Below are positions 1-64,000 of a stretch of DNA of 64,000 bases, piece after piece. The notes beneath the pieces are model-generated. The model searched no databases, was not told the origin of the DNA, and worked only from the letters and a program-made list of their open reading frames with translations. Location of the stretch: positions 4,373,753 through 4,437,752 of the forward strand of contig NZ_CP139781.1 of NCBI RefSeq assembly GCF_019679435.2. Reading direction: 5' to 3'. This stretch comes from Actomonas aquatica (GTDB lineage Bacteria; Verrucomicrobiota; Verrucomicrobiia; Opitutales; Opitutaceae). A program made the position numbers and the translations under genes. Each line of letters opens with the position of its first letter. Position 1 is the stretch's first letter.

Positions 1-1
1 G

Positions 2-352
2 GGCTACTACGAGGAGCTGGCGGGGCTGATGATTGAGAACCGGGTGAGTTCGACGGATTTTAAGTTGGCCGATCTCCGGACCGAGCTGGAGCAGGAGCGG
101 TATTATCTGGTCATCGCGGCTTATGATTATCCGACGATGCAGCGCTCGGGGCGGCGGGTATTGTTGTGGGAGACGCGGTTGAGTTTTGCGGCTGAGAACA
201 AATCCTTCGCGGATCGGTTTGCGGCGATGCTGCAGGCGAGCGCGTCCTACTTCGGGCGCAACACGCCTTACGGTCTCCAGCGGGAGTTCGTGCGGCTCGA
301 TGCCGCGGGTGAGGGGCCGGACGCTCGGCGGCTGGCGCTGGGGCAGTATTGA
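2..352 (+). CDS. Hypothetical protein, C-terminal part only
   Basis: The reading frame is open from the first bases of the window, so the true start lies upstream. The visible 116 residues are charged and rich in Glu, Arg and Tyr. They show no membrane segment and no motif I recognise. The stop lies 9 bases before the convergent end of the solute-binding protein gene. No function can be offered; the family might be identified from the missing N-terminal part. Confidence 0.6.
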   Translation, partial: GYYEELAGLMIENRVSSTDFKLADLRTELEQERYYLVIAAYDYPTMQRSGRRVLLWETRLSFAAENKSFADRFAAMLQASASYFGRNTPYGLQREFVRLDAAGEGPDARRLALGQY

Positions 353-361
353 CGCCAGTGC

Positions 362-1990
362 TCAGTCGGTGGTCTTGAAGCCGACGAGGCGCCAGGGCGT
401 GAGTTCGAGGATGTTCTGGCGCCAGTTGTCGATGCGCGGATCCACCAGGCGCGTGACGGCGTAGTAGGCGTAGGGGATGACCGGCATCTCTTCGGCGAGG
501 ATGGCGTCCATCTGGTGGTAGAGCGCTTCGCGGGCGGCGGGGTCGACGGTGCGGCGGGCCTCTTCGTAGAGGGCGTCGTAGTCGGCGTGGACCCAGCCGG
601 AATTGTTGGTGCCGCTGTCGCCCTTCATGAGTTCGTAGAGCTCGATGGGTTCGGGGGTCCACGGCAGCCAGGAACCGCGGGCGAGGTCGAAGGCCTGTTG
701 CTGGCGGGAGTCGAGGAAGACCTTCCACTCCTGGTTGTGCAGGGTGACGTCGACGCCGAGGTTTACCTTCCACATTTGCTGAATGGCTTCGCCGATCTGT
801 CGGTTGCGCTCGTTGGTGTTGTAGAGGTATTCGACGGAGGGAAAACCGGCCCCGTCGGGGTAGCCAGCCTCGGCGAGAAGACGGCGGGCCTCGGTCACGG
901 ATTCGGTGAGCACGGTGCCCGGGGTGTGACCGGGGACGGGACCGACGAAAGCGTAGGACGGCGGGGCGCCGGTGCGGATGACGGCGTCGGCGAGTTGGCG
1001 GCGATCGAGGGCGAGGGAAAAGGCCTGACGCACGCGCACATCGTCGAAGGGTGGGCGGGTGGTGTTGAAGGAAATGTAACTGGTGGCGACACGCGGCGTG
1101 ATGCGCAGGGCGGGATCGTTGGCCTCGCGATAGATGGCGATCTTGTGGCTGGGCACGCCGTTGGTGAGGTGGAGTTGGCCGGTGCGGAAGGCGCGCTCCT
1201 CGGCGTCGAGGCTGTCGATGGCGAAGAAGCGAATCGAGTCGGCTTCCACCTCGCGCGGGTAGTGCGGGTTGCGCGTGACTTCGACGTATTGGTTGGGCCG
1301 CCAATCGGTGAGTTTGTAGGGGCCGTTGGTGACGAGTTCGCCGGGGCGGGTGAAGTTGGTGCTCAGGCTGTAGGGATCGCCGGCGGCGCGCACGCTGGGA
1401 AAGTGCACGGGCAACCACGGGTAGGCGGTGAGCATGCCGAGGAATCCGGCGGTGGGTTCGCGCAGGGTGAGCACGAGCGTGTGGTCGTCGGGCGCGTGGA
1501 TGCCGAGGGTGGAAGGGTCGGTGGTGCGACCGTTGAAATAGTCCTCCACGCCGACGATGGGGTAAGCTTTGACGGCGAGTTCGGCGGCGAGGGATGGGGT
1601 GACAAAACGGATGAGCGACTCGACCCACTGTTGGGCGGTGACGGGATCGCCGTTGGACCAGCGGTTGCGCGGGTCGAGGTGGAAGGTGTAGGTGCGGCCG
1701 TCGGGCGAGATCTCCCAACTCTGGGCGGCGGCGGGCTCGACGGCGGAGATGTCGGCGTTCCAATCGACGAGCGGATCCCAAAGCGCGCTGATGATGGAGG
1801 ATTCGGACGAGCCGGTGTTGCGATGCGGATCGAGCGAGGATGGTTCGAGGCCAACGCTGATGAGAATTTGATTTTCGGCGCGGGCGGTGTCGGCGGGCGC
1901 GGTGCGGGAACAAGCGGTGAGGGCGCAGGCCACTGCGAGCAGGCCGAGTCCGGTGAGAAGCCCGCGAGTGGGCAGCGACGGCGAAGGCAT
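362..1990 (-). CDS. ABC transporter peptide-type solute-binding lipoprotein
   Basis: A 542-residue protein with a lipoprotein signal: a hydrophobic stretch followed by the lipobox LTAC, lipidated Cys about residue 27. The rest resembles the extracellular solute-binding family 5 (OppA/DppA type), with LEPSSLDPHR near the N-terminus, WSNGDPVTAQQWVESL and VRQAFSLALDR. Family members capture oligopeptides or similar ligands outside the cytoplasmic membrane and pass them to an ABC permease. No permease or ATPase gene lies beside it. It follows the hybrid kinase gene on the same strand after about 39 bases, so they may be cotranscribed. The family is clear, the ligand is unknown. Confidence 0.9.
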   Translation of the reverse strand: MPSPSLPTRGLLTGLGLLAVACALTACSRTAPADTARAENQILISVGLEPSSLDPHRNTGSSESSIISALWDPLVDWNADISAVEPAAAQSWEISPDGRTYTFHLDPRNRWSNGDPVTAQQWVESLIRFVTPSLAAELAVKAYPIVGVEDYFNGRTTDPSTLGIHAPDDHTLVLTLREPTAGFLGMLTAYPWLPVHFPSVRAAGDPYSLSTNFTRPGELVTNGPYKLTDWRPNQYVEVTRNPHYPREVEADSIRFFAIDSLDAEERAFRTGQLHLTNGVPSHKIAIYREANDPALRITPRVATSYISFNTTRPPFDDVRVRQAFSLALDRRQLADAVIRTGAPPSYAFVGPVPGHTPGTVLTESVTEARRLLAEAGYPDGAGFPSVEYLYNTNERNRQIGEAIQQMWKVNLGVDVTLHNQEWKVFLDSRQQQAFDLARGSWLPWTPEPIELYELMKGDSGTNNSGWVHADYDALYEEARRTVDPAAREALYHQMDAILAEEMPVIPYAYYAVTRLVDPRIDNWRQNILELTPWRLVGFKTTD

Positions 1991-2029
1991 GCGGGGGACG
2001 CTGCAGAGTCGTCCCGCGCTGGCAAGAAA

Positions 2030-4318
2030 TCAGCCGTGGATGCGGCTGGCCTGGCGCGCGGTGTCGAGGGCCTTGCGCAGCTCGGCGACTTTGACGGGTT
2101 TGGCCACGTAGTCATTCATGCCGGCGGCGAGGCAACGCTCGCGGTCGCCGTGGAGGGCGTGCGCGGTCATGGCGATGATGTGCAACGGGGTGGGCCAGGT
2201 GGCGCTGCCGTCGGCTTCGCGGCGGCGGATTTCGCGGGCGGCTTCGTAGCCGTCCATTTCGGGCATCTGGCAATCGAGAAACACGATCTCGTGGCGGCTG
2301 CCGGCGAGCAGACGGAGCAGCTCCCGGCCGTCTTCGGCGACGGACACGCGGTGACCGAGGCGGCGTAGTTGTGCGACCGCTACACGGCGGTTGACGGGGT
2401 TGTCTTCGGCGAGGGCGAGGTGGAGGCTGCCGGTGGGGCCGGTGGGGTCGGTGTCGAGCGAGGAGGGGCGGCGCGCGTCGGCGCTGGCGGAGTCGTCGTC
2501 GGGCGCATCGGCGGCGGGTTGCGAGAGGTCGCCGAGCACGGACACGAGGGTGTCGAGCAGTTGCGCCTGTTTGACGGGTTTAACGAGGTGGGCGCTGATC
2601 TGGGCCTCGGCCTCGGCGTCGGGATCGTAGTCGTGGTTGAGCGACGAAAGGATGATGAGGCGCAGGTCGGCGAGGGCGGGGTCGCGGCGGATGTGATGGG
2701 CGAGCTCGAGTCCGTCCATATTGGGCATCTGCATGTCGAGCAGCGCGAGATGGTAGGGACGGTTTTGGGCGGCGGCCTGGCGCAGTTGGTAGAGGGCCTC
2801 CTCGCCGTTCTCGGCGCAGTCGCGGTGGATCTTCCAGGCGTGCAGTTGATGGCGGAGGATCTGGCGGTTGGTGGCGTTGTCGTCGACGATGAGGACGCGC
2901 AGATCGAAGAGGTGGCGGTGATAGAGCGCGGGGGGCGTTTTGGCGGGGCCCTGCTGTTTCTCGAAGCGGGCGGTGAAGCCAAAGGTGGAGCCTTCGCCGA
3001 CGCGGCTGCGGAGGGAAACGGCGCCGCCCATCATTTCGACCAATTGGCGCACGATGGCGAGGCCGAGGCCGGTGCCGCCGAAGCGGCGGGTGGTGGAACT
3101 GTCGGCCTGCACGAAGGGTTGGAACAACACGGCCTGTTGTTCGGGGCTGATGCCCAGGCCGGTGTCGCTCACCATGCAGCCGAGAGTGACGTGGGTGTCG
3201 TCTGCGGACTCGGCGGTGAAGCGCACGACGACCTCGCCCTGGGCGGTGAACTTGATGGCGTTGTTGATGAGGTTGGAGAGGATCTGGCGCAGGCGCACGG
3301 GGTCGCCGCGGAGGGCGCGCGGAACGTCGGCCGGGACCTCGCAGGCGAGTTCGATGCCCTTGCGGGAGGCGGCCTCGATAAACATGTCGATGGTGGACTC
3401 GGCGGTCTCCACGAGGTCGAAGTCGATGGTCTCGAAACGAAGTTTGCCGGACTCGATTTTGGAGAAATCGAGGATCTCGTTGATGACGTGCAGCAGGGCG
3501 TCGGCGGAGGATTGGATGGTCTCGGCGAACTCGCGTTGGCGGGGTTGCAGGTCGGTATCGAGGAGGAGCTCGCTCATGCCGATGACGCCGTTCATGGGCG
3601 TGCGTAGCTCGTGGCTCATGTTGGCGAGGAATTCGCTCTTGGCCTTGCTGGCTTTGAGGGCTTCGTCGCGGGCCTGGCCGAGTTGTTCCTCGGTTTTCTT
3701 GAGTTGGGTGACGTCCTTGGTGATGCCGCAGGTGCCGATGACGTTGCCCACGTCGTCGTAGAGGGGGATCTTGGTGGTGAGGCCCCAGGTGGGTTCGCCG
3801 CCGGTCCAGGTTTCTTTCTCGATCTGCCCGCGCACGGCTTCGCCGGTTTCCATGATGCGGCGTTCGTCGTCGAAGGCGCGTTGGGCGTGATCGGTGTCGA
3901 AGAAATCGAAGTCGGTTTTGCCGATGGCGGCGAAGGACGATTTGAGGCCGAAGGCGCGGGCGAGGGAGCGGCTGACGAGGACGAAGCGCGAGTCGCGGTC
4001 TTTGAAGTAGATGCGATCGTCGACGTGTTGGAGCAGGCCGAGGAGCATGTCGCGCTCGCGGGTGGTGAGCGTGGTGGGTTGCTCGGAAACGTTGTCGGTG
4101 GTGGCGGTGGTTGTATGGCGATCACGCCGCACGGCCCAGACCACGGCGGCGGCGGTGACGGCGGCGCTGCCGAGCGCGGTGAGCACGATGCCGACGGCGG
4201 ACGTCTGGTTTAGGCCACTGAGGACTGCACCCACGGCACCGCCAACGCCGGCCGCGATGAGGGCAGACGCGAGGAGTGAGGACCGCGCACGGTCGGCGGC
4301 AGGAGGGGTTGCAGACAT
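2030..4318 (-). CDS. Hybrid sensor histidine kinase with PAS and two receiver domains
   Basis: 762 residues. Two hydrophobic helices (about 16-37 and 43-64) anchor the N-terminus and leave little periplasmic sequence. A PAS-like domain spans about 90-205. The HisKA domain has its phospho-acceptor in [11 protein letters not shown] (His about 236). The ATPase domain shows [16 protein letters not shown] and GGTGLGLAI. Two receiver domains follow, with [11 protein letters not shown] and [11 protein letters not shown]. The order matches BarA-like hybrid kinases but no terminal Hpt domain is visible, so the phosphorelay partner must be elsewhere. The signal is probably sensed by the cytoplasmic PAS domain. 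The solute-binding lipoprotein gene follows on the same strand. Confidence 0.93.
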
Positions 4319-4408
4319 GTCGTTCGGGGTAAGGGTGCTACAGCGATAGTGCTATCGGCACCGGATGCAAAAACGTAAATCGGAACGGTGCGGCTGCGCT
4401 GGCCGAAA

Positions 4409-6871
4409 TCAATCGGTGGGCAGGGCGGCTCGGACGCGGAAAAAGAGCTGCGTCTCGACGTTCATCGCGTAGGCGCGCGTGGTGGTGTAGTCTTGGGCGA
4501 TGAAGGTGCCGAGGGACTGCCACTCGCCGGTGAGGTCGGTGGTGAACTGTGTTTCGTAAGTGTGGGCCGGAATGGTGGGCACGGTGAAACGCGCGATGCC
4601 GTCGATGTAGGTGAAGTCTTGGATTTCGAACTCCTCCGGCAGATCCGGCCAAGGCGGAGTGGCATCGGTGATGGTGAACTCGCGGGAGGAGACCGTGCCG
4701 TGCTCGGTGGTGATCTCGAAGCGGTAGGTGCCGCCGATGTAGGGCTGCGCAGAGTCCACCGAAAGCCCATACGCACCGCGGATTTTTTGACCGTTGTAAT
4801 ACCACGCGTAGGCGATCGCGCCGGTGCCGACCCCGGGATCGAAGGGGACTTGAATCACGAACTGCGAGCCAGCCAGGCGGATTTGGTCGGCCGGTTCGGC
4901 GAGCAGTCGCGGTGGGGATGACGGAGCGTCGAGCCAACTGAGGGTCGCGGTGTCGCTGGTGGCCTCTCCGAATGTATTGGTCGCGACGACGGAGTAGTTG
5001 CCGAGGTCGGCGGCGGTGATGTTCGTGATCGGCAGAGCGTTCGCGGTGGGAGAGTCGATGGGCTGTCCGTCTTTGAACCATTGCCAGGTGAGGCCGCCGC
5101 CGGAGGCAAAGGCGGACAGCACGATGGATTTACCGGGTTCGACCCATTGGCTGACCGGTGAATGGGTCATGAGGGGTGTGGCGCTTGCGGGGACAGGACG
5201 GATGATCCCGATGAGGTATTCGGGTCGTTCGAAGGACGGCTGTTGCAGTAGGAGCGCGACTTCGCCGTCCTGGGCATCGGCGTCGGTCGCGATCACTTCG
5301 CCGGTCGCGCCTAAGTAAGAGCCACCGCGGGACACCACCGGAACGGAGGCCGAGCCCGCGTGAAGCTCGATGTTGCGGGAGCCGATGCGCAGGTAGCGGC
5401 CGGGCGAGAGGATGGCGAGCCGTTGGGTGTCGTTGTAGAGTGGCCCATCGGTTACACCGAGGAGTTCGCCGGCGGCGTTAAAGCGAAAGTCCGGGCGGCC
5501 ATTCCACCACGTGCTGGCGATCACTTCATCGCCTTCGACGTCCGTCATGCTGAGCACGCTGCCGTAGTCGGTTGAGGTGAAGTCGAGAAAGGTCTGAATC
5601 TGGCCGAACGAGCTGAGGGCGAATAGACCGCCGTTGCCGGCCGCGTCCTGCATCCACGCGACAAAGTGTTCGCCGTCGAAGCTCGGCGGGTAATCCCAAA
5701 GAATCGTGGCGAAAGGGCCGGTCGGGCCCGGCAGCTCGGTGCCGGCGGCGAGCAGCGTATGGACGGGGCCGCCGTTGATCTGCCGGAATACATGGGTGGA
5801 GTTACCGTTCGGACCGGAGGTCTCACCGACAAACAGAAGGGTGCCATCGCGGGCGGCCACGTGGCTGAAGGAAGCGTAGGTCTCACCGTTGGGCGCGAGG
5901 TCGCCGGTGCGAGCAATCGTGTCGACCGCGCCGGCCCGCCAGCGATGGACCGCCATGACGGACGCGCTCGGGTTGGCGATGAAATAGACGTCGCCGTTGT
6001 CTGGTTCCGACCAAGCGTGCAGGTCTTCCACGGCGAGGCCGGCAGGGTCAGCGTCGTAGCGGGTGGCGAGGACGGAGAGCTGATCGTTCGACCACATCAT
6101 CAAGCTCGGACCGGCTTGGAAAACGAGCGACCTATCGCGCAAGCGGAGCGGGCCATTCAGGTCGCCGATCGACTGCTCCGGATAGATTGGGTGGGGCATC
6201 TCGCTGTGCACCACCAAGGTGGCGGGGTGCCCCAGCACGTTGAGTGGAATGGCTGGAACGACGGTGATGTTGCAGAGGTTTAGGAGGGCGCTGCCGTGGG
6301 CGTTGGTGGCGCGAACCTGATAGAGTCCCTGATCGGAGCGCGTCACGCTGCTTTTGCTGTAACTGGAACTGGTGGCGCCGGGGATCTCTGTCCCGTTTTT
6401 CAACCACTGGTAGGTGAAGGGCGGTTCACCGCGGGCGCCGCCGACGAGGGAGAGTCGGCCACCTTCGCGAAGTTCGATCGAGTAGGAGGGGGAGATGGTG
6501 TAGGGCAGGACTCCCGTCAGCACATCGACGTGGGCGGCGGGGTGATGGAGTTCCTCGCCGTCACTCGTGGTGACCACACAATCGTAGCTGCCGGCATCGG
6601 TCGGCTGGATCGCGGAGACGGTGAGGCTGGAGCGGGTCGCGCCTTCGATCGCGATGCCGTCTTTGCGCCATTGGTAGCCACTGGCGTAGACAAAGGGCGG
6701 CAGCGATACGGACAGACGGAGGCTGGTGCCGGCGATGACCGATTGGTTGGCCGGGTAGGCGACGATCCGAGGGACGATGGGGTCCTCCTGGGCGATGGCG
6801 ACTTGGGGCGCAGCCAAGCCGATGCACAGGAGCAGCAGGGGGAGCAGGCCGGAGGCCTTGGTGGGGAACAT
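4409..6871 (-). CDS. Exported multi-Ig-domain protein
   Basis: The start at MFPTKASG was chosen over an ATG 39 bases upstream because it puts a signal peptide (LLPLLLLCIGLAAPQVAIAQ) at the N-terminus. About 820 residues. Two Ig-like modules lie at the N-terminus and two more in the C-terminal third, each with the YQW(R/L)KDG-type tryptophan strand and the DxGxYxxxxTN ending of bacterial Ig repeats. The middle section (roughly residues 220-560) has repeated FxANP, DGTLLFVGET and GEHFVAWMQ phrases that suggest a beta-propeller. No catalytic motif or sorting tag is visible. Probably a surface or secreted binding protein; the ligand is unknown. Confidence 0.75.
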   Translation of the reverse strand: MFPTKASGLLPLLLLCIGLAAPQVAIAQEDPIVPRIVAYPANQSVIAGTSLRLSVSLPPFVYASGYQWRKDGIAIEGATRSSLTVSAIQPTDAGSYDCVVTTSDGEELHHPAAHVDVLTGVLPYTISPSYSIELREGGRLSLVGGARGEPPFTYQWLKNGTEIPGATSSSYSKSSVTRSDQGLYQVRATNAHGSALLNLCNITVVPAIPLNVLGHPATLVVHSEMPHPIYPEQSIGDLNGPLRLRDRSLVFQAGPSLMMWSNDQLSVLATRYDADPAGLAVEDLHAWSEPDNGDVYFIANPSASVMAVHRWRAGAVDTIARTGDLAPNGETYASFSHVAARDGTLLFVGETSGPNGNSTHVFRQINGGPVHTLLAAGTELPGPTGPFATILWDYPPSFDGEHFVAWMQDAAGNGGLFALSSFGQIQTFLDFTSTDYGSVLSMTDVEGDEVIASTWWNGRPDFRFNAAGELLGVTDGPLYNDTQRLAILSPGRYLRIGSRNIELHAGSASVPVVSRGGSYLGATGEVIATDADAQDGEVALLLQQPSFERPEYLIGIIRPVPASATPLMTHSPVSQWVEPGKSIVLSAFASGGGLTWQWFKDGQPIDSPTANALPITNITAADLGNYSVVATNTFGEATSDTATLSWLDAPSSPPRLLAEPADQIRLAGSQFVIQVPFDPGVGTGAIAYAWYYNGQKIRGAYGLSVDSAQPYIGGTYRFEITTEHGTVSSREFTITDATPPWPDLPEEFEIQDFTYIDGIARFTVPTIPAHTYETQFTTDLTGEWQSLGTFIAQDYTTTRAYAMNVETQLFFRVRAALPTD

Positions 6872-6920
6872 GGGTGCACGCGAGCATGCCTTTGCGGATC
6901 GACCGTCCAATCCAAAACAA

Positions 6921-6945
6921 AGGCCACCCTGCGGAAGGGTGGCCT
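6921..6945 (-). terminator. Rho-independent terminator
   Basis: A perfect 10-bp stem, AGGCCACCCT with AGGGTGGCCT, encloses a 5-base loop. On the minus strand it is followed by TTTGTTTTGG. It lies 43 bases past the stop of the FG-GAP gene and before the Ig-domain gene, so it should end the FG-GAP transcript and separate the two genes. Confidence 0.8.
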
Positions 6946-6987
6946 CTTGGTGGTTTGACCGTGGGAAACGGGGGCGGTTGAGCGCGA

Positions 6988-8880
6988 TCAGTTCCCGTGG
7001 TTCTGGCGTCGACCGGTCTCGCGGTCGCGGGGCTTGGCTTTGCGATAGCCGAGGTCCCTGAGCAGTGCTTTGCGTTGGCCGCGGTTGAGGTCGGCGAGGG
7101 CTTCGGCGAGGACCGCGAGTTTCTCATCGGCGGTGTCGCCGGGGATGACGAAGTCGGCGGCGATGCGATATGACAGCGCCTCCTCGATCGAGGTGACGGC
7201 GGCGGCCACGGCGGCGGCGTCGTCCTCCATGTCGCTGATGCGGGTCTGGGCGGTGGCGAGGGCGGATTGGAGGTCGGCGATTTCCGCGAGGGCAGTGTTG
7301 TGAGTGGCGACGAGCGCGGCGTGCGTGTCGTTGAGCGACTGCAACCGTTGGTCGAGCTGCGTGAGATTGGTATTGGCGGAGGCGAGCTCGGCGAGGGTGT
7401 CGGTATGGTTGGCCTGCAATGCGGTGTGGTCGGCGTTAAGAGCGTCGAGTTCGGCGGTGACTTGGGCGAGGGTGCTCTGGGCGGCGGCGAGTTGGGCGGT
7501 GAGGTCCGTGTTGTCGGCATCCGCCGCGGCGAGCTGCTGGTTGAGCGCGGCGATTTGATCGGTGGCGAGGGTGAGCATCGCGTCGAGATCGGTGAGCTCG
7601 GCCATGAGTTCTTCGACGAGGTCTTCGCAGCGCACCGGCGGCTCGACCAGGTTGTCGCCGAAGAAAATCGCGGTGTAGCTGCCGTAGCCGAAGTAGTCGA
7701 GTTGGCCGTCGTCATCGAGGTCGACGAGGTATTGCGAACGCATGACCGGCACGAGGCTCACGCCGTCGATCGGAGCGGTCGATTCCCACACTTTGGTGAA
7801 GTTGCCCTGGCCGTCGTTGACGAAGGCGTCGGAGGGGGTGTTGTCGCCGCTGGCGACGAAGTCGATGTCGCCGTCGCCGTCGAGGTCGCCCGCGGCGACA
7901 TACCAGTAGGGGCGGGTTTCGCCGGGAATGAAACCTTCGCGAGCCCGGCCGGTGGTGGCCAGGTGGCGGGTGAAGGTGTTGAGGTCCCCGGTGTTTTCAT
8001 ACCACGCAATGCCCACCGGTTGGAGCGGGTCGTTGGCGTAGTTGTCTTCGGCGACGATCAAGTCCAACCGGCCGTCGCCATTGAGGTCGGCGATGTCGAG
8101 CGACCCTTGGGTGATTCCCGGGAACCACGTGGTAGTGGTGCCGTTGATGGCGTAGCCGGGGTCGAAGGTGCCGTCGCCGTTGTTGATCCAGACGTTGGCG
8201 TAACGGTTGCCGCCGACGGCGACGAAGTCGGGGTCGCCGTCGTTGTCGAGGTCGGCAAACTTCACGGCATTGGCCTGCTCACCCGGAATGAAGTAGGACT
8301 GCCAACCGACGGTGAAGTTGCCGGTGCCGTCGTTGAGGAGCAGGTGGTATCGCTGATTGTAGCGATAGCTGGTGATCATCAGGTCGAGATCACCGTCGCC
8401 ATCGACGTCGGCCGCGGCGCCGCGTTGGGAACGAATCTCCGGGGTGAACGCGGTGTTGGGCAGCGTCTGGGTTTTGGTGAAGGTGCCGTTGCCGTTGTTG
8501 GCATGCACCTCCACGCCGGTGGTGCGGCCAATGGCAATCACATCAGGTGAGCCGTCGCCGGTGACATCGGCGAGGAGACCGAGGCGGTCGAAGCCGAAGC
8601 TTTGCGCGCTCCACTTCTCGGGGCTGGTCTGGCGGTTGAGGCGGAGTTCATTGCCAGCGATGATGGTGCCGAGGGTATCGAAGTCGCCGTCGCCATCGAC
8701 GTCGGCCACGGTGGTGTCGTAGCCGGCCCACGGAATGGACGCGGGCGTAGCAAACTCCACCGGGGAGCTACTCTGGGCGAGGAGGGGGCGGGCGAGGATT
8801 ACGAGCAAGGCGGCGGCGCCGAGGCGGACCGCAAGCGGGGTGGCGCGTCGCTGGGGCGCCGAGGTGACGAGGGAGGGCAT
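6988..8880 (-). CDS. Exported FG-GAP repeat protein with C-terminal coiled coil
   Basis: The start at MPSLVTSA was preferred to an ATG 63 bases upstream because it gives a standard signal peptide ending at LARPLLAQ. About 630 residues. At least seven calcium-loop motifs of the FG-GAP/VCBS type (DVDGDGDFDT, DVTGDGSPDV, DLDNDGDPDF, DLNGDGRLDL, DLDGDGDIDF, DLDDDGQLDY) predict a beta-propeller over residues 40-420. A long Ala/Leu/Asp/Gln heptad region (about 430-570, with LAAADADNTDLTAQL) predicts a coiled coil. The C-terminus is basic. Likely a cell-surface adhesion or structural protein; no enzymatic motif is visible. Confidence 0.75.
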   Translation of the reverse strand: MPSLVTSAPQRRATPLAVRLGAAALLVILARPLLAQSSSPVEFATPASIPWAGYDTTVADVDGDGDFDTLGTIIAGNELRLNRQTSPEKWSAQSFGFDRLGLLADVTGDGSPDVIAIGRTTGVEVHANNGNGTFTKTQTLPNTAFTPEIRSQRGAAADVDGDGDLDLMITSYRYNQRYHLLLNDGTGNFTVGWQSYFIPGEQANAVKFADLDNDGDPDFVAVGGNRYANVWINNGDGTFDPGYAINGTTTTWFPGITQGSLDIADLNGDGRLDLIVAEDNYANDPLQPVGIAWYENTGDLNTFTRHLATTGRAREGFIPGETRPYWYVAAGDLDGDGDIDFVASGDNTPSDAFVNDGQGNFTKVWESTAPIDGVSLVPVMRSQYLVDLDDDGQLDYFGYGSYTAIFFGDNLVEPPVRCEDLVEELMAELTDLDAMLTLATDQIAALNQQLAAADADNTDLTAQLAAAQSTLAQVTAELDALNADHTALQANHTDTLAELASANTNLTQLDQRLQSLNDTHAALVATHNTALAEIADLQSALATAQTRISDMEDDAAAVAAAVTSIEEALSYRIAADFVIPGDTADEKLAVLAEALADLNRGQRKALLRDLGYRKAKPRDRETGRRQNHGN

Positions 8881-9015
8881 GGGATCAGGGGCATTAAGGT
8901 TGCGAGCGCGCGACCGCAGCAGGCGGGGGCGTTCGGCCTCCAATGCGAAACCGACGTTTCGCAGGTGCCATGCAGTTACAGAAAAACCTATCCGCCCTCG
9001 CGGAGGCTACGGTGG

Positions 9016-9040
9016 GCCGGGGTCGGCGACCCCGACTACA
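9016..9040 (-). repeat. REP-like palindrome, family B, copy 1
   Basis: CGGGGTCG and CGACCCCG form an 8-bp hairpin with a one-base centre. On the minus strand the hairpin is preceded by GTAG, the head tetranucleotide typical of REP elements. A second copy lies at 55066-55091. It sits in the spacer between the TonB-dependent receptor and the FG-GAP gene. Confidence 0.65.
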
Positions 9041-9061
9041 GTGGGGGAGGAACGCGCTGGC

Positions 9062-11095
9062 TCAGAAGCGCAGGGTGAGTTCGCCGAAGATGCTGCGGGG
9101 GGCGCCGGGGGTGCCGTGGAAGGTGCCGGGGGTGATGGCGCTGTAGTAATCCTCGTCACCGAGGTTGGTGCCCACAATCTGAATACGGTAGCGGGCGGTG
9201 GCGTAGCCGAGGCGCGCGCCGATGAGGGTGTAGCGGTCCTGGGCGAAGGTGGGATCTTCGGCCTCGGTGTAGTAGGTCTTGCCGGTGGCGGTGAGGCTGG
9301 CGCCGACGAAGACGCCGCTGGCGTGACGGTAGTCGAGGCGCAGGGAGGCGTCGTAGGTGGGCACGTAGGGCACGCGGTTGTCGTCGTAGACGTCGCCGGC
9401 GTAGGGATCGGTAAAGCCGGTGAGGGTGGCGTCGGTGCGGCCGTAGGCGGCGGTCAGGTCGAGGCCCTCGAGCGGGTGCCAGGCGAGTTCGATTTCGCCG
9501 CCGATGGATCGGGCGGTGTCGGCGTTGACCACGAGGTAGTCGTCGGCCTGGTTGGTGCCGGTGGCGAAGGAGCGTTCGATCTGGTAATCGTCGATGTCGT
9601 AGAGGTAGGCGCGGAGGGTGGCGGAAAATTTGCCGTCGGCGGTGGTGGTGGTGAGGCCGGCTTCGTAGGCGGTGGTGTATTCGGCGTCGTAGGGGGCGAG
9701 CACGGCGTTGCCGGTGAAGGCGGAGAAGCCGCCGGTCTTGTAGCCCATGGCGACGTTGGCGAAGGCGGTGGTGTTGGCGCCGAGGTCGTAGCGCAGGTCG
9801 AGGTGGGGCAGGATGGCGTCGGACTTGTGTTCGGCCGGGGTGACCTGCGGCACGGGGATGACTTCGGTGCGGACGCTGTCCATCTCGGTCTTCACGAGGC
9901 GCAGGCCGACGGTGATGGCGAGGGCGTCGCTGGTTTGGAAGGTGGCTTCGCCAAAGGCGGCGAGGTCGAGGGTGTCGAATTGGTAGCTGGACTCTTCAAA
10001 AATCTGCGGGCCGAAGGCGCGGATGAAGGAGCCGTTGGTGCGACCGTCGTTGGCGAAGAGACCGACGCGCCAGGCGGCAGGGCTGTCGGCGCCGGCGGTG
10101 TAGATGATCTCCTCGGAGAGGTTACGCTGTTTGAGGGTGGAGCCGTTGCCGAGCTCGGCGAAACCGAAGTCGAGGGTGTTGTTGTAGGGGCCCATGTCCC
10201 AGTGGCTGAAGCCGGTGGTGGCGGTGAGGCGACCGGTGGGCAGCTCGAAGGCGGCGGTGAGGGCGGTGTTGAAGGTGTCGACCTCGGTCACGCCCTCGGC
10301 GGAGCGTTGCACGGTGTCGAAGGGGCCGAAGAGCGGCACGAGCGGCTGGGCGCCGTCGCGGGCGCGCAAGGCGTTGAGAAAGAGGGTGAGTTCGGTGGTG
10401 TCGGTCGGACGGTAGCGGAAGCGGGCGAGGGCGCTGAGGGTTTCCTGCGGATCGACGTCCTGGTCGATGGTGGTGTTGCGCACGTAGCCGTCGCGTTCGC
10501 TCCAGGTGGCGGCGGCGTAGGCGTCGGTCGTGCCGCCAGCGGCGGAAGCGCCGGTGAGGGTGGCGGTGCGGCGGCCGTGTTCACCGGCGGCGAGGGTGAG
10601 GCTGCCGGTGGCGGTGGCGGGCGAGGCCGGGGTGGAGAGGAGCAGGATGCCGCCGGGACCGGAGCGGCCGAAGCGGGTGCCGGCGCCGGGGCCGCGGAGG
10701 AGTTCGGCGCGGGCGAAGCCGGTGAGGTCGGACGGGAAGGTGAAGCCTGCGCCGAGGGGCAGGTCGTCGAGGTAGACGGTGACTGCGGGGGCGCCGAAGA
10801 TGGGGGTGTTGGTGAGGCCGCGGATGGAGAAATTGTCGGTGAAGGAACGGGCCTGGTTGGACGCGACGGAGAAGCCGGCGAATTGCTCGGCGAGGGCCGG
10901 GAGGGCGAACTCGGCGGGCGCAGCGGTGGCGTCGAGGAAGACGTCGGTCGTGGGACTGGCGTTGGTGGTGGTGAGCCGGGTGGTGACCACTTCGTAGGCC
11001 GGCACCTCGATGACGGGCTCGGTCGTCTGCCCGGACAGGAGCGCGGGCGAGGCGAGGATCGCAACTAAGGGGAAGATGCGGGAGAGGGTTTTCAT
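9062..11095 (-). CDS. TonB-dependent outer-membrane receptor
   Basis: The start at MKTLSRIF gives a signal peptide (cleavage near LLSGQ) and 677 residues. The frame stays open upstream, but that extension encodes the GGGATGC repeat (repeating PASRIPH) and is not protein. The mature N-terminus has IEVPAYEVVTTRL, a plausible TonB box. A plug domain follows, with FSIRGLTN, VYLDDLPLG and RGPGAGTRFG. The rest shows alternating aromatic beta-strand sequence and ends with Phe, as expected of a 22-strand barrel. Such receptors import siderophores, vitamins or glycans using TonB energy. No SusD partner or other transporter gene is adjacent, so the substrate cannot be inferred. Confidence 0.9.
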   Translation of the reverse strand: MKTLSRIFPLVAILASPALLSGQTTEPVIEVPAYEVVTTRLTTTNASPTTDVFLDATAAPAEFALPALAEQFAGFSVASNQARSFTDNFSIRGLTNTPIFGAPAVTVYLDDLPLGAGFTFPSDLTGFARAELLRGPGAGTRFGRSGPGGILLLSTPASPATATGSLTLAAGEHGRRTATLTGASAAGGTTDAYAAATWSERDGYVRNTTIDQDVDPQETLSALARFRYRPTDTTELTLFLNALRARDGAQPLVPLFGPFDTVQRSAEGVTEVDTFNTALTAAFELPTGRLTATTGFSHWDMGPYNNTLDFGFAELGNGSTLKQRNLSEEIIYTAGADSPAAWRVGLFANDGRTNGSFIRAFGPQIFEESSYQFDTLDLAAFGEATFQTSDALAITVGLRLVKTEMDSVRTEVIPVPQVTPAEHKSDAILPHLDLRYDLGANTTAFANVAMGYKTGGFSAFTGNAVLAPYDAEYTTAYEAGLTTTTADGKFSATLRAYLYDIDDYQIERSFATGTNQADDYLVVNADTARSIGGEIELAWHPLEGLDLTAAYGRTDATLTGFTDPYAGDVYDDNRVPYVPTYDASLRLDYRHASGVFVGASLTATGKTYYTEAEDPTFAQDRYTLIGARLGYATARYRIQIVGTNLGDEDYYSAITPGTFHGTPGAPRSIFGELTLRF

Positions 11096-11201
11096 GGGCG
11101 CAAAGGAACCCATTGAAAGGGAATGAAGGGTGGCGCAAACGTGGAGCGTTAGTTGCCAAGGATTTGCGCGGGGAATGTGGCGGGATGCCGGATGGGGGGC
11201 G

Positions 11202-11271
<70 letters not shown>

Positions 11272-11293
11272 GGGTTGGGGGATGGGGATGGGG

Positions 11294-11405
11294 ATCTTTC
11301 TCTTTATTCTTTATCTTTCTCTTTCTCCTCGCCGACCGAAACCCGCCCACTGCCCCGCCCAACCGCAGGGAGAAAGAGAAAGATAAAGAGAAAGAGGAAA
11401 GAGGG
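11294..11405. repeat. Inverted repeat of AAAGAGAAAGATAAAG tracts
   Basis: The left arm is the reverse complement of AAAGAGAAAGATAAAG-type sequence and the right arm is that sequence on the plus strand. The arms are about 35 bases and are separated by a GC-rich centre. The same purine tract recurs at 42841-42876, and its first 18 bases recur inside a gene at 38968-38985. Confidence 0.75.
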
Positions 11406-11420
11406 TTTCGGCGGGGCATG

Positions 11421-11449
11421 AAAAAGGCCGCCCTGAATTCGGGCGGCCT
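11421..11449 (-). terminator. Rho-independent terminator of the phosphofructokinase gene
   Basis: A 9-bp stem (AGGCCGCCC with GGGCGGCCT) encloses a 7-base loop. On the minus strand it is followed by TTTTT then C. It lies 29 bases beyond the phosphofructokinase stop. Confidence 0.85.
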
Positions 11450-11477
11450 GAGCGGGTTTGGGGGAGCTTGTTTAAGC

Positions 11478-12737
11478 TCAGAGCTCGTAGGTCTCGAGGA
11501 GGCGCTGGACGCGGACCTTGTCGAGCTTGGCGAAGGTCGGGAGACCGTTGTCGTGGGGGACCTTGGTTTCGCCTTGGATGAGCGGGGTGGCGTAGCGCAC
11601 GAACTGGTAGTTCATGCTGATGCCGTCCTCGTTGATCCACTCCTTGGGGAGCTTCTTCACGCCGTTGGCGATGTCGGCGAGGGGAGCCAGGCCGGTTTCA
11701 CAGGTGTAGTGGTCGGCGTCGCCACGGAGCAGGGTCACCATCTTGTCGGTCTCGCCGTCGATGGCGGCCTCGACGGCGGCCTGACCGGCGAGGAAGGCCT
11801 CGTCGGCGTCGGCTTGGGAACCGTTGGTGACGGCGGCGCGCTGCGGGATGCCGAGCTTGGCGGTGCGGGCCTTGATGCCGGGGAGGTTGGCCTCGACGAG
11901 GCGCTGGAGGAAGTCGGCAGCGCCACCGAGTTGGGCGTGACCGAAGGCGTCGGTGGCCTCGGCGGCGGCGACGTAGTTGCCGTCGGCGTCGACCAGACCT
12001 TCACCCACGACGATGAGGCAGAACTTGTCCCGTTTGAGGGCGCGCTGGACATCGGCGATGAACTTCTCGGCGGAGAAGGCGACCTCGGGGAGGAGAATGA
12101 TGTGGGGGGGATCGTGCGGGTGGTCGCGGCGTTTGGCGAGGGAGGCGCCAGCGGCGATCCAGCCGGCGTTGCGGCCCATGACCTCGAGGATGGAGACGAG
12201 GTCGCTCTGGCCCATGGCGGCGTGGTCGCAGGCCATCTGGCGCACGGTGGTGGCGACGTGCTTGATCACGGAACCGTAGCCGGGGCAGTGGTCGGTGACG
12301 GGCAGATCGTTGTCGATGGTCTTCGGAATGCCGATGACGCGCAGCGCGTAACCCTGCTCCTGGGCGAGCTTGGAGATCTTGTCGGCAGTGTCCTGGGAGT
12401 CGTTGCCGCCGGCGTAGAAGAAGTAACGGATGTTGTGGGCCTTGAAGACCTCGAGCACGCGCTCGAAATCGGCCTGCTTCTTGAGCTTGTAGCGGCAGGT
12501 GCCGAGGGCGGCGCCGGGGGTGTGGCGCAGGCCGCGGATGGTCTGCTGGGACTCCGAGGCGAGGTCGATGAAGTCCTCATTGAGGATGCCGAGCACGCCA
12601 TTGAGGGTGCCGTAGATCTCCTCGATGCAGTCGTGGTTCAGCGCTTCGGAGACGACGCCTTCGATGCTGGCATTGATGACGGCGGTGGGGCCACCGGATT
12701 GGCCCACCAAAATATTACCTACGAGTTCTTCGGCCAT
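11478..12737 (-). CDS. pfp: Pyrophosphate-dependent phosphofructokinase
   Basis: 419 residues. The protein interconverts fructose 6-phosphate and fructose 1,6-bisphosphate in glycolysis. Family motifs are in order: VGQSGGPTAVINAS at the N-terminus, GGNDSQDTA, PKTIDNDLPVTDHCPGYGS, and MGRNAGWIAAG. Asp in GGNDS and Lys in PKTIDND, in place of the Gly pair of ATP enzymes, are the known marks of pyrophosphate use. Calling it PPi-dependent is therefore inference from residues plus family knowledge. It stands alone, with its own terminator, divergent from a response regulator across a 193-base spacer. Confidence 0.92.
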   Translation of the reverse strand: MAEELVGNILVGQSGGPTAVINASIEGVVSEALNHDCIEEIYGTLNGVLGILNEDFIDLASESQQTIRGLRHTPGAALGTCRYKLKKQADFERVLEVFKAHNIRYFFYAGGNDSQDTADKISKLAQEQGYALRVIGIPKTIDNDLPVTDHCPGYGSVIKHVATTVRQMACDHAAMGQSDLVSILEVMGRNAGWIAAGASLAKRRDHPHDPPHIILLPEVAFSAEKFIADVQRALKRDKFCLIVVGEGLVDADGNYVAAAEATDAFGHAQLGGAADFLQRLVEANLPGIKARTAKLGIPQRAAVTNGSQADADEAFLAGQAAVEAAIDGETDKMVTLLRGDADHYTCETGLAPLADIANGVKKLPKEWINEDGISMNYQFVRYATPLIQGETKVPHDNGLPTFAKLDKVRVQRLLETYEL

Positions 12738-12930
12738 GGTGTTGGGTCTATAAAGATCGGGAAAGGGATTTGCGTATGAGAACGGTGAAGGTGGCGGGGC
12801 GGCTGACCGGCTGGCAAATGTAATTTTAGAGATAGCGGGAGCGCTGGGACGGGGTGTTGGGGAGGGGAAGGTTCCCTACAGGGGAAGGTTGGGCTAAATG
12901 CAATGCCACCTGTGGCGATAAGGGGGGGAG

Positions 12931-13617
12931 ATGCGAACCACCTCTTCTGTTTCCAGCAAGGAAGCTGCCCGTGCGGCAGAGGGGCGGCGCGTGCTCGTGG
13001 TCGACGACCATGTCTTCATCGCCGAGTTGTTGCGCAACTTTCTTAAAGTCATGCCGGGTTTCACCTGTGTGGGCATCGCCGGCGACGGGAAGGAAGCAAT
13101 CGAGCTGATTTCGGCGGAGCGACCCGACATCGTGGTGCTGGACTTGGACCTGCCGGGTTGTGGCGGGTTGGAGGTCGTGCAGGCCTTGTCCAAGGCGTCG
13201 GTCGAGACGCGGATCATCATTTTCAGCGGTCTGAGCAACGCCGAGGCGGTGCGTCACGCGCTGCAATACGGGGTGCAGGGGTTTCTGGAGAAGAACATCC
13301 AGCTGGAGGATTTTTCGGCGGCGGTGAATGCCGTGGCCCAGGGCGATTTTTACGTGAGCCCGGCGATCAATCGGTCGCTGCGCACGATCGTGCAGCGCTC
13401 GCTGCGTGACCCGGTGCTGGACGGGACGGACCTGCACATCCTGCGCTTGTTTGTGGACGGCGTGCCGCCCAAGGCGATCGCCGAGGAAGTGGGCATGTCC
13501 CAATCGGGCGTCTACAAAGTCGTGACCCGTCTGCGCGCCAAGAGCGGCGCGGGCGACGACCATGAGTTGCGCCGTTATGCGGTGAAGCTCGGCCTGGTGC
13601 GCCGCGCTGAGGATTGA
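12931..13617 (+). CDS. LuxR/NarL-type response regulator
   Basis: 228 residues. The receiver domain has the acidic pair in VLVVDDHVF, phospho-acceptor Asp about 71 in VVLDLDLPG and Lys in FLEKNI. The C-terminal helix-turn-helix covers about 165-210 (LDGTDLHILRLFVDG, AIAEEVGMSQSGVYK). The start is well supported: a purine-rich AAGGGGGGGAG directly precedes the ATG. No kinase gene is adjacent, so it is an orphan; the hybrid kinase 8.6 kb away is only one possible partner. Target genes are unknown. It diverges from the phosphofructokinase gene. Confidence 0.88.
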   Translation: MRTTSSVSSKEAARAAEGRRVLVVDDHVFIAELLRNFLKVMPGFTCVGIAGDGKEAIELISAERPDIVVLDLDLPGCGGLEVVQALSKASVETRIIIFSGLSNAEAVRHALQYGVQGFLEKNIQLEDFSAAVNAVAQGDFYVSPAINRSLRTIVQRSLRDPVLDGTDLHILRLFVDGVPPKAIAEEVGMSQSGVYKVVTRLRAKSGAGDDHELRRYAVKLGLVRRAED

Positions 13618-13666
13618 CCTGAGCGCGGCGGCGGTTGGCCGACGCGTGCCGGACCCGTGCGACTGC

Positions 13667-15136
13667 TCAGAGCAGTTTGCCCGGCTTGATCTGGCTGGCG
13701 CCTTTGACGCGTCGGGCGGTGGCGCGGGCGGTTTCGACGAAGGTATCGACCTGGGCCGGAGCGGCGCCGACGAAGCGTTCGGTGTCCTGGAGGATGTTGT
13801 AGATCGTGGCTTCCTTGAGGCCGAGGCGTTCATCGGCGGCGAGGCGCTCGACCATGCCGGGCTCGCGGCCCTCGCGGATGGCGGCGGCGGCGGCGAGGGC
13901 GTGCTCTTTGATGGCAGCGTGGGCGGTCTCGCGTCCGGCGCCCTGTTTCACGGCGGCCATCATGATGGTGGTGGTGGCGAGGAAGGGCAGGTTGCGGGCG
14001 GACTCGGCGGCGATGACCTTGGGGAACACGGTCATCTGGTTGAGCACGTTGAGCAGGGTCTCGAGCAGACCGTCGATGGCGTAGAACGCATCGGGCAGCG
14101 CGACGCGGCGCACGACGGAACAGGACACGTCGCCCTCGTTCCACTGATCGCCGGCGAGCGCGCCGGTCATGGCCACGTAGCCGGAGAGGATGGTGGAGAA
14201 ACCGCAGATGCGCTCGCAGTTGCGGGCGTTCATCTTGTGCGGCATGGCGGAGGAACCGACTTGGCCCTTTTGGAAACCCTCGGTGAGCAGGCCTTGGCCG
14301 GCCATGAGGCGCAGCGTGGTGGCAAAGCTGGCGGCGGCGGCACCGACCTGGTGGAGGGCGGAGACGACCTCGAAGTCGAGTGAGCGCGGGTAAACCTGGC
14401 CGACGGCGTTGAGGGCGGCGCTGAAGCCGAGGTGTTTGAGGACCTTGGCCTCGAGGCGGGCGACTTTTTTGGCGTCGCCGCCGAGCAAAGTGAATTGGTC
14501 GAGCTGGGTGCCGACGGCGCCCTTGAGGCCGCGGGCCGGGTAGCGGGCGGCGAGCTCGTCGAGGTGGGTGAAGGCCGCGAGCATTTCACCGCCGAACATG
14601 GCGATGCGTTTGCCGAGCGTGGTGGGCTGGGCCGGCACGTTGTGAGTGCGGCCGGTGAGGAGCAGGTTGCGGAATTGTTTGGCGCGTTTGGCGTAGCCGA
14701 GCAGGGCGGCGGCGGCCTTTTGGCGGATGACGGCGAGCGAGCGGTGGATCTGGAGCTGCTCGACGTTTTCGGTGAGGTCGCGGGAAGTGAGGCCGAGGTG
14801 GATGGTCTCGTAGCCAGCGAGGCCGTTAAACTCCTCGATGCGGGCCTTCACGTCGTGGAGGGTGACGCGCTCGCGGGCGTCGATGGAGGCGAGGTCGATC
14901 TGATCCTTCACCTTTTCGTAGGACGCGATCGCCTTGGCCGGGATGTCGATGCCGAGGTCGCGCTGCGCCTTCATGATCGCGATCCAATAATCGCGTTCGA
15001 TGCCCACGCGGCCGGTGGGCGACCAGATCGCCTTGATGGCGGACGAGGCGTAACGCTCGGCCAACACGTTGGTGATGGCCGGGGCGGACGAGGAGGAGGA
15101 GGCCGGAGCGGACTTTTTGGCTTGGGACTTCGACAT
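13667..15136 (-). CDS. purB: Adenylosuccinate lyase
   Basis: 489 residues, a little longer than usual because of a low-complexity Ser/Ala/Pro/Lys N-terminus (about 20 residues). The enzyme cleaves adenylosuccinate to AMP and fumarate, and SAICAR to AICAR, in purine synthesis. The fumarase/lyase superfamily signature is present as GSSAMPHKMNARNCERI, and the substrate-binding part has LTGRTHNVPAQPTTLGKR. The charged start of the body, RYASSAIKAIW, is typical of PurB. It is a single gene convergent with the response regulator. The next upstream gene on the same strand is the PEP-CTERM protein. Confidence 0.93.
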   Translation of the reverse strand: MSKSQAKKSAPASSSSSAPAITNVLAERYASSAIKAIWSPTGRVGIERDYWIAIMKAQRDLGIDIPAKAIASYEKVKDQIDLASIDARERVTLHDVKARIEEFNGLAGYETIHLGLTSRDLTENVEQLQIHRSLAVIRQKAAAALLGYAKRAKQFRNLLLTGRTHNVPAQPTTLGKRIAMFGGEMLAAFTHLDELAARYPARGLKGAVGTQLDQFTLLGGDAKKVARLEAKVLKHLGFSAALNAVGQVYPRSLDFEVVSALHQVGAAAASFATTLRLMAGQGLLTEGFQKGQVGSSAMPHKMNARNCERICGFSTILSGYVAMTGALAGDQWNEGDVSCSVVRRVALPDAFYAIDGLLETLLNVLNQMTVFPKVIAAESARNLPFLATTTIMMAAVKQGAGRETAHAAIKEHALAAAAAIREGREPGMVERLAADERLGLKEATIYNILQDTERFVGAAPAQVDTFVETARATARRVKGASQIKPGKLL

Positions 15137-15196
15137 GGCGGGACCGGCGAGCGTGAAGCGACGGCGCGCCGGGTGCCAAGGTCGAAAGCGCTCTGG

Positions 15197-15811
15197 TCAC
15201 ACGGCGGTGGGCGCGGCGGCACGGCGACGGCGCCAGAGCACGAAGCCGAACATCAGTCCGCCCGCGATGGCCGCATAGGTGGAGGGCTCGGGGACCGCGG
15301 AGAGTCCCTGCGCGCCGTAGTTTCCGGAAATGGTCACGGGGAAGCCCGCCGGCTCCAGGAGGTAAGTGACGTAGCCGCCGGTGGGACCGGTGTAGAACGA
15401 CGATCCGGCACTGTTGGTCCATTGGGAGCTCGCGCCGAATTCGAGCACGGGATCGCCAGCGAAATAGAAGGAGCCTTCGTATACCCCGACCAGAAAGTTG
15501 GTCGTGGGCGTGACGATATCGGCCTCGGTGAAGAGCAAGGATGGCTCGTCGACAAAGTTGATGGTGACGCTCAGATCAGAGAAATCGCCCCAACTGTAGA
15601 GTCCGTCGTCGAGCGCCGGGCCGCTGAACGAGAGGGTGCCGGTGCCGAAAATCTCGTCGGCGTCGGCCTCAGGGATGAAGCGTTCATCGAAGTGATTATC
15701 GAAGTAGCTGGTGAGGGTGGTGGTGCCGTTGGCGCGGAGCGGATTGGCGCTGGTCGCGAGCAGGACGAGGGCGAGGGAGGAGAGGGCGAGAAGGCGGTTG
15801 GCAGATTTCAT
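15197..15811 (-). CDS. PEP-CTERM sorting-signal protein
   Basis: 204 residues. A signal peptide (MKSANRLLALSSLALVLLATSANPLRANG) is followed by a beta-rich, Cys-free body. The C-terminus is a textbook PEP-CTERM tag: VPEPSTYAAIAGG, a hydrophobic helix and an Arg cluster (WRRRR). Such proteins are processed by exosortase (EpsH/XrtA family) and released to the surface or exopolysaccharide. The exosortase gene is not in the window. The body has no recognisable enzymatic motif. Confidence 0.88.
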   Translation of the reverse strand: MKSANRLLALSSLALVLLATSANPLRANGTTTLTSYFDNHFDERFIPEADADEIFGTGTLSFSGPALDDGLYSWGDFSDLSVTINFVDEPSLLFTEADIVTPTTNFLVGVYEGSFYFAGDPVLEFGASSQWTNSAGSSFYTGPTGGYVTYLLEPAGFPVTISGNYGAQGLSAVPEPSTYAAIAGGLMFGFVLWRRRRAAAPTAV

Positions 15812-16005
15812 GAGCTGGCAGGGCGTTGCATAAAGGTGTGGGTGGCAGGCCCGTCATCGGTCCGATGGTGGGCTGGAGCGGGCTTGCGCGGAGTCGGTCG
15901 AAACGGGGCCAAACTTTTTTTGGCGGGCGGCGAATGCAGTGCGGTCGAATCGGGTTTGACCGGTCCGGACTCTCCGGCCTGCCTGTGTGCCAGCGTGCGC
16001 GCCCG

Positions 16006-16593
16006 ATGATGAATGAGAGTGAGCTGACTTTGCTTTTCCGCCGGATTGAGGCGGGCGACCGTGCGGCCACCGAGGAGCTGCTGCCGCTGGTCTATCAGGA
16101 ACTGCGGCGTTTGGCGGCGCGGCACCTGACCCACGAACGCGATGCGCGCACCTTGCAGGCGACCGCCCTGGTGCATGAGGCATGGCTGCGGCTGGGGGGC
16201 GACGAGCAACCGGATTGGAAGGGGCGCGGGCATTTTTTCTCGGCGGCGGGTGAGGCGATGCGGCGTATCCTGGTCGATCGGGCGCGCCGCAAACAGGCGG
16301 CGCGGCGCGGTGCCCGGGCGGTGCATGTCTCGTGGGAGAAGACCGGCTTCGAGATGGGCGCGGAGGAAACGCCGGACGAAGAATTGTTGCAGCTCAACGA
16401 AGCGTTGGAGGCGCTGGCCGAGGCGGATCCGCGCCGTGCCGATTTGGTGAAGCAGCGCTTTTTTGTCGGGCTCACGGTGGAGCAGACGGCGGAGGTCATG
16501 GGCGTGTCGGTGCGCACGGTGAAACGCGACTGGGCCTACGCGCGGGCGTGGCTGATGGAAAAGATTCGCGAGATGCGCGAGGCGGGCGATTGA
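16006..16593 (+). CDS. ECF-type RNA polymerase sigma factor
   Basis: About 195 residues. The start at MMNESELT was chosen because the upstream in-frame extension is low-complexity and lacks domain similarity; a second ATG follows immediately. Region 2 begins with LLFRRIEAGDRAATEELLPLVYQELRRLA and HLTHERDARTLQATALVHEAWLRL, typical of the ECF-like family found in Planctomycetes and Verrucomicrobia. Region 4 has FVGLTVEQTAEVMGVSVRTVKRDWAYARAWL. The Ser/Thr kinase gene begins 79 bases downstream. In this family such kinases are thought to control the cognate sigma factor, so the pair probably acts as one signalling unit. Confidence 0.9.
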   Translation: MMNESELTLLFRRIEAGDRAATEELLPLVYQELRRLAARHLTHERDARTLQATALVHEAWLRLGGDEQPDWKGRGHFFSAAGEAMRRILVDRARRKQAARRGARAVHVSWEKTGFEMGAEETPDEELLQLNEALEALAEADPRRADLVKQRFFVGLTVEQTAEVMGVSVRTVKRDWAYARAWLMEKIREMREAGD

Positions 16594-16672
16594 GCGGCGT
16601 GCCCCGCATTTGGTTTGGCCCCCTTTGCGGCGGGGCCGCGCAAGCAGAACGACACCGGCTTTACCCTTCACG

Positions 16673-19600
16673 ATGAAATCCGAAGACGAAATCTTTCTGC
16701 ATGCGCTCGACCTGCCCCCGGCGGAGCGGACGGCCTACCTCGATGAAGCGTGCGCCGATTCACCGGCACTGCGGCAGCGCATCGAACGCCTGCTCACGGC
16801 GAGCGAAAGCACGGCCGGGCTCATCGACCGGGGGCTGGATGAAGTGCGTGCGGCCGCGGCGGCGGAGGGCGAGGCGGGGCCGGGCGACGTGATTGGTGGT
16901 TACACCCTGGTGCGGCGTTTGGGCGATGGCGGTTGCGGGGTGGTGTGGCTGGCCGAGCAAACTCAACCCATGCGCCGGCAGGTGGCGTTGAAAGTCATCC
17001 GGCTGGGCATGGACACGACGGAAGTCATTCGCCGCTTTGAAGCCGAGCGGCAGGCGCTGGCGTTGATGGATCACGCCGATATCGCGCGGGTGTTTGATGC
17101 AGGCACGACGCCCACCGGGCGGCCGTTTTTCGTGATGGAGTTCGTGGATGGTCGGCCGATCACGACCTATTGCGATGAGCACCGGCTGAGCGTGGCGGAG
17201 CGTTTGAGTCTCTTTTGCCGCGTCTGCGACGCGATCCAGCATGCGCATCACAAGGGCATCATTCACCGCGACGTAAAACCGTCCAACGTGCTCGTGGCGC
17301 CGCCGGCGGGTGGGAGCGGTGCGCCGGTGCTCAAGGTCATCGATTTCGGCATCGCGAAGGCGATCGAGCAGCGCCTGACGGATACGACTCTGGTCACGCA
17401 GATCGGTCAGTTCATGGGCACGCCGGCCTACATGAGCCCGGAGCAACTCGATCAGGCCGGCAGCGACGTCGATACCCGCACCGATGTCTACAGTCTGGGG
17501 GTGTTGCTTTATGAAATGTTGGCCGGGGCGCCGCCCTTTGAGCCGAAGGCGTTGATGGCTGCGGGGCTGGAAGCGATGTGGAAACAGATCCGCGAGATCG
17601 ATCCGCCGCGGCCGTCGACGCGCCTGCAAACATTGTCGCCGGAGCAGCTGCAGACCACCGCCACCAGTCGGGTGATGGATCCGGTCAAGTTGGTGCATCG
17701 TATCACGGGCGACTTGGACTGGATCGTGATGCGCTGTCTGGAAAAGCAACGCACTCGACGCTACGCCACGCCGGCGGGTTTGGCGGCGGACATCGGCCGT
17801 TATCTGGCCAACGAACCGATCGAGGCGCGACCGGCGGGTGCGGGCTACCGGTTCGCAAAATTGGTGCGGCGCAACCGTTTGGTGTTTGGCGCGGCGGCGG
17901 CGGTGAGCGTGGCGGCGTTGACCGGCACGGCGGTCAGCACCTGGCAGGCGGTTCGCGCGAATCGCGCCGAAGTCGCGGCGCGCGCGGCCGAAGCGACGGC
18001 GCGTGAAGAGGCGGCCATTGCCGGCGCGGTGCGCGATTTTTTGCAGACGGATCTGTTGCGGCAGGCCGATCCCAATTGGCAGGCCGACAGTCTGGAGACG
18101 GTCGATCCCGACCTGAAGGTGCGCGACGCGCTGGAGCGGGCGGCGGCGCAGGTGGGTGAACGTTTTGCCGCGCAACCCCTGCTTGAGGCGGAGGTTCGGC
18201 AAAGCATCGGCGAGGCGTATCAGGGCTTGGGGCTCACCGCCGAAGCGGCGGTGCAGTTGGAACGGGCGCTGGAATTGCGGCGGACGCACCTCGGTCACCA
18301 ACATGTGGATACGCTGCGCACGCAGCGGGATCTCGGTCGCGCCTGGATGGACATCAATCGCGCGGCCGACGCGGTGACTTTGTTGCGTGAGTTGGGCGAG
18401 CTGGTGACGCCGGAGATGCCGGCTGCGCTGCGCATCGATGCCCAGACGGGTCTGGGTTTGGCGCTGCAAAAGACGGGCGATTTTGTCGCCGCCGAGCCGC
18501 TGCTGGTGGCGGCCTTGGCCGACTGGGAAGCGTTGGCGGGGCCCGAGGATCCACGGACGTTGATGGCGGTGCGCAACCTCGGGGCGCTCTACCATGAGCA
18601 GGGCCGTTTGGCGGAGGCCGAGCAGATGCAGCGGCGGGCCTTGGCGGTGTATCGTCGCGACCTGGGCATCGAGCATCCGGCCACCCTCGCGATGCTCAAC
18701 AACGTGGCCACGGTGACGAAGGACCGGGGCGATGTGGCCGCGGCGGTGGGGTTGTTGGAGGAGATGCTGGAGGGTTACCGGCGCGTGCTGGGCGCCGAGC
18801 ACCAGGACACGATCGTGGCGATGATCAATCTCGCCGGTGCCTACCACGACCAGAGCCGGCTGGAGGATGCGTTGGCGCTGGAGACGGAGGCGCTGGACAT
18901 CGCGCGGCGCGTGCTGGGCGGCGACCATCAACTCTCGCTCACGCTGATGAACAACATGGCGAGTCAGCTCAACCGTCTGGGGCGGGTCGATGAGTCCATC
19001 GCCATGCGGGAGCAGATGCAGGAGGGCTTGGAGAAGGCCTTCGGGCCCGATCATCCCAATACGATGATGGCGATGGCCAATTTGGGTTCGGACTACACGC
19101 GGGCGGGTCGTCTGGCTGAGGCGGGGCCGGTGTTGCGCGAGTCGTCTCGCCGACTGAACGCGAAGCTGGGCGAGGAGCATCCGGCCGCCATTTCGGTGCT
19201 GGCGCTGGTGGCGATGAACACCCTGCAGGAAGGGAATCTGCCCGAGGCGCTGACCTTGTGGCAGCACGTGCGCGACCTGCGTCTGCGCACGGCTGGTCCT
19301 TCTCATCGTCAGACCTTCATCGCGACCGAACGGCTGAGTCAGACGCTGCTGAGCATGGAGCGTGCGGCCGAGGCAGAACCTCTGTTGCAAGAACTGGTGG
19401 CGGCGCGGGCGGAAGCGGAGCCGGGCAAGGGCGCGACCTTCGTGTCGCAGGCGATGTTGGGGGACGCGCTGTTGCGGATGGAGCGGGCGGTCGAGGCGGA
19501 ACCGTGGTTACTTTCTGGATACGAAGGGCTGTCGGCGTTGGCCGCGCCGGTGCCGCCGGAATTTGGGCGCACGCGTCGCGAGGTGATGCAGAACCTCGTG

Positions 19601-19681
19601 CGGTGCTATGCCGCGTTGGGGCGGCCCGAAGAAGCGGCCGTTTGGCAGGCGCGGTTGGACGCCGAGCCGGTCAGCCCCTGA
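16673..19681 (+). CDS. Ser/Thr protein kinase with transmembrane helix and TPR repeats
   Basis: 1002 residues from the ATG at MKSEDEIF. The kinase domain (about 72-345) has the glycine loop LGDGGCGVVW, VALKVI (ATP-binding Lys), HRDVKPSN (catalytic Asp about 199), DFGIAK and GTPAYMSPEQ. A single transmembrane helix lies near 402-424. From about residue 500 to the end there are repeated 42-residue tetratricopeptide units of the TPR_10/TPR_12 kind (LGRAWMDINRAADA, LGALYHEQGRLAEAEQMQRRAL, LAGAYHDQSRLEDAL). The helix places the TPR part across the membrane from the kinase, though topology is inferred. It follows the ECF sigma gene. Its last 11 bases overlap the convergent GH78 gene. Confidence 0.93.
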   Translation: MKSEDEIFLHALDLPPAERTAYLDEACADSPALRQRIERLLTASESTAGLIDRGLDEVRAAAAAEGEAGPGDVIGGYTLVRRLGDGGCGVVWLAEQTQPMRRQVALKVIRLGMDTTEVIRRFEAERQALALMDHADIARVFDAGTTPTGRPFFVMEFVDGRPITTYCDEHRLSVAERLSLFCRVCDAIQHAHHKGIIHRDVKPSNVLVAPPAGGSGAPVLKVIDFGIAKAIEQRLTDTTLVTQIGQFMGTPAYMSPEQLDQAGSDVDTRTDVYSLGVLLYEMLAGAPPFEPKALMAAGLEAMWKQIREIDPPRPSTRLQTLSPEQLQTTATSRVMDPVKLVHRITGDLDWIVMRCLEKQRTRRYATPAGLAADIGRYLANEPIEARPAGAGYRFAKLVRRNRLVFGAAAAVSVAALTGTAVSTWQAVRANRAEVAARAAEATAREEAAIAGAVRDFLQTDLLRQADPNWQADSLETVDPDLKVRDALERAAAQVGERFAAQPLLEAEVRQSIGEAYQGLGLTAEAAVQLERALELRRTHLGHQHVDTLRTQRDLGRAWMDINRAADAVTLLRELGELVTPEMPAALRIDAQTGLGLALQKTGDFVAAEPLLVAALADWEALAGPEDPRTLMAVRNLGALYHEQGRLAEAEQMQRRALAVYRRDLGIEHPATLAMLNNVATVTKDRGDVAAAVGLLEEMLEGYRRVLGAEHQDTIVAMINLAGAYHDQSRLEDALALETEALDIARRVLGGDHQLSLTLMNNMASQLNRLGRVDESIAMREQMQEGLEKAFGPDHPNTMMAMANLGSDYTRAGRLAEAGPVLRESSRRLNAKLGEEHPAAISVLALVAMNTLQEGNLPEALTLWQHVRDLRLRTAGPSHRQTFIATERLSQTLLSMERAAEAEPLLQELVAARAEAEPGKGATFVSQAMLGDALLRMERAVEAEPWLLSGYEGLSALAAPVPPEFGRTRREVMQNLVRCYAALGRPEEAAVWQARLDAEPVSP

Positions 19682-22064
19682 TGGTGTAGTGGTGTGTTCC
19701 CGTCGCGGCGACGGCGGGAGCGTCGGGCAAGTGCAGGGTGGCGGTGATTCCGGCCGGGACGTTGAGTTCGCCGCGGATGGTGTCGCCGTCGCGTTGCCAT
19801 TGGCTGCGGATGGGGCCGTGGGGCGTGGGCACGGTGACGTCGACGCCGTCGCCGTGGAAAGTCGGGGTGATGTCGACCTCGCGCCACGCCGGGGCGGTTT
19901 GGCGGACGCCGCCGAGGATCTGCATGAGATGAAAGAGCGGATGGGCGGACCACGCGTGGGAGAAACTGAACTCGCCGCGCGGTGGATCGAAGGTCTCCCA
20001 AGTGGAGCCGTGCTCGGCCATCGCGGCCCAGCGCTGGCGAATGTCATCGACGACGGCAGCGCCGTGGCCGCGCTGGCCGAGTTCGCTGTAAACGTAGGTG
20101 AGCCAATAGGCCGAGGGTTGCACGACGTCGGGCGTGCCGCCGGACGCGGCGGGCAGGAGGCGTTGAGCGAGCATCACGGCGGTGTGTTCCGGCGCGAGGC
20201 CGGTGATGAGCGCGAGGGTTTGAGCGTGGACGGAGGTGGTGGTGAGGGCGGAGCCGTCGGGGGCGAAACCATCGGTGAGCAGGCCGTCGGTGTTGAGCCG
20301 CGCGCGCAGGGCTGCACGCAGGGCGGTGGCCCAGTCGCGGCAGGTTTGGGCGGCGGCAGCATCGGCGGTGGCTTCGTGCAGGGCGGTGAGGCGATCGAGG
20401 GTGTGCAGCAGCCAGAGCGAATACACGACGGGTTGGCCGTTTTTCGGTAGGTCGGCCCAATCGAGGAACAGCCAGTGGCGTTCGTCGTAGCGCAGCAGGC
20501 CGGTCGTCGGATCGGTCCACGTGCGGAAGTAGTGGAGCGCACGATCGATGGCGGGACGTTGTTCGCGGAAAAGGTCGAGGTCGCCGGTCTGCCAATAGTG
20601 GTCCCAGATCGTCAGGATCCAGATCAGGGTGAAGTCCGGCAGGATGCAGTGGTGGGCGATGGTGGGTGCGTGGCCGTAGGTGACGCCGTCGGGGGTGGTC
20701 TGGCTGGCGATGAGGCGAATACCGTGGGCGAGCAGGCGAGGGTCGCCGTCGAGGTGAAACGTGTTCCAAGCCTGCACGCGGGCGTCGCCCCACCATTGCG
20801 CCTGTTCGCGGCTGGGGGTGTCGACGTAGGTATCCATGCTGCAGATACGCTGGGTCCAGGCGCAGGCCTGCCAGATGGCTTCGAGGGTCGGCTCGGTGGG
20901 GCAGGCGAAGGACCCGTGCGCGGCGAGCGGGTAGAGGGTGGAGCGCAGTTGGAAACGGAGCTCGATCGGGGCGAGGTTGTCGCGCACGACCAGCACGACG
21001 TAGCGTGCGCCGTAGGGATGGTAGAAGGCGTGGTGGTTGCTGCCGGGGCGGCAGGTCAGGCGATGGGCAAAAGTGAGGCGACCGTGGGAGTCGGGTTTGA
21101 AGTCGGGCGTGATCGAGGAGTCGGTCGCGGTGCAGGTTTCGAAGTGGTGCACCTCGATGATTTCGCCGCCGGCGGCGCCGGTGAGTTCGAGGACGGCGGC
21201 GCCGAGGTGGGGTTTGCCGAGATCGATGAGCACGCTGCGCCAATGGCCGGCGGGAGAGGGCGCGAAGGTGAGGCGGTCGGGGGAGGCGTCGGTGGGTTGG
21301 TGGGCCAGGCCCTCACGGTGGCGTAGGTGACCGAGCTGACGTTCGGTCGCGTAGTCGGGGGCGGCTGGACCGGTGGCGGTGCCGATCACGTGATGAAAGG
21401 TGGCGATGGGCTCCTCCAGCCGAGCGGTGCCGCGGGGGCGCAGGTGATGCCAGGGCGGGGCGTTCCACGGCACGGACATGATGCGCACGGGCGGCCAGAC
21501 TGAGTCGTCGAATTCGGGCGTCATCCAGTCGGGGGCCTCGACGCGCAGGTCGATGTGCTCCTGGCGAAAGAGCTGCAGGCTGGCGGTGACGGTGTCGCGG
21601 CGCACGCCGGACTGGCGGCGGCAGCGCCAGTGTTCGCCGGTGGCGATCTGCACCTCGCCCCAATCGGCGGCGACGAGCAGGCCGGCGTAGTCCTCGCAGT
21701 GGTATTGGTAGTTGCCGGTGCCGGGGTGGTGGGCGCGCACGGCGATCGCGTTGCGGCCGGGACGCAGCCAGGAGGCGACATCGATTTCATCGCAGGGCCA
21801 GTCGGATTGAAAACCGCGTCCGGGGCCGCGGCCGACGTATTGGCCGTTTACATACAGTTGGTAGGACTGATCGGCGGTGATGAAAAGGGGGGCGGACGAC
21901 GGGGGCGTCGGCAGGTCGAAGGCGTGGCGGAACAGCGCGTAGCAATTGACCAGGTCCCAGTGCAGGCTCTCGGGCCAGATCCAGCGGGCGCGGGTGAGGC
22001 AAGGGGCCAGAGGCGAGGGCGAGGGCGGAGGCGTGACGGAGGGGCGGCGGTCGGCGGCGGTCAT
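19671..22064 (-). CDS. GH78-like alpha-L-rhamnosidase
   Basis: 797 residues without a clear signal peptide. The N-terminal part has carbohydrate-binding beta domains (YQLYVNGQYVGRGPGRG, the strand seen in rhamnosidase N domains). The central six-hairpin barrel contains MDTYVDTPSREQAQWWGDARVQ, which corresponds to the conserved DCPxREExxxxGD block of GH78, then DFTLIWILTIWDHYWQTGD. The C-terminal SFSHAWSAHP and a beta domain also fit. Family members remove terminal alpha-L-rhamnose from glycans or glycosides. The exact substrate is not readable. Its stop overlaps the kinase stop on the other strand by 11 bases. Confidence 0.82.
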   Translation of the reverse strand: MTAADRRPSVTPPPSPSPLAPCLTRARWIWPESLHWDLVNCYALFRHAFDLPTPPSSAPLFITADQSYQLYVNGQYVGRGPGRGFQSDWPCDEIDVASWLRPGRNAIAVRAHHPGTGNYQYHCEDYAGLLVAADWGEVQIATGEHWRCRRQSGVRRDTVTASLQLFRQEHIDLRVEAPDWMTPEFDDSVWPPVRIMSVPWNAPPWHHLRPRGTARLEEPIATFHHVIGTATGPAAPDYATERQLGHLRHREGLAHQPTDASPDRLTFAPSPAGHWRSVLIDLGKPHLGAAVLELTGAAGGEIIEVHHFETCTATDSSITPDFKPDSHGRLTFAHRLTCRPGSNHHAFYHPYGARYVVLVVRDNLAPIELRFQLRSTLYPLAAHGSFACPTEPTLEAIWQACAWTQRICSMDTYVDTPSREQAQWWGDARVQAWNTFHLDGDPRLLAHGIRLIASQTTPDGVTYGHAPTIAHHCILPDFTLIWILTIWDHYWQTGDLDLFREQRPAIDRALHYFRTWTDPTTGLLRYDERHWLFLDWADLPKNGQPVVYSLWLLHTLDRLTALHEATADAAAAQTCRDWATALRAALRARLNTDGLLTDGFAPDGSALTTTSVHAQTLALITGLAPEHTAVMLAQRLLPAASGGTPDVVQPSAYWLTYVYSELGQRGHGAAVVDDIRQRWAAMAEHGSTWETFDPPRGEFSFSHAWSAHPLFHLMQILGGVRQTAPAWREVDITPTFHGDGVDVTVPTPHGPIRSQWQRDGDTIRGELNVPAGITATLHLPDAPAVAATGTHHYTIRG

Positions 22065-22147
22065 GGAGGCAGACGGCCACCGTGGGGGCGGGGGGGAGGC
22101 GCTGCCAACCCGTTTCGAGCAACAGGACGTTTCTGAAAAAGAGTTAA

Positions 22148-22177
22148 GGGGGGAGAGTGGACCAATACTCTCCCCCC
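22148..22177 (-). terminator. Probable terminator after the lipoprotein gene
   Basis: An 11-bp perfect stem (GGGGGGAGAGT with ACTCTCCCCCC) encloses an 8-base loop. On the minus strand TTAACTCTTTTT follows. It lies between the lipoprotein stop and the GH78 start. The T-run is interrupted, so strength is uncertain. Confidence 0.55.
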
Positions 22178-22315
22178 TTCGGGTCTCCTATCCTATTTTT
22201 GCTGCCTGCAAAAAGTCGGTGAATGATGGGGCGGCGACCGAGGATGCGAACTCGGCCGCCGCCGGTATTCATGCGCTTGCTAGCGAGCGCACAAAGGGTT
22301 GTTCGAGCGAGGCGC

Positions 22316-22915
22316 TCACATCGCGGCGAAGTAGGTGCTGCGGATTTCCTTGGCGGAGAGTTCGATCTCCTCGCCGGTCTGCGGCTCGATGAAAATGCGA
22401 CCGCGCTCGGTGACGGCTTGGACGAGGGCATGGCGGGTGCCGGTGCTGTCGCGGACATACCAGATGGAGCCGATGGCGATGGCCTCCGCGTTCACGCTGG
22501 AGTGGAAGTTGGAGCGGTAGTAATCGGCCTGGGCGAGCGAGCGGTAGAGGTCGGTGAAGCGGTTGCAGTCGAACTTGCGGTCCCACTTGGTGATGCCGAG
22601 GCGGTTGAGCTCGCTGCGGAAGCGCTTGTTGAACTGGGCGAGCCAGGCGCTGTTGACTTGGGCGTAGCTGTTGTCGCCGAGGACGATCTTGCGATCGAAG
22701 GCCCGCAGGTCGTCGGAGGTCAGGACCCGACCGGTGACGGTTTGCGTGGCGGAGATAGTCCTGTTCACAGACGCCGCCGGAGGCGCGATCGTGTTACAGC
22801 CCGTGGTGCCAAGCGCGATGAGTCCCATCGTGGCAGCGACAAGAGCGCGCAGGCCAGTGGCGGCGCGGAACAGGGGTTTAAAGTGGAGGGGTCGCATCAA
22901 TTTCATGGCATCCAC
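22316..22915 (-). CDS. Lipoprotein with possible papain-like Cys-His-Glu site
   Basis: 199 residues. The N-terminus is basic then hydrophobic, with the lipobox TTGC (Cys about 40). An alternative ATG nine bases in (MKLMRP) is equally possible. The C-terminal half carries FDCNRFTDLY (Cys 117), GTRHALVQAV (His 162) and IFIEPQTGEEIEL (Glu 177). This spacing and the xHAL.....FIEPQTGE arrangement recall the C-terminal cysteine-peptidase domain of MOA-type lectin relatives. That assignment is from memory of the pattern and needs a profile search. No lectin repeats are present. It is probably a monocistronic gene, with a terminator-like hairpin 139 bases downstream. Confidence 0.6.
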   Translation of the reverse strand: MDAMKLMRPLHFKPLFRAATGLRALVAATMGLIALGTTGCNTIAPPAASVNRTISATQTVTGRVLTSDDLRAFDRKIVLGDNSYAQVNSAWLAQFNKRFRSELNRLGITKWDRKFDCNRFTDLYRSLAQADYYRSNFHSSVNAEAIAIGSIWYVRDSTGTRHALVQAVTERGRIFIEPQTGEEIELSAKEIRSTYFAAM

Positions 22916-23136
22916 CTTAGCGAGCGACCCGGTTTTAAGGTATCGGGCGGCACCTTCATTCTGCAGCCCTTAGATCGGACGGCCTCGGGTAAAACGCGGT
23001 CGACGGGCGCGTGGATTTGGCGGGCTGATACGCCCCCGAAAAGAAGGGGGTTTCAGAGGTAAAACGCCGTTTTTCGCGGGGCTGAAATCCGTAGGGGGAA
23101 TTCCCGGGGCGAAAATGGTAACGCCCTTTTGGGCGC

Positions 23137-23168
23137 AAAAAAAACGCGGCGAAGGCGCCACGTTTTTT
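23137..23168. terminator. Bidirectional terminator hairpin
   Basis: A-run, CG..GGCG stem, CGCC..CG and T-run form a strong hairpin flanked by eight A on one side and six T on the other, so it can work in both directions. It lies about 30 bases past the ceramidase-like gene stop. A second hairpin (CGCCC/GGGCG) abuts it. Confidence 0.75.
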
Positions 23169-23199
23169 GCGAAAGAAAAGAGGGTGTTTTCGGGGGCTG

Positions 23200-24483
23200 T
23201 TACCGCTGCTCGAGCGGTTTCACCTTTTCCATCTGGTAAAGCAGACTCACGAGGGCCTGATGCACGAGGCGCTCGCCGGCACCAAACTCGAGGAAGGTGC
23301 CCCAGGTCGCACCGTAGCCGCCTTGGCAGGCGGCGTGCATGGTGGGGATGTAGCCGGAGGAGCCGTAGGCGTTGGCCATGACCCAAGTGGAGGCGGCCGG
23401 GCTGCGCTCACGGAGGTCCATGCCGAGCTCGACGAAGAGTTCGCCGGGGATGGTCACGATGGCGTGGCGCTGGCCGAGGAGGAAGGTGGCGAGTTCGACC
23501 TCATGGGACTTTTCGCCGTGCGGACCGTCGCGGCGCAGGCCGAGCGGCAGGGTGTAGGAATCGTAGGCGAGGGTGGCGTCGGCGGAGAGATCGGCCGGCT
23601 CGAGGGAGGCGTGGGTGCGGACCACTTCGGCGGCGACGCGCGAGGCGACCTCCTCAATTTTGGCAAAGGTTTCGGCCGGGGTGGCGTAGCGGAACATGTC
23701 GGCCTCGTAGGGGTTGATGTCGCCGGCGGCGCCGAGGAGGAAGATGCAATGGCCGCCGAGCTCGGCCTCGACCTTGCGGGCCATCGCGCCGGGCCAATCG
23801 GCCGAGATGATGAGCTCCTCGAAGTTCATGCTGATGACCGGATGCACGGCGTAGTTGACCAGCGTGGCGATGGGTTGGCCGTCGGCGGCACGGCGGATGG
23901 AGAGCACGCCGAGGGTGTCGTCGACCGGGTGCGAGGGGATGTGGTCCTTGTTGTTCCACATCATCTCGACGGTGCCGTCGGGTTGCACGATGCGGCGGTT
24001 GTAGCCCTCGTTGAGCTCGCCATTGGCGTGGCCGACAATGGCGGGTTCGAGGGCGGCGATGGCGTCGGCGGCGGCCTGCAGGGTGAGTGAAACGAGGCGC
24101 TCGTGTTGGCCGTCGGTGGGGCGGCCCGAGCCGTGAGTGTGGGTCACGGCGCAGAGGGTTTGGGTGATGCCGTGATCGCGCTCGAGGCCGGCGCGAATGT
24201 CATCGAAGACGGCGGGGTTGACGGCGATGAGGTCGAGCGAAACGAGCGCGACGCGGGCGTCGGCCTGTTCAAACACCACCACGTTGGCGGTGAGCGGATC
24301 GTGGATGTTTTCGACCACGACCTCCTTGCCGCCCATGGCGATGGCGCGGTCGATACCGGCGCGCGGGGTGATGTCGGCGCGGCCCACGCCGACGCGCAGC
24401 GATGAGGATGTGGTGGCGGAGGCAGCGGAGAGGGTGGCCGCCAAGAAGACGGCGCACAGCGAGAGCAGAAGGGGGCGTTTCAT
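23200..24483 (-). CDS. Neutral/alkaline ceramidase-like exported protein
   Basis: 427 residues with a signal peptide (MKRPLLLSLCAVFLAATLSAASA). The body matches the N-terminal catalytic domain of neutral ceramidases: VGVGRADITPRAG, ALVSLDLIAV, THTHGSGRP (zinc-ligand histidines) and GAAGDINPYE in place of GDVSPN. It is shorter than full ceramidases because the C-terminal Ig-like domain is absent, which is common in bacterial relatives of uncertain substrate. It follows the GH2 gene after 79 bases on the same strand and is followed by a strong terminator. The pair may act together on extracellular glycoconjugates, which is inference. Confidence 0.85.
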   Translation of the reverse strand: MKRPLLLSLCAVFLAATLSAASATTSSSLRVGVGRADITPRAGIDRAIAMGGKEVVVENIHDPLTANVVVFEQADARVALVSLDLIAVNPAVFDDIRAGLERDHGITQTLCAVTHTHGSGRPTDGQHERLVSLTLQAAADAIAALEPAIVGHANGELNEGYNRRIVQPDGTVEMMWNNKDHIPSHPVDDTLGVLSIRRAADGQPIATLVNYAVHPVISMNFEELIISADWPGAMARKVEAELGGHCIFLLGAAGDINPYEADMFRYATPAETFAKIEEVASRVAAEVVRTHASLEPADLSADATLAYDSYTLPLGLRRDGPHGEKSHEVELATFLLGQRHAIVTIPGELFVELGMDLRERSPAASTWVMANAYGSSGYIPTMHAACQGGYGATWGTFLEFGAGERLVHQALVSLLYQMEKVKPLEQR

Positions 24484-24562
24484 GATCCGGGGGTAAGGCG
24501 GCGATCATGCAACGACCCTCCGGGGGCCGGCCAGCGCGAACACGGGGAGGCGTAGTGACCGT

Positions 24563-27517
24563 TCAGGGCGCGGTGTAGAACTCGATTTCAAAGACGCCGA
24601 ATTCGCCGTCGCCCACGCCCTCTTCGCCGGTGGTGGCGTTGCCTTGATCGACGAGCTCGGTGAGTTCGCCGAAGGCCTCGCGGGCTTCACTGCCGGAGAG
24701 CGGGGTAAGGGTGACGGTTTGGCCGTGCACCGCAGCGGTGAGATCGAGGGTGATGTAGCCGAGGCTGCGTGCGGTGGCGCCGCGCCAGACTTCCTGACCA
24801 TCGACGGTGATGCTGAGCGGGTAGCTGCGGGCGCGGAAACCGGCGACCTTCATCACGATCTGGGTGAGCGTGGCGGGGTCCGCGAGTTGGAAGGTAAGCG
24901 GCTCGCGGCTGGACCAGGCAGTGGTCTCGTCGTCGTCGATGGCCAAGCCCGGGTCGCCGGCGCCGGTCGAGGTGACCTGGGCGACGGGCACGGCGACGCG
25001 GGAGACGGTGTAGGCCGGGCCGGAGGGCGTGGGGCCGCGGTCGAGTTGACTGGCGAGGTGGTCGCTGGCGAAGTCGCGACTCCAGCCGTCGGTGACGGGC
25101 ACGGCGTGGGAAGTGAGCTCAACCTTGGCGGGGGAGAGGCCCTCGGCGGTGGCGGTGAGCACGATGGGGCCGGGCGTGGTGGTGGAGCGGACGAGCACGC
25201 GGTTGACGCCGCCTTCGACGGGGAGGGTGGTGGCGAGGATGTAGTTGTCGGGACCCTGGGCGATGCCGCCGCGCCATTCAGCGGGGCCGTCGAGGGTGAA
25301 GCTGATGTCGTTGAGGGCGGTGGGGCAGCGGCGGCCGGCGGCGTCGACCACCTCGATCTGGGCGAGAACGACATCGGCGCCGTCGGCGCGGAGTCCGCCG
25401 GGGCCGGTGCGGGTGGTGAGTTTGAGGGCGGCGGGTGGACCGGCGGTGACGTGGCGGGCTTCGCAGACGGGCTCGCCCATGGCGTCGTAGCCGACGGCGC
25501 GCAGGGTGCCGGGCTCCCAGGCCACGGCGGGGAAGGTGAAGCGGAAGCGGTCGTGTTGTTCACCGAAGCCGAGGGAACGGTCGTTGAGGAAGAGTTCCAC
25601 GCGGTCGGCGCTGGAGATGACGTGGACGGGTTTTGTGACGTCGGGCGCGTAGTTCCAGTGGCCGAGGATGTGGGCGGAGGGTTGGGCGATGTCGACCCAG
25701 CCGTCCCACATCACCTGGTGGGTGAAAAAGCCGTCCTTGGGGATGCGCATGGGATCGACCTCGCCGCTGCGGCGGTAGTTCTCGGCGCCGCGGTGGTGGG
25801 TGTTGGTGTCGGAGAAAATGATGTTGAGGGCGCCGGCGTTGACGCGGGTGCCGGTGCCGGGGCGTTCGCGCCAGAACTCGACCCAGCGGGTCACGTTTTC
25901 GATGGCGTGGGAGTCCTGGTTGCGGTTGTAGGAACGGGCGGGGAAGCCTTTGTAGAGCGGGCCGTCTCCATCTTTATGATACGGCGGGGAGAATTCGTCC
26001 CAGTATTTCCGCAGGCCCTCGTCGCGGGAGTATTCGTTTTGGAAGAGCGGTTGGTCGGCGCTCTTGTTGACGTAGAGCATCTCGCCGCCCCATTCGGCGA
26101 GGTCGCTGCCGAGCATTTCGCGGGAGCCCATGGCGCGGCCGCCGTGGGGGTCGTAGAAGTCGCGCAAGCGGACGAGTTCGCGCATGTGTTCCTCGTCGAT
26201 GCCCTTGTTGCCGCCCTCGTAGAAGACGACGCTGGGGCTGTTGCGGTTGTAGATGATGGCGTCGCGCATGAGTTCGACGCGGGCGGCCCAGGTGCGGCCT
26301 TGGGCGTCGTTTTCGGCGTCGCCGGCGGGCATGAGCTGCATGAGGCCAACGCGGTCGGCGGATTCGACGTCCTGCTTCCACGGGGTGACATGCATCCAGC
26401 GCACGGTGTTGGCTCCGCTGGTGACCATGAGGCCGTTGCTGTAGTCGCTGAGCCAGGGCGGCACGGAGAGGCCGAGGGCGGGCCACTCGTTGGAGGTGCG
26501 CTGGGCATAGCCCTTGAGGTGGATGGGGCGGTCGTTGAGGCGGAGCATGCCGTCGGCGAACTCCGTTTTGCGGAAGCCGGTGCGGGTCTGCACGGAGTCG
26601 ACAACTTCGCCGTCGATTTTGAGGGTGGTGGTGACGGTGTAGAGGTAGCCGTAGCCCCAGCTCCAGAATTTGAGGCCATCGACGCGGGCGGAGGCGCGAG
26701 CGAAGACGCGGCCGCGGGGCGGGGCGGTGAACTCGCCGCCGGAGAAGTGTTTCACGACCTGGCCGTCGGCGTCGGCGATGGTGACCTCGTAGGTAAAGGG
26801 GCGATGCTCGCGGGGTTCGAAACGGACCTCGGACTCGGCGTGGATGGTGGCGCTGCCGGCGGCGATATCGAAGTCGGTGGCGTAGATATAGACGCCGAGG
26901 CCGCCGAGGTGGGAGTAGAGCGGGAGCGTCTGGTAGAGCTGGCCGGTGAGGTGCAGCTTCACGTTCTTGGGGATGCCGCCGTAGTTGGCGTTGAAGTTGC
27001 GGTCGGCCCACTGGAAGCGGTTGCCCGAGAGGGCTTCGCGCACGTCCCAAGCGTTGTTGGTGCGCACGGCGAGCACATTGACGGCGGGGGCAGGTTTGAC
27101 GAGACGGGTGAGATCGAAACCGAAGGCCATGACGCCGTTTTCGTGGCGACCCACGCGCTCGCCGTTGAGCCAGACCTCGCCGGTGTGGCGGATGCCCTCA
27201 AACTCGATGAACACCTTGCCGGCCGGATCGCGGGGCGGGAGCACGAAGTGTTTGCGATACCACGCGATGCCGGTCGAGTGATCGCGGATGTCCTGGCGAA
27301 AGGCGTCGTCCTCGTTCCAGGCGTGGGGCAGGGTGACGGCTGCCCACGCGGAGTCGTCGAAGTCCGGGGCGGCGGCATCGGCAGGATCGCCCACGAACAG
27401 GTGCCAGTCGGGGTTAAAATTGAGGGTCTCGCGGTGGGGCGGTGCGGCGGTCAACCACGAGCAGGCAACGCAGACGACGAGCGCGAGCGCGCTCAGAGGG
27501 CGGAGTTTAAGGGGCAT
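24563..27517 (-). CDS. Exported glycoside hydrolase family 2 protein (beta-galactosidase-like)
   Basis: 984 residues from MPLKLRPL; an ATG 18 bases earlier is less likely. It has a signal peptide (AHS-type, ending near WLTAAPP). The N-terminal sugar-binding domain has LPHAWNEDDAF and GEVWLNGERVGRHENG, followed by an Ig-like domain and a TIM barrel with LNDRPIHLKGYAQR. Candidate catalytic residues are Glu 434 in FYEGGN, where classic enzymes have a GNE motif, and Glu 495 in FQNEYSRDEG. C-terminal Ig-like and discoidin-like domains follow. It probably hydrolyses a beta-linked glycan; the modified acid/base motif is shared, as far as I recall, by a polysaccharide-active subgroup. Confidence 0.87.
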   Translation of the reverse strand: MPLKLRPLSALALVVCVACSWLTAAPPHRETLNFNPDWHLFVGDPADAAAPDFDDSAWAAVTLPHAWNEDDAFRQDIRDHSTGIAWYRKHFVLPPRDPAGKVFIEFEGIRHTGEVWLNGERVGRHENGVMAFGFDLTRLVKPAPAVNVLAVRTNNAWDVREALSGNRFQWADRNFNANYGGIPKNVKLHLTGQLYQTLPLYSHLGGLGVYIYATDFDIAAGSATIHAESEVRFEPREHRPFTYEVTIADADGQVVKHFSGGEFTAPPRGRVFARASARVDGLKFWSWGYGYLYTVTTTLKIDGEVVDSVQTRTGFRKTEFADGMLRLNDRPIHLKGYAQRTSNEWPALGLSVPPWLSDYSNGLMVTSGANTVRWMHVTPWKQDVESADRVGLMQLMPAGDAENDAQGRTWAARVELMRDAIIYNRNSPSVVFYEGGNKGIDEEHMRELVRLRDFYDPHGGRAMGSREMLGSDLAEWGGEMLYVNKSADQPLFQNEYSRDEGLRKYWDEFSPPYHKDGDGPLYKGFPARSYNRNQDSHAIENVTRWVEFWRERPGTGTRVNAGALNIIFSDTNTHHRGAENYRRSGEVDPMRIPKDGFFTHQVMWDGWVDIAQPSAHILGHWNYAPDVTKPVHVISSADRVELFLNDRSLGFGEQHDRFRFTFPAVAWEPGTLRAVGYDAMGEPVCEARHVTAGPPAALKLTTRTGPGGLRADGADVVLAQIEVVDAAGRRCPTALNDISFTLDGPAEWRGGIAQGPDNYILATTLPVEGGVNRVLVRSTTTPGPIVLTATAEGLSPAKVELTSHAVPVTDGWSRDFASDHLASQLDRGPTPSGPAYTVSRVAVPVAQVTSTGAGDPGLAIDDDETTAWSSREPLTFQLADPATLTQIVMKVAGFRARSYPLSITVDGQEVWRGATARSLGYITLDLTAAVHGQTVTLTPLSGSEAREAFGELTELVDQGNATTGEEGVGDGEFGVFEIEFYTAP

Positions 27518-27602
27518 CCCACCACGTTGCAGCAATGGCGAGGCGGTGGTCCACCGGATCCGCGGGAGGACAGTTTGACGGCGGGACCCTGGGGGGTGCG
27601 GG

Positions 27603-28694
27603 TCAGGCCGCGAGGCAGTTCACCGCCATCTCGCGCAGGACGTCCTCCTGCTCGTTGGGGCGGCGGATGATTTCCTCGAAGGCGGTGATGAAGGCCTGCT
27701 GGTTGTCGATGAGGCGGCGGGTGGAGGGCAACTGGCCGCTGCGGGCGAGTTTGCCGACATACCAAGCGTTCTGGGTGAAGAGGTTGTATCCGCTTTTGCC
27801 TGACACGCCGGTGAAGTGGTGGCCGTAGGTGGACTCGGCGCTCTTGAGGCCGTCGAGACCGCGGGCGCCGAGGCGGGCGTCACCGGCGTCGACGAGGGCC
27901 CGCACCTGCAGGAGGATGCGGTTGCGGTTTTGCAGGGCGCTGATGATGGGGCGGGCGTCGCCGCCGTTGAAGAAATGGCGATGGAGCGCGGCGAGGGTCC
28001 ACTTGATGTCGCCGCTGAAGAAGGCCTCGGCGGCTTCGAAGAAATCTCCCTCGGCCACGTTGGGGGTGAGTTCGGCGACGAGTTCCTCGGTGATGGTGGC
28101 CCCTTCGTCGATGGCGGTGGCGAGCTTGCGGGTTTCCTCGATGAGCAGGCGGGTGTTGGCGCCGATCTTGGTGAGGAGCAGCTCGATGGCGCCGGGATCG
28201 AAGGACGTTTCGAGCTTCTGGGCTTCGGCCAGCACGATGCTGGCGAGGGCGGAGGCATCGCCGTCGCCGCCGATGAGGGCGAAGTCGGCGGTCTTTTCGC
28301 ACCACTTGGGGAAGGCACGGCGGCGGTCGACCGGAGCGGCGGTGATGAGCACGGCGACGTTGGCGGGGTCGTTGGCCTCGAGCAGGCGCTGGATCTCCTC
28401 GACCTGTTTGAGGGTGCTCTCGGCGCGACCGGTGACGGAGTCGGCGAGGAAATTGACGTCTTTGAACCAGACGAGGCGGCGGCCGCCGAACATGGAGATG
28501 GTCTGCAGGGCCTCGCGGAACTGGTTCACGGCGGTCTCAACCTCGGCGACGTTGTTGGCGAAGCCGCTGATGGTTTCGCGGGAAAACTCGTCGTCGATCT
28601 CCTTGGCGAGCTCGTCGTAACGCTCACGGCCGAGGCGGCCGACGAGGAAATCGTCGGGACCACAGACAAAAATGAACGGTTTGGGATCGGCCAT
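27603..28694 (-). CDS. holA: DNA polymerase III, delta subunit
   Basis: 363 residues. The start is MADPKPFIFVCGPDDFLVG. HolA opens the beta sliding clamp within the clamp-loader complex. The AAA-like N-terminus (FIFVCGPDDFLV), FREALQTISMFGGRRLVWFKDV and the central LLTKIGANTRLLIEETRKLA are family marks; as is normal, no functional Walker motif is present. The C-terminal domain ends in FEEIIRRPNEQEDVLREMAVNCLAA. The upstream spacer to the divergent LTA-synthase-like gene holds a heptamer array. The GH2 gene follows after 85 bases but is functionally unrelated. Confidence 0.9.
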   Translation of the reverse strand: MADPKPFIFVCGPDDFLVGRLGRERYDELAKEIDDEFSRETISGFANNVAEVETAVNQFREALQTISMFGGRRLVWFKDVNFLADSVTGRAESTLKQVEEIQRLLEANDPANVAVLITAAPVDRRRAFPKWCEKTADFALIGGDGDASALASIVLAEAQKLETSFDPGAIELLLTKIGANTRLLIEETRKLATAIDEGATITEELVAELTPNVAEGDFFEAAEAFFSGDIKWTLAALHRHFFNGGDARPIISALQNRNRILLQVRALVDAGDARLGARGLDGLKSAESTYGHHFTGVSGKSGYNLFTQNAWYVGKLARSGQLPSTRRLIDNQQAFITAFEEIIRRPNEQEDVLREMAVNCLAA

Positions 28695-28763
28695 CGGAAG
28701 GAAAACGGAGCGGGAAAGGGGATAGGAGAAGGAGCGCGGGGATGACGAGAACGGAATGGGGGG

Positions 28764-28820
<57 letters not shown>

Positions 28821-28902
28821 GGGTGGGGGGCTCGGATTACAGAGAATTCATGTTTCGTTCACCTTGCGCTCATTTGTGGGGCGTAGGCTGGGCGCCGATT
28901 TG

Positions 28903-30915
28903 ATGAAAACTCCGGCTTGGTTCTCCCGCTGCATCACCCATCGCTTCGGCGGTTTGGTGCTTTTTGTGATCCTCTTTGTCGCGGTGGCGACGTTCACCCG
29001 CATTGGGCTGCTGCTGCACGAGATGTGGGCGGTGGACTGGAATGCCTCGCTCTTGGCCAGTTTCGCCTGGGGGCTGGTCTTCGACGTGGGCGCGGCGCTG
29101 CTCTTCTCGCTGCCGGGTTGGCTGGTGCTGACCCTCTTGCCGAAGCGTTTCTTCGAGCGACGCTGGGCCCGGGCGCTGGGGCACCTCGCGCTCATGGGCG
29201 GGCTGGCGGTGCTGCTGTTCACGGCGGTGTCGGAGCGGGTGTTCTGGGATGAGTTCAGCGTGCGCTTCAACTTCATCGCGGTGGATTACCTCGTCTACAC
29301 GACCGAGGTGCTGGCCAACATCAATGAGTCCTACCCGATGCCGGCCATCTTCGCGGGGCTGGCGATCGCGACCGTGGGGCTCTACCTGCTCTTCGTGCGC
29401 ACGGGCTGGGTGGACCAGTGGCTGGAGCATGCCGCCGACGGTTGGCAAAAGCGTTACGCGGCGGGCGCCGCGTGGCTGGCGCTGACGGTGCTGGCGGGTT
29501 GGGGGCTCAACCAGGGGCAGCTGCCGTCCTACCAGAACAACTACAACCGCGAGCTGGCCAAGGACGGCGTATGGTCGCTCTTCGCGGCCTTCCGCAACAA
29601 CGAACTGGCCTACGACGAATTCTACGCGACCTTGCCGCTGGACGAAGCCTTTGCCGAAGCGCGCAAGGAAGTCGCTTTTGACGGCAGTCGTTTCCTCACC
29701 GACAATCCGCGCGACCTGTTGCGCTGGATCGACAACCCGGGGGAGGAGCAGCGCCTCAATGTGATTCAGATAACGGTGGAGAGTCTCAGCGCGGACTTCC
29801 TCGGGGTGTTTAACTCCGAGTCGACGCTCACGCCGGAGCTCGACGCCTTGGCGGAGAAGAGCCTCCTCTTCACCAACTTCTACGCGACCGGCACGCGCAC
29901 GACGCGCGGCATGGAGGCGCTCTCGCTGAGCCTGCCGCCGACGCCCGGGCGTTCGCTCATCAAACGTCCGCGTAACGACGGGTTGTTCACCCTCGGCTCG
30001 GTCTTCCAGAGCCGCGATTACGACACGGCCTTCATCTACGGCGGTTACGGGTATTTCGATAACATGAACGCCTTCTTCAGCGGCAACGGTTACCGCATCG
30101 TCGACCGCGGTTCGGTGGGCGATGACGACGTGACCTTTGCCAATGCCTGGGGCGCCTGCGACGGCGATCTCTATCGCTGGACGATGCGCGAAGCCGACGC
30201 CGATTACGCGGCGGGCAAACCGTTTCACTACTTCGTCATGACGACGTCGAATCACAGGCCCTACACCTTTCCCGACGGCAAGATCGACCTGCCCTCCAAG
30301 GAATCCGGTCGCGCCGGTGCGGTGAAATACACCGACCAGGCCATCGGCGAATTCATCCGCGAAGCGTCGAGCAAACCCTGGTTCAAAAACACCGTGTTTG
30401 TCGTCGTGGCCGACCATTGCGCTTCGGTCGCCGGTCGCAGTGAATTGCCGGTGAAGTCGTATCACATTCCGCTCATGGTCTACGCGCCGGGCGGTCAGAT
30501 TGAGGCGGGCCGGATCGACGATCTCATGAGTCAGGTGGATTATGCGCCGACCCTGTTGGGACTGCTGAATTGGAGCTACGCCTCCCGGTTTTACGGTTGG
30601 GACGTGCGCCGCGCGGTGGGTGACCGCCGGGCGTTGGTGGGCAACTACCAAAAGCTGGGCCTCTTCGAAGAAGGTCGCCTCGACATCCTTTCGCCGCGCA
30701 GCGAGTGCTCCAGCTACAAGGTGGATCACACCACGCTGGTCCAGACCCGACGAGGCGAACCCTCGCCGGAACCCAACGAAGTGGTGGGTTATTACCAGAC
30801 GGCCGCCTGGCTGTATCAGAATGATGGTTACAAGGCGCTGACCCCGGCGGAGCAGCGACGCTATGCCGAGCAGGCGAACGCAGCGTCGGGCGACGGGATG
30901 GCCGCCAACTACTGA
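28903..30915 (+). CDS. LTA synthase / phosphoglycerol transferase family membrane protein
   Basis: 670 residues from MKTPAWFS; the upstream in-frame ATG lies in the heptamer array and is rejected. Five hydrophobic helices fill the first 190 residues. An extracytoplasmic alkaline-phosphatase-type domain follows: LNVIQITVESLSADFLG (metal site), GTRTTRGMEAL with the Thr nucleophile about 333-334, VFVVVADHCAS (Asp-His metal ligands) and VYAPGG. Family members transfer phosphoglycerol or phosphoethanolamine to membrane or periplasmic glycans such as lipoteichoic acid, osmoregulated glucans or lipid A. In a Gram-negative host the acceptor is unknown. The next gene starts 31 bases downstream on the same strand. 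Confidence 0.88.
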   Translation: MKTPAWFSRCITHRFGGLVLFVILFVAVATFTRIGLLLHEMWAVDWNASLLASFAWGLVFDVGAALLFSLPGWLVLTLLPKRFFERRWARALGHLALMGGLAVLLFTAVSERVFWDEFSVRFNFIAVDYLVYTTEVLANINESYPMPAIFAGLAIATVGLYLLFVRTGWVDQWLEHAADGWQKRYAAGAAWLALTVLAGWGLNQGQLPSYQNNYNRELAKDGVWSLFAAFRNNELAYDEFYATLPLDEAFAEARKEVAFDGSRFLTDNPRDLLRWIDNPGEEQRLNVIQITVESLSADFLGVFNSESTLTPELDALAEKSLLFTNFYATGTRTTRGMEALSLSLPPTPGRSLIKRPRNDGLFTLGSVFQSRDYDTAFIYGGYGYFDNMNAFFSGNGYRIVDRGSVGDDDVTFANAWGACDGDLYRWTMREADADYAAGKPFHYFVMTTSNHRPYTFPDGKIDLPSKESGRAGAVKYTDQAIGEFIREASSKPWFKNTVFVVVADHCASVAGRSELPVKSYHIPLMVYAPGGQIEAGRIDDLMSQVDYAPTLLGLLNWSYASRFYGWDVRRAVGDRRALVGNYQKLGLFEEGRLDILSPRSECSSYKVDHTTLVQTRRGEPSPEPNEVVGYYQTAAWLYQNDGYKALTPAEQRRYAEQANAASGDGMAANY

Positions 30916-30946
30916 TCGCGCCTCAGCGCGAAGACCCCTTGCTGTC

Positions 30947-31858
30947 ATGACCCCACCCCGCCTCCTCCGTCATCGCGGTTGTTATCTGAGTCTGTTGGCG
31001 CTGGTGCCGGGATTGGCGCTGGCGGGATCCGGCCCCGATGGCGCGAACGGCGGCGCGGTGGCGGATGAGGAGGTGCAGATCAAAGGCGTGTTCGACACCG
31101 AGTTGCCGCGCACGGAGCGCAAACACTACCTGCGGCTCATCGTGCACCCGCATTTCGGTGATTTGCACCGCAAGGACCACCTGCGGGCGCCGGTTGGCGT
31201 GCGTTACGGATTGACTGAAAACTGGGAAGTCTCGGCGGCGGTGGAGGGTTACTTCTCCCACGGTCTGGGCGGCATCGATCCCTTTGCCGAAGCGGGCCTG
31301 AGTGAGTTGCAGTTTGGCACCAAATACCGGCCGGACTGGACCTTGCTGGCAGGGTGGGAGATGGCGCTCGGTCTGGACTATAGCCACCCGTTGGATCATC
31401 CGCCGGTGGAGCTCACGGACGGGCTGGAGCACATGAAGCCCTACGTGACCTTTGCCCGGGACTTTCCGGATTGGCACGGCGTGCGGTGGTTCTGGGGCAC
31501 CGGCGTGGATTACGTGAGCACCACCTCCGTGGCGGGGCGGCTGGAGAAAAATGAGTTTGGGCAGAGCGCCAACACTTTCACCACGGGCTTCGTTCTGCCG
31601 CGCGAGGGCCACGCTTACACCTTTGAAACGACGTGGGCGACCAACGCGCTGATGGGCGACGGAGACCGCAACCTTAACCGGATCACGGCCCGTCCCGGTT
31701 TTGTGTTGGAGTTGCCCGATTCCTGGACCTTCGGATCGAAGGGCAACTGGGTGATGGGCGTGGCGACTCCCGTCACGTGGGGGCCCGATGGCTGGGAGTT
31801 CGGCCTATCGGTAAAATTCCGCGGCAACTTCGATCTGAAGAAGATGCTGCGACGTTAG
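30947..31858 (+). CDS. Exported beta-rich protein, possibly an outer-membrane barrel
   Basis: 303 residues from the ATG at MTPPRLLR. A signal peptide (SLLALVPGLALAG) precedes a sequence of alternating hydrophobic and polar strands: VGVRYGLTENWEVSAAVEGYF, ELQFGTKYRPDWTLLAGWEMALGLDY, WGTGVDYVSTTSVAGR and WEFGLSVKFRGNFDLK. This resembles transporter-like or MetA-pathway outer-membrane proteins in style only; I recognise no family motif. It lies between the LTA-synthase-like gene (31 bases upstream) and the PAP2 gene (18 bases downstream), which suggests one envelope operon. Confidence 0.7.
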   Translation: MTPPRLLRHRGCYLSLLALVPGLALAGSGPDGANGGAVADEEVQIKGVFDTELPRTERKHYLRLIVHPHFGDLHRKDHLRAPVGVRYGLTENWEVSAAVEGYFSHGLGGIDPFAEAGLSELQFGTKYRPDWTLLAGWEMALGLDYSHPLDHPPVELTDGLEHMKPYVTFARDFPDWHGVRWFWGTGVDYVSTTSVAGRLEKNEFGQSANTFTTGFVLPREGHAYTFETTWATNALMGDGDRNLNRITARPGFVLELPDSWTFGSKGNWVMGVATPVTWGPDGWEFGLSVKFRGNFDLKKMLRR

Positions 31859-31876
31859 CGGAGACTTGATTTTATT

Positions 31877-32593
31877 ATGCCGGACGCGACCCGCTCCTCC
31901 TGGAACCTGCAACGCACGCTCTGGCCGGCGCTCGTCGCGCTGGCGGGGGTGATTCTCCTCTTCGAATTCACGAACCTGGACCTGTGGGTGCAGGATCACT
32001 TTTTCGACTTCGCCACCGGGCAATGGTGGGTGGACCGACGCGCGCCGTTGCCGAGGGCGTTTTTCTACAACGGGCCGAAGTATGTGATCATTCTGTTGGC
32101 CGTGACCTTGCTCACGCTGCTGGTCGGTCCGGCCCGCTGGCGGGCGCGCTGGGGCCTCGAACGCAAACGGATCGGCGCGGTGCTGCTCACGTTGGCGTTG
32201 GTGCCGATCCTGATCGGGCAACTCAAGGCGCACACCAACGTGTTTTGTCCCTACGAAATCACCCGCTACGGCGGTGACGTCGCTTATGTGAAAGCCTGGG
32301 CGCCGCATCCGCCGGAACTGCAGCCGGAGCGCTGCGGGAGGTGTTATCCGGCCGGGCATGCGAGTGGCGGTTTCGCGCTCTTCGCCTTGGCCGGACTGGG
32401 GGCGACTGCCGGTTGGCGACGCTGGGGCATCGGGCTGGGCCTCGGCCTCGGCTGGATGATGGGCGGTTACCAGATGCTCAAAGGCGCGCACTACCTGAGC
32501 CACACGCTGGTGACGATGTTGGTGGCGTGGGTCATGTTCCTGCTCATCCAACGCGCGTTTCGTTTGGCGCCAGCGAATGGCGAAAATGAATAA
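31877..32593 (+). CDS. PAP2-family membrane phosphatase
   Basis: 238 residues with about six transmembrane helices. The active-site pattern is that of a PAP2 subgroup: KAHTNVFCPYEITRYGG as motif 1, CYPAGHASGG as motif 2 (nucleophile-activating His) and GAHYLSHTL as motif 3. Such enzymes dephosphorylate lipid phosphates such as lipid A, undecaprenyl pyrophosphate or phosphatidate outside the cytoplasmic membrane. It follows the exported beta-rich gene by 18 bases and is followed by YceI and polyprenyl synthetase genes, so a polyprenyl-phosphate substrate is attractive but unproven. Confidence 0.88.
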   Translation: MPDATRSSWNLQRTLWPALVALAGVILLFEFTNLDLWVQDHFFDFATGQWWVDRRAPLPRAFFYNGPKYVIILLAVTLLTLLVGPARWRARWGLERKRIGAVLLTLALVPILIGQLKAHTNVFCPYEITRYGGDVAYVKAWAPHPPELQPERCGRCYPAGHASGGFALFALAGLGATAGWRRWGIGLGLGLGWMMGGYQMLKGAHYLSHTLVTMLVAWVMFLLIQRAFRLAPANGENE

Positions 32594-32646
32594 ATGTTCA
32601 CGGCGGGTTCACCTTTGATTCATGCGCCTCGGTTAGGGTGGTCCTG

Positions 32647-33216
32647 ATGAAACGCACCTTTCTTGTCGCCCTGAGTCTTTGGTTGGTCGGTGTCGCGAGC
32701 GTCTCGGCCGCGACCAAATCACTGAGCGTCGACCACAAACAGTCCCGTATCGAAGTGGATGTGAAGGCGACCATGGGGTCCTTTGTTGGTCATCTCGCCG
32801 ATTACGATGCGACCATCGCAGTCGACGAAAGCGGCTCCGCGGTGAAATCGGCCGTCATCGCCTTCAAATTTGCCGATGTGAAGACCGGCGAGGACAAGCG
32901 CGATCACCACATGCACGACTGGCAGGAGACGGAGAAATATCCGGACGCGCGCTTTGAGTTGGTGAAGCTGGCCCCCGCGGAGGGCGGTGCGTTCGACGCG
33001 ACGGGCAAACTGACCCTGCACGGCCAGACGCAGGAACTGAGCTTTCCGGTGCAGATCACCACGGAGGGCGACACGCTGGTGATCGACGGTGAAGCCGTCG
33101 TGAACACCGAGCGCTTCGGCCTGCCGATCATCCGCAAGTTTCTCGCGCTTAAAGTGAACCCGGATGTGACCGTGCGTTTTCACCTGCAGGGCAAACTTGC
33201 CCCGGCGGCGGACTGA
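32647..33216 (+). CDS. yceI: YceI-family exported lipid-binding protein
   Basis: 189 residues from MKRTFLVA, chosen over an ATG nine bases upstream because it begins the signal peptide (ALSLWLVGVASVSA). The body has the YceI lipocalin-like fold signature: LSVDHKQSRIEVDVKATMGSFVGHL, KRDHHMHDWQETEKYPDARFE, GKLTLHGQTQEL. In Thermus and E. coli, family members bind polyisoprenoid chains, so this is probably a periplasmic carrier. The polyprenyl synthetase gene starts 54 bases downstream, which supports that role. Confidence 0.9.
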   Translation: MKRTFLVALSLWLVGVASVSAATKSLSVDHKQSRIEVDVKATMGSFVGHLADYDATIAVDESGSAVKSAVIAFKFADVKTGEDKRDHHMHDWQETEKYPDARFELVKLAPAEGGAFDATGKLTLHGQTQELSFPVQITTEGDTLVIDGEAVVNTERFGLPIIRKFLALKVNPDVTVRFHLQGKLAPAAD

Positions 33217-33270
33217 TCCGCGCCCTGACCCTCTCCTTGCCGAAACCCACCCTCAACCCTGTCCCAAACC

Positions 33271-34230
33271 ATGGTTGCTCCTGTCCTGTCTCTGCCCTCT
33301 GCCGATCCCATCGTAGTCGCCATGCGTGAACACACGCCGGCGGGCGCGATGACCGAGCCGCGTCTCGCGGCTGCGCTGGATCAGGCGATTGGCAATCCCG
33401 GTAAACTTGTCCGCGCCCGCCTCGTTCACGCCGCCGCCATGACCCATGGCCTCGACGAGGACCTGGCGCTGCAACTGGCCTGCGCGGTCGAGTTCTACCA
33501 CATCGCCTCCCTGCTGCTCGACGACCTGCCCTGCATGGACGACGCGCAGGAGCGGCGCGGTCTGCCGTGTGTCCATCTCGTCCATGGCGAGTCCACCACG
33601 GTGTTGGCGTCGCTGGCTCTCATCAATCGCGCCTATGCGCTGGCCGGTTTTGCCCTGGCCGGGCAACCGATGCAGGTGCGTCTCGCGGCCATGGGTTGTC
33701 TCGATGCCTGTCTCGGCGTGCCGGGGCTGGTGGGCGGACAGGCCCGCGATCTGGCCTTCGCCGACAGCGACCGCAGTGCCCGCGAAATCGGCCGCATCGC
33801 CGCGGCGAAGACGGGCGCGCTCTTCTGGCTCGCGATCTATTTTCCGGCGCTGCTGGCGCAGCCCGATGCCGAGGAAGGCCGCCGCCTCAAGGCGCTGTGC
33901 CTTTATTGGGGCCTCGCGTTCCAGGCCATCGATGACCTGGGCGACGTGGGCGTGGCCGGAGCGGCCGATGCGTTGGGCAAGACGGCGGGGCGCGACGAAG
34001 CACTCACCCGGCCCAATCTCGCGCACGTGCTCGGCGTGCCCGCGACCGTGCGTCGTATCACCCGTCTGATCGGCCAGGCCGACCGGGCGCTGGAGGAACT
34101 GGTCGAGCGTCGCCCGGCGTGGCGCTATCTTGAAACGTTTCACCGCGAATATTTCGTGGCGAACGCCAGCCGCATCGTCCGTTATACGGGGATGGTCAAG
34201 GTCCCGGCTCCGCAGGCCGTGGCGGTCTGA
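33271..34230 (+). CDS. Polyprenyl diphosphate synthase
   Basis: 319 residues. The first Asp-rich motif is LLLDDLPCMDD and the second FQAIDDLGDV; both bind the Mg-diphosphate. GKLVRARL corresponds to GKxxRP of the family and GGQARDL to the conserved loop. The enzyme condenses isopentenyl diphosphate onto allylic diphosphates. LLLDDLPCMDD places it among farnesyl/geranylgeranyl-length synthases (the CxxC-like insert DDLPCMD is typical of the bacterial FPP/GGPP type), but product length is not certain. The ABC permease gene begins 12 bases downstream. An IPP isomerase gene lies 8 kb away on the other strand. Confidence 0.88.
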   Translation: MVAPVLSLPSADPIVVAMREHTPAGAMTEPRLAAALDQAIGNPGKLVRARLVHAAAMTHGLDEDLALQLACAVEFYHIASLLLDDLPCMDDAQERRGLPCVHLVHGESTTVLASLALINRAYALAGFALAGQPMQVRLAAMGCLDACLGVPGLVGGQARDLAFADSDRSAREIGRIAAAKTGALFWLAIYFPALLAQPDAEEGRRLKALCLYWGLAFQAIDDLGDVGVAGAADALGKTAGRDEALTRPNLAHVLGVPATVRRITRLIGQADRALEELVERRPAWRYLETFHREYFVANASRIVRYTGMVKVPAPQAVAV

Positions 34231-34242
34231 TCTTCCCCTTTC

Positions 34243-35355
34243 ATGCGCTTCCTGAGTCTTGTATTCGTAAACCTGTTACGCCATCGCCTGCGGGCGCTCA
34301 TCGGCGTGGCGGGCATCAGTTTCGGCGTCGCCGCGATGCTCACGATCCTCGCGATCGTGACCGGGGCGATCGGCATGTTCCAACGCATCCTGTCGTCGGA
34401 CAGCCACTACCTGGTGTTTGAGAAAAACGTGTCGGACCTGTTCTTCAGCTCGGTGACGACGGAGCAGGTCGAGGCGATCCGCGCGCGTCCCGAGGTCGAG
34501 GCGGCGCACCCGATGCTGTTTGGCATCGTGTCGGCGCCCGATCATCCGGTGATCACCTGCTTTGGCATCGAGGCGAGCGATCCGCGGCTGGCCAAGGGCG
34601 ACTGGCTCTCCGGCGAGGCGACGGAGTTTGGCCGACACGACGACGAGGTGTATCTCGGCGCGCGGGCGGCGGAGTTTTTGGAGGTGAGTTACGGTGACGA
34701 AATCGAAGTCGGTCGTGGCACCTTCAAAGTCGGCGGCGTGTTCAAAAACGAAAACGGTTTCGAAGACGGCGGCGTGTTCATGCCGCTGGCGACGGCACAG
34801 GAGTTTTTCCATCGCGGCAGTGCATCGTCGGTCGTGGCGGTGAAGCTGCGCGACAAGGATGAAGGTGATGCCTTCAAGGCCGGACTGGAGACGGCGCATC
34901 CGGGCATCATCGCGCTGGAGAACCGCGAGTTCAGCCAGAGTTACAACAGCTTCAAAATCCTCAATTTCACGGCCTGGGCGGTGGGCATCTGCGCCTTCTG
35001 TTTGGGCGGGCTCGGCGTGGCCAACACCATGTTGTTGTCGGTCTTTTCCCGCATTCGCGAAATCGCGGTGCTGCGGGTGTGTGGTTTCTCCGACAAGCAG
35101 GTCGCGGTGTTGATCTTCGGCGAAGCGTCGATGATCGCGGTGGCGGGCGTGGCGATCGGTTTTGCGATCGGTTTCACGGTGCTGGCGATCATGGAAGCGA
35201 CGCCGCAGTTCCAAGGTTATGTGCAGGCCACGATCTCGGCGCCCGTGTTGGGTGGCATCGTGGCGACGGCGATCGTGACCGCGGTGGCCGGAGCGATTTA
35301 TCCCGCGCGATATGCTTCGCGCATCCAACCGGCGGAGGCGTTGCGTTATGAGTGA
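34243..35355 (+). CDS. FtsX/MacB-type ABC transporter permease
   Basis: 370 residues with one transmembrane helix near the N-terminus (about 20-42), a large periplasmic domain (about 45-235) and three C-terminal helices beginning with FTAWAVGICAFCLGGLGVANTMLLSVFSRIREIAVLRVCGF, the FtsX-domain hallmark. Relatives work as mechanotransmission exporters (MacB) or lipoprotein sorters (LolCE). The ATPase gene overlaps it by eight bases (ATGAGTGA), so the two are translationally coupled. Confidence 0.9.
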   Translation: MRFLSLVFVNLLRHRLRALIGVAGISFGVAAMLTILAIVTGAIGMFQRILSSDSHYLVFEKNVSDLFFSSVTTEQVEAIRARPEVEAAHPMLFGIVSAPDHPVITCFGIEASDPRLAKGDWLSGEATEFGRHDDEVYLGARAAEFLEVSYGDEIEVGRGTFKVGGVFKNENGFEDGGVFMPLATAQEFFHRGSASSVVAVKLRDKDEGDAFKAGLETAHPGIIALENREFSQSYNSFKILNFTAWAVGICAFCLGGLGVANTMLLSVFSRIREIAVLRVCGFSDKQVAVLIFGEASMIAVAGVAIGFAIGFTVLAIMEATPQFQGYVQATISAPVLGGIVATAIVTAVAGAIYPARYASRIQPAEALRYE

Positions 35356-36028
35356 GAGCCGTGGAGAAGTCATCGCGATGGCGCGCGAGGTGGTGAAGTC
35401 CTACGACAAGGGCCGCATCACGGTGCTGCGCGGCGTGAGCCTCGAGGTGCGGGCGGGCGAGCTCGTGTCGTTGTGGGGCGCGTCGGGCTCGGGCAAGAGC
35501 ACGCTGTTGCATTTGCTGGGCGGACTCGATCTGCCGGACTCGGGCGACCTGAAGGTCTGTGGACTCGATCCGCGGCTGGAGGCCGACCGGCTGGAGCTGC
35601 GGCGGCGTCACCTCGGTTATGTGTTTCAGCTGCACAACCTCATCCCCGATCTCACGGTGGAGGAGAACGTGCGGGTGCCGGCCTTGGCGGTGGGGCGTTC
35701 GCCCAAAGAAACCGCGGCGCGGGTGCGTCAGCTGGCCGAGGAGGTGGGCATCGCGCATCGGCTCGATCACCGCATCCAGGACCTTTCCGGTGGCGAGCGG
35801 CAACGCACGGCGATCTGTCGCGCGCTGTTGAACGCTCCGCGCCTGTTGTTGGCCGACGAACCGACCGGTTCGTTGGACGAGCAGACAGGCGAGACGGTGT
35901 TTGGCCTGCTCAAAACCCTGGCCGAACGCGAAAAGATCGCGGTGGTGCTGGCGACGCACGAACGGCGTTTCGCCGAGCAATGTCACCGCATCGTGCGCGT
36001 GCGCAACGGGCTGTTGAGCGAAGTCTGA
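35348..36028 (+). CDS. LolD/MacB-type ABC transporter ATPase
   Basis: 226 residues from MSESRGEV. All ABC motifs are present: Walker A GASGSGKST, Q-loop FQLHNLIPDLTVEENV, signature LSGGERQR, Walker B LLLADEPTGSLD and switch His in LATHERRF. It pairs with the overlapping permease. One permease gene suggests a homodimer like MacB rather than a LolCDE heterotrimer. No adaptor gene is adjacent. The oxidase-like operon begins 26 bases downstream on the same strand and may share its transcript. Confidence 0.93.
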   Translation: MSESRGEVIAMAREVVKSYDKGRITVLRGVSLEVRAGELVSLWGASGSGKSTLLHLLGGLDLPDSGDLKVCGLDPRLEADRLELRRRHLGYVFQLHNLIPDLTVEENVRVPALAVGRSPKETAARVRQLAEEVGIAHRLDHRIQDLSGGERQRTAICRALLNAPRLLLADEPTGSLDEQTGETVFGLLKTLAEREKIAVVLATHERRFAEQCHRIVRVRNGLLSEV

Positions 36029-36045
36029 GACGGCGCGGGTGCGTC

Positions 36046-36077
36046 GAAATCCCAATGGTGAAAATCCCAAATCCCAA
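36046..36077. repeat. AAATCCCA repeat across the CcoN-like start
   Basis: AAATCCCA occurs three times around the assigned ATG of the CcoN-like gene (GAAATCCCAATGG, then AAATCCCAAATCCCA). An AAATCCC unit also occurs near 44791 beside another spacer repeat. Confidence 0.7.
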
Positions 36078-37353
36078 CGGGGCGGTCGCGCGCGTGGTGC
36101 GAGGGCATGCGTTGGGTTGGCTGGTGGCGGCGAACGCGGTCGGCCTGTGGCTGGCGGCGCTGCTGTTGTGGCCGACGCTGGGGGATGTGATCGCGCCGCT
36201 GAGTTATGGGCGGTGGATGCCGGTGCACATGAACTGGCAGCTCTACGGCTGGTGTGCGCTGCCGCTGGTGGGGCTGTTGTTCCGCTGGATACTCGTCGCG
36301 GAGCATCCCGGCGTGGTGCGGCACGTGCATGTCGCCCTGTGCGCGTGGTCGCTGGCGTTGGGGTTGGGCGGCGTGTCGTGGTTGGGCGGCACGGTGAGCG
36401 GGAAACTGTTTTTGGACTGGCATGGCTGGGCGCGACCGGTGTTGGCGCTGGCGATGTTGGTCTTGTGGACCGTGCTGGCGGCGCACCTCTGGTGGGGCTG
36501 GCGGAGCGAGGCGGGGTGGCAACGCTGGGCGAAGTTGGCGGTGCTGGGCGGACTCGTGGCCGTGCCGCCGCTCATGTGGTGGGTGGCGGGGCGTGACGTG
36601 TATCCGGCGGTGAATCGGGACAGCGGCGGCGCGACCGGCGCGGCGCTGCTGGGGTCGACCCTCGGCATCGTGGGCATCTTCGGCTTCATGCCACGCCTGC
36701 TGGGCGTCTCACAACGCGCTGCGAGCAAACAGGATGGGAGCACTTGTCACGTATTACGTGACAAGTGGTGGCGGGGGGGCGAGGGGTGGTTTTGGGGGGC
36801 GTATGGGGTTTCGATCGGGGCGTGGCTGGCGATCGAGCGGGGGGATTCGAGTCATCACGACGTCGAGCAGATCGTGGGGCTGGGGGTATTGTTGGCGTGG
36901 ATACCCTTGTTGATCTGGTGGTGGCGGCGGCAGGCGTGGTGCGCAGGCGCACGGCCGTGGATTCTGGCGGCGCTGGCGTGGTGGGCGCTGCTGGTGTTGA
37001 CCGGCTGGCTGACCTTTTTGCCGGAACTTTCGGAGCGGTTGAAGTTCACCAACGGGCTGGTGGCGCATGCGCATCTGGCGATGGCGGGGCTGGTGACGAG
37101 TGTGAATGCCGCGATTTTGAATCAACTGGATCCGGCGCGACCGCTGCGGCGGGGCTTCGGGCTATGGCAGGGCGGTGCGGCCGTGATGGTGGTGGTGTTG
37201 CTGGTGATGGGCTGGTTTGAGCGCGATCACGCGGCGGCCTTTTTCTACGGTGACGCCTGGTGGGTGGACGCCGGCTACGGGGTGAGGTTGGCGGCGGGGG
37301 TGGCGATGGCCCTTGCCTCAGTGCAATTGCTCAGAGAGACCACCCGGCGATGA
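36055..37353 (+). CDS. CcoN-like haem protein with atypical copper-site residues
   Basis: 432 residues and about 11-12 transmembrane helices. Similarity to cbb3 oxidase subunit I is clearest at LKFTNGLVAHAHLAMAGLV (His 338, His 340, the helix-X haem ligands) and VHMNWQLYGW (His 58, helix II). HHDVEQIVGLGVLLAWIP (267-268) may correspond to the helix-VI copper His. The paired helix-VII histidines of CuB (normally GPHH) are not visible; that stretch reads WLTFLPEL. Residues 225-240 are a hydrophilic insert encoded by a perfect palindrome. The ATG lies within an AAATCCCA repeat, so a nearby downstream GTG is possible. The stop overlaps the next start (ATGA). Confidence 0.7.
   Translation: MVKIPNPNGAVARVVRGHALGWLVAANAVGLWLAALLLWPTLGDVIAPLSYGRWMPVHMNWQLYGWCALPLVGLLFRWILVAEHPGVVRHVHVALCAWSLALGLGGVSWLGGTVSGKLFLDWHGWARPVLALAMLVLWTVLAAHLWWGWRSEAGWQRWAKLAVLGGLVAVPPLMWWVAGRDVYPAVNRDSGGATGAALLGSTLGIVGIFGFMPRLLGVSQRAASKQDGSTCHVLRDKWWRGGEGWFWGAYGVSIGAWLAIERGDSSHHDVEQIVGLGVLLAWIPLLIWWWRRQAWCAGARPWILAALAWWALLVLTGWLTFLPELSERLKFTNGLVAHAHLAMAGLVTSVNAAILNQLDPARPLRRGFGLWQGGAAVMVVVLLVMGWFERDHAAAFFYGDAWWVDAGYGVRLAAGVAMALASVQLLRETTRR
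36741..36767. repeat. Perfect 27-base palindrome inside coding sequence
   Basis: CACTTGTCACGTA and TACGTGACAAGTG are exact 13-base complements around one central T. The element lies in frame in the CcoN-like gene and encodes part of a hydrophilic loop (STCHVLRDK). Confidence 0.9.
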
Positions 37354-37775
37354 TGACTTCCGCTCAAACCCTGCAACGTGCCCGGGTGCTCGCCGTGTTG
37401 GCGGGCGCGATGGATTTTGGCACGGGTCTCGGGATGGTGTTTCTGCCGAGCTTCACGTTGAAGCTGATGATGGTGCCGGTGCCGGAGGGCGACGGGCTGC
37501 TGTATGCGCGCTTCGTGGGGGCGTTTGTGGGTGCGGTGGGGTTCTCGTATTTGTGGGCGCTGCTGAGCGGGGTGGGAGCGGAGCGCGGGCGGGCGTTGCG
37601 GGCGGTGTTGCGCTTTACGATTCCGTTCCGGGTGGCGGCCGGGTCGTTTTGTCTGGCGGCGGTGATCGGTGGGGCGTTGGCGCCGATGTGGCTGAGCGTG
37701 ACCTTGGCGGACTACGGGCTGGTGGCGTTGCAGACCTGGTTGCTGCGCGGTAGCTGGGAGGAGGGCGCGGTATGA
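37350..37775 (+). CDS. Small membrane protein of the oxidase-like operon
   Basis: 141 residues from MMTSAQTL (or the adjacent ATG three bases on). It has about four hydrophobic helices: RVLAVLAGAMDFGTGLGMVF, ARFVGAFVGAVGFSYLWALLSGV, FRVAAGSFCLAAVIGGALAP and VTLADYGLVALQTWLL. No known motif is present. It overlaps the CcoN-like gene and the fusion gene by ATGA at each end, so its product is probably needed in step with both. An assembly or small structural subunit (a CcoQ-like position, but larger) is possible. Confidence 0.7.
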   Translation: MMTSAQTLQRARVLAVLAGAMDFGTGLGMVFLPSFTLKLMMVPVPEGDGLLYARFVGAFVGAVGFSYLWALLSGVGAERGRALRAVLRFTIPFRVAAGSFCLAAVIGGALAPMWLSVTLADYGLVALQTWLLRGSWEEGAV

Positions 37776-39334
37776 AGTATGTGGCACAAGTGCGGCCCGG
37801 TCCGAAGTCGGGCGTGACGGAGTTTACGCCGGAGAAGTCGGCCCTGATCGCGGCGGGGGCGGTGATCGCGGCGACGTATTTCTATTTCCTGATCTATGCG
37901 GAGTTCGCGTTGTTGGAGTTGGCCAAACCGGTGGTGGGCGACGAAGCGTGGCGTTTGCGCGGGCTGATGTTTGCGCTGGGGGCGGGTGGCTTGATCGGCA
38001 GCATTTGGGCGGCGAAGCGTTTTAATGTGCTGAGTCTGCAGGCGCGGTTGAGCTGGTCGTTGCGCGGCTGTGCGGTGGGCGCGGCGCTGGCGCTGGGGAG
38101 TCAGAACTGGGCGCTGTTGCTCGTCTCGGCGTTGGTGAGTGGCGGAGCGCTGGGGGCGCTGACAGTGAACCTGGCGACGAGTCTGCGACCGGTGATCGGG
38201 ACGAGTAAACTCGGCTGGGTGATCGGCTGGGGCACGGGCCTGGCTTACCTGCTGTGCAACGTGCCGTGGGTGTTTGAAGCGAGTCCGCGGTTGCAGACGA
38301 TCATGGCGGCGGTGGTGGCGGCTTCGGCTTCGGTGTTTTCCCCGTTTTTGGCGCCACAGGAACCGTCGGTGTCACCGGAACGTGAATACGCGCCCAGCGG
38401 TTTGCTGCGTTGGGTGGGCGTGCTGCTGATGCTGGTGTGGCTGGATTCGGCGGCGTTTTTTGTGATTCAGCACGAAGCCGGTTTGAAGGAGCAGACCTGG
38501 GTGGGAGCGGCTCAGCTGTGGGGCAATGGCGTGGTGCATCTGGGGCTGGCTTTGCTGGCCGGGCGCTTGCTGGACCGCGGCGTGCGGGTGGCGTTGCCGG
38601 TGGTGGCGTTTGCGCTGCTGGCGGCGGGGTGTCTGCTGTTGGGCGATGGCGGCAGCGGACTGGCGGCGTGGTTTTATGCGGCGGGGGTGTCGCTGTATTC
38701 GGTGGTGCTGGTATATTATCCGGCGCGCGGTGGCCGGGCGTGGCAGGCGGCGGTGGTGTATGGTCTGGCCGGCTGGGTGGGATCGGCACTGGGCATCGGT
38801 ATGGCGCAGGATTTGGCGCGGGTGCCGGGGGCGTTTCTGGTGGTCGCCGGGGTGGTGATCGCGGTGATGGTGGGCTGGCGGTGGAAGGCGCTGCGCGCGG
38901 CGGCGATGGTGGCGGTGATTGTGGTGGGGATGGGCGTGGTGGGGGCGGAGGTGCGGGCGGAGGTGATCGGGGATAAAGAGAAAGAAGTGGCGGTGGCGTT
39001 GGGGCGGGAGGTGTATATCGCGGAGGGGTGCATTCATTGTCATTCGCAGTATTTGCGGCCGAGTGTGCCGGCGGAGCGGGCGGAGGCGGCGGGGCTCACG
39101 GTGGAACCGGGCGAGCCGCCGTTGTTTGGGAATCGGCGGCAGGGGCCGGACCTGATGGCGATCGGGCGCCGGCTGCCGAGTGCGGACTGGCACCGGGAGC
39201 ATTTGCGGGATCCGCGCAAGGTGCGTCCGGGCTCGCGTATGCCGGCTTATGCCTACTTGTTTGCGGAAGGTGATGAACGTGGCCCTGCGTTGGTCGCTTA
39301 TCTGATGAGCCTGGGCAGCCCTGTTACCCCATGA
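37772..39334 (+). CDS. MFS-like membrane domain fused to CcoO-type cytochrome c
   Basis: 520 residues. Residues about 20-375 form twelve hydrophobic helices in an MFS-like arrangement (AEFALLELAKPVVGDE, ALGAGGLIGSIWAAKR). A thirteenth helix (about 375-395) leads to a periplasmic cytochrome c domain. This has GCIHCHSQYLRP (Cys 420, Cys 423, His 424), the haem site and RP tail typical of CcoO/FixO, then QGPDLMAIGRRLP and GSRMPAYAYL (axial Met 490). CcoO normally has one anchor helix, so the fusion is odd. The join (residues 399-405, GDKEKEV) is encoded by an 18-base spacer-type repeat. Overlaps neighbours by ATGA on both sides. Confidence 0.8.
   Translation: MKYVAQVRPGPKSGVTEFTPEKSALIAAGAVIAATYFYFLIYAEFALLELAKPVVGDEAWRLRGLMFALGAGGLIGSIWAAKRFNVLSLQARLSWSLRGCAVGAALALGSQNWALLLVSALVSGGALGALTVNLATSLRPVIGTSKLGWVIGWGTGLAYLLCNVPWVFEASPRLQTIMAAVVAASASVFSPFLAPQEPSVSPEREYAPSGLLRWVGVLLMLVWLDSAAFFVIQHEAGLKEQTWVGAAQLWGNGVVHLGLALLAGRLLDRGVRVALPVVAFALLAAGCLLLGDGGSGLAAWFYAAGVSLYSVVLVYYPARGGRAWQAAVVYGLAGWVGSALGIGMAQDLARVPGAFLVVAGVVIAVMVGWRWKALRAAAMVAVIVVGMGVVGAEVRAEVIGDKEKEVAVALGREVYIAEGCIHCHSQYLRPSVPAERAEAAGLTVEPGEPPLFGNRRQGPDLMAIGRRLPSADWHREHLRDPRKVRPGSRMPAYAYLFAEGDERGPALVAYLMSLGSPVTP
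38968..38985 (+). repeat. Coding copy of the AAAGAGAAAGA spacer repeat
   Basis: CGGGGATAAAGAGAAAGA is identical to 42841-42858 in a gene-free spacer. Here it encodes the linker between the membrane part and the cytochrome c domain. Confidence 0.7.
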
Positions 39335-39999
39335 AAATTTTGGTCGTCGAAGATGAGCGCAAGGTGGGTCAGTTCGTGGCTCAGGCGCTGAGCGAGCAGT
39401 CCTACACGAGTCGGTTGGTGGGCACGGCGGCGGCGGCGCGGGATGCGTTGGCGGACTCGCCGTATGACGCGGTGGTGCTCGATCTGGGACTGCCGGATGG
39501 TGATGGGCTGGAGCTGTTGCGGGAGTGGCGGATGAGTGGGTTCAACGAGCCGGTGTTGATCCTGAGTGCGCGGGATGCGGTGAGTGATCGGATTCAGGGG
39601 CTCAATCTGGGGGCGGACGATTACCTGCCGAAACCGTTCAGTGTGGATGAGCTGGTGGCGCGGGTGCGGTCGTTGTTGCGGCGGCATAGCAGTGCGCCGC
39701 GGGCGACGGTGCTGGAGCGCAATGGGGTGCGGATGGATTTGCTGGGGCGCAACGTGACCCTGGAAGGGGCGGCGGTGGAATTCACCAATCGCGAGTATGC
39801 TTTGCTGGAGCTGTTCATGCAGAACGCGGGTCGGGTGCTCACGCGCACGCTCATCGCGGAGAAGGTGTGGGAGGCGTCCTACGACATGGAGACCAATTTG
39901 ATCGACGTGTATGTGCGGCGGCTGCGGCGGAAGCTGGAGCCGGACGGGAGCGCGCCGCGTTTCAAGACGGTGCGCGGGTCGGGGTATCAGATGTTATGA
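39331..39999 (+). CDS. OmpR/CusR-type response regulator
   Basis: 222 residues. The receiver domain has VVEDERKVG, phospho-acceptor Asp 51 in VVLDLGLPDGDG and Lys in YLPKPFS. The winged-helix DNA-binding domain includes LEGAAVEFTNREYALLELFMQNAGRVLTR and ETNLIDVYVRRLRRKLE. It most resembles the heavy-metal or QseB-like branch. It overlaps the fusion gene before it and the kinase gene after it by ATGA, so it is made together with the redox proteins and probably controls its own operon. The inducing signal is unknown. Confidence 0.93.
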   Translation: MKILVVEDERKVGQFVAQALSEQSYTSRLVGTAAAARDALADSPYDAVVLDLGLPDGDGLELLREWRMSGFNEPVLILSARDAVSDRIQGLNLGADDYLPKPFSVDELVARVRSLLRRHSSAPRATVLERNGVRMDLLGRNVTLEGAAVEFTNREYALLELFMQNAGRVLTRTLIAEKVWEASYDMETNLIDVYVRRLRRKLEPDGSAPRFKTVRGSGYQML

Positions 40000-41384
40000 T
40001 ACGCACCTTCACCTTTCGCACGACGCTATGGTTTGCGGGCTTGGTGACGGGCATCCTCGTGGCGGTGCTGGCGGTGGGCGGCTGGTTGCTGAACCGGCAG
40101 ATGATTGCGGGGTTGGAGTTGTTGCACGAAGTGGAGGCGGAGGAGCTGGGCGAGCTCTTGGGCAGTGATGGCGCGCTGAGTGCGGCGGAGATTCAGGATC
40201 GCATCGCGCATGATGCGGACAGCGATGCCGAATTGTTTTTCATCCAAGTGCGGGGGCGCGACGGGGTGGTGCGGTTTCGTTCCGACAATTTGGAGGAGGC
40301 CGTGCTGCCGGATTGGTCGCAGCGCGGAGTGCACTGGACGTATCAATTGCCGGGGGTGGGGCCGGTGCGGGTGACCAGTATGACGGAAGGCCCGTGGCAC
40401 CTGCAGCTCGCGAGTCGCCTGGAGCCCAATCGGCGGGTGTTGAACGACTATTTGCGAGTGGCGGGATTGTTGGTGTTGGGCGGTGCGTTGGTGTCGGTCG
40501 GCTTGGGCTGGGGATTCACGCGGGTGACGCTGGCGCCGATCCGTTCGATCGAACGCACGGCGCGACGGATCGGGGCGGACAACTTGAGCGAACGCATTCC
40601 GGTGCCGGCGGGGCGGGACGAGTTGGCGGCGCTGTCGCGGTTGTTGAACGAAACCTTTGCGCGCATCGAGGCGGCGTTTGGGCAGGTGCGGCGGTTTACG
40701 GCGGATGCCTCGCACGAGCTGAAGACGCCGTTGGCGTTGATCAAGTTGAACGCGGAGAAGCTGCGACCGCATCTGGCCGACGACGAGGAAGGCGAGGCGA
40801 CGCTGAACAACGTGCTCGAGGAGATCGAGCGGCTGCATCAGATCATCGAGCACCTGTTGTTTCTATCGAAGGCGGAGAGCGGCGTGTTGCGGCTCGAATA
40901 CGAAGCGCTGCGCATGCCGGATTGGCTGAGGGATTGGGAGGAGGACGCCGGCGTTTTGGCGGAGGATGTCGGCGTGCGTTTTGAGTTGGTGGAGGAGGGG
41001 GCGGCGACGGTGCGCGGGGTGCCGAGTTTGTTGCGGCAGTTGCTGTTTAATCTGCTGAGCAACGCGTTGAAATTTAGCGAGGCGGGTGGCCGGGTGACGC
41101 TGCGGGTGCAGGTGCGCGGGGGACGTTGCTGGTGGTCGCTGGAAGATGAGGGGCCGGGTCTCCCGGAGGATCAACTGGCGCGCGTATTTGATCGTTTTGC
41201 GCGGTATGTGCCGAGTGCCGGCAACGGGCGCGCGGACAGTGACGTAGAGGCGAAACCTGGTCACGGTCTCGGGCTGGCGATCTGCAAGAGCATCGTCGAG
41301 CTGCACGGTGGGGTGATCCGCGCGGAGAACCGGCGGGAGCGCAAGGGGCTGCGCGTGGTGGTGGAGCTGCCGGTGGTGGGGTGA
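39996..41384 (+). CDS. HAMP sensor histidine kinase, partner of the OmpR-type regulator
   Basis: 462 residues from MIRTFTFR, overlapping the regulator by ATGA. Two transmembrane helices (about 12-34 and 149-172) flank a periplasmic sensor of about 115 residues. A HAMP domain (LAPIRSIERTARRIGADNLSERI) follows. His about 240 lies in ADASHELKTPLALI. The ATPase domain has LLFNLLSNALKFS, LEDEGPGLPEDQ and GHGLGLAICKSIVELHGG. The layout is that of CusS-like kinases. It probably monitors an envelope or redox state tied to the operon; no metal-binding motif stands out in the sensor. Confidence 0.92.
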   Translation: MIRTFTFRTTLWFAGLVTGILVAVLAVGGWLLNRQMIAGLELLHEVEAEELGELLGSDGALSAAEIQDRIAHDADSDAELFFIQVRGRDGVVRFRSDNLEEAVLPDWSQRGVHWTYQLPGVGPVRVTSMTEGPWHLQLASRLEPNRRVLNDYLRVAGLLVLGGALVSVGLGWGFTRVTLAPIRSIERTARRIGADNLSERIPVPAGRDELAALSRLLNETFARIEAAFGQVRRFTADASHELKTPLALIKLNAEKLRPHLADDEEGEATLNNVLEEIERLHQIIEHLLFLSKAESGVLRLEYEALRMPDWLRDWEEDAGVLAEDVGVRFELVEEGAATVRGVPSLLRQLLFNLLSNALKFSEAGGRVTLRVQVRGGRCWWSLEDEGPGLPEDQLARVFDRFARYVPSAGNGRADSDVEAKPGHGLGLAICKSIVELHGGVIRAENRRERKGLRVVVELPVVG

Positions 41385-41418
41385 GCCGGGCAGTGCGAGG
41401 GGAGGGAGTGGCGGGGAG

Positions 41419-41448
41419 CCACTCGCTCACGCTCGTAGCCACGGGGGC
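41419..41448 (+). repeat. REP-like palindromic repeat, family C, copy 1
   Basis: CCACTCGCTCACGCTC is followed by GTAGCCACGGGGG. It recurs at 53045-53074 with one mismatch. A GAGTGGC/GCCACTC hairpin abuts it on the left, and AGCCAC pairs with GTGGCT on the right. It lies between convergent genes. Confidence 0.65.
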
Positions 41449-41469
41449 GGCCGGGCGGAGTGGCTGTGC

Positions 41470-41973
41470 TTACTTCGCGAAGAGCTGGTCGAGCTCGTCG
41501 TCGGGATCGAGGAAGCGGATGGCGGCGATGGTGCCGTCGGCGTTGAAGTCGAAGACGGTGAGTTTGCCCTTCTGCTCGGGGTAGCGATCGAGGAGGTGTT
41601 CGTCGTCACCGAGGAGGATGCGGTGGGGATACTTTTTCATCTTGGGCAGGGCGAACATGCGGCCGATGCCGGGCATGCCGTAGATGTTGGCGAGGAAGAC
41701 GGCGTCGTGTTTCTCGAGCCAGGTGGCGCCCTGCTTTTCGAAGTAGCGGTTGGCGTCTTTGCCGGTGCCCATGACGAAGCTGACGATGAGGTGGCGCGTG
41801 TCGCCGCCGGGGGCGACGGTCACGTCCTTCTCGTGCTGGTCTTTGACGGCGATGGTTTCGAACTTGTCGCCGACCTCATAGGTGTCGGTCGGGGTGTCGG
41901 CGGCGCCGAGGGCGGCGGCGAACAGGGGCAGGAAAACGAGGGTAAGCAGATTGCGAGCGACGTGGGTAATCAT
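41470..41973 (-). CDS. Exported thioredoxin-fold protein lacking redox cysteines
   Basis: 167 residues from MITHVARN, giving a signal peptide (LLTLVFLPLFAAALGA); an ATG 39 bases upstream extends it without benefit. The mature part follows the redoxin/YtfJ pattern: YEVGDKFETIAVKDQHEKDV, HLIVSFVMG, AVFLANIYGMPG and KLTVFDFNADGTIAAIRFL. No cysteine occurs in the mature chain, so a thiol redox role is unlikely. It runs toward the end of the oxidase-like operon and follows the IPP isomerase gene by 48 bases on the same strand. Confidence 0.65.
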   Translation of the reverse strand: MITHVARNLLTLVFLPLFAAALGAADTPTDTYEVGDKFETIAVKDQHEKDVTVAPGGDTRHLIVSFVMGTGKDANRYFEKQGATWLEKHDAVFLANIYGMPGIGRMFALPKMKKYPHRILLGDDEHLLDRYPEQKGKLTVFDFNADGTIAAIRFLDPDDELDQLFAK

Positions 41974-42021
41974 GGGAGGAGATGCAAACGAAGTTGCGGG
42001 TAAGAAGCGCAAGGTGGCGTT

Positions 42022-42612
42022 TCAGGCAAGCTGGGGGGACGAAGTCAGTTCCAGCAAGCGGTCGCTGTTTTGGGCGATGAGATCGGCCGCCTCCCAGCGC
42101 GACCACGGCGAATAGTCGGCAAACTCACCGAGGTGAGGCAGTTGCGTGTCGATACAGGCGTCGGCGAAGAGGTGCCAGTCGACCCAGCGGGTGGCGGCGA
42201 CTTCGGCGGGGTTGGGCGCGACGGGACCGGCGTAGCGACCGATGAAGACCGGGCAGATCTCGTTTTCCCAGAGCTCGGCCCATTGGGCGCGGTAGCGGAA
42301 ATGGGGCAGGGCGAGAGTGAGCTCGATGCGGGCGGTGATGCCGAGCTCGTAGGCGAGGCGGCGATGGGCGGCGGCCTCGAAGGACTCGCCGGGCAGCGGG
42401 TGACCGCAACAGGCGTTGGACCAGACGCCGGGCCAGGTGGGCTTGTGCAGGGCGCGTTGTTGGAAGAGGGCGCGGCCTTGGTCGTCGAAGAGGAAGACGG
42501 AAAAGGCGAGGTGCAGGGGCGTGTGGGCGTGATGCACGGTGGCCTTGGGCGCGGTGCCGATGGGCTGGCCGGCGTCATCGACGAGAATGACCTGTTCGGG
42601 AAGGGGATTCAC
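42022..42612 (-). CDS. idi: Isopentenyl-diphosphate delta-isomerase, type 1
   Basis: 196 residues of the Nudix fold. The enzyme converts IPP to DMAPP, supplying the allylic starter for polyprenyl synthesis. Diagnostic segments are TPLHLAFSVFLFDDQG, WPGVWSNACCGHPLPGE (catalytic Cys in CCGHP), AAHRRLAYELGI and WAELWENEICPVF. Length fits bacterial Idi (about 180-200). It is 8 kb from the polyprenyl synthetase gene. Whether the two are coregulated cannot be seen. Confidence 0.9.
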   Translation of the reverse strand: MNPLPEQVILVDDAGQPIGTAPKATVHHAHTPLHLAFSVFLFDDQGRALFQQRALHKPTWPGVWSNACCGHPLPGESFEAAAHRRLAYELGITARIELTLALPHFRYRAQWAELWENEICPVFIGRYAGPVAPNPAEVAATRWVDWHLFADACIDTQLPHLGEFADYSPWSRWEAADLIAQNSDRLLELTSSPQLA

Positions 42613-42883
42613 GCGGCGCAGCCTAGGCGGCGTGCGTGAACTTGGGGTGAATGGCGGATGAATTTTTGTTCATGCGCTGCCGGGATGCGGGATGCGGGAT
42701 GCGGGGTGGCGGGGTGGCGGAGAGGCAGGGAGGTTTTAACGCAAAGTCGCAAAGACCGCAAAGCAGGGCGGGACGAGGTGGAATTGGGGGCCACGGATCA
42801 CGCGGAAAGACACGGATGGGGGGGCGTCGGCGGTCCCAGGCGGGGATAAAGAGAAAGATAAAGAGAAAGAGGAAAGATTGAGG
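42613..42883. repeat. Spacer made of several different short repeats
   Basis: 271 gene-free bases. In order: three GGGATGC units (42682-42702), GGGGTGGC units, CGCAAAG repeats (42740-42763), a CACGGATCACGCGGAAAGA-type segment repeating CACGGAT (42790-42820), and an AAAGAGAAAGATAAAG tract (42841-42876). Simple open frames through it encode only repeat peptides. No promoter or RNA is apparent. Confidence 0.8.
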
Positions 42884-43612
42884 TTAGAGTCCTAGGTCGA
42901 ATTGGGCGCCGGGGGATTGGCCGCGGGGGGTGAGGCAGGCGGGGTCGTCGCGGGCGGGGGAGTTGACGTAGGGGTCGAGGGCGGTGGCGCTCATGCGGTC
43001 GGCGTCAAAGGGGCGCAGGAGCGTGGCGGCGGCGTTGTCGTCGAGTTGAGCGTCGAGCCAGGTGGCGGCGCTGGTTTCGTCGAGGAGGACCGGCATGCGA
43101 TCGTGGATGCGGTTGAGCAGCCGGTTCGGCACGGTGGTGAGCACGGTGCAACTTTCGATGACGGTGCCGTCGATGGGATCGGTCCAGCGGTCCCAGAGTC
43201 CGGCGAAGGCGAGCGGACCGCGGTCGGCACGGGCGAAGAGCCACGGCAGGCGCTCGCGGCCCTGTTTTTCCCATTCGTAAAACCCGCTGCAGGGCAGGAC
43301 GCAGCGTTGACGGTCGCGCCAGGCGGTGCGGAAGGACGGTTTTTGAGCGACGGTTTCGGCGCGGGCGTTGATCAGGGGGGCGGAAGGGGCGGATCCCTCG
43401 CGGGCCCAGTGGGGAATGAGGCCCCAACGCAGGGTGGTGGCTTCGGTGAGGTCGAGTCCGCCGGCGTTGGGCGCGCGGCGCAGCGCGGTGACGGGTGTGG
43501 CCGGGGCGATGTTGTAGCGGTCGCGGCCATCGGCCATCTGACCGAGCGGAATGCCGAGGCGTTTGGAAAGGTTGATGGCGTCGCCGAGCTTAAGGGTGAA
43601 GCGGGAGCACAT
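42884..43612 (-). CDS. yedK: SOS response-associated peptidase / abasic-site protein (YedK/HMCES)
   Basis: 242 residues. The N-terminus MCSRFTL exposes Cys 2 after Met removal, the residue that crosslinks to abasic sites in single-stranded DNA. Other family marks are YNIAPATPVTALR, LRWGLIPHWA, INARAETVAQKPSFR, CVLPCSGFYEWEK and HDRMPVLL (catalytic His). The protein shields abasic sites during replication. A LexA-type operator was looked for in the short upstream region and not seen. The radical SAM gene lies 40 bases upstream on the same strand. Confidence 0.92.
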   Translation of the reverse strand: MCSRFTLKLGDAINLSKRLGIPLGQMADGRDRYNIAPATPVTALRRAPNAGGLDLTEATTLRWGLIPHWAREGSAPSAPLINARAETVAQKPSFRTAWRDRQRCVLPCSGFYEWEKQGRERLPWLFARADRGPLAFAGLWDRWTDPIDGTVIESCTVLTTVPNRLLNRIHDRMPVLLDETSAATWLDAQLDDNAAATLLRPFDADRMSATALDPYVNSPARDDPACLTPRGQSPGAQFDLGL

Positions 43613-43652
43613 GAGGGCGAATGGTGAAAAATGAAGGGAGAGTGGTGAAATG

Positions 43653-44750
43653 CTACAGCAGGTCGAGCTGGGTGCCGCCGGGGGGGCGGAAGGCGGTGGT
43701 GTTGAGCTCGGGGAGGTCGGGGGCGAGGCCGGCGCGGCGGCGGGAGACTTCGAAGAGGTGGTGAATGCTCTCGGCGTGGGGGCCTTCGCCGCGCATGCGG
43801 GTGCGCCATTGGGTGACGTTGAGTTCGCCGCCGCGGATTTCGCGGATGCGTGAGAGCACGCGGTCTTTTTTACCCGGATAGTGGGTGTCGAGCCAGTCGG
43901 TGAAGAGGGTTTTTACGTCGTGGGGCAGGCGCAGGACGATGCGGCTGGCGGAGCGGGCGCCGGCATTGGCGGCGGCTTGGAGGATCGCCGGAATTTCGTG
44001 GTCGGTGAGGCCGGGCACGATGGGGGCGATCATGACACCCACGGGCACGCCGGCGCCGGCGAGTCGGGAAATGGCGTCGAGTCGAGCGGAGGGGCGGGCG
44101 GCGCGGGGTTCGAGGCGGCCAGCGAGGTCGGGGTCGAGGCTCGTCATGGTGATGAGCACGGCGGCGCCGTTCCAGGCGGCGAAGTCGGTGAAGAGGTCGA
44201 GGTCGCGGGTGATCAGGCGGTTTTTGGTGATGAGGGCGACGGGGTTGCGCAGCTCGAGGGCGACCTCGAGGCATTGGCGGGTGAGGCGGAAGTGGCGCTC
44301 GCAGGGTTGGTAGCAGTCGGTCGCACCGCTGAAGGCGACGGGCTCGGGTTGCCAGGAGGGTTTGCTGAGGGCGTCGCGGAGCAGGGCGGGGGCGCGGCGT
44401 TTGACGAGAATTTTGGTCTCAAAATCCAGTCCGCTGCTCCAGCCGAGGTAGTTGTGGTAGGGGCGGGCGAAGCAGTAGGCGCAGCCGTGTTCGCAGCCGC
44501 GGTAGGGGTTGAGACCAAAGGTGTAGGGGACGTCGGGGCTGTCGTTGCGGGAGAGGATGGAGGCCGAGTCGTCGAAGAAAAACTGGGTGCTGGGGGCGGG
44601 GCGTTCGGTGGGATCGTCGCCCCAGTCGGTGGCGGAGGCGGCGGGGTCGAGCTCGACGTGCACGCGCTCAAAGCGACTGGGTGGATTGATCGCGGTGCCG
44701 CGGCCGCGCGTGGTGTGGCGCGGGAGGTGGGCGGCGGACGGATCGGACAT
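43653..44750 (-). CDS. PA0069-type radical SAM protein
   Basis: 365 residues from MSDPSAAH; the longer upstream frame runs through a repeat-bearing spacer and is rejected. The radical SAM cluster is CEHGCAYCF, preceded by LNPYRGC. Further typical pieces are GRGTAINPPSRFE, GATDCYQPCERHFRLTRQ, ALITKNRLITRD and MIAPIVPGLTD. This is the SplB-related PA0069/YgiQ-like group of unknown biochemical function, perhaps nucleic-acid repair. It shares a strand and close spacing with the YedK gene, which is consistent with a DNA-damage role but does not prove it. Confidence 0.87.
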   Translation of the reverse strand: MSDPSAAHLPRHTTRGRGTAINPPSRFERVHVELDPAASATDWGDDPTERPAPSTQFFFDDSASILSRNDSPDVPYTFGLNPYRGCEHGCAYCFARPYHNYLGWSSGLDFETKILVKRRAPALLRDALSKPSWQPEPVAFSGATDCYQPCERHFRLTRQCLEVALELRNPVALITKNRLITRDLDLFTDFAAWNGAAVLITMTSLDPDLAGRLEPRAARPSARLDAISRLAGAGVPVGVMIAPIVPGLTDHEIPAILQAAANAGARSASRIVLRLPHDVKTLFTDWLDTHYPGKKDRVLSRIREIRGGELNVTQWRTRMRGEGPHAESIHHLFEVSRRRAGLAPDLPELNTTAFRPPGGTQLDLL

Positions 44751-44756
44751 GGGGTA

Positions 44757-44797
44757 AGTTGGAAGTAAGACGTAGGAAGTAAGAAGTAAGAAATCCC
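44757..44797. repeat. GAAGTAA-type repeat next to a start codon
   Basis: On the plus strand GGAAGTAAGACGTAGGAAGT is followed by AAGAAGTAAG and AAATCCC. On the minus strand it reads CTTACTTC repeats directly before the radical SAM ATG. Related spacers occur at 62132-62165 and, weaker, 58254-58290. Confidence 0.7.
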
Positions 44798-44868
44798 AGA
44801 CACGTCCTAAGGTGAGAAGCGGGGTTGCGATGGCACTTGGGGCGGGGCACGGTGTCGGCTTTGTCGTG

Positions 44869-46047
44869 ATGCCGAAACGTTTATTGGGTTGTTTTATCCT
44901 GGTGCTGGGGCTGCTGCCGTGCGGAGCGCGGGCGCAGGGGCGTGATGCCGAGGCGGAGCTCAATGAGCTGGTGGCGCTGCAACAAGAGTTGCTGGGGCGG
45001 GCAGCGATGGCGGCTTACCAGGAGGAAGTGGAGTCGCTGCGGCCGCGGTTGCAGTCGCTGGTGTTCGACTACGAGCAATACCTGCGGCGCTATCCGAAGA
45101 AGGCCGAGGGCTATATCGCCTACTCGATGCTGCTGGGCAGCTCGTTGGTGGATGAGCGCGAACGGGCGAAGGCTTTGTTGTTGAAGGCCAACAACCTCGA
45201 TCCGGATCTCGCCATCGTGAAGAACCAGCTGGGGAAGTATCTGGCGGAAGAGGGCAAACCGCTGGAGGCATTGAACTATTTTCTGTCGGCGGTGCAGTTG
45301 GAGCCGGAGCAGGCGCTGTATCATTTCCAGATTGGGCAGCTGCTGGGCGCGGCGCGCGGGGACTTCCTCGCCAGTGGCGAGTGGACGGCGGAGCAGGTCG
45401 ACGCGGCGCTGGTGCATGCCTTGCAGGAGGCGGTGCGGCTGGATCCGGACAATTTCGCGTATGCCTACCGCTTGGCGGAGTCGCACTACGACGTGGCGGA
45501 GCCGGACTGGCCGGAGGCACTGGCGGCGTGGCAGGCCTTGGCGGCGCGAGCGACGGATCCGCTGCAGCAGCAGATGGTGCAACTGCACGAGGCCAACGTG
45601 CTGCTGGCGATGGAGCGGCTGGACGACGCCGAGACGGTTTTGGCGGGAGACTTTGATGCGCCCATGCAGGAGCAGCGGGCGGCGCTGTCGGCGAAGTTGG
45701 AGCGGCTGCGCAATCCGCCGCCGGCCCCGGCCGAAGTGACCGCAGCCGAAGCCGGGGCGGTCGCATCGATGAGCGGCAAACCGGCGGCTAAGACGCCCGC
45801 GCGGCCGCGGGTGGAGGTGCCGACCTTCCAAGCCGGGGAGCTGCAGGGCGTGGAGACGGTGAACAGCGAGGCGGTGGTGGAGCTGGCCCGCGAGCTGCCG
45901 GCTGAGCTGCCGATCGCGCCGCTGGTGGATGACAGTGTGCAGGAGAAGGCGCGGGATGCGAACGCCGCCCTGCGCCCGACGCTCCGGCCGGAAGAGCAGC
46001 CCACTCCGCTCGCGCCGCCCGCTCCAGCTCCGCAACCCCAGCCCTGA
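44869..46047 (+). CDS. Exported tetratricopeptide-repeat protein
   Basis: 392 residues from MPKRLLGC, giving a signal peptide (FILVLGLLPCGARAQG). Three to four TPR-like units lie at residues 70-250: KAEGYIAYSMLLGSSLVDERERAKAL, PDLAIVKNQLGKYLAEEGKPLEALNYFLSAVQLEP, DNFAYAYRLAESHYDVAEPDWPEAL. The C-terminal 110 residues are Pro/Ala/Glu-rich and probably disordered. The rhomboid-like gene begins 56 bases downstream. A scaffold role in the periplasm is likely; no partner can be named. Confidence 0.75.
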   Translation: MPKRLLGCFILVLGLLPCGARAQGRDAEAELNELVALQQELLGRAAMAAYQEEVESLRPRLQSLVFDYEQYLRRYPKKAEGYIAYSMLLGSSLVDERERAKALLLKANNLDPDLAIVKNQLGKYLAEEGKPLEALNYFLSAVQLEPEQALYHFQIGQLLGAARGDFLASGEWTAEQVDAALVHALQEAVRLDPDNFAYAYRLAESHYDVAEPDWPEALAAWQALAARATDPLQQQMVQLHEANVLLAMERLDDAETVLAGDFDAPMQEQRAALSAKLERLRNPPPAPAEVTAAEAGAVASMSGKPAAKTPARPRVEVPTFQAGELQGVETVNSEAVVELARELPAELPIAPLVDDSVQEKARDANAALRPTLRPEEQPTPLAPPAPAPQPQP

Positions 46048-46103
46048 TGCGTGGGTCTTTGATGTTTCCTCACCGCGGGATGCCCGCCTAATTTTGCCGA
46101 TTC

Positions 46104-46886
46104 ATGCCGTCTCCCTTGAACAAGCTTGAGCGTTGGTTGGAGCCCTTCGCGATCCGCAACATCACGCTCTATCTGGTCATCGCGCAGACCTTCATCTTCC
46201 TGTCGCTGGTTTTGCAGCGTTTGGACATGGTCCAGATCGGCTTCATGCCGGCGCTGTTTTTCCAAGGTGAGTGGTGGCGAATCTTCACCTTTGCGGTGAT
46301 GCCGGCGGGCGACGGGATTTTTACGGTTTTCGCGATCTACCTGTTCTACCTCTACGGCAACGCGCTGGAGCACTACTTCGGGCCGCTGCGCTACAACCTC
46401 TTCCTGCTGGTGGGTTACCTGCTGACGGTGGGGCTGGCGTTTCTATCCCCGATGTCGTGGTCGAACAACCTGTTCCTGGGCGGCTCGGTGTTCCTGGCCT
46501 TTGCATTCCTGAATCCGGATTTTGTGCTGCACCTGTTCTTCATTCTGCCGGTGAAAATCAAGTGGTTGGCGTGGTTCACCTGGGGGCTTTACGGCATGCA
46601 GGTGGTGGCGGGTGACATGGGGTCGCGTTTGGCGGTGTTGGCGGCGACAGGGAACTTCTTCCTCTTTTTTGGCCGCGACATCATTGAGCGCATCCGCACG
46701 GGGCGACGTCAGTCGGTGCAGCAGGCCAAGCGCGCCAAACGGAAGGCCGAACTGGCCGCGCCGATGCACACGTGCTCGGTGTGTGGGCGCAACAGCAACG
46801 ACGATGTCGACCTCGGGTTCCGCTACCGCACCGAAGGCGACAAGGAAGTGTGCTACTGCGAAGATCACCTACCGCCGCGGGAGTGA
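46104..46886 (+). CDS. Rhomboid-fold pseudoprotease with C-terminal zinc ribbon
   Basis: 260 residues. Six hydrophobic helices with LYGNALEHYFGPLRYNLFLLVGYLL, which matches the WxFGxxLExxxGxxRF block of rhomboids. The serine loop reads GGSVFLAFAF rather than GxSGA, and the last helix reads AATGNFFLFFG without the catalytic His, so it is probably not a protease. After a basic stretch (RRQSVQQAKRAKRKAE) the tail has CSVCGRN and CYCEDH, a likely zinc ribbon. Such inactive rhomboid relatives usually bind or escort membrane proteins. It follows the TPR gene by 56 bases. Confidence 0.75.
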   Translation: MPSPLNKLERWLEPFAIRNITLYLVIAQTFIFLSLVLQRLDMVQIGFMPALFFQGEWWRIFTFAVMPAGDGIFTVFAIYLFYLYGNALEHYFGPLRYNLFLLVGYLLTVGLAFLSPMSWSNNLFLGGSVFLAFAFLNPDFVLHLFFILPVKIKWLAWFTWGLYGMQVVAGDMGSRLAVLAATGNFFLFFGRDIIERIRTGRRQSVQQAKRAKRKAELAAPMHTCSVCGRNSNDDVDLGFRYRTEGDKEVCYCEDHLPPRE

Positions 46887-46975
46887 GATTTTATTAACAC
46901 CAAGGCAGCAAAGATCGCCAAGCATGAGGGCATCCCAAAGCAGAACATGTTGGGCTCTGACACGCCGTTTCCCCT

Positions 46976-47893
46976 GTGAATAAGAACGCCGCCAAATTGA
47001 TCGCTGAGACGGCTTCCCTGCGCACGCCGGGGGACTGGCTGCGCTGGGCCGAAAAGGCGTATGCGCGGCACGATATCGTGACGGCGCAGGTGGCGGACAA
47101 TGCGCATGACGAGGCGTTGTATCTGATCCTGCGCACGCTGGGGCTGTCGCTGGACAGCAAACCCAAGGTGATGAAGCGGCCGGTGTCGCCGCTGCAGGCG
47201 AAGGCGCTGCAGGAGGTGTTTGTCCGGCGGATTCTGGAGCGGGTGCCGGCGGGCTACCTGACGCAGGAAGCCTGGCTGGGACCGTATCGGTTTTTCTGTG
47301 ACGAGCGCGTGCTGATTCCGCGGAGCTATTTTCTGGAGCTCATTCCGACCCTGGCCGAGCACCTGCCGCCCGGCACGCCGGTGCGCGAGGTGGTGGATGT
47401 GTGCACCGGGTCGGCCTGTCTGGCGATCCTGCTGGCGCACGAGTTTCCCGAGGCGCGGGTGGATGGCGTGGACCTTTCGCCGGAGGCGCTGGAGGTGGCG
47501 AAGATCAACGTGCGCGATCACGGGGTGGGCGACCGGCTCACGCTGTGGCAGAGCGACGTCTTCGATGCGGTGCCGGTGCGCCAATACGATATCCTGCTGA
47601 GCAATCCGCCGTATGAACCGAGCGACCTCTGCGACGACCTGCCGCCGGAGTTTGAGCATGAGCCGCGGCTCGCACTCGATGGAGGGGCGGATGGCTTGGT
47701 GATCATCCGCAAACTGCTGCGGCAGGCGGTGGAGCGGCTGCAGCCGCACGGCATCGTGGTGCTGGAAGTCGGCGAGCTGCGGGAGGCGATGGAGCGGACG
47801 TGGCCGAAGCTGCGCATGGAGTGGCTCGAGACTTTTGATGGCAGTGATTGTTGCTGCCTGATCCATGCACGGGATCTGGCGCGGGGGCTTTGA
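46976..47893 (+). CDS. prmB: PrmB-type protein-glutamine N5-methyltransferase
   Basis: 305 residues. The start is the GTG at 46976 (reading MNKNAAKL); no in-frame ATG lies close by, and no clear ribosome-binding site is visible. The N-terminal helical domain has ILERVPAGYLTQEAWLGPYRFFCDERVLIPRSYFLELI, the PrmB form of the HemK family. The SAM domain has VDVCTGSACLAILLA and the catalytic LLSNPPYEP. PrmB methylates the Gln of ribosomal protein L3. HemK/PrmA relatives differ in the PRSxxxEL segment, so PrmB is favoured. Just upstream is an AACACCAAGGCAGCAAAG-type spacer repeat. Confidence 0.87.
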   Translation: MNKNAAKLIAETASLRTPGDWLRWAEKAYARHDIVTAQVADNAHDEALYLILRTLGLSLDSKPKVMKRPVSPLQAKALQEVFVRRILERVPAGYLTQEAWLGPYRFFCDERVLIPRSYFLELIPTLAEHLPPGTPVREVVDVCTGSACLAILLAHEFPEARVDGVDLSPEALEVAKINVRDHGVGDRLTLWQSDVFDAVPVRQYDILLSNPPYEPSDLCDDLPPEFEHEPRLALDGGADGLVIIRKLLRQAVERLQPHGIVVLEVGELREAMERTWPKLRMEWLETFDGSDCCCLIHARDLARGL

Positions 47894-47954
47894 CGCGTAG
47901 TCGCGTGGGGGGACGTAGTGATCGTGCGTCCGTGGGGTGACTGCCCGCAGGCGG

Positions 47955-47988
47955 GGCCACGCTTTCGCTTTGCTCAAGCGCAGCTACG
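47955..47988 (-). repeat. REP-like repeat, family A, copy 1
   Basis: This 34-base segment is identical to 54194-54227. On the minus strand it begins GTAGCTGCGCTTGAGCAAAG and continues with GCGAAAGCGTGG; CGCTT pairs with AAGCG. GTAG followed by a hairpin is the REP design. Confidence 0.8.
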
Positions 47989-48087
47989 TCGGGCGGCGGA
48001 TCTTCATTTTCTCCAATTGGGTAACTCGTGGAGACTCGGCGCATTCGCGGTTTGAATTACGGGATTTGACCCGCTCTGATCGCGGCC

Positions 48088-48675
48088 ATGCACACCACTC
48101 CGGAGGATGAGGCCATTCTGGCGATCGAGCGTCCGCATCGCGACCTGCAGAAGTATTATGTCGTAGCGTCCTTCGTGTTGGGACCGCTGTTTTTCATCCC
48201 GCTCATCTACGGGCTGATCCGGTTTCAGACCATGCGTTACCGGTTCACCAGCGAGGGCATCTCGATGAGCTGGGGCATCCTCTTTCGGCGCGAGATCATC
48301 ATCCAGTATTCAAGAATTCAGGACATTCACCTGCGGTCCAATGTGGTCGAGCGTTGGCTGGGTCTGGCGCGGGTGTTGGTGCAGACCGCGAGTGGCAGTG
48401 CCAGCGCGGAGATGACGCTGGAGGGGCTCAAGGAATTTGAGGCGGTGCGGGACTTTCTCTACAGCCGCATGCGCGGGGTGAAGGACGACGTGAAGCCGGC
48501 GTCGACGCGGCAACCGCCGCCGATGCCGGGAGACGCGACGGTCGGCGCCGGCGCGAGGGTTGGCGGCGCGGGGGGGAGCGCGGAGCTCACGTTGGCGCTG
48601 CAGGACGTGGCGGCGGAATTGCGCGGGTTGCGGGCCGATCTGGCGCGGGCGCGCGGTGAGGAGGAGCCGTCATGA
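48088..48675 (+). CDS. Bacterial PH-domain membrane protein, first of a pair
   Basis: 195 residues. Two hydrophobic helices near the N-terminus (VVASFVLGPLFFIPLIYGLI) are followed by a bPH2-type domain: MRYRFTSEGISMSWGILFRREIIIQYSRIQDIHLRSNVVERWLGLARVLVQTASG. The C-terminal 60 residues are Pro/Ala/Gly-rich. It resembles YdbS of Bacillus, which works with YdbT. The next gene overlaps by ATGA. Function is unknown here; YdbST are reported to protect against some antimicrobial peptides. Confidence 0.82.
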   Translation: MHTTPEDEAILAIERPHRDLQKYYVVASFVLGPLFFIPLIYGLIRFQTMRYRFTSEGISMSWGILFRREIIIQYSRIQDIHLRSNVVERWLGLARVLVQTASGSASAEMTLEGLKEFEAVRDFLYSRMRGVKDDVKPASTRQPPPMPGDATVGAGARVGGAGGSAELTLALQDVAAELRGLRADLARARGEEEPS

Positions 48676-49685
48676 TGGCGCGGCTCGAAGCGCTGTTGAT
48701 GCGCATCCTGAAGGTGCCGCACGAACCGGCGCCGCCGGCGGGCGCACCGGGATCGTTGCGCGTCTTTCGCGCGGGCAAAAACTACGTGCGGCTGAAGTTT
48801 TTAGGCTGGATGGGCACGCAGGCGGCGGCGGTCTGGGGTATCCTGGTGTCGATCTATTTTATCCGCGAAGTGGAGTATCAGATGCAGCTCGAGCAGGTGG
48901 CGGCCGAGCAGGCGGACGTCATTGGCGATAGCCTCGAGCCCGTGTTGGAAGAAGTGGAGCCGGGGGTCTACGTGACCAAGCAGGCGGGCGAGGAGCTGAG
49001 TCGGGAGGAGGTATTGCGCAAGTTGGCGGGCGATGAAGTGGAGCGCCGGGATATGATCCACCGCCTGTTGGAGCGTTTTGTGCCGGAGGGGGTGTATCAA
49101 CTCGCGCGGCGGACGCCGCCGAAGGTGCTGTTTTGGATCAAGATTGGTGAAGCGATCGGTATCGTGGTGTTTGTGGTGCAGTTCTTCTGGTCGCTCGGCT
49201 CGCTGTGGCTCGAATACACGCAGCGCTGGTATATGGTGACGGATCGCAGTCTGCGGCTGCGGTGGGGCATCATGAAGATCAACGAAACCACCATGAGTTT
49301 TGCCAACCTGCAGCAGGTGACGGTGAAGCAAGGTCCGTTGCAGCGGCTGTTGCGGCTGGCCGATGTGGAGGTGCGTTCGGCGGGGGGGGGCGGCAGCGCG
49401 GAGGAGCAGCAGCAATGGGGCGGTGAATCGATGCACCGCAGTGTCTTTCACGCAGTGGAGAATGCCTCGGAGATTCGCGACCTGATCCTGGAGCGCCTGA
49501 AGCGGTTTCGACAGGCCGGGCTCGGTGAGCCGGATGACCACAATCAGAATGAGGACGACGAACCGGCGGTGGCGGTGGTGGCGACCGAGCATGTCGGCGG
49601 CGATGGCGCGGTGGATGCGGCGACGCTGGTGGCGGCCCGGAGTGTTTTGGCCGAAGTGCGTGCGCTGCGGGAGGCCTTGCGCTAG
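48672..49685 (+). CDS. Bacterial PH-domain membrane protein, second of a pair
   Basis: 337 residues, coupled to the first gene by ATGA. Two separated hydrophobic helices (about 38-58 and 160-178) flank a charged extracytoplasmic region. A bPH2 domain follows: YTQRWYMVTDRSLRLRWGIMKINETTMSFANLQQVTVKQGPLQRLLRLADVEVRSAGG. The C-terminus is acidic then helical (VAARSVLAEVRALREALR). The pair may form a membrane complex. The adenylation-acyltransferase gene starts 12 bases downstream, so all three are probably one operon. Confidence 0.82.
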   Translation: MMARLEALLMRILKVPHEPAPPAGAPGSLRVFRAGKNYVRLKFLGWMGTQAAAVWGILVSIYFIREVEYQMQLEQVAAEQADVIGDSLEPVLEEVEPGVYVTKQAGEELSREEVLRKLAGDEVERRDMIHRLLERFVPEGVYQLARRTPPKVLFWIKIGEAIGIVVFVVQFFWSLGSLWLEYTQRWYMVTDRSLRLRWGIMKINETTMSFANLQQVTVKQGPLQRLLRLADVEVRSAGGGGSAEEQQQWGGESMHRSVFHAVENASEIRDLILERLKRFRQAGLGEPDDHNQNEDDEPAVAVVATEHVGGDGAVDAATLVAARSVLAEVRALREALR

Positions 49686-49697
49686 GTTTCGCGCCGA

Positions 49698-52625
49698 ATG
49701 GAAACAGCGGCGTCGACCCGGTTGTTTGGGAGCATCGAGCGGTTTGGCGCGCGGTTGGCGTTGCTGCGGCCGGGCGGGGAGGCGTGGACGCATGCGGAGT
49801 TGGCGGTCGCGGCGGATCGTTGGGCGGCGTTGCATCTGAGCGGCCCGGACTGCGGGCGGCGTGGTTTGGTGGCGATCGAGATGGCGCCGGAGTTTGAAGC
49901 GATCGTCGCGCTGGTGGGCGCGTGTCGGGCGGGGTGGCCGGTGCTCTTGCTGGGCGAGGGCAAGCTCGCGAGTGAACAGCGCCTGCGGCGGCAGTTTAAA
50001 CCGGAGGTGGAGTGGACGCGGGAGGCGACCGGATGGCGGGTGCGGCGGGACGCTTGGCAGGCGTTGCCACCCGAGCCGGTGAGCCTGCCGGTGGAGCCGC
50101 CGCCGTTGCCGGGGGAGTTGCCGGCGATGGAGCTGGAGTTGGCGGTGAGGGAAGAGGCGCCGGCAGAGCCGCACGAGGAGCTGGCGATGTTGCTCACGAC
50201 CTCGGGCTCGACCGGGGAGCCGAAGCTGGTGCGGCTGTCGACGCGCAATCTGGTGAGCAACGCGATGTCGATCGCGTGGTATTTGGGCATCGAACCGGAC
50301 GAGCGGGCGATCACCTCGCTGCCGCTGCATTACTCGTATGGGCTGTCGGTGTTGACCTCGCACCTGTTGCATGGGGCGGCGCTGGTGCTGTCAGCGCACA
50401 GCGTGAGTGAGCGGGCGTTTTGGGAGGACTTTGAGCTGGGCGGGGCAACGAGTTTCGCCGGCGTGCCGCTGATGTATGAAACGCTGGCGCATCTCGGCAT
50501 GCTGGAGCGGCCGTTATCGGGATTGCGCACGCTGACGCAGGCGGGCGGGCGGCTGGAGCCGGTGTTGGTGAAACGTTTCGCGGACTGGGCGGCGGCGCAG
50601 GGCACGCGGTTTTATGTGATGTATGGGCAGACGGAGGCGGCGCCGCGCATGGCGTTTTTGCCGCCGGAGCAGGTGGCGGCACATCCCGACTGCATCGGGC
50701 AGGCGGTTCCGGGTGGGGAGCTGAGGGTCGAGAATGAGGCGGGCGAGGTGATCGACGAGGATGGCGTGGCGGGAGAGCTGGTTTATCGCGGGCCCAATGT
50801 GATGATGGGTTACGCGACGGCGCGGGCGGATCTGGCGCGGGGAGCGGAGGTGGCCGAGCTGCGCACGGGGGACATCGCGGAGCGCACGCGGGACGGACTG
50901 TGGCGGATCGTGGGGCGGTCGAGTCGGTTTGTGAAAATCGCGGGGTTGCGGGTGTCGTTGGACGGCATTGAAAGCGACCTGCGCGAGGTCGGCGTGCGGG
51001 CGAAGGTGGCGGGCGATGATCGGCGCATCGTGATCGGCGTGGTGGAGCCGGGGGTGCCGCCGGCAGGTTTGGCGGGGGTGTGGTCGCGGCGGTTGGGGGT
51101 GCCGGCGCGGGCGGTGCGGGTGGTGGCCTTGCGCGAGGTGCCGGTGTTGGCCAATGGCAAGACGGACCATGCGGCAATTTTGGCGCGCGGTGGGCCGGTG
51201 GAACAGCCGGGGGCGGATTCGGCGCTGCGGCGGGAGTTGGCGTCGATTCTGGGTCGGGAGCGGCTGGATGATGAGGAGAGTTTTGTGAGTGCCGGCGGGG
51301 ACTCGCTGAATCTGGTGGAAGGGGCGATCGCGGTGGAGCGTTTTTACGGGGAGCGGGTGCCGGGCTGGGAGTGTCTGCCGATGGCGGAGTTGTGTCGGGA
51401 AAATCCGGATACGCTGCCGGAACGCGGACGGGATGATCCGTTGCTGGTGGCGCGGTCGATCGCGCTGTGGCTGGCGATGAGCGCGCACGTGGTGTTCAAG
51501 TTCGACCTGTGGCAGTGGATTCCGAAGACGCTGGTGGCGACGGCGTTTGCGACGCCGTTGCTGTTGGTGGTGTTTGGGTGGGGACTGGCGCGGAAGTTTG
51601 CGCGAGACGGCGTGCGGCTGTGGCCGTGGACGGCGGCGGCGAAGCGTCACGCGGCGGTCGGGGGGCGGTTGCGTTTTCGGGAGGTGAGCCGTTGGTGCTG
51701 GCCGTTGGCGGGCACGTATTACGGGGCGATTGTGATCACGATGTTGGCGCAGGGAGTGGGCGGTGAGATGACGTGGGAGCAGGTCGGGCGGGCGTTGTAT
51801 TTTAACGAGGAAGGCATCTACGCGGGCATCTGGATGACGTATTTCTGGATGGTGTTGGTGGCGCCGTTTTTGGTCTGGCCGGTGAAGCGGTGGGGCGTGT
51901 TGGGGGTCTTGGTGGTGACGGTGCCGCCGTGGTGGGTGTGGCAGGACCTGACGAGGGCCCCGGAGGTGAATTATTTCTGGGGGCACGTGTTTGGCTGGGG
52001 CGGGGTGACCGGGCCGAGCGTGCTGCACGCGACCAGCTTTGTGGTGTTTGGCTTTTTACTGGGCGGGCTGCTGAGCCGCTGGTGGAAGGCGCTACTGGTC
52101 GTGGGCGTGTTGGTTTGGACGGGTTGGCTGTTTAACCAGCATCTGAATCGGCTGGGCTTGGAGACGGTGTGGCAGTTGCTGGCTTACCAGGAATACCGGC
52201 GGCTCACGCATCCGGTTTACATGGCCTTTGGCGCGACCGGGGCGCTGTTGTTCACCAGCATTGGTTGGGTGATGGCGCGGGTGCCGCGCTCGCCGGCGTC
52301 GTTGCGCGACATCTTCTACAGCTTTGGGCGGAGCTCGGTGTTCGCCTACGTATTCGGAAACATAATACTGGTGTTCACGCCGCAGCGGTTCACCGACGCG
52401 GCGGTCCGTCTCGTCGCCACGATGGTCCCGCCGGGGTGGTCGCCGGAGCTCGTCTTCGGGTTGGTTTACGGCGTGGTGTTTCTGCTGGGACTGGCGCTGA
52501 TCACGGACGACGTGACGCGGTGGCGGCCGCGGATGTTTGGGCGGCTGGCGCGGGGCTTGCGGGCGGGCAACCTGTGGCTGATGCGAGTGATCCGTCCGCG
52601 ACGGCGGGCGGCGGTGCGAGGTTAA
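49698..52625 (+). CDS. Adenylation - acyl carrier - acyltransferase-3 fusion protein
   Basis: 975 residues with three parts. Residues 1-490 form an adenylate-forming domain: LTTSGSTGEPK (from about 165), VMYGQTEAAPRM, LRTGDIAERT, SSRFVKIAGLRVSLDGIE and LANGKTDHAAI with the catalytic Lys. Residues about 505-575 are a carrier domain, SAGGDSLNLVEG, with phosphopantetheine Ser 536. From about 580 to 950 there are about ten helices beginning with Arg 586...His 597 (RSIALWLAMSAH), the R-X10-H motif of acyltransferase-3 enzymes such as OafA. It should activate an acyl or aminoacyl group, hold it on the carrier and transfer it across the membrane. Substrates are unknown. Confidence 0.85.
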   Translation: METAASTRLFGSIERFGARLALLRPGGEAWTHAELAVAADRWAALHLSGPDCGRRGLVAIEMAPEFEAIVALVGACRAGWPVLLLGEGKLASEQRLRRQFKPEVEWTREATGWRVRRDAWQALPPEPVSLPVEPPPLPGELPAMELELAVREEAPAEPHEELAMLLTTSGSTGEPKLVRLSTRNLVSNAMSIAWYLGIEPDERAITSLPLHYSYGLSVLTSHLLHGAALVLSAHSVSERAFWEDFELGGATSFAGVPLMYETLAHLGMLERPLSGLRTLTQAGGRLEPVLVKRFADWAAAQGTRFYVMYGQTEAAPRMAFLPPEQVAAHPDCIGQAVPGGELRVENEAGEVIDEDGVAGELVYRGPNVMMGYATARADLARGAEVAELRTGDIAERTRDGLWRIVGRSSRFVKIAGLRVSLDGIESDLREVGVRAKVAGDDRRIVIGVVEPGVPPAGLAGVWSRRLGVPARAVRVVALREVPVLANGKTDHAAILARGGPVEQPGADSALRRELASILGRERLDDEESFVSAGGDSLNLVEGAIAVERFYGERVPGWECLPMAELCRENPDTLPERGRDDPLLVARSIALWLAMSAHVVFKFDLWQWIPKTLVATAFATPLLLVVFGWGLARKFARDGVRLWPWTAAAKRHAAVGGRLRFREVSRWCWPLAGTYYGAIVITMLAQGVGGEMTWEQVGRALYFNEEGIYAGIWMTYFWMVLVAPFLVWPVKRWGVLGVLVVTVPPWWVWQDLTRAPEVNYFWGHVFGWGGVTGPSVLHATSFVVFGFLLGGLLSRWWKALLVVGVLVWTGWLFNQHLNRLGLETVWQLLAYQEYRRLTHPVYMAFGATGALLFTSIGWVMARVPRSPASLRDIFYSFGRSSVFAYVFGNIILVFTPQRFTDAAVRLVATMVPPGWSPELVFGLVYGVVFLLGLALITDDVTRWRPRMFGRLARGLRAGNLWLMRVIRPRRRAAVRG

Positions 52626-52966
52626 CCGCGCACTGGGAGGATCACGGCGAGAATCAGGATGATGGCCGCGGCGGAGCCGAGGCCGAGCCCGAGGAGCCAC
52701 GGACGGCGCATCGCGGCGATGCGTTTGAGCCAAGCGGTGTGCAGCGCCAGGTGGGCGAGCACCATGGCGCCCATGGCGTAACCGACCCAGGTGTGGATCC
52801 CGCCCCAACCGTGGCGGCTGAGACCGAGAATGGTGAGGTCGTGGTAGGCGCGCCCTTGGGGCAGGCGTTCGGCCATGATCCAGCCGGAGCCCATCATGAA
52901 AGCGCCCGCCAGCAGCAGCGCGAGGTTGAGGGTGCGATTGAGGAGGGTGCGGGTAGGGGCAGTCAC
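52622..52966 (-). CDS. Small membrane protein, cytochrome b561-like helices
   Basis: 114 residues from a GTG start (reading MTAPTRTLLNRTL). The longer ATG-started frame begins inside a REP-like repeat and is rejected. Three hydrophobic helices carry His in LGLSRHGWGGIHTWVGYAMGAMVLAHLALHTAW, an arrangement like DUF4405 or b-type cytochromes that bind haem between helices. It is convergent with the fusion gene and overlaps its stop by four bases. The function is uncertain. Confidence 0.6.
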   Translation of the reverse strand: MTAPTRTLLNRTLNLALLLAGAFMMGSGWIMAERLPQGRAYHDLTILGLSRHGWGGIHTWVGYAMGAMVLAHLALHTAWLKRIAAMRRPWLLGLGLGSAAAIILILAVILPVRG

Positions 52967-53044
52967 AACCGTAAGATGACGGTGGTGAACCGGCGGGTGA
53001 CGTGCGAAGGGGCGGAGTGGTGGGGAGCGGGGGCGAGCGGGGGA

Positions 53045-53074
53045 CCACTCGCTCACGCTTGTAGCCACGGGGGG
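53045..53074 (+). repeat. REP-like palindromic repeat, family C, copy 2
   Basis: Matches 41419-41448 with one substitution; contains GTAGCCACGGGG. A GAGTGG...CCACTC pair flanks it on the left. It lies in the 118-base spacer between the small membrane protein gene and the methyltransferase stop. Confidence 0.65.
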
Positions 53075-53084
53075 CGGGACGAAA

Positions 53085-53735
53085 TCAGGCGGAGGGGCGT
53101 TGGCCGTGGAGTTGGAGGACGGCGGCGCGGCCGGTGTGGCCGGTGCCTTCGACGACGTCGCGCTCGATTTCCTGGGCGGTGAGCCAGGTGAGGCCGGGGA
53201 ACTCAGTCACGATCTCGGCCCGGCGCATGAGCAGGGGCGGGTTGTTGATGGGGCCGCCGGTGCGGTGGTTCAGCTGCTCCGGGGTGTAGGCTTCGAGAAT
53301 GAGGTGGCCCCCGGGGCGCAGGCCGGCGGCGGCGCGGGCGTGAACCTGGCGGCGCAGGTCGGGCGGCAGGTGGCAGAAGATGGAGACCACGGCGTCCCAA
53401 GCGCCGGGGGCGATGGTGAAGGTGGCGAGGTCGGCGGTGAGGGTGGTGATGCTCACACCATGTTGGGCGGCGAGTTCGCGGGCCTTGGCGAGGCCGGTGG
53501 CGCTTTGGTCGACGGCGGTGACAGTGTGGCCGAGGCGGGCGAGGTGGACGGCGTTGCGACCTTCGCCCTCAGCCAAGCAGAGCACCTTGGATTGGGGCGG
53601 CAGTGACGACGCGCAGGCAGCGAGGAAATCGTTGGGGGCGGTGCCAAACACGTAGTCGGTGCCGGCGGTGCCGTAGCGGTTGTCCCAAAAGTCGGAGCCG
53701 TAGGACGGAGGAGGCGTGGAATCGGAGTCGGACAT
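53085..53735 (-). CDS. SAM-dependent methyltransferase (TehB-like class I)
   Basis: 216 residues. FWDNRYGTAGTDYVFGTAPNDFL at the N-terminus and the SAM site VLCLAEGEGRNAVHLARLGHTVTAVDQS identify the TehB/thiopurine-like group. Also WDAVVSIFCHLP and LRPGGHLILEAYTPEQL. Such enzymes methylate small molecules or oxyanions such as tellurite; the substrate here is unknown. Its ATG overlaps the stop of the rhodanese gene by one base (TAATG), so the two are translationally coupled, which hints at sulfur or selenium/tellurium chemistry. Confidence 0.87.
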   Translation of the reverse strand: MSDSDSTPPPSYGSDFWDNRYGTAGTDYVFGTAPNDFLAACASSLPPQSKVLCLAEGEGRNAVHLARLGHTVTAVDQSATGLAKARELAAQHGVSITTLTADLATFTIAPGAWDAVVSIFCHLPPDLRRQVHARAAAGLRPGGHLILEAYTPEQLNHRTGGPINNPPLLMRRAEIVTEFPGLTWLTAQEIERDVVEGTGHTGRAAVLQLHGQRPSA

Positions 53736-54181
53736 TAAGGAGTGGATTTAGCGGGTGGTTCGTCGGCGGCGCGGGTGGGGAGATCGGCGGCTTGCCAGTC
53801 GCGGAAACCGCCGACGTTGGCGACGGTGAAGCCCTCGGCGGCGAGCGCGGCGGCGGCCTGGCCGGAGCGGTTGCCAGAGCGGCAGTAGAGGAGCAGCGGG
53901 GTGTGGTGGGCCTTGGCGTCGGCGAGGGTTTCGGCCCAGGCGGAGCGGTCGCCGCGGAGATTGCTGAGGGCGTGCAGGCGGGCGGGGGCGGCGACGCCGG
54001 TGTCGGCCCATTCGGCGGCTTCGCGGACGTCGATGAGGATGGCTTCACCGGCGGCGACTTGGGCGGCAGCTTCAGTCGGGGAGATGCGCGGGATGTTGGA
54101 TTGGGCGCAGGCGGTGAGGGCGAGGCAGCAGAGGCCGAGCAGGGCGGTGAAAAGGGAGTGACGGCGTGGGTGTGGGGTCAT
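53735..54181 (-). CDS. Rhodanese-domain lipoprotein
   Basis: 148 residues from MTPHPRRH; an ATG 18 bases upstream only adds MAHRAS. A lipobox LTAC follows a hydrophobic helix. The single rhodanese domain has AILIDVREAAEWADTG, active-site Cys in LLYCRSGNRSG and VGGFRDWQAADLP. It probably handles sulfane sulfur in the periplasm. It is coupled to the methyltransferase gene by TAATG. A REP-like copy lies 12 bases upstream. Confidence 0.87.
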   Translation of the reverse strand: MTPHPRRHSLFTALLGLCCLALTACAQSNIPRISPTEAAAQVAAGEAILIDVREAAEWADTGVAAPARLHALSNLRGDRSAWAETLADAKAHHTPLLLYCRSGNRSGQAAAALAAEGFTVANVGGFRDWQAADLPTRAADEPPAKSTP

Positions 54182-54193
54182 GCTCGCACGGTG

Positions 54194-54227
54194 GGCCACG
54201 CTTTCGCTTTGCTCAAGCGCAGCTACG
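54194..54227 (-). repeat. REP-like repeat, family A, copy 2
   Basis: Identical over 34 bases to 47955-47988. A second GTAG-containing stretch (CCGCAGCTACGG) follows at about 54251. The copy lies just upstream of the rhodanese gene start. Confidence 0.8.
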
Positions 54228-54256
54228 AATTGCGGGGCGTGGTGGGGAAACCGCAG

Positions 54257-55054
54257 CTACGGGGTGGTGGGCTCGGGGAGGGGGACGGTTTGGGGGCCGT
54301 GGGTATCGGTGCCGAGGTTTTGCAGGGCGAGGTCCACGAGCACGGGAAAAGGCGTGGGCGGATCGCCGGCGGGTTGGTCGCTCATGGCTTCCACGAGCCA
54401 GAGTTCGCCGTCGTCGTCGGCGTGGGCGGGGGAGGTCGTGCGGGTGGCCCAGAGGGCGAGCACGTTGCGTTGGCGGAGGACGGTGCGCTGAGGGATGTTG
54501 GAATCGAAGCGGGCTTCGTCGGTCACGTTGTCACCGAGGTTGCCGGTCATGATGACTTCGCCTTCCGGCCCGAGGATCATCTCGCCGGAACCGTGGCGGT
54601 CGTCGTGCATGAGACGGTTGTAGCGGCCGATCATGCCAGCGGCGTTTTTGTAGCGCAGGGAGTCGGGGTTGTCGGCGGCGGGTGGACCTTCGAGGGAGCC
54701 GACTTGTTGTTCCTGGTGCAGGTCGGTAATGGCGGCGATCCAAACGATGGCATCCGGGGACGCGTCGGCGACGGCGGGGGTGAAGCCTTGGCGGGCGAGG
54801 GTGGCGAAGAGCGCGGAGAGGTCGGGCTGGATGAGGTCGCGGCTCTTGGCGTTGACGTAGCGCAGGGTGTAGGTGCGCGGCTCGGTCGCGGCTGGCGTCG
54901 GTGTATCCGTGGTAGCCATACGCGGGGCGCGGGCGGCTTGGACGGTGAGGGAGGACGCGGTGTGGGAGGTTGTCGTCTCGCAGCCGGCGAGCAGGAAGGC
55001 GATGCCGGTCAGGGCGAGGAGGAGGGGCTGGACGCGCGGGGTGGGGTGTGGCAT
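54257..55054 (-). CDS. Hypothetical lipoprotein
   Basis: 265 residues. The lipobox LAGC (Cys about 25) follows LLLALTGIAFL. After a Thr/Ala/Pro linker the body resembles DUF4136-like periplasmic domains in outline: YTLRYVNAKSRDLIQPDLSALFATLARQGFTPA, PDAIVWIAAI, QRTVLRQRNVLALWATRT. No catalytic motif. It lies alone between the rhodanese and RND genes. The product is probably anchored to the inner or outer membrane. Confidence 0.65.
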   Translation of the reverse strand: MPHPTPRVQPLLLALTGIAFLLAGCETTTSHTASSLTVQAARAPRMATTDTPTPAATEPRTYTLRYVNAKSRDLIQPDLSALFATLARQGFTPAVADASPDAIVWIAAITDLHQEQQVGSLEGPPAADNPDSLRYKNAAGMIGRYNRLMHDDRHGSGEMILGPEGEVIMTGNLGDNVTDEARFDSNIPQRTVLRQRNVLALWATRTTSPAHADDDGELWLVEAMSDQPAGDPPTPFPVLVDLALQNLGTDTHGPQTVPLPEPTTP

Positions 55055-55065
55055 GGCGGCGGGGC

Positions 55066-55091
55066 GACCGGGGTCGACGACCCCGGCTACA
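55066..55091 (-). repeat. REP-like palindrome, family B, copy 2
   Basis: CCGGGGTCG and CGACCCCGG form a perfect 9-bp hairpin around one base, preceded on the minus strand by GTAG. It matches the copy at 9016-9040. It lies between the RND permease stop and the lipoprotein gene. Confidence 0.7.
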
Positions 55092-58000
55092 GCGGTGGAG
55101 TGGCTTTGGGGGAGGGAGCGGAGCGGAAGGGGGTGAGGGCGCTGCGGGCGATGTTGGCGGCGTAGTTGCGCAGGTCGTCGAGCAGGAGGTAGAAGAGCGG
55201 CACCACGACGAGGGTGAGCACGGTCGACATGATGAGCCCGCCGATCATGGCGCGGCCCATGGGGGAGTAGGGCATGCCGATCATCTGGGAGTTGCCGAGG
55301 GCCATGGGGATGAGGCCGCAGACAGTCGTGCAGGTCGTCATGAGGATGGGACGCAGGCGTTGCTGGCCGGCTTGGACGAGGGCATCGAGGCGGGAGACAC
55401 CTTCTTCGCGGAGGCGGTTGGTGAGATCGACGAGCACGATGGCGTTGTTCACAACGACGCCGATGAGGATGACCATGCCGATCATGGCCATCATGTTCAT
55501 TTCGGTGCCGGTGATGAAGAGGGCCCAGTAGACGCCGAGGAAGGAGAAGGGCACGGCGATGATGACGGCGAGTGGCAGGATGAAGGACTCAAAGAGCACG
55601 CCCATGAGCAGGAAGACGAAGGTGATCGAAAGCAGCATGGCGAACTGCTGGGCCTGGTTGCTTTCCTGCAGGCGGACCCAGCGCAGGCCCTTGTCCCAGC
55701 GGTAGCCGCGGGGCATGGGGAAGTCTGCCATGACCTCGTCGACCTGGGCCATGACCTTTTGGTATTGGGGCATGGTGGTGCGGGCGGTGACGTTGAGGGT
55801 GGTGAGGCGGTTTTGGCGGGAGATTTGGCCGAGGGTTTTTTCGACGGTGAGATCGGCGACGGATTCGAGCGGCACCTCGCGTCCGTTTTCGGTGAAGAAG
55901 GTCATGGATTTGAGGTCGTCGATGCGCTGGTTTTCGGCGTCTTCGAGCTGCACCTGGATGCGCACATCGCGGCCGTCGGGGGCGTAGTAGCGGCCGACCT
56001 CCATGCCGCGCATGGAGTAGGAAATGGAACCGGAGACCTGGCGCGGGTCGACGCCGAGTTCGCGGGAGCGATCGCGGTTGATTTGGACCTGCAGCTCGTT
56101 GCCGCCGCGTTCCATGGAGGTCTCGACGCCGAGGACGCCGTCGATGGAGCGGAGGCGGTCGGCGGCTTGTTCGGCGAGGCCCATGAGGGTGGAGGTGTCG
56201 TCGCCGTAGAGGGTGATGGTGATGCGGCCCACGCCGCCGGAGTCGCCCCAGCGGCGGGTGCGGAACTCCACGCCGGGCGGGGTCTCGAAGTTGTCGCGGA
56301 AGTGTTTTTCAATCTCCGGCTTGGTCATTTGGGGTTTTCGCAGGCCGAGGCCGACGAGGGAGTTGTGCCAGACGACCTCATACCACTCGGACGGTTCGTT
56401 GTCCTGGAAGCGGGCTTGGACGCGGCCGTTGGAGCGACCGAAGCGGGTTTCGATGCTGGAGAAGTTGTAGGTGTCCTTGTTGGCCTGGAGGTAGTCCTCG
56501 ACCGTTTTCATGAAGGCGTCGGATTCGGCGAACTCGTTGCCGGAGGGCAGTTCGAAGAAGAAACGCATGTTGTTCTCTTCGTCGCCGCCCTGGTCGCGGG
56601 CCTGTTTCACCTGGCTGATGGGAATCGCGATGGTGCAGAAGGTGGCGAGCACGATGAGGCTGGCTTCGATGCGGTGGTGAAGGGTCCAACGCAGCACCGA
56701 GGTGTAGTGACGGCGCATCCAACCGATGGTCTTGGGCTCGTGGTGGCGGTGACCGCGGGACAGGCGTTTGGACGCGAGCGGCACGAAGACGAGCGCGATG
56801 AAAAGGGATGCGAGGAGCGAGGCGATGACCGGCATGCCGATGCGCAGCATCCAGAAGGAAAACTCGGCGTCGTCGCTCATGAGGATGAGCGGCAGGAACA
56901 CGACAACGGTGGTGAGCGTGGCCATGGTCACGGCGAGACCGACCTCGCCGGCGCCGCTGATGGCGGCCTGGGTGGCTTCGCCGCCGAGCTGCCGTTTGCG
57001 GTAGATGTTTTCGGTGATGACGATGGCGTTATCGACCACGAGGCCGACGCTGAGGAGCAGGCCCATCATGGTGGCGAGGTTGAGCGTCCAACCCATGAAG
57101 TAGACCACCACGAGCGTGCACAGCAGGGAGAGCGGGATGGCGAGGGTGAGGATGCCGGTCATGCGCGGGGCGCGCAGGAAGGCATAGATGACGAGGGCGG
57201 CGAAGAATCCGCCCCACAGGCCGGTGGATTTGAGATTGTCGATGGACTCACGCACGTGCGTGCCCTGATCCCAGAAAACCTCGTAGCGCAGGCCGGCGAG
57301 TTGGGGGTCGGCGGTGAGTTCGTCGAGGGCGGCGCGGACACCGCGGGAGATGGCCTCGATGTTGCCGGTGGATTCGCGGGTGACCTCCATGCCGATGGCG
57401 GGGCGGCCGTCGATGCGGTAGGCCCAGTCGCGTTCGCTGGAGCGGTAGCGCACGTCGGCGATGTCGCCGAGGGTGAGGCGGTGGGCGGGGTCGACGATAA
57501 GGGCGCGCATCTCTTCGACGGTGCGCAGGCGGCCGAGGGAGCGCACGTAGACCTTGCTGCCGCCCTCCATGATCCAGCCGCTGGAGAGGTCGAAGTTCTG
57601 ATTGCGGAGGAGTTGGATGAGGGTGTTGGGATCGATGCGGTGGGAGCGGAGGCGCTCGTCGATGAGGTCGATGCGGATCTCCTTGTTTTCGACGCCCCAG
57701 GTATCGACGTTGCCCACGCCATCGACGCGTTGCACGGCGGGTTCGATGACGGTTTCAAGGACGTAGGCCTTGTCGACGATCTGCTCGGGCAGATCGAGGA
57801 TGAGATACATGATGGGAATGTCGTTCTCGTCCCAGCGGCGCAGGCGGATGCGGTCGACGTCCTCGGGCATCTCGGGCATGAGGCGGTCCATGCGGTCCTG
57901 CAGGTCGGCGTAGGCGAGCTGCATATCGACGTCGTTTTGGAAGGTGATGCGGCTGAAGGTGCGGCCGGAGTTAACGAAGCTGTTGATCTCGCGAACGCCG

Positions 58001-58251
58001 CTGATGGTGCCGATGGCTTCCTCGATGGGGCGGGTGATCTTCTCTTCGATGTCGCGGGCGGAGGCGTTGCCGTAGCTCACATGCACGCCGAGGCTCTTGC
58101 CCTCCATGCCGGCGGGGAAGAGTTCGACGGGGATGCGTTGGTTGGCGATGAAGCCGACCACGAGGATGGCGCAGAGGATCATCAACACCGTCACCGGGCG
58201 GGTGACGGAGAAGCGCGGCAGGGAATAGGCGATGGGTTCGCGGGGGCGCAT
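55087..58251 (-). CDS. RND efflux permease, normal length
   Basis: 1054 residues, the usual size of AcrB-type pumps. N-terminal TRPVTVLMILCAILVVGFIA, porter-domain FPAGMEGKSLGVHVSYGNASARDIEEKITRPIEEAIG, and TM4 with the proton-relay Asp in LLSVGLVVDNAIVITENI are present. The C-terminal half has GMVILIGVVVNNAIVLVDLTNRLREEG. It moves drugs or other amphiphiles out of the cell with an adaptor and an outer-membrane channel. It is the last of three genes in a minus-strand operon after the adaptor and the longer permease. Two distinct permeases suggest a heteromeric pump like MdtBC. Confidence 0.93.
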   Translation of the reverse strand: MRPREPIAYSLPRFSVTRPVTVLMILCAILVVGFIANQRIPVELFPAGMEGKSLGVHVSYGNASARDIEEKITRPIEEAIGTISGVREINSFVNSGRTFSRITFQNDVDMQLAYADLQDRMDRLMPEMPEDVDRIRLRRWDENDIPIMYLILDLPEQIVDKAYVLETVIEPAVQRVDGVGNVDTWGVENKEIRIDLIDERLRSHRIDPNTLIQLLRNQNFDLSSGWIMEGGSKVYVRSLGRLRTVEEMRALIVDPAHRLTLGDIADVRYRSSERDWAYRIDGRPAIGMEVTRESTGNIEAISRGVRAALDELTADPQLAGLRYEVFWDQGTHVRESIDNLKSTGLWGGFFAALVIYAFLRAPRMTGILTLAIPLSLLCTLVVVYFMGWTLNLATMMGLLLSVGLVVDNAIVITENIYRKRQLGGEATQAAISGAGEVGLAVTMATLTTVVVFLPLILMSDDAEFSFWMLRIGMPVIASLLASLFIALVFVPLASKRLSRGHRHHEPKTIGWMRRHYTSVLRWTLHHRIEASLIVLATFCTIAIPISQVKQARDQGGDEENNMRFFFELPSGNEFAESDAFMKTVEDYLQANKDTYNFSSIETRFGRSNGRVQARFQDNEPSEWYEVVWHNSLVGLGLRKPQMTKPEIEKHFRDNFETPPGVEFRTRRWGDSGGVGRITITLYGDDTSTLMGLAEQAADRLRSIDGVLGVETSMERGGNELQVQINRDRSRELGVDPRQVSGSISYSMRGMEVGRYYAPDGRDVRIQVQLEDAENQRIDDLKSMTFFTENGREVPLESVADLTVEKTLGQISRQNRLTTLNVTARTTMPQYQKVMAQVDEVMADFPMPRGYRWDKGLRWVRLQESNQAQQFAMLLSITFVFLLMGVLFESFILPLAVIIAVPFSFLGVYWALFITGTEMNMMAMIGMVILIGVVVNNAIVLVDLTNRLREEGVSRLDALVQAGQQRLRPILMTTCTTVCGLIPMALGNSQMIGMPYSPMGRAMIGGLIMSTVLTLVVVPLFYLLLDDLRNYAANIARSALTPFRSAPSPKATPPL

Positions 58252-58253
58252 CT

Positions 58254-58290
58254 CGATGTAAGATGTTGGATGTTCGAGGTAAGAGGTGGA
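58254..58290. repeat. Degenerate TCTTACTTC-like spacer repeat
   Basis: The plus strand reads GATGTAAGATGTTGGATGTT then CGAGGTAAGAGG. On the minus strand CATCTTACATC lies directly before the shorter permease ATG. It resembles the spacers at 44757 and 62132 but is weaker. Confidence 0.45.
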
Positions 58291-58291
58291 C

Positions 58292-61200
58292 CTAGCTGTT
58301 TACCTTCCGGTGGCCGCCGAATTGGGCGTAGAGGGTGGGGACGATGACGAGGGTGAGCACGGTGGAGAGGGCCAGACCGGCGATGACGGTGATGGCCATG
58401 GGCGTGCGGATCTCGGAGCCCTCACCGAGACCGAGGGCCATGGGCGCGAGGCCGAGCACGGTGGTGAGGGTGGTCATGAGGATGGGGCGGAGGCGGGCGC
58501 GACCGGCTTCGATGATGGCTTCGGTGCGCTCGATGCCGCGGTCCTGCAGGGTGTTGATGTAGTCGATGAGCACGATGGCGTTGTTGACCACGATGCCGGC
58601 GAGGATGATGAGGCCGATGAAGACCATGATGCTCACGGAGGTGCCGGTGAGGTAGAGCGCGCCGATGACGCCGATGAGGGCGAGGGGCACGGTCATCATG
58701 ATGAGGAAGGGCTGGATGAGCGACTCGAACTGGCTCGCCATGACGATGTAGACGAGGAACAGGGCGAGGGCGAAGGCGAGGAGCAGGCTGTTGATGGAGG
58801 TCTGCATTTCCTCGTTCTGGCCGGAGACGGCGTAGTCAAAGCCGGTGGGGAAATCGATGCTCTCCATCACGGACACGATTTCGCGCGAGACGGTGGCGAG
58901 GTCGGCGCCGGAGAGGTTGGCGTAGATGACGGCGGTGCGGGTCTGATCGATGCGGCGGATCTCGCTGGGACCTTCGGACACGCGCAGGTCGGCAACGGCG
59001 GAGAGCGGGATAGGGATCTCGCCGCCGGGATTGACGATGAGTTGGGAGAGTTCGGCGAGACCGAGACGGTCGTCTTCCTGGAGGCGCACGAGGATGTCGA
59101 TGAGGCGCTCGGCCTGGCGGTATTCGGTGGCGACGTCGCCCTGAACCTTGTTGCGCACGAGTTCGGCGACGGTGCGCAGGGAGAGGCCGTATTCGGCGAG
59201 GCGGTCGCGGTGGTAGATGATGCGAATCTCGGGGTTGCCGGATTGGAGCGAGGAACGCACGTCGACGAGGCCGGGGATTTCGGCGAGGCGGGCCTCGGCG
59301 GTGCGGGAGAGGTTTTTGAGGGTCTCCAACTCGTGTCCGCGCACTTCGACTTCGACCGGGCTCTTGAAAGAGAAGAGCGCGGGGTAGGTGACCTCGAGTT
59401 TGAGTTCGGGGAAGTCGCGGAACTTTTGGCGAATGCGTTCGATGACGGCCTCCTCGGCGGAGAGGGGCGTGCCGGTCTTGAGACGCACGGTGAGGCGGGC
59501 GGTGTGTTCGCCGGCTTCGGAGGCGCGGGTGGCGTTGTCTTCGGCGCCGGCGGTGAGGGCGGTGAGGGCGACCTCGGGTTCCACGCGGACGGCCTCGTCG
59601 ATCAGGTTGGTGACCTCGTAAGTGCGTTCGAGCGGCGTGCCGACGGGCAGGGTGATATCGAGGTTAAACTCGCCCTGGTGGACTTGGGGAATGAGTTCGC
59701 GGCCGAGGCGCGGTAGGAGGAGCAACCAGCAGGCGGCGAAGAGCGCGGCGGCGGTGCCCATGACAGCCCAGCGTTGATCGAGGGCGCGGCGGAGGATGCG
59801 CGGGTAGGTGTTTTGCAGGAGGTCGAAGCCGCGGTTGAAGGTGGCGAGACCGGGGGCGACGAGCGGCTGGAGGACGAGCGCACCGAGGCGGATGATGAGC
59901 AGGACGGTGGCGGCGATCCAGAGGGCGATGGCCTGCAGAACGGTGCTGGCGGTGCGGATGAAGAGGGTGAAGACGAAACGCAGCAGCAAGAAGGGCAGCA
60001 CGAACACAACGAAGAGCGCGCGGATAGCTTTGAAGAACAGGTTGCGCCCGCGACTGATCCACGCGGCGAAGGTTGCGCAGCCGGAGCCGAACGCGGTGGC
60101 GGCGGTGAAGCGCAACAAGCCGGGCCAGATGACCTCACCCGCAAACGGACCGCAGCTGTCGTCGGCCAGCCAGCTGGTCAGGCGAGTCCAGAGCGAAGTG
60201 CCGGGGGCGGCTTTGCGGCCGAGGAGCCAGAGCAGGGGACTGAGGACGACGGCCAGCAGCGATATCAGAATTTTGGATACGAGGGCGACGGGCAGCAGGA
60301 GCACCCAGAGGGTGCGCACGAGGTAGAGGCCGATGCCGGTGACGGTGTCGCGCAGACGTTGGCCCCAGGACTCGTTGGCGGTGGCGCGGGGGAATTGGAG
60401 GAACTGCCCCTGGGCGAGTTTTTCGCCGACGGCCTGGCTGTTGCCGGTGAAGTCGCGCGAGGCGAGCATGGGGATGAAGAACAGCGCGGCGAAGAGGGAG
60501 GCCAGCAGGGAGAAGACGACGGTGAGGGCCATGTCGCCGAAGACCTGGCCGGCGACCCCTTCGACGAACACGATCGGGAAAAAGACGGCGACGGTGGTGG
60601 CGGTGGACGCGGTGACGGCCATGCCGACCTCGCTGACGCCGCGGACGACGGCGGTCTGCAGGTCGTCGCCCTCCTCGCGACAACGGTAGATGCTCTCGAG
60701 GACGACGATGGCGTTGTCGACAAGCATGCCGACGCCGAGGGCGAGACCGCCGAGCGAGATGATGTTGAGGGAAACCCCGGTCATGAACATCGGCGCGAAG
60801 GTGGCGACGATGGAAATGGGGATGCAGATACCGATGATGAGGGTCTGGCCGAGGTTGCGCAGGAAGACGAAGAGCACGCCGACGGCGATGATGGCGCCGA
60901 AGATGGCGTTGTTCTTCACCTCATCGATGGAGTTGCGGATGAAGATGGATTGGTCGGCGAGGGTCTGGATGCTCGAGTCGGCCGGGAGCTGGAAGGCCAC
61001 GAAGTCGGTGTTGGCGCGGTGGCGGAGGACGCGCTGGGCCTCGGCTTGGCGGGCGGCGAAACCGGCGCCGCCGGGGCCACCCCGACCGCCGGGGGCGCGG
61101 GCGGAAGCGGCGGCGGCCTGCATCTGTTTGCGCTCTTCGGCGGTGGGCGGGGGCAAGGAACCGTCGGGCGGGAGCGTGGCGACGTAGGCCTGTTGGGCGG

Positions 61201-62128
61201 GGGTGCCGTAGATGGCTTCGGTCACGCGGCGGGCGACCTCGACGATGTTGGCGTCGGCTTCCTTGTAGATCTCGATCTCGATGCTCTCGTGGCCATCGAC
61301 GGCGGTGATGACCTCGCGGTCCTTGTGGTAGCGGGAGACCTCGGCGATGTCGCGCAGGCGGATATCGACGCCGTTTTGGCGGGTGACGATGAGGGCCTCG
61401 ACCTCGGCGAGGGACTGGAACTCGTTCATCGTGCGGATGAGGTATTCCGTCTGGCCCTCGCGCAGGTTGCCGCCGGGGAGGTTCACGTTGCCCTGGGAAA
61501 GGCGTTGGCTGACCTGGTTGATGTTGAGGTTGAGGGTGGAGAGACGGGATTCGTCGATGGCGACGAGGTAGAGTTCCTCGAGACCGCCCTTGATCTTGGC
61601 GGCGGCGACGCCGTCGAGGGCTTCGAGGCGGCGCTTGATGTCATACTCGGCGAGGTAGCGCAGGTCGTAGAGGTCCTGCGGGCCGGCGAGGCCGAGGCGC
61701 ATGATGGGATCGAGGGTGGGATCGTAGCGCAGGAGGAGGGGGCGCTCGGCGTCGTCGGGGAGGCGGACCTGGTCGACCTTTTCGCGGATGTCGGCGGCAG
61801 CGACGTTCATGTCGGTTTCCCATTGGAACTCGAGGATGACGTCGGACTGGCCGGCTTTGGAGATGGAGGAGATGGAGGTGAGGCCCGGGACGATGCCGAG
61901 CTCCTGTTCGAGGCGCTGGGAGATGGTGGTCTCAATTTCCTCGGGGGCGCTGCCGGGGTATTCGGTGCGCACGGTCAGGGACGGGTAGCTCATGTCGGGC
62001 ATGAGCGTGAGGGCGAGGCGGTTGTAGGAAACCCAGCCAAAGACGGCGACCGCCATGACGACCATGAGGATGGCGACAGGGCGGCGGGTGGTGAAAGCGA
62101 AGCGCGAGTCCTCGGGACGGAACGACAT
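58292..62128 (-). CDS. RND efflux permease with large hydrophobic insertion
   Basis: 1278 residues, about 230 longer than typical. The normal parts are present: MLVDNAIVVLESIYR in TM4, PDMSYPSLTVRTEYPGSAPEEIETTISQRLEQELG and GLIILAGIVVNNAIVLIDYINTLQDRG. The extra sequence falls at about residues 568-760, the loop between TM6 and TM7, and contains several hydrophobic stretches (VLLLPVALVSKILISLLAVVL, FVVFVLPFLLLRFVF, LWIAATVLLIIRLGALVL). A second small insert (about 340-360) is Gly/Ala/Arg-rich. It probably pairs with the shorter permease 41 bases downstream. The upstream spacer has CTTACTTC repeats. Confidence 0.9.
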   Translation of the reverse strand: MSFRPEDSRFAFTTRRPVAILMVVMAVAVFGWVSYNRLALTLMPDMSYPSLTVRTEYPGSAPEEIETTISQRLEQELGIVPGLTSISSISKAGQSDVILEFQWETDMNVAAADIREKVDQVRLPDDAERPLLLRYDPTLDPIMRLGLAGPQDLYDLRYLAEYDIKRRLEALDGVAAAKIKGGLEELYLVAIDESRLSTLNLNINQVSQRLSQGNVNLPGGNLREGQTEYLIRTMNEFQSLAEVEALIVTRQNGVDIRLRDIAEVSRYHKDREVITAVDGHESIEIEIYKEADANIVEVARRVTEAIYGTPAQQAYVATLPPDGSLPPPTAEERKQMQAAAASARAPGGRGGPGGAGFAARQAEAQRVLRHRANTDFVAFQLPADSSIQTLADQSIFIRNSIDEVKNNAIFGAIIAVGVLFVFLRNLGQTLIIGICIPISIVATFAPMFMTGVSLNIISLGGLALGVGMLVDNAIVVLESIYRCREEGDDLQTAVVRGVSEVGMAVTASTATTVAVFFPIVFVEGVAGQVFGDMALTVVFSLLASLFAALFFIPMLASRDFTGNSQAVGEKLAQGQFLQFPRATANESWGQRLRDTVTGIGLYLVRTLWVLLLPVALVSKILISLLAVVLSPLLWLLGRKAAPGTSLWTRLTSWLADDSCGPFAGEVIWPGLLRFTAATAFGSGCATFAAWISRGRNLFFKAIRALFVVFVLPFLLLRFVFTLFIRTASTVLQAIALWIAATVLLIIRLGALVLQPLVAPGLATFNRGFDLLQNTYPRILRRALDQRWAVMGTAAALFAACWLLLLPRLGRELIPQVHQGEFNLDITLPVGTPLERTYEVTNLIDEAVRVEPEVALTALTAGAEDNATRASEAGEHTARLTVRLKTGTPLSAEEAVIERIRQKFRDFPELKLEVTYPALFSFKSPVEVEVRGHELETLKNLSRTAEARLAEIPGLVDVRSSLQSGNPEIRIIYHRDRLAEYGLSLRTVAELVRNKVQGDVATEYRQAERLIDILVRLQEDDRLGLAELSQLIVNPGGEIPIPLSAVADLRVSEGPSEIRRIDQTRTAVIYANLSGADLATVSREIVSVMESIDFPTGFDYAVSGQNEEMQTSINSLLLAFALALFLVYIVMASQFESLIQPFLIMMTVPLALIGVIGALYLTGTSVSIMVFIGLIILAGIVVNNAIVLIDYINTLQDRGIERTEAIIEAGRARLRPILMTTLTTVLGLAPMALGLGEGSEIRTPMAITVIAGLALSTVLTLVIVPTLYAQFGGHRKVNS

Positions 62129-62131
62129 GGA

Positions 62132-62165
62132 ATGTAAGAAGTCCGAAGTAAGAAGTATGAAGTGG
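62132..62165. repeat. TCTTACTTC-type spacer repeat
   Basis: Plus strand ATGTAAGAAGTCCGAAGTAA then GAAGTATGAAGT; on the minus strand this is CTTCATACTTCTTACTTC directly before the longer permease ATG. It resembles 44757-44797. Confidence 0.7.
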
Positions 62166-62185
62166 GGGGACCGAGAGCGGCGGCT

Positions 62186-63439
62186 TCAGGAGTCGGTGGA
62201 GGCGGCTTCGCCTTCGGGGCGCTTTTTGCGGTTGGGGTTTTCGCGGTCGACCGGGGGCTTTTTGGTGGTGGCGACGTCGGGATCGACGACCTTGACGGTG
62301 GCGCCGTCCTTCAGGCCGGCCTGGCCGAGCACGATGATGGGATCACCGACGGAGAGACCGGAGCGGACCTCGACGGTGGAGGGTGTTTCGAAACCGGCTT
62401 CGAGCGGGATTCGAACGGCTTTGTTGTCGCGGACGGTGAAGAGGTATTGGCCGCCGCCGTCGTAAACGATGGCGCGTTTGGGGGCGAGGAGGGCGTTGGG
62501 GCGCTCTTCGGTGGTGATGGCGACTTTAACGAACAGGCCGGGAAGGACTTCGCGGGTCGGGTTGCTTACGCCGACGGTGACTTTGAAGGTGCCGCTTTGC
62601 GGATCGATGACCGGGCTGATGCGCTTGACCCAGCCGGAGTAGGTTTGGCCGGGGAGAAACTCGGAGGTGACGGCGGCGGGTTGGTTCTTGGCAACCTCGG
62701 TGAGGTAGCGGCCGGGCGCGTAAACGACGGCGACCATGTCCTGGAGGGAAACGAGGGAGAACAACTTGGTGCCGGTGCCGACGCGGGCGCCGACTTGGAC
62801 CTCACGTTCGGAGACGACGCCGTCGAAGGGGGCTTTGACGGTGGCGTGGTCGAGGCGGATCTGGGCGCGTTCGAAGGCAAGCTGGCGTTGGGTGAGGGAG
62901 TAGCGGGCGTTTTCGAACTCCTGCTGGTTCACGAGGCCGCGTTTGAAGAGCTCCTGGATGCGATCGAAGTTGGCCTTTTCGAGGTCGAGGTTGGCTTGGG
63001 CTTCGTTGGCGTCGACGCGGAGTTCGCGGTCGTCGATTTGGAGGAGCGGATCGCCGGTTTTGACGAAGTCGCCCTCCTCCACGAGCAGCTCCTCTACCTG
63101 GCCGGAGATCTGGGGGAAGAGCTCGACGGTGGATTCGGTTTCGAGGGTGGAGTTGAAAGAGAGGGTGGCGGCAATGGGGCCGCGGGTGATGGGCGCGGTT
63201 TGCACGGCGACGGCCTCCTCCTGGCCACCGCCGCCCCAGGGACCGGCGCGATTGGGGCCGGGTTTTTTGTCGCCGGCGGCGTCGGTTTTGGCGGCGTCGG
63301 TCGTGGCGGATTTTTCGGCGGCGGGTTTACCGTCGGCTTGGCCGGAGGCGGGGTCCTCCTTTTTGCCGCAAGCCGTCAGCACGAGGGCGGCGGCGAGGAT
63401 GAGGGCGCTGGGTCCGAGGGGGGCCGAGCGGCGAAACAT
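62186..63439 (-). CDS. RND efflux periplasmic adaptor lipoprotein
   Basis: 417 residues from MFRRSAPL (an ATG 33 bases upstream is possible). A lipobox LTAC follows a hydrophobic signal. A linker rich in Ala, Asp and Lys precedes the membrane-fusion fold: ELFPQISGQVEELLVEEGDFVKTGDPLLQIDDRELRVD (lipoyl-like), a short helical hairpin, LDHATVKAPFDGVVSEREVQVGARV, and beta-barrel parts. It bridges RND pumps and an outer-membrane channel. It is the first gene of the three-gene efflux operon. No TolC-type channel gene follows, so one from elsewhere must be used. Confidence 0.92.
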   Translation of the reverse strand: MFRRSAPLGPSALILAAALVLTACGKKEDPASGQADGKPAAEKSATTDAAKTDAAGDKKPGPNRAGPWGGGGQEEAVAVQTAPITRGPIAATLSFNSTLETESTVELFPQISGQVEELLVEEGDFVKTGDPLLQIDDRELRVDANEAQANLDLEKANFDRIQELFKRGLVNQQEFENARYSLTQRQLAFERAQIRLDHATVKAPFDGVVSEREVQVGARVGTGTKLFSLVSLQDMVAVVYAPGRYLTEVAKNQPAAVTSEFLPGQTYSGWVKRISPVIDPQSGTFKVTVGVSNPTREVLPGLFVKVAITTEERPNALLAPKRAIVYDGGGQYLFTVRDNKAVRIPLEAGFETPSTVEVRSGLSVGDPIIVLGQAGLKDGATVKVVDPDVATTKKPPVDRENPNRKKRPEGEAASTDS

Positions 63440-63675
63440 GGATGCGGTGAGGGGGGAGGGCTGGTTGCGCACGATGGAAGCGGAATGAAAAAGGGGAGGG
63501 GAAGAGGGGCAGGCTGCGGGGGAATGGCGTCGCGGTCTATAATACTCCTGTAGGGCCGGAAAGTTGCGGAAGGCGCGTCAAAAGGGGAAATACCGTCAGA
63601 ATCGGGTCAAAAAGGGGGAAGCGGGCCGGGAAAAAGGAGGTGCGTTGACGGAGGCATTCCCCTCAATGACGCGCG
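63440..63675. other. Divergent spacer between the efflux operon and a truncated gene
   Basis: 236 gene-free bases with purine-rich AAAAAGGGG tracts. The only promoter-like feature is TATAAT on the plus strand at 63538-63543, which also reads TATTAT on the minus strand. Promoters for both directions should lie here. Confidence 0.5.
63538..63543 (+). promoter_or_regulatory. Candidate -10 element
   Basis: TATAAT matches the sigma-70 -10 consensus exactly. No good TTGACA sits 16-18 bases upstream on either strand, so this is only a candidate; the overlapping minus-strand TATTAT could equally serve the efflux operon. Confidence 0.25.
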
Positions 63676-64000
63676 ATGGCCGACACAGGTGACGATTTGC
63701 GTAAATTTGTTTCGCGGGTGCGATTGGTGGGCGATGCCGGCGAAGGCGCGGTGAAGGCGTTGCCGGGTTTCAAGAAAGGACGGCATGCGGTGCCGGATGC
63801 GGTGACGCCGGCGACGCAGGCGTTTTTTGCGCGGCTGGTGGAGGACGTGTTGGCGGAGGAAGCGGAGGGCTGGTTTCAGCGGGCGCGGGCGGAACTGCGT
63901 TACAAGCGTAAGGAGCTGACGCTCGAAGTGACGAGTCCGCTGGCGGTGCTGACGGCGAAGGATTTCACCTTCGAGCTGGAGTATGGACTCGGGGAGCGAG
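63676..64000 (+). CDS. Hypothetical protein, N-terminal part only
   Basis: The frame opens with ATG (MADTGDDLRKFVSRVRLV) and stays open to the window end, giving 108 residues. The visible part is Ala-, Glu- and Arg-rich, without a signal peptide or membrane helix: QAFFARLVEDVLAEEAEGWFQRARAELRYKRKELTLEV. No family is recognised. It diverges from the efflux operon. Confidence 0.55.
   Translation, partial: MADTGDDLRKFVSRVRLVGDAGEGAVKALPGFKKGRHAVPDAVTPATQAFFARLVEDVLAEEAEGWFQRARAELRYKRKELTLEVTSPLAVLTAKDFTFELEYGLGER

Follow-up and report, generated by a model that had tools for sequence, protein, structure and literature searches.

What does a heme-copper oxidase subunit do when its usual copper ligands are gone? 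The defining feature of the heme-copper superfamily is a heme-metal pair at which O2 or NO is reduced. The window, a 64,000-nucleotide stretch of Actomonas aquatica DNA, encodes a relative of oxidase subunit I that, according to a first-pass annotation, seemed to lack the paired CuB histidines. The open reading frame proposed there is real (Table 1). Because the motifs described below are common to relatives down to 39% identity, a chance or frame artefact could be ruled out, and because the frame is open and conserved the window copy is not a pseudogene.

Table 1. Coordinates of the CcoN-like gene, its diagnostic residues and the surrounding gene cluster in the window
Feature	Position	Strand	Remarks
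YceI family lipocalin	32638..33216	+	Signal peptide-like N-terminus
Prenyl-diphosphate synthase (FPP-synthase-like)	33271..34230	+	Both Asp-rich motifs
ABC permease, LolC/E-MacB-like	34243..35355	+	
ABC ATPase, LolD-like	35312..36028	+	Start probably near 35348
CcoN-like 12-helix heme protein, 432 aa	36055..37353	+	H58, H338 and H340 invariant; canonical helix VI CuB His absent
H58 codon	36226..36228	+	Helix II; aligns with CcoN H60, an axial ligand of low-spin heme b
GGATG (191-195)	36625..36639	+	Nearly invariant; helix VI start, near the place of the CcoN CuB His (YGHN)
E261-R262	36835..36840	+	Most likely stand where the CuB His pair of helix VII would be
S266-H267-H268 (start of HHDVEQ)	36850..36858	+	Helix VII-VIII loop; alternative CuB pair position in one of four MAFFT alignments
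WLTFLPEL (residues 318-325)	37006..37029	+	Helix IX end and next loop, not helix VII
H338-A339-H340	37066..37074	+	Helix X; align with the axial ligands of the b3-like and b hemes
Small 4-helix membrane protein	37350..37775	+	Weak DUF4345 resemblance in relatives; start overlaps CcoN-like stop (ATGA)
MFS-fold transporter fused to CcoO/FixO-like mono-heme cytochrome c (CIHCH)	37772..39334	+	
OmpR-type response regulator	39331..39999	+	Overlaps cytochrome c gene
Sensor histidine kinase	39987..41384	+	Nearest model cztS/silS/copS, below cut-off

Against the 432-residue product, Pfam COX1 scored 18 bits, below its cut-off of 34.8, and no NCBIfam model, including that for CcoN (TIGR00780), gave a match. 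Of 16 family members, 11 had a COX1 match, the best at E 1.9e-10 (Pfam), and the first family profile found only weak matches among PDB sequences, CcoN appearing at E 0.2-0.36. HHalign aligned 32 family members with 22 CcoN-like proteins over 400 columns at a probability of 98.3; with smaller subsets the probability lay anywhere from 0.06 to 98.6, the low value coming from a single global run in which seven distant members were set against canonical CcoN. An AlphaFold2 model of the window protein, made from a 14-sequence alignment, had 12 long helices, a mean pLDDT of 87.5 and a pTM of 0.89. Foldseek with this model placed cbb3 CcoN chains at the top (3mk7, E 4.6e-7) and a cNOR fifth. VIA-align gave its highest Z score, 25.4, to cNOR 4xyd (rmsd 4.2, 379 residues), with cbb3 structures at 23.1-23.9 and aa3-type oxidases lower, at about 16.5-19.5. 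The 12 helices are those of a subunit I and the best structural matches are superfamily members. Judged from the predicted structure, the window protein truly belongs to the heme-copper oxidase fold, as a remote member, and its placement as a divergent C-type (CcoN/NorB-like) subunit forms part of our best explanation of the locus.

The likeness to CcoN of the cbb3 (C-family) oxidases (TIGR00780, PDB 3mk7) covers the 12-helix fold, YGR..P.H in helix II, a GK motif after helix III, HxH in helix X and a CcoO-like cytochrome c partner, although identity is about 15% and scores remain below curated cut-offs. NorB of cNOR (PDB 4xyd, 3o0r) likewise shares the fold, a b-heme pair and a cytochrome c partner. 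Axial histidines for both hemes, in helix II and in the HxH of helix X, are present throughout 39 family members drawn from Opitutales, from family f29 of the same class and from one genome elsewhere in the phylum. H58, H338 and H340 are the sole invariant histidines of this set, and in every full alignment made they match the helix II low-spin ligand and the two helix X ligands; the first-pass annotation had recognised all three correctly. Conservation across genera, families and orders makes this ligand pattern more than chance. The alignments suggest that both b-type heme sites are kept and presumably occupied, with H58 and H340 as the predicted low-spin ligands and H338 proximal to a b3-like heme.

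The profile alignment with CcoN that the first-pass annotation had proposed as a check bore on the metal site. The helix VI CuB histidine of CcoN aligned with A193 in all four MAFFT modes and with G195 or A196 in hhalign, and never with a histidine of the window protein. By all methods of alignment with CcoN, then, the helix VI ligand of CuB, or of the FeB site of cNOR (three His and one Glu), is absent from the window protein. Three of the four MAFFT modes put the helix VII pair on E261/R262, as did the first hhalign run, a comparison by hhalign with an L022-like set, and the matches of hmmsearch to 3mk7 and 9g6b; the remaining MAFFT mode put it on H267/H268, and hhalign with canonical CcoN alone placed it in a gap. 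In the AlphaFold2 model helix VII spans residues 237-259, followed by a loop (260-269) and by helix VIII from residue 270, so that H267/H268 lie just before helix VIII. On sequence profiles and these helix boundaries, rather than on a residue-level superposition, E261/R262 are most likely the equivalents of the helix VII pair. In bovine oxidase the CuB pair sits closer to where helix VII ends; this fits E261/R262, as a lead and not as a test. True CcoN genes of the same and related genomes kept GHN and GPHH in the same alignments.

These alignments bear out the view of the protein as a subunit I relative without the usual CuB ligands, and extend it to helix VI, which the first-pass annotation had not mentioned. 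Its statement that WLTFLPEL replaces the GPHH pair was right about the absence of the canonical set and wrong about the helix. WLTFLPEL aligned with the STFEGP segment of CcoN, and helix IX of the model comprises residues 300-321; this segment is therefore not at the GPHH position and is uninformative about the CuB pair. HHDVEQ had been offered as a possible source of one copper ligand. This may hold for the window protein, where H267/H268 are indeed present, but they are not invariant in the family, with histidine at 267 in 32 of 39 members and at 268 in 31 of 39. Position 262 is histidine in 28 of the 39 and arginine in the window protein. The cross-linked tyrosine (Y251) and E323 of CcoN have no conserved equivalent in the family (T/S/D at 316). 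The usual CuB ligands thus appear to be missing from helix VI and probably also from helix VII. At least part of the copper site seems to have been lost in the window protein, which may well lack copper. Without CuB, the usual four-electron chemistry is unlikely.

A degenerate protein could still be an enzyme. It might hold a distal metal on H267/H268 together with other residues (or, in relatives, on H262/H196), or carry out unusual NO, O2 or peroxide chemistry on heme b3 alone, and we regard such an oxidase or NO reductase as unlikely. Its nearest folds are NO reductase and cbb3 oxidase, and since one MAFFT mode places H267/H268 on the CuB pair, the window protein may have part of a metal site. 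The family tree adds to this. One clade of eight (support 100/100) has histidine at position 196, and in this clade H196 aligns with the helix VI CuB histidine and H262 with one of helix VII; seven of the eight have Asn at 267. The other 24 of the 32 tree members have Ala or Thr at 196, and all 24 have HH at 267-268. This pattern hints that positions 196 and 267 may both bear on one pocket, but it carries little statistical weight since it could reflect one event on the tree. Weighing against an enzyme are the lack of any invariant histidine beyond the heme sites, the missing helix VI histidine of the window protein, and the want of conserved counterparts to Y251 and E323.

Among 373 genomes of the order, the family profile detected 27 loci of near full length and a single fragment; a phylum sample of 388 added members in f29 and G425. 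Most other weak matches were apparently ordinary CcoN-type genes, with frames of about 500-860 residues that matched over the first 167 positions. No match was found among plasmid records. In one genome of the same genus (G006; L102) the whole cluster described below is present and looks decayed, several genes having broken frames; other relatives keep it intact.

In the window, ATGA overlaps link the CcoN-like gene with those for the 4-helix protein, the MFS-cytochrome c fusion and the regulator. Across 38 loci carrying the CcoN-like gene, a same-strand MFS and/or CcoO-like cytochrome c gene was found in every one, the Lol-like ABC permease and ATPase each in 35, YceI in 34 (33 same-strand), the prenyl-diphosphate synthase in 31 and the small 4-helix protein in 28. 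The ABC genes are absent from three loci and the prenyl synthase is not nearby in seven, some of these loci lying at contig ends. Both Asp-rich motifs are kept in every prenyl synthase found in an intact cluster, and three of the 38 loci add an IPP isomerase. The window cytochrome c is a CcoO-type mono-heme partner, matching FixO at 80.8 bits against a cut-off of 29.6. Most relatives have a second CxxCH domain, called from the motif and sequence alone, and the window protein has the first domain only; at 39331-39334 the regulator start overlaps the cytochrome c stop where most relatives have this second domain. The MFS domain gave a confident MFS model, with marginal MFS_1 matches in two relatives, and is fused to the cytochrome c domain in most members. 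The searched open-access literature gave no description of this cluster or of CuB-less subunit I homologues like the window protein, so this appears to be an undescribed conserved Verrucomicrobiota gene cluster.

Genes flanking the cluster recur less often. On its far side, at 41470-42012 (-), the window encodes a secreted-looking protein of 180 residues with no Pfam or NCBIfam match, and relatives of this protein, usually encoded on the opposite strand, lie close to the cluster in 9 of 38 loci. Before the cluster, at 28756-32593, lie sulfatase/phosphoglycerol-transferase-like, outer-membrane-like and PAP2 lipid A phosphatase-like genes; the sulfatase gene accompanies the cluster in four of the 38 loci and the PAP2 gene in five.

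The first-pass annotation had suggested an electron carrier or a sensor. Electron transfer is favoured by the partner genes, since a cytochrome c/MFS partner accompanies every locus and since cytochrome c and b hemes occur together in a conserved operon. YceI proteins bind ubiquinone-8 or octaprenyl compounds (PMC9113575), and in Burkholderia the YceI lipocalin BcnA and the b561 cytochrome LcoA protect against lipid peroxidation, LcoA being proposed to re-reduce the quinone bound by BcnA (PMC9113575). As in the BcnA-LcoA system (PMC9113575), the window encodes a YceI lipocalin with a membrane cytochrome b that would be di-heme. The membrane cytochrome here has an oxidase fold and is not a b561, YceI is missing from four loci, and the cluster, known here from its genes, adds cytochrome c, MFS, ABC and prenyl synthase genes. 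The shared logic of isoprenoid synthesis, an isoprenoid-type lipocalin and a predicted di-heme b protein favours an envelope redox module.

Our preferred reading, which we put forward tentatively, is that the cluster encodes a b/c-type electron-transfer module for periplasmic chemistry on a lipocalin-bound, quinone-like isoprenoid, rather than an O2-reducing oxidase. The CcoN-like protein would be its membrane b-heme electron-transfer subunit, possibly able to bind a small ligand, and may form a complex with the CcoO-like cytochrome c, the fusion partner or gene neighbour of the MFS transporter. Electrons would pass, in one direction or the other, between the pool of cytochrome c and an isoprenoid redox carrier. 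The prenyl-diphosphate synthase would help to make this carrier and the periplasmic YceI lipocalin would hold it, so that the whole would act as a functional analogue of the BcnA-LcoA envelope antioxidant pair. The isoprenoid link is drawn from gene neighbourhood, and the prenyl synthase and YceI could serve another pathway. That the family is an oxidase-fold class without oxygen chemistry, serving as the membrane electron-transfer partner of an isoprenoid-carrying lipocalin in a Verrucomicrobiota envelope redox system, is a larger claim which we consider doubtful.

The cbb3 oxidase of Rhodobacter signals to PrrBA, a model for a redox or gas sensor subunit that signals to an adjacent two-component system. 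In the window the regulator gene directly overlaps the cytochrome c gene, and the kinase is closest to metal-sensing models. The regulator adjoins the cluster in 20 of 38 loci, a count which weakens a dedicated sensor role and led us to drop the two-component system as an obligate part of the cluster. It was not detected near the cluster in the other 18, some of which are short contigs; these include all seven non-Opitutales members (L121-L127), where weak matches of at most 162 bits lie away from the cluster. A sensor seems improbable. We think it equally improbable that the cluster is a transport module whose MFS protein moves a metal, heme or organic substrate while the b and c hemes merely reduce or oxidise it: the fusion of MFS and cytochrome c in most members fits such a module, but in one clade the two are separate genes, and Foldseek with the MFS part returned generic MFS transporters only, suggesting no substrate class. 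CcoA, an MFS protein, may be counted in favour of transport. It is reported to be a copper importer serving heme-copper oxidases (PMC5829832).

The window's genome has four COX1 proteins above cut-off, including an ordinary CcoN-CcoO fusion with YGHN, GPHH and GHVH. In the same genome a weak COX1 relative (L024 1333-2826, 33.5 bits) is encoded immediately ahead of a complete COX1 protein that has GHQ and HH motifs (L023 1381-3105), and this pair is perhaps a two-subunit variant. Another CcoN-like family (L067, L068, L069, L070 and L071; TIGR00780 at about 120-142 bits) has lost the helix II histidine and the helix X HxH, so its members would probably not bind heme in the usual way; c-type cytochrome genes follow the CcoN-like gene in L067, L068 and L071.

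The fold and the heme sites described here are known from the superfamily. What appears new, as far as the open-access literature goes, is that an entire conserved branch, with this gene company, has lost the canonical metal site. For genome annotation such a branch would be a caution against counting its genes as oxidases, and the conserved cluster provides a ready list of candidate partners. A widespread, selected branch with both hemes and no canonical metal site would reveal other uses of the heme-copper scaffold.
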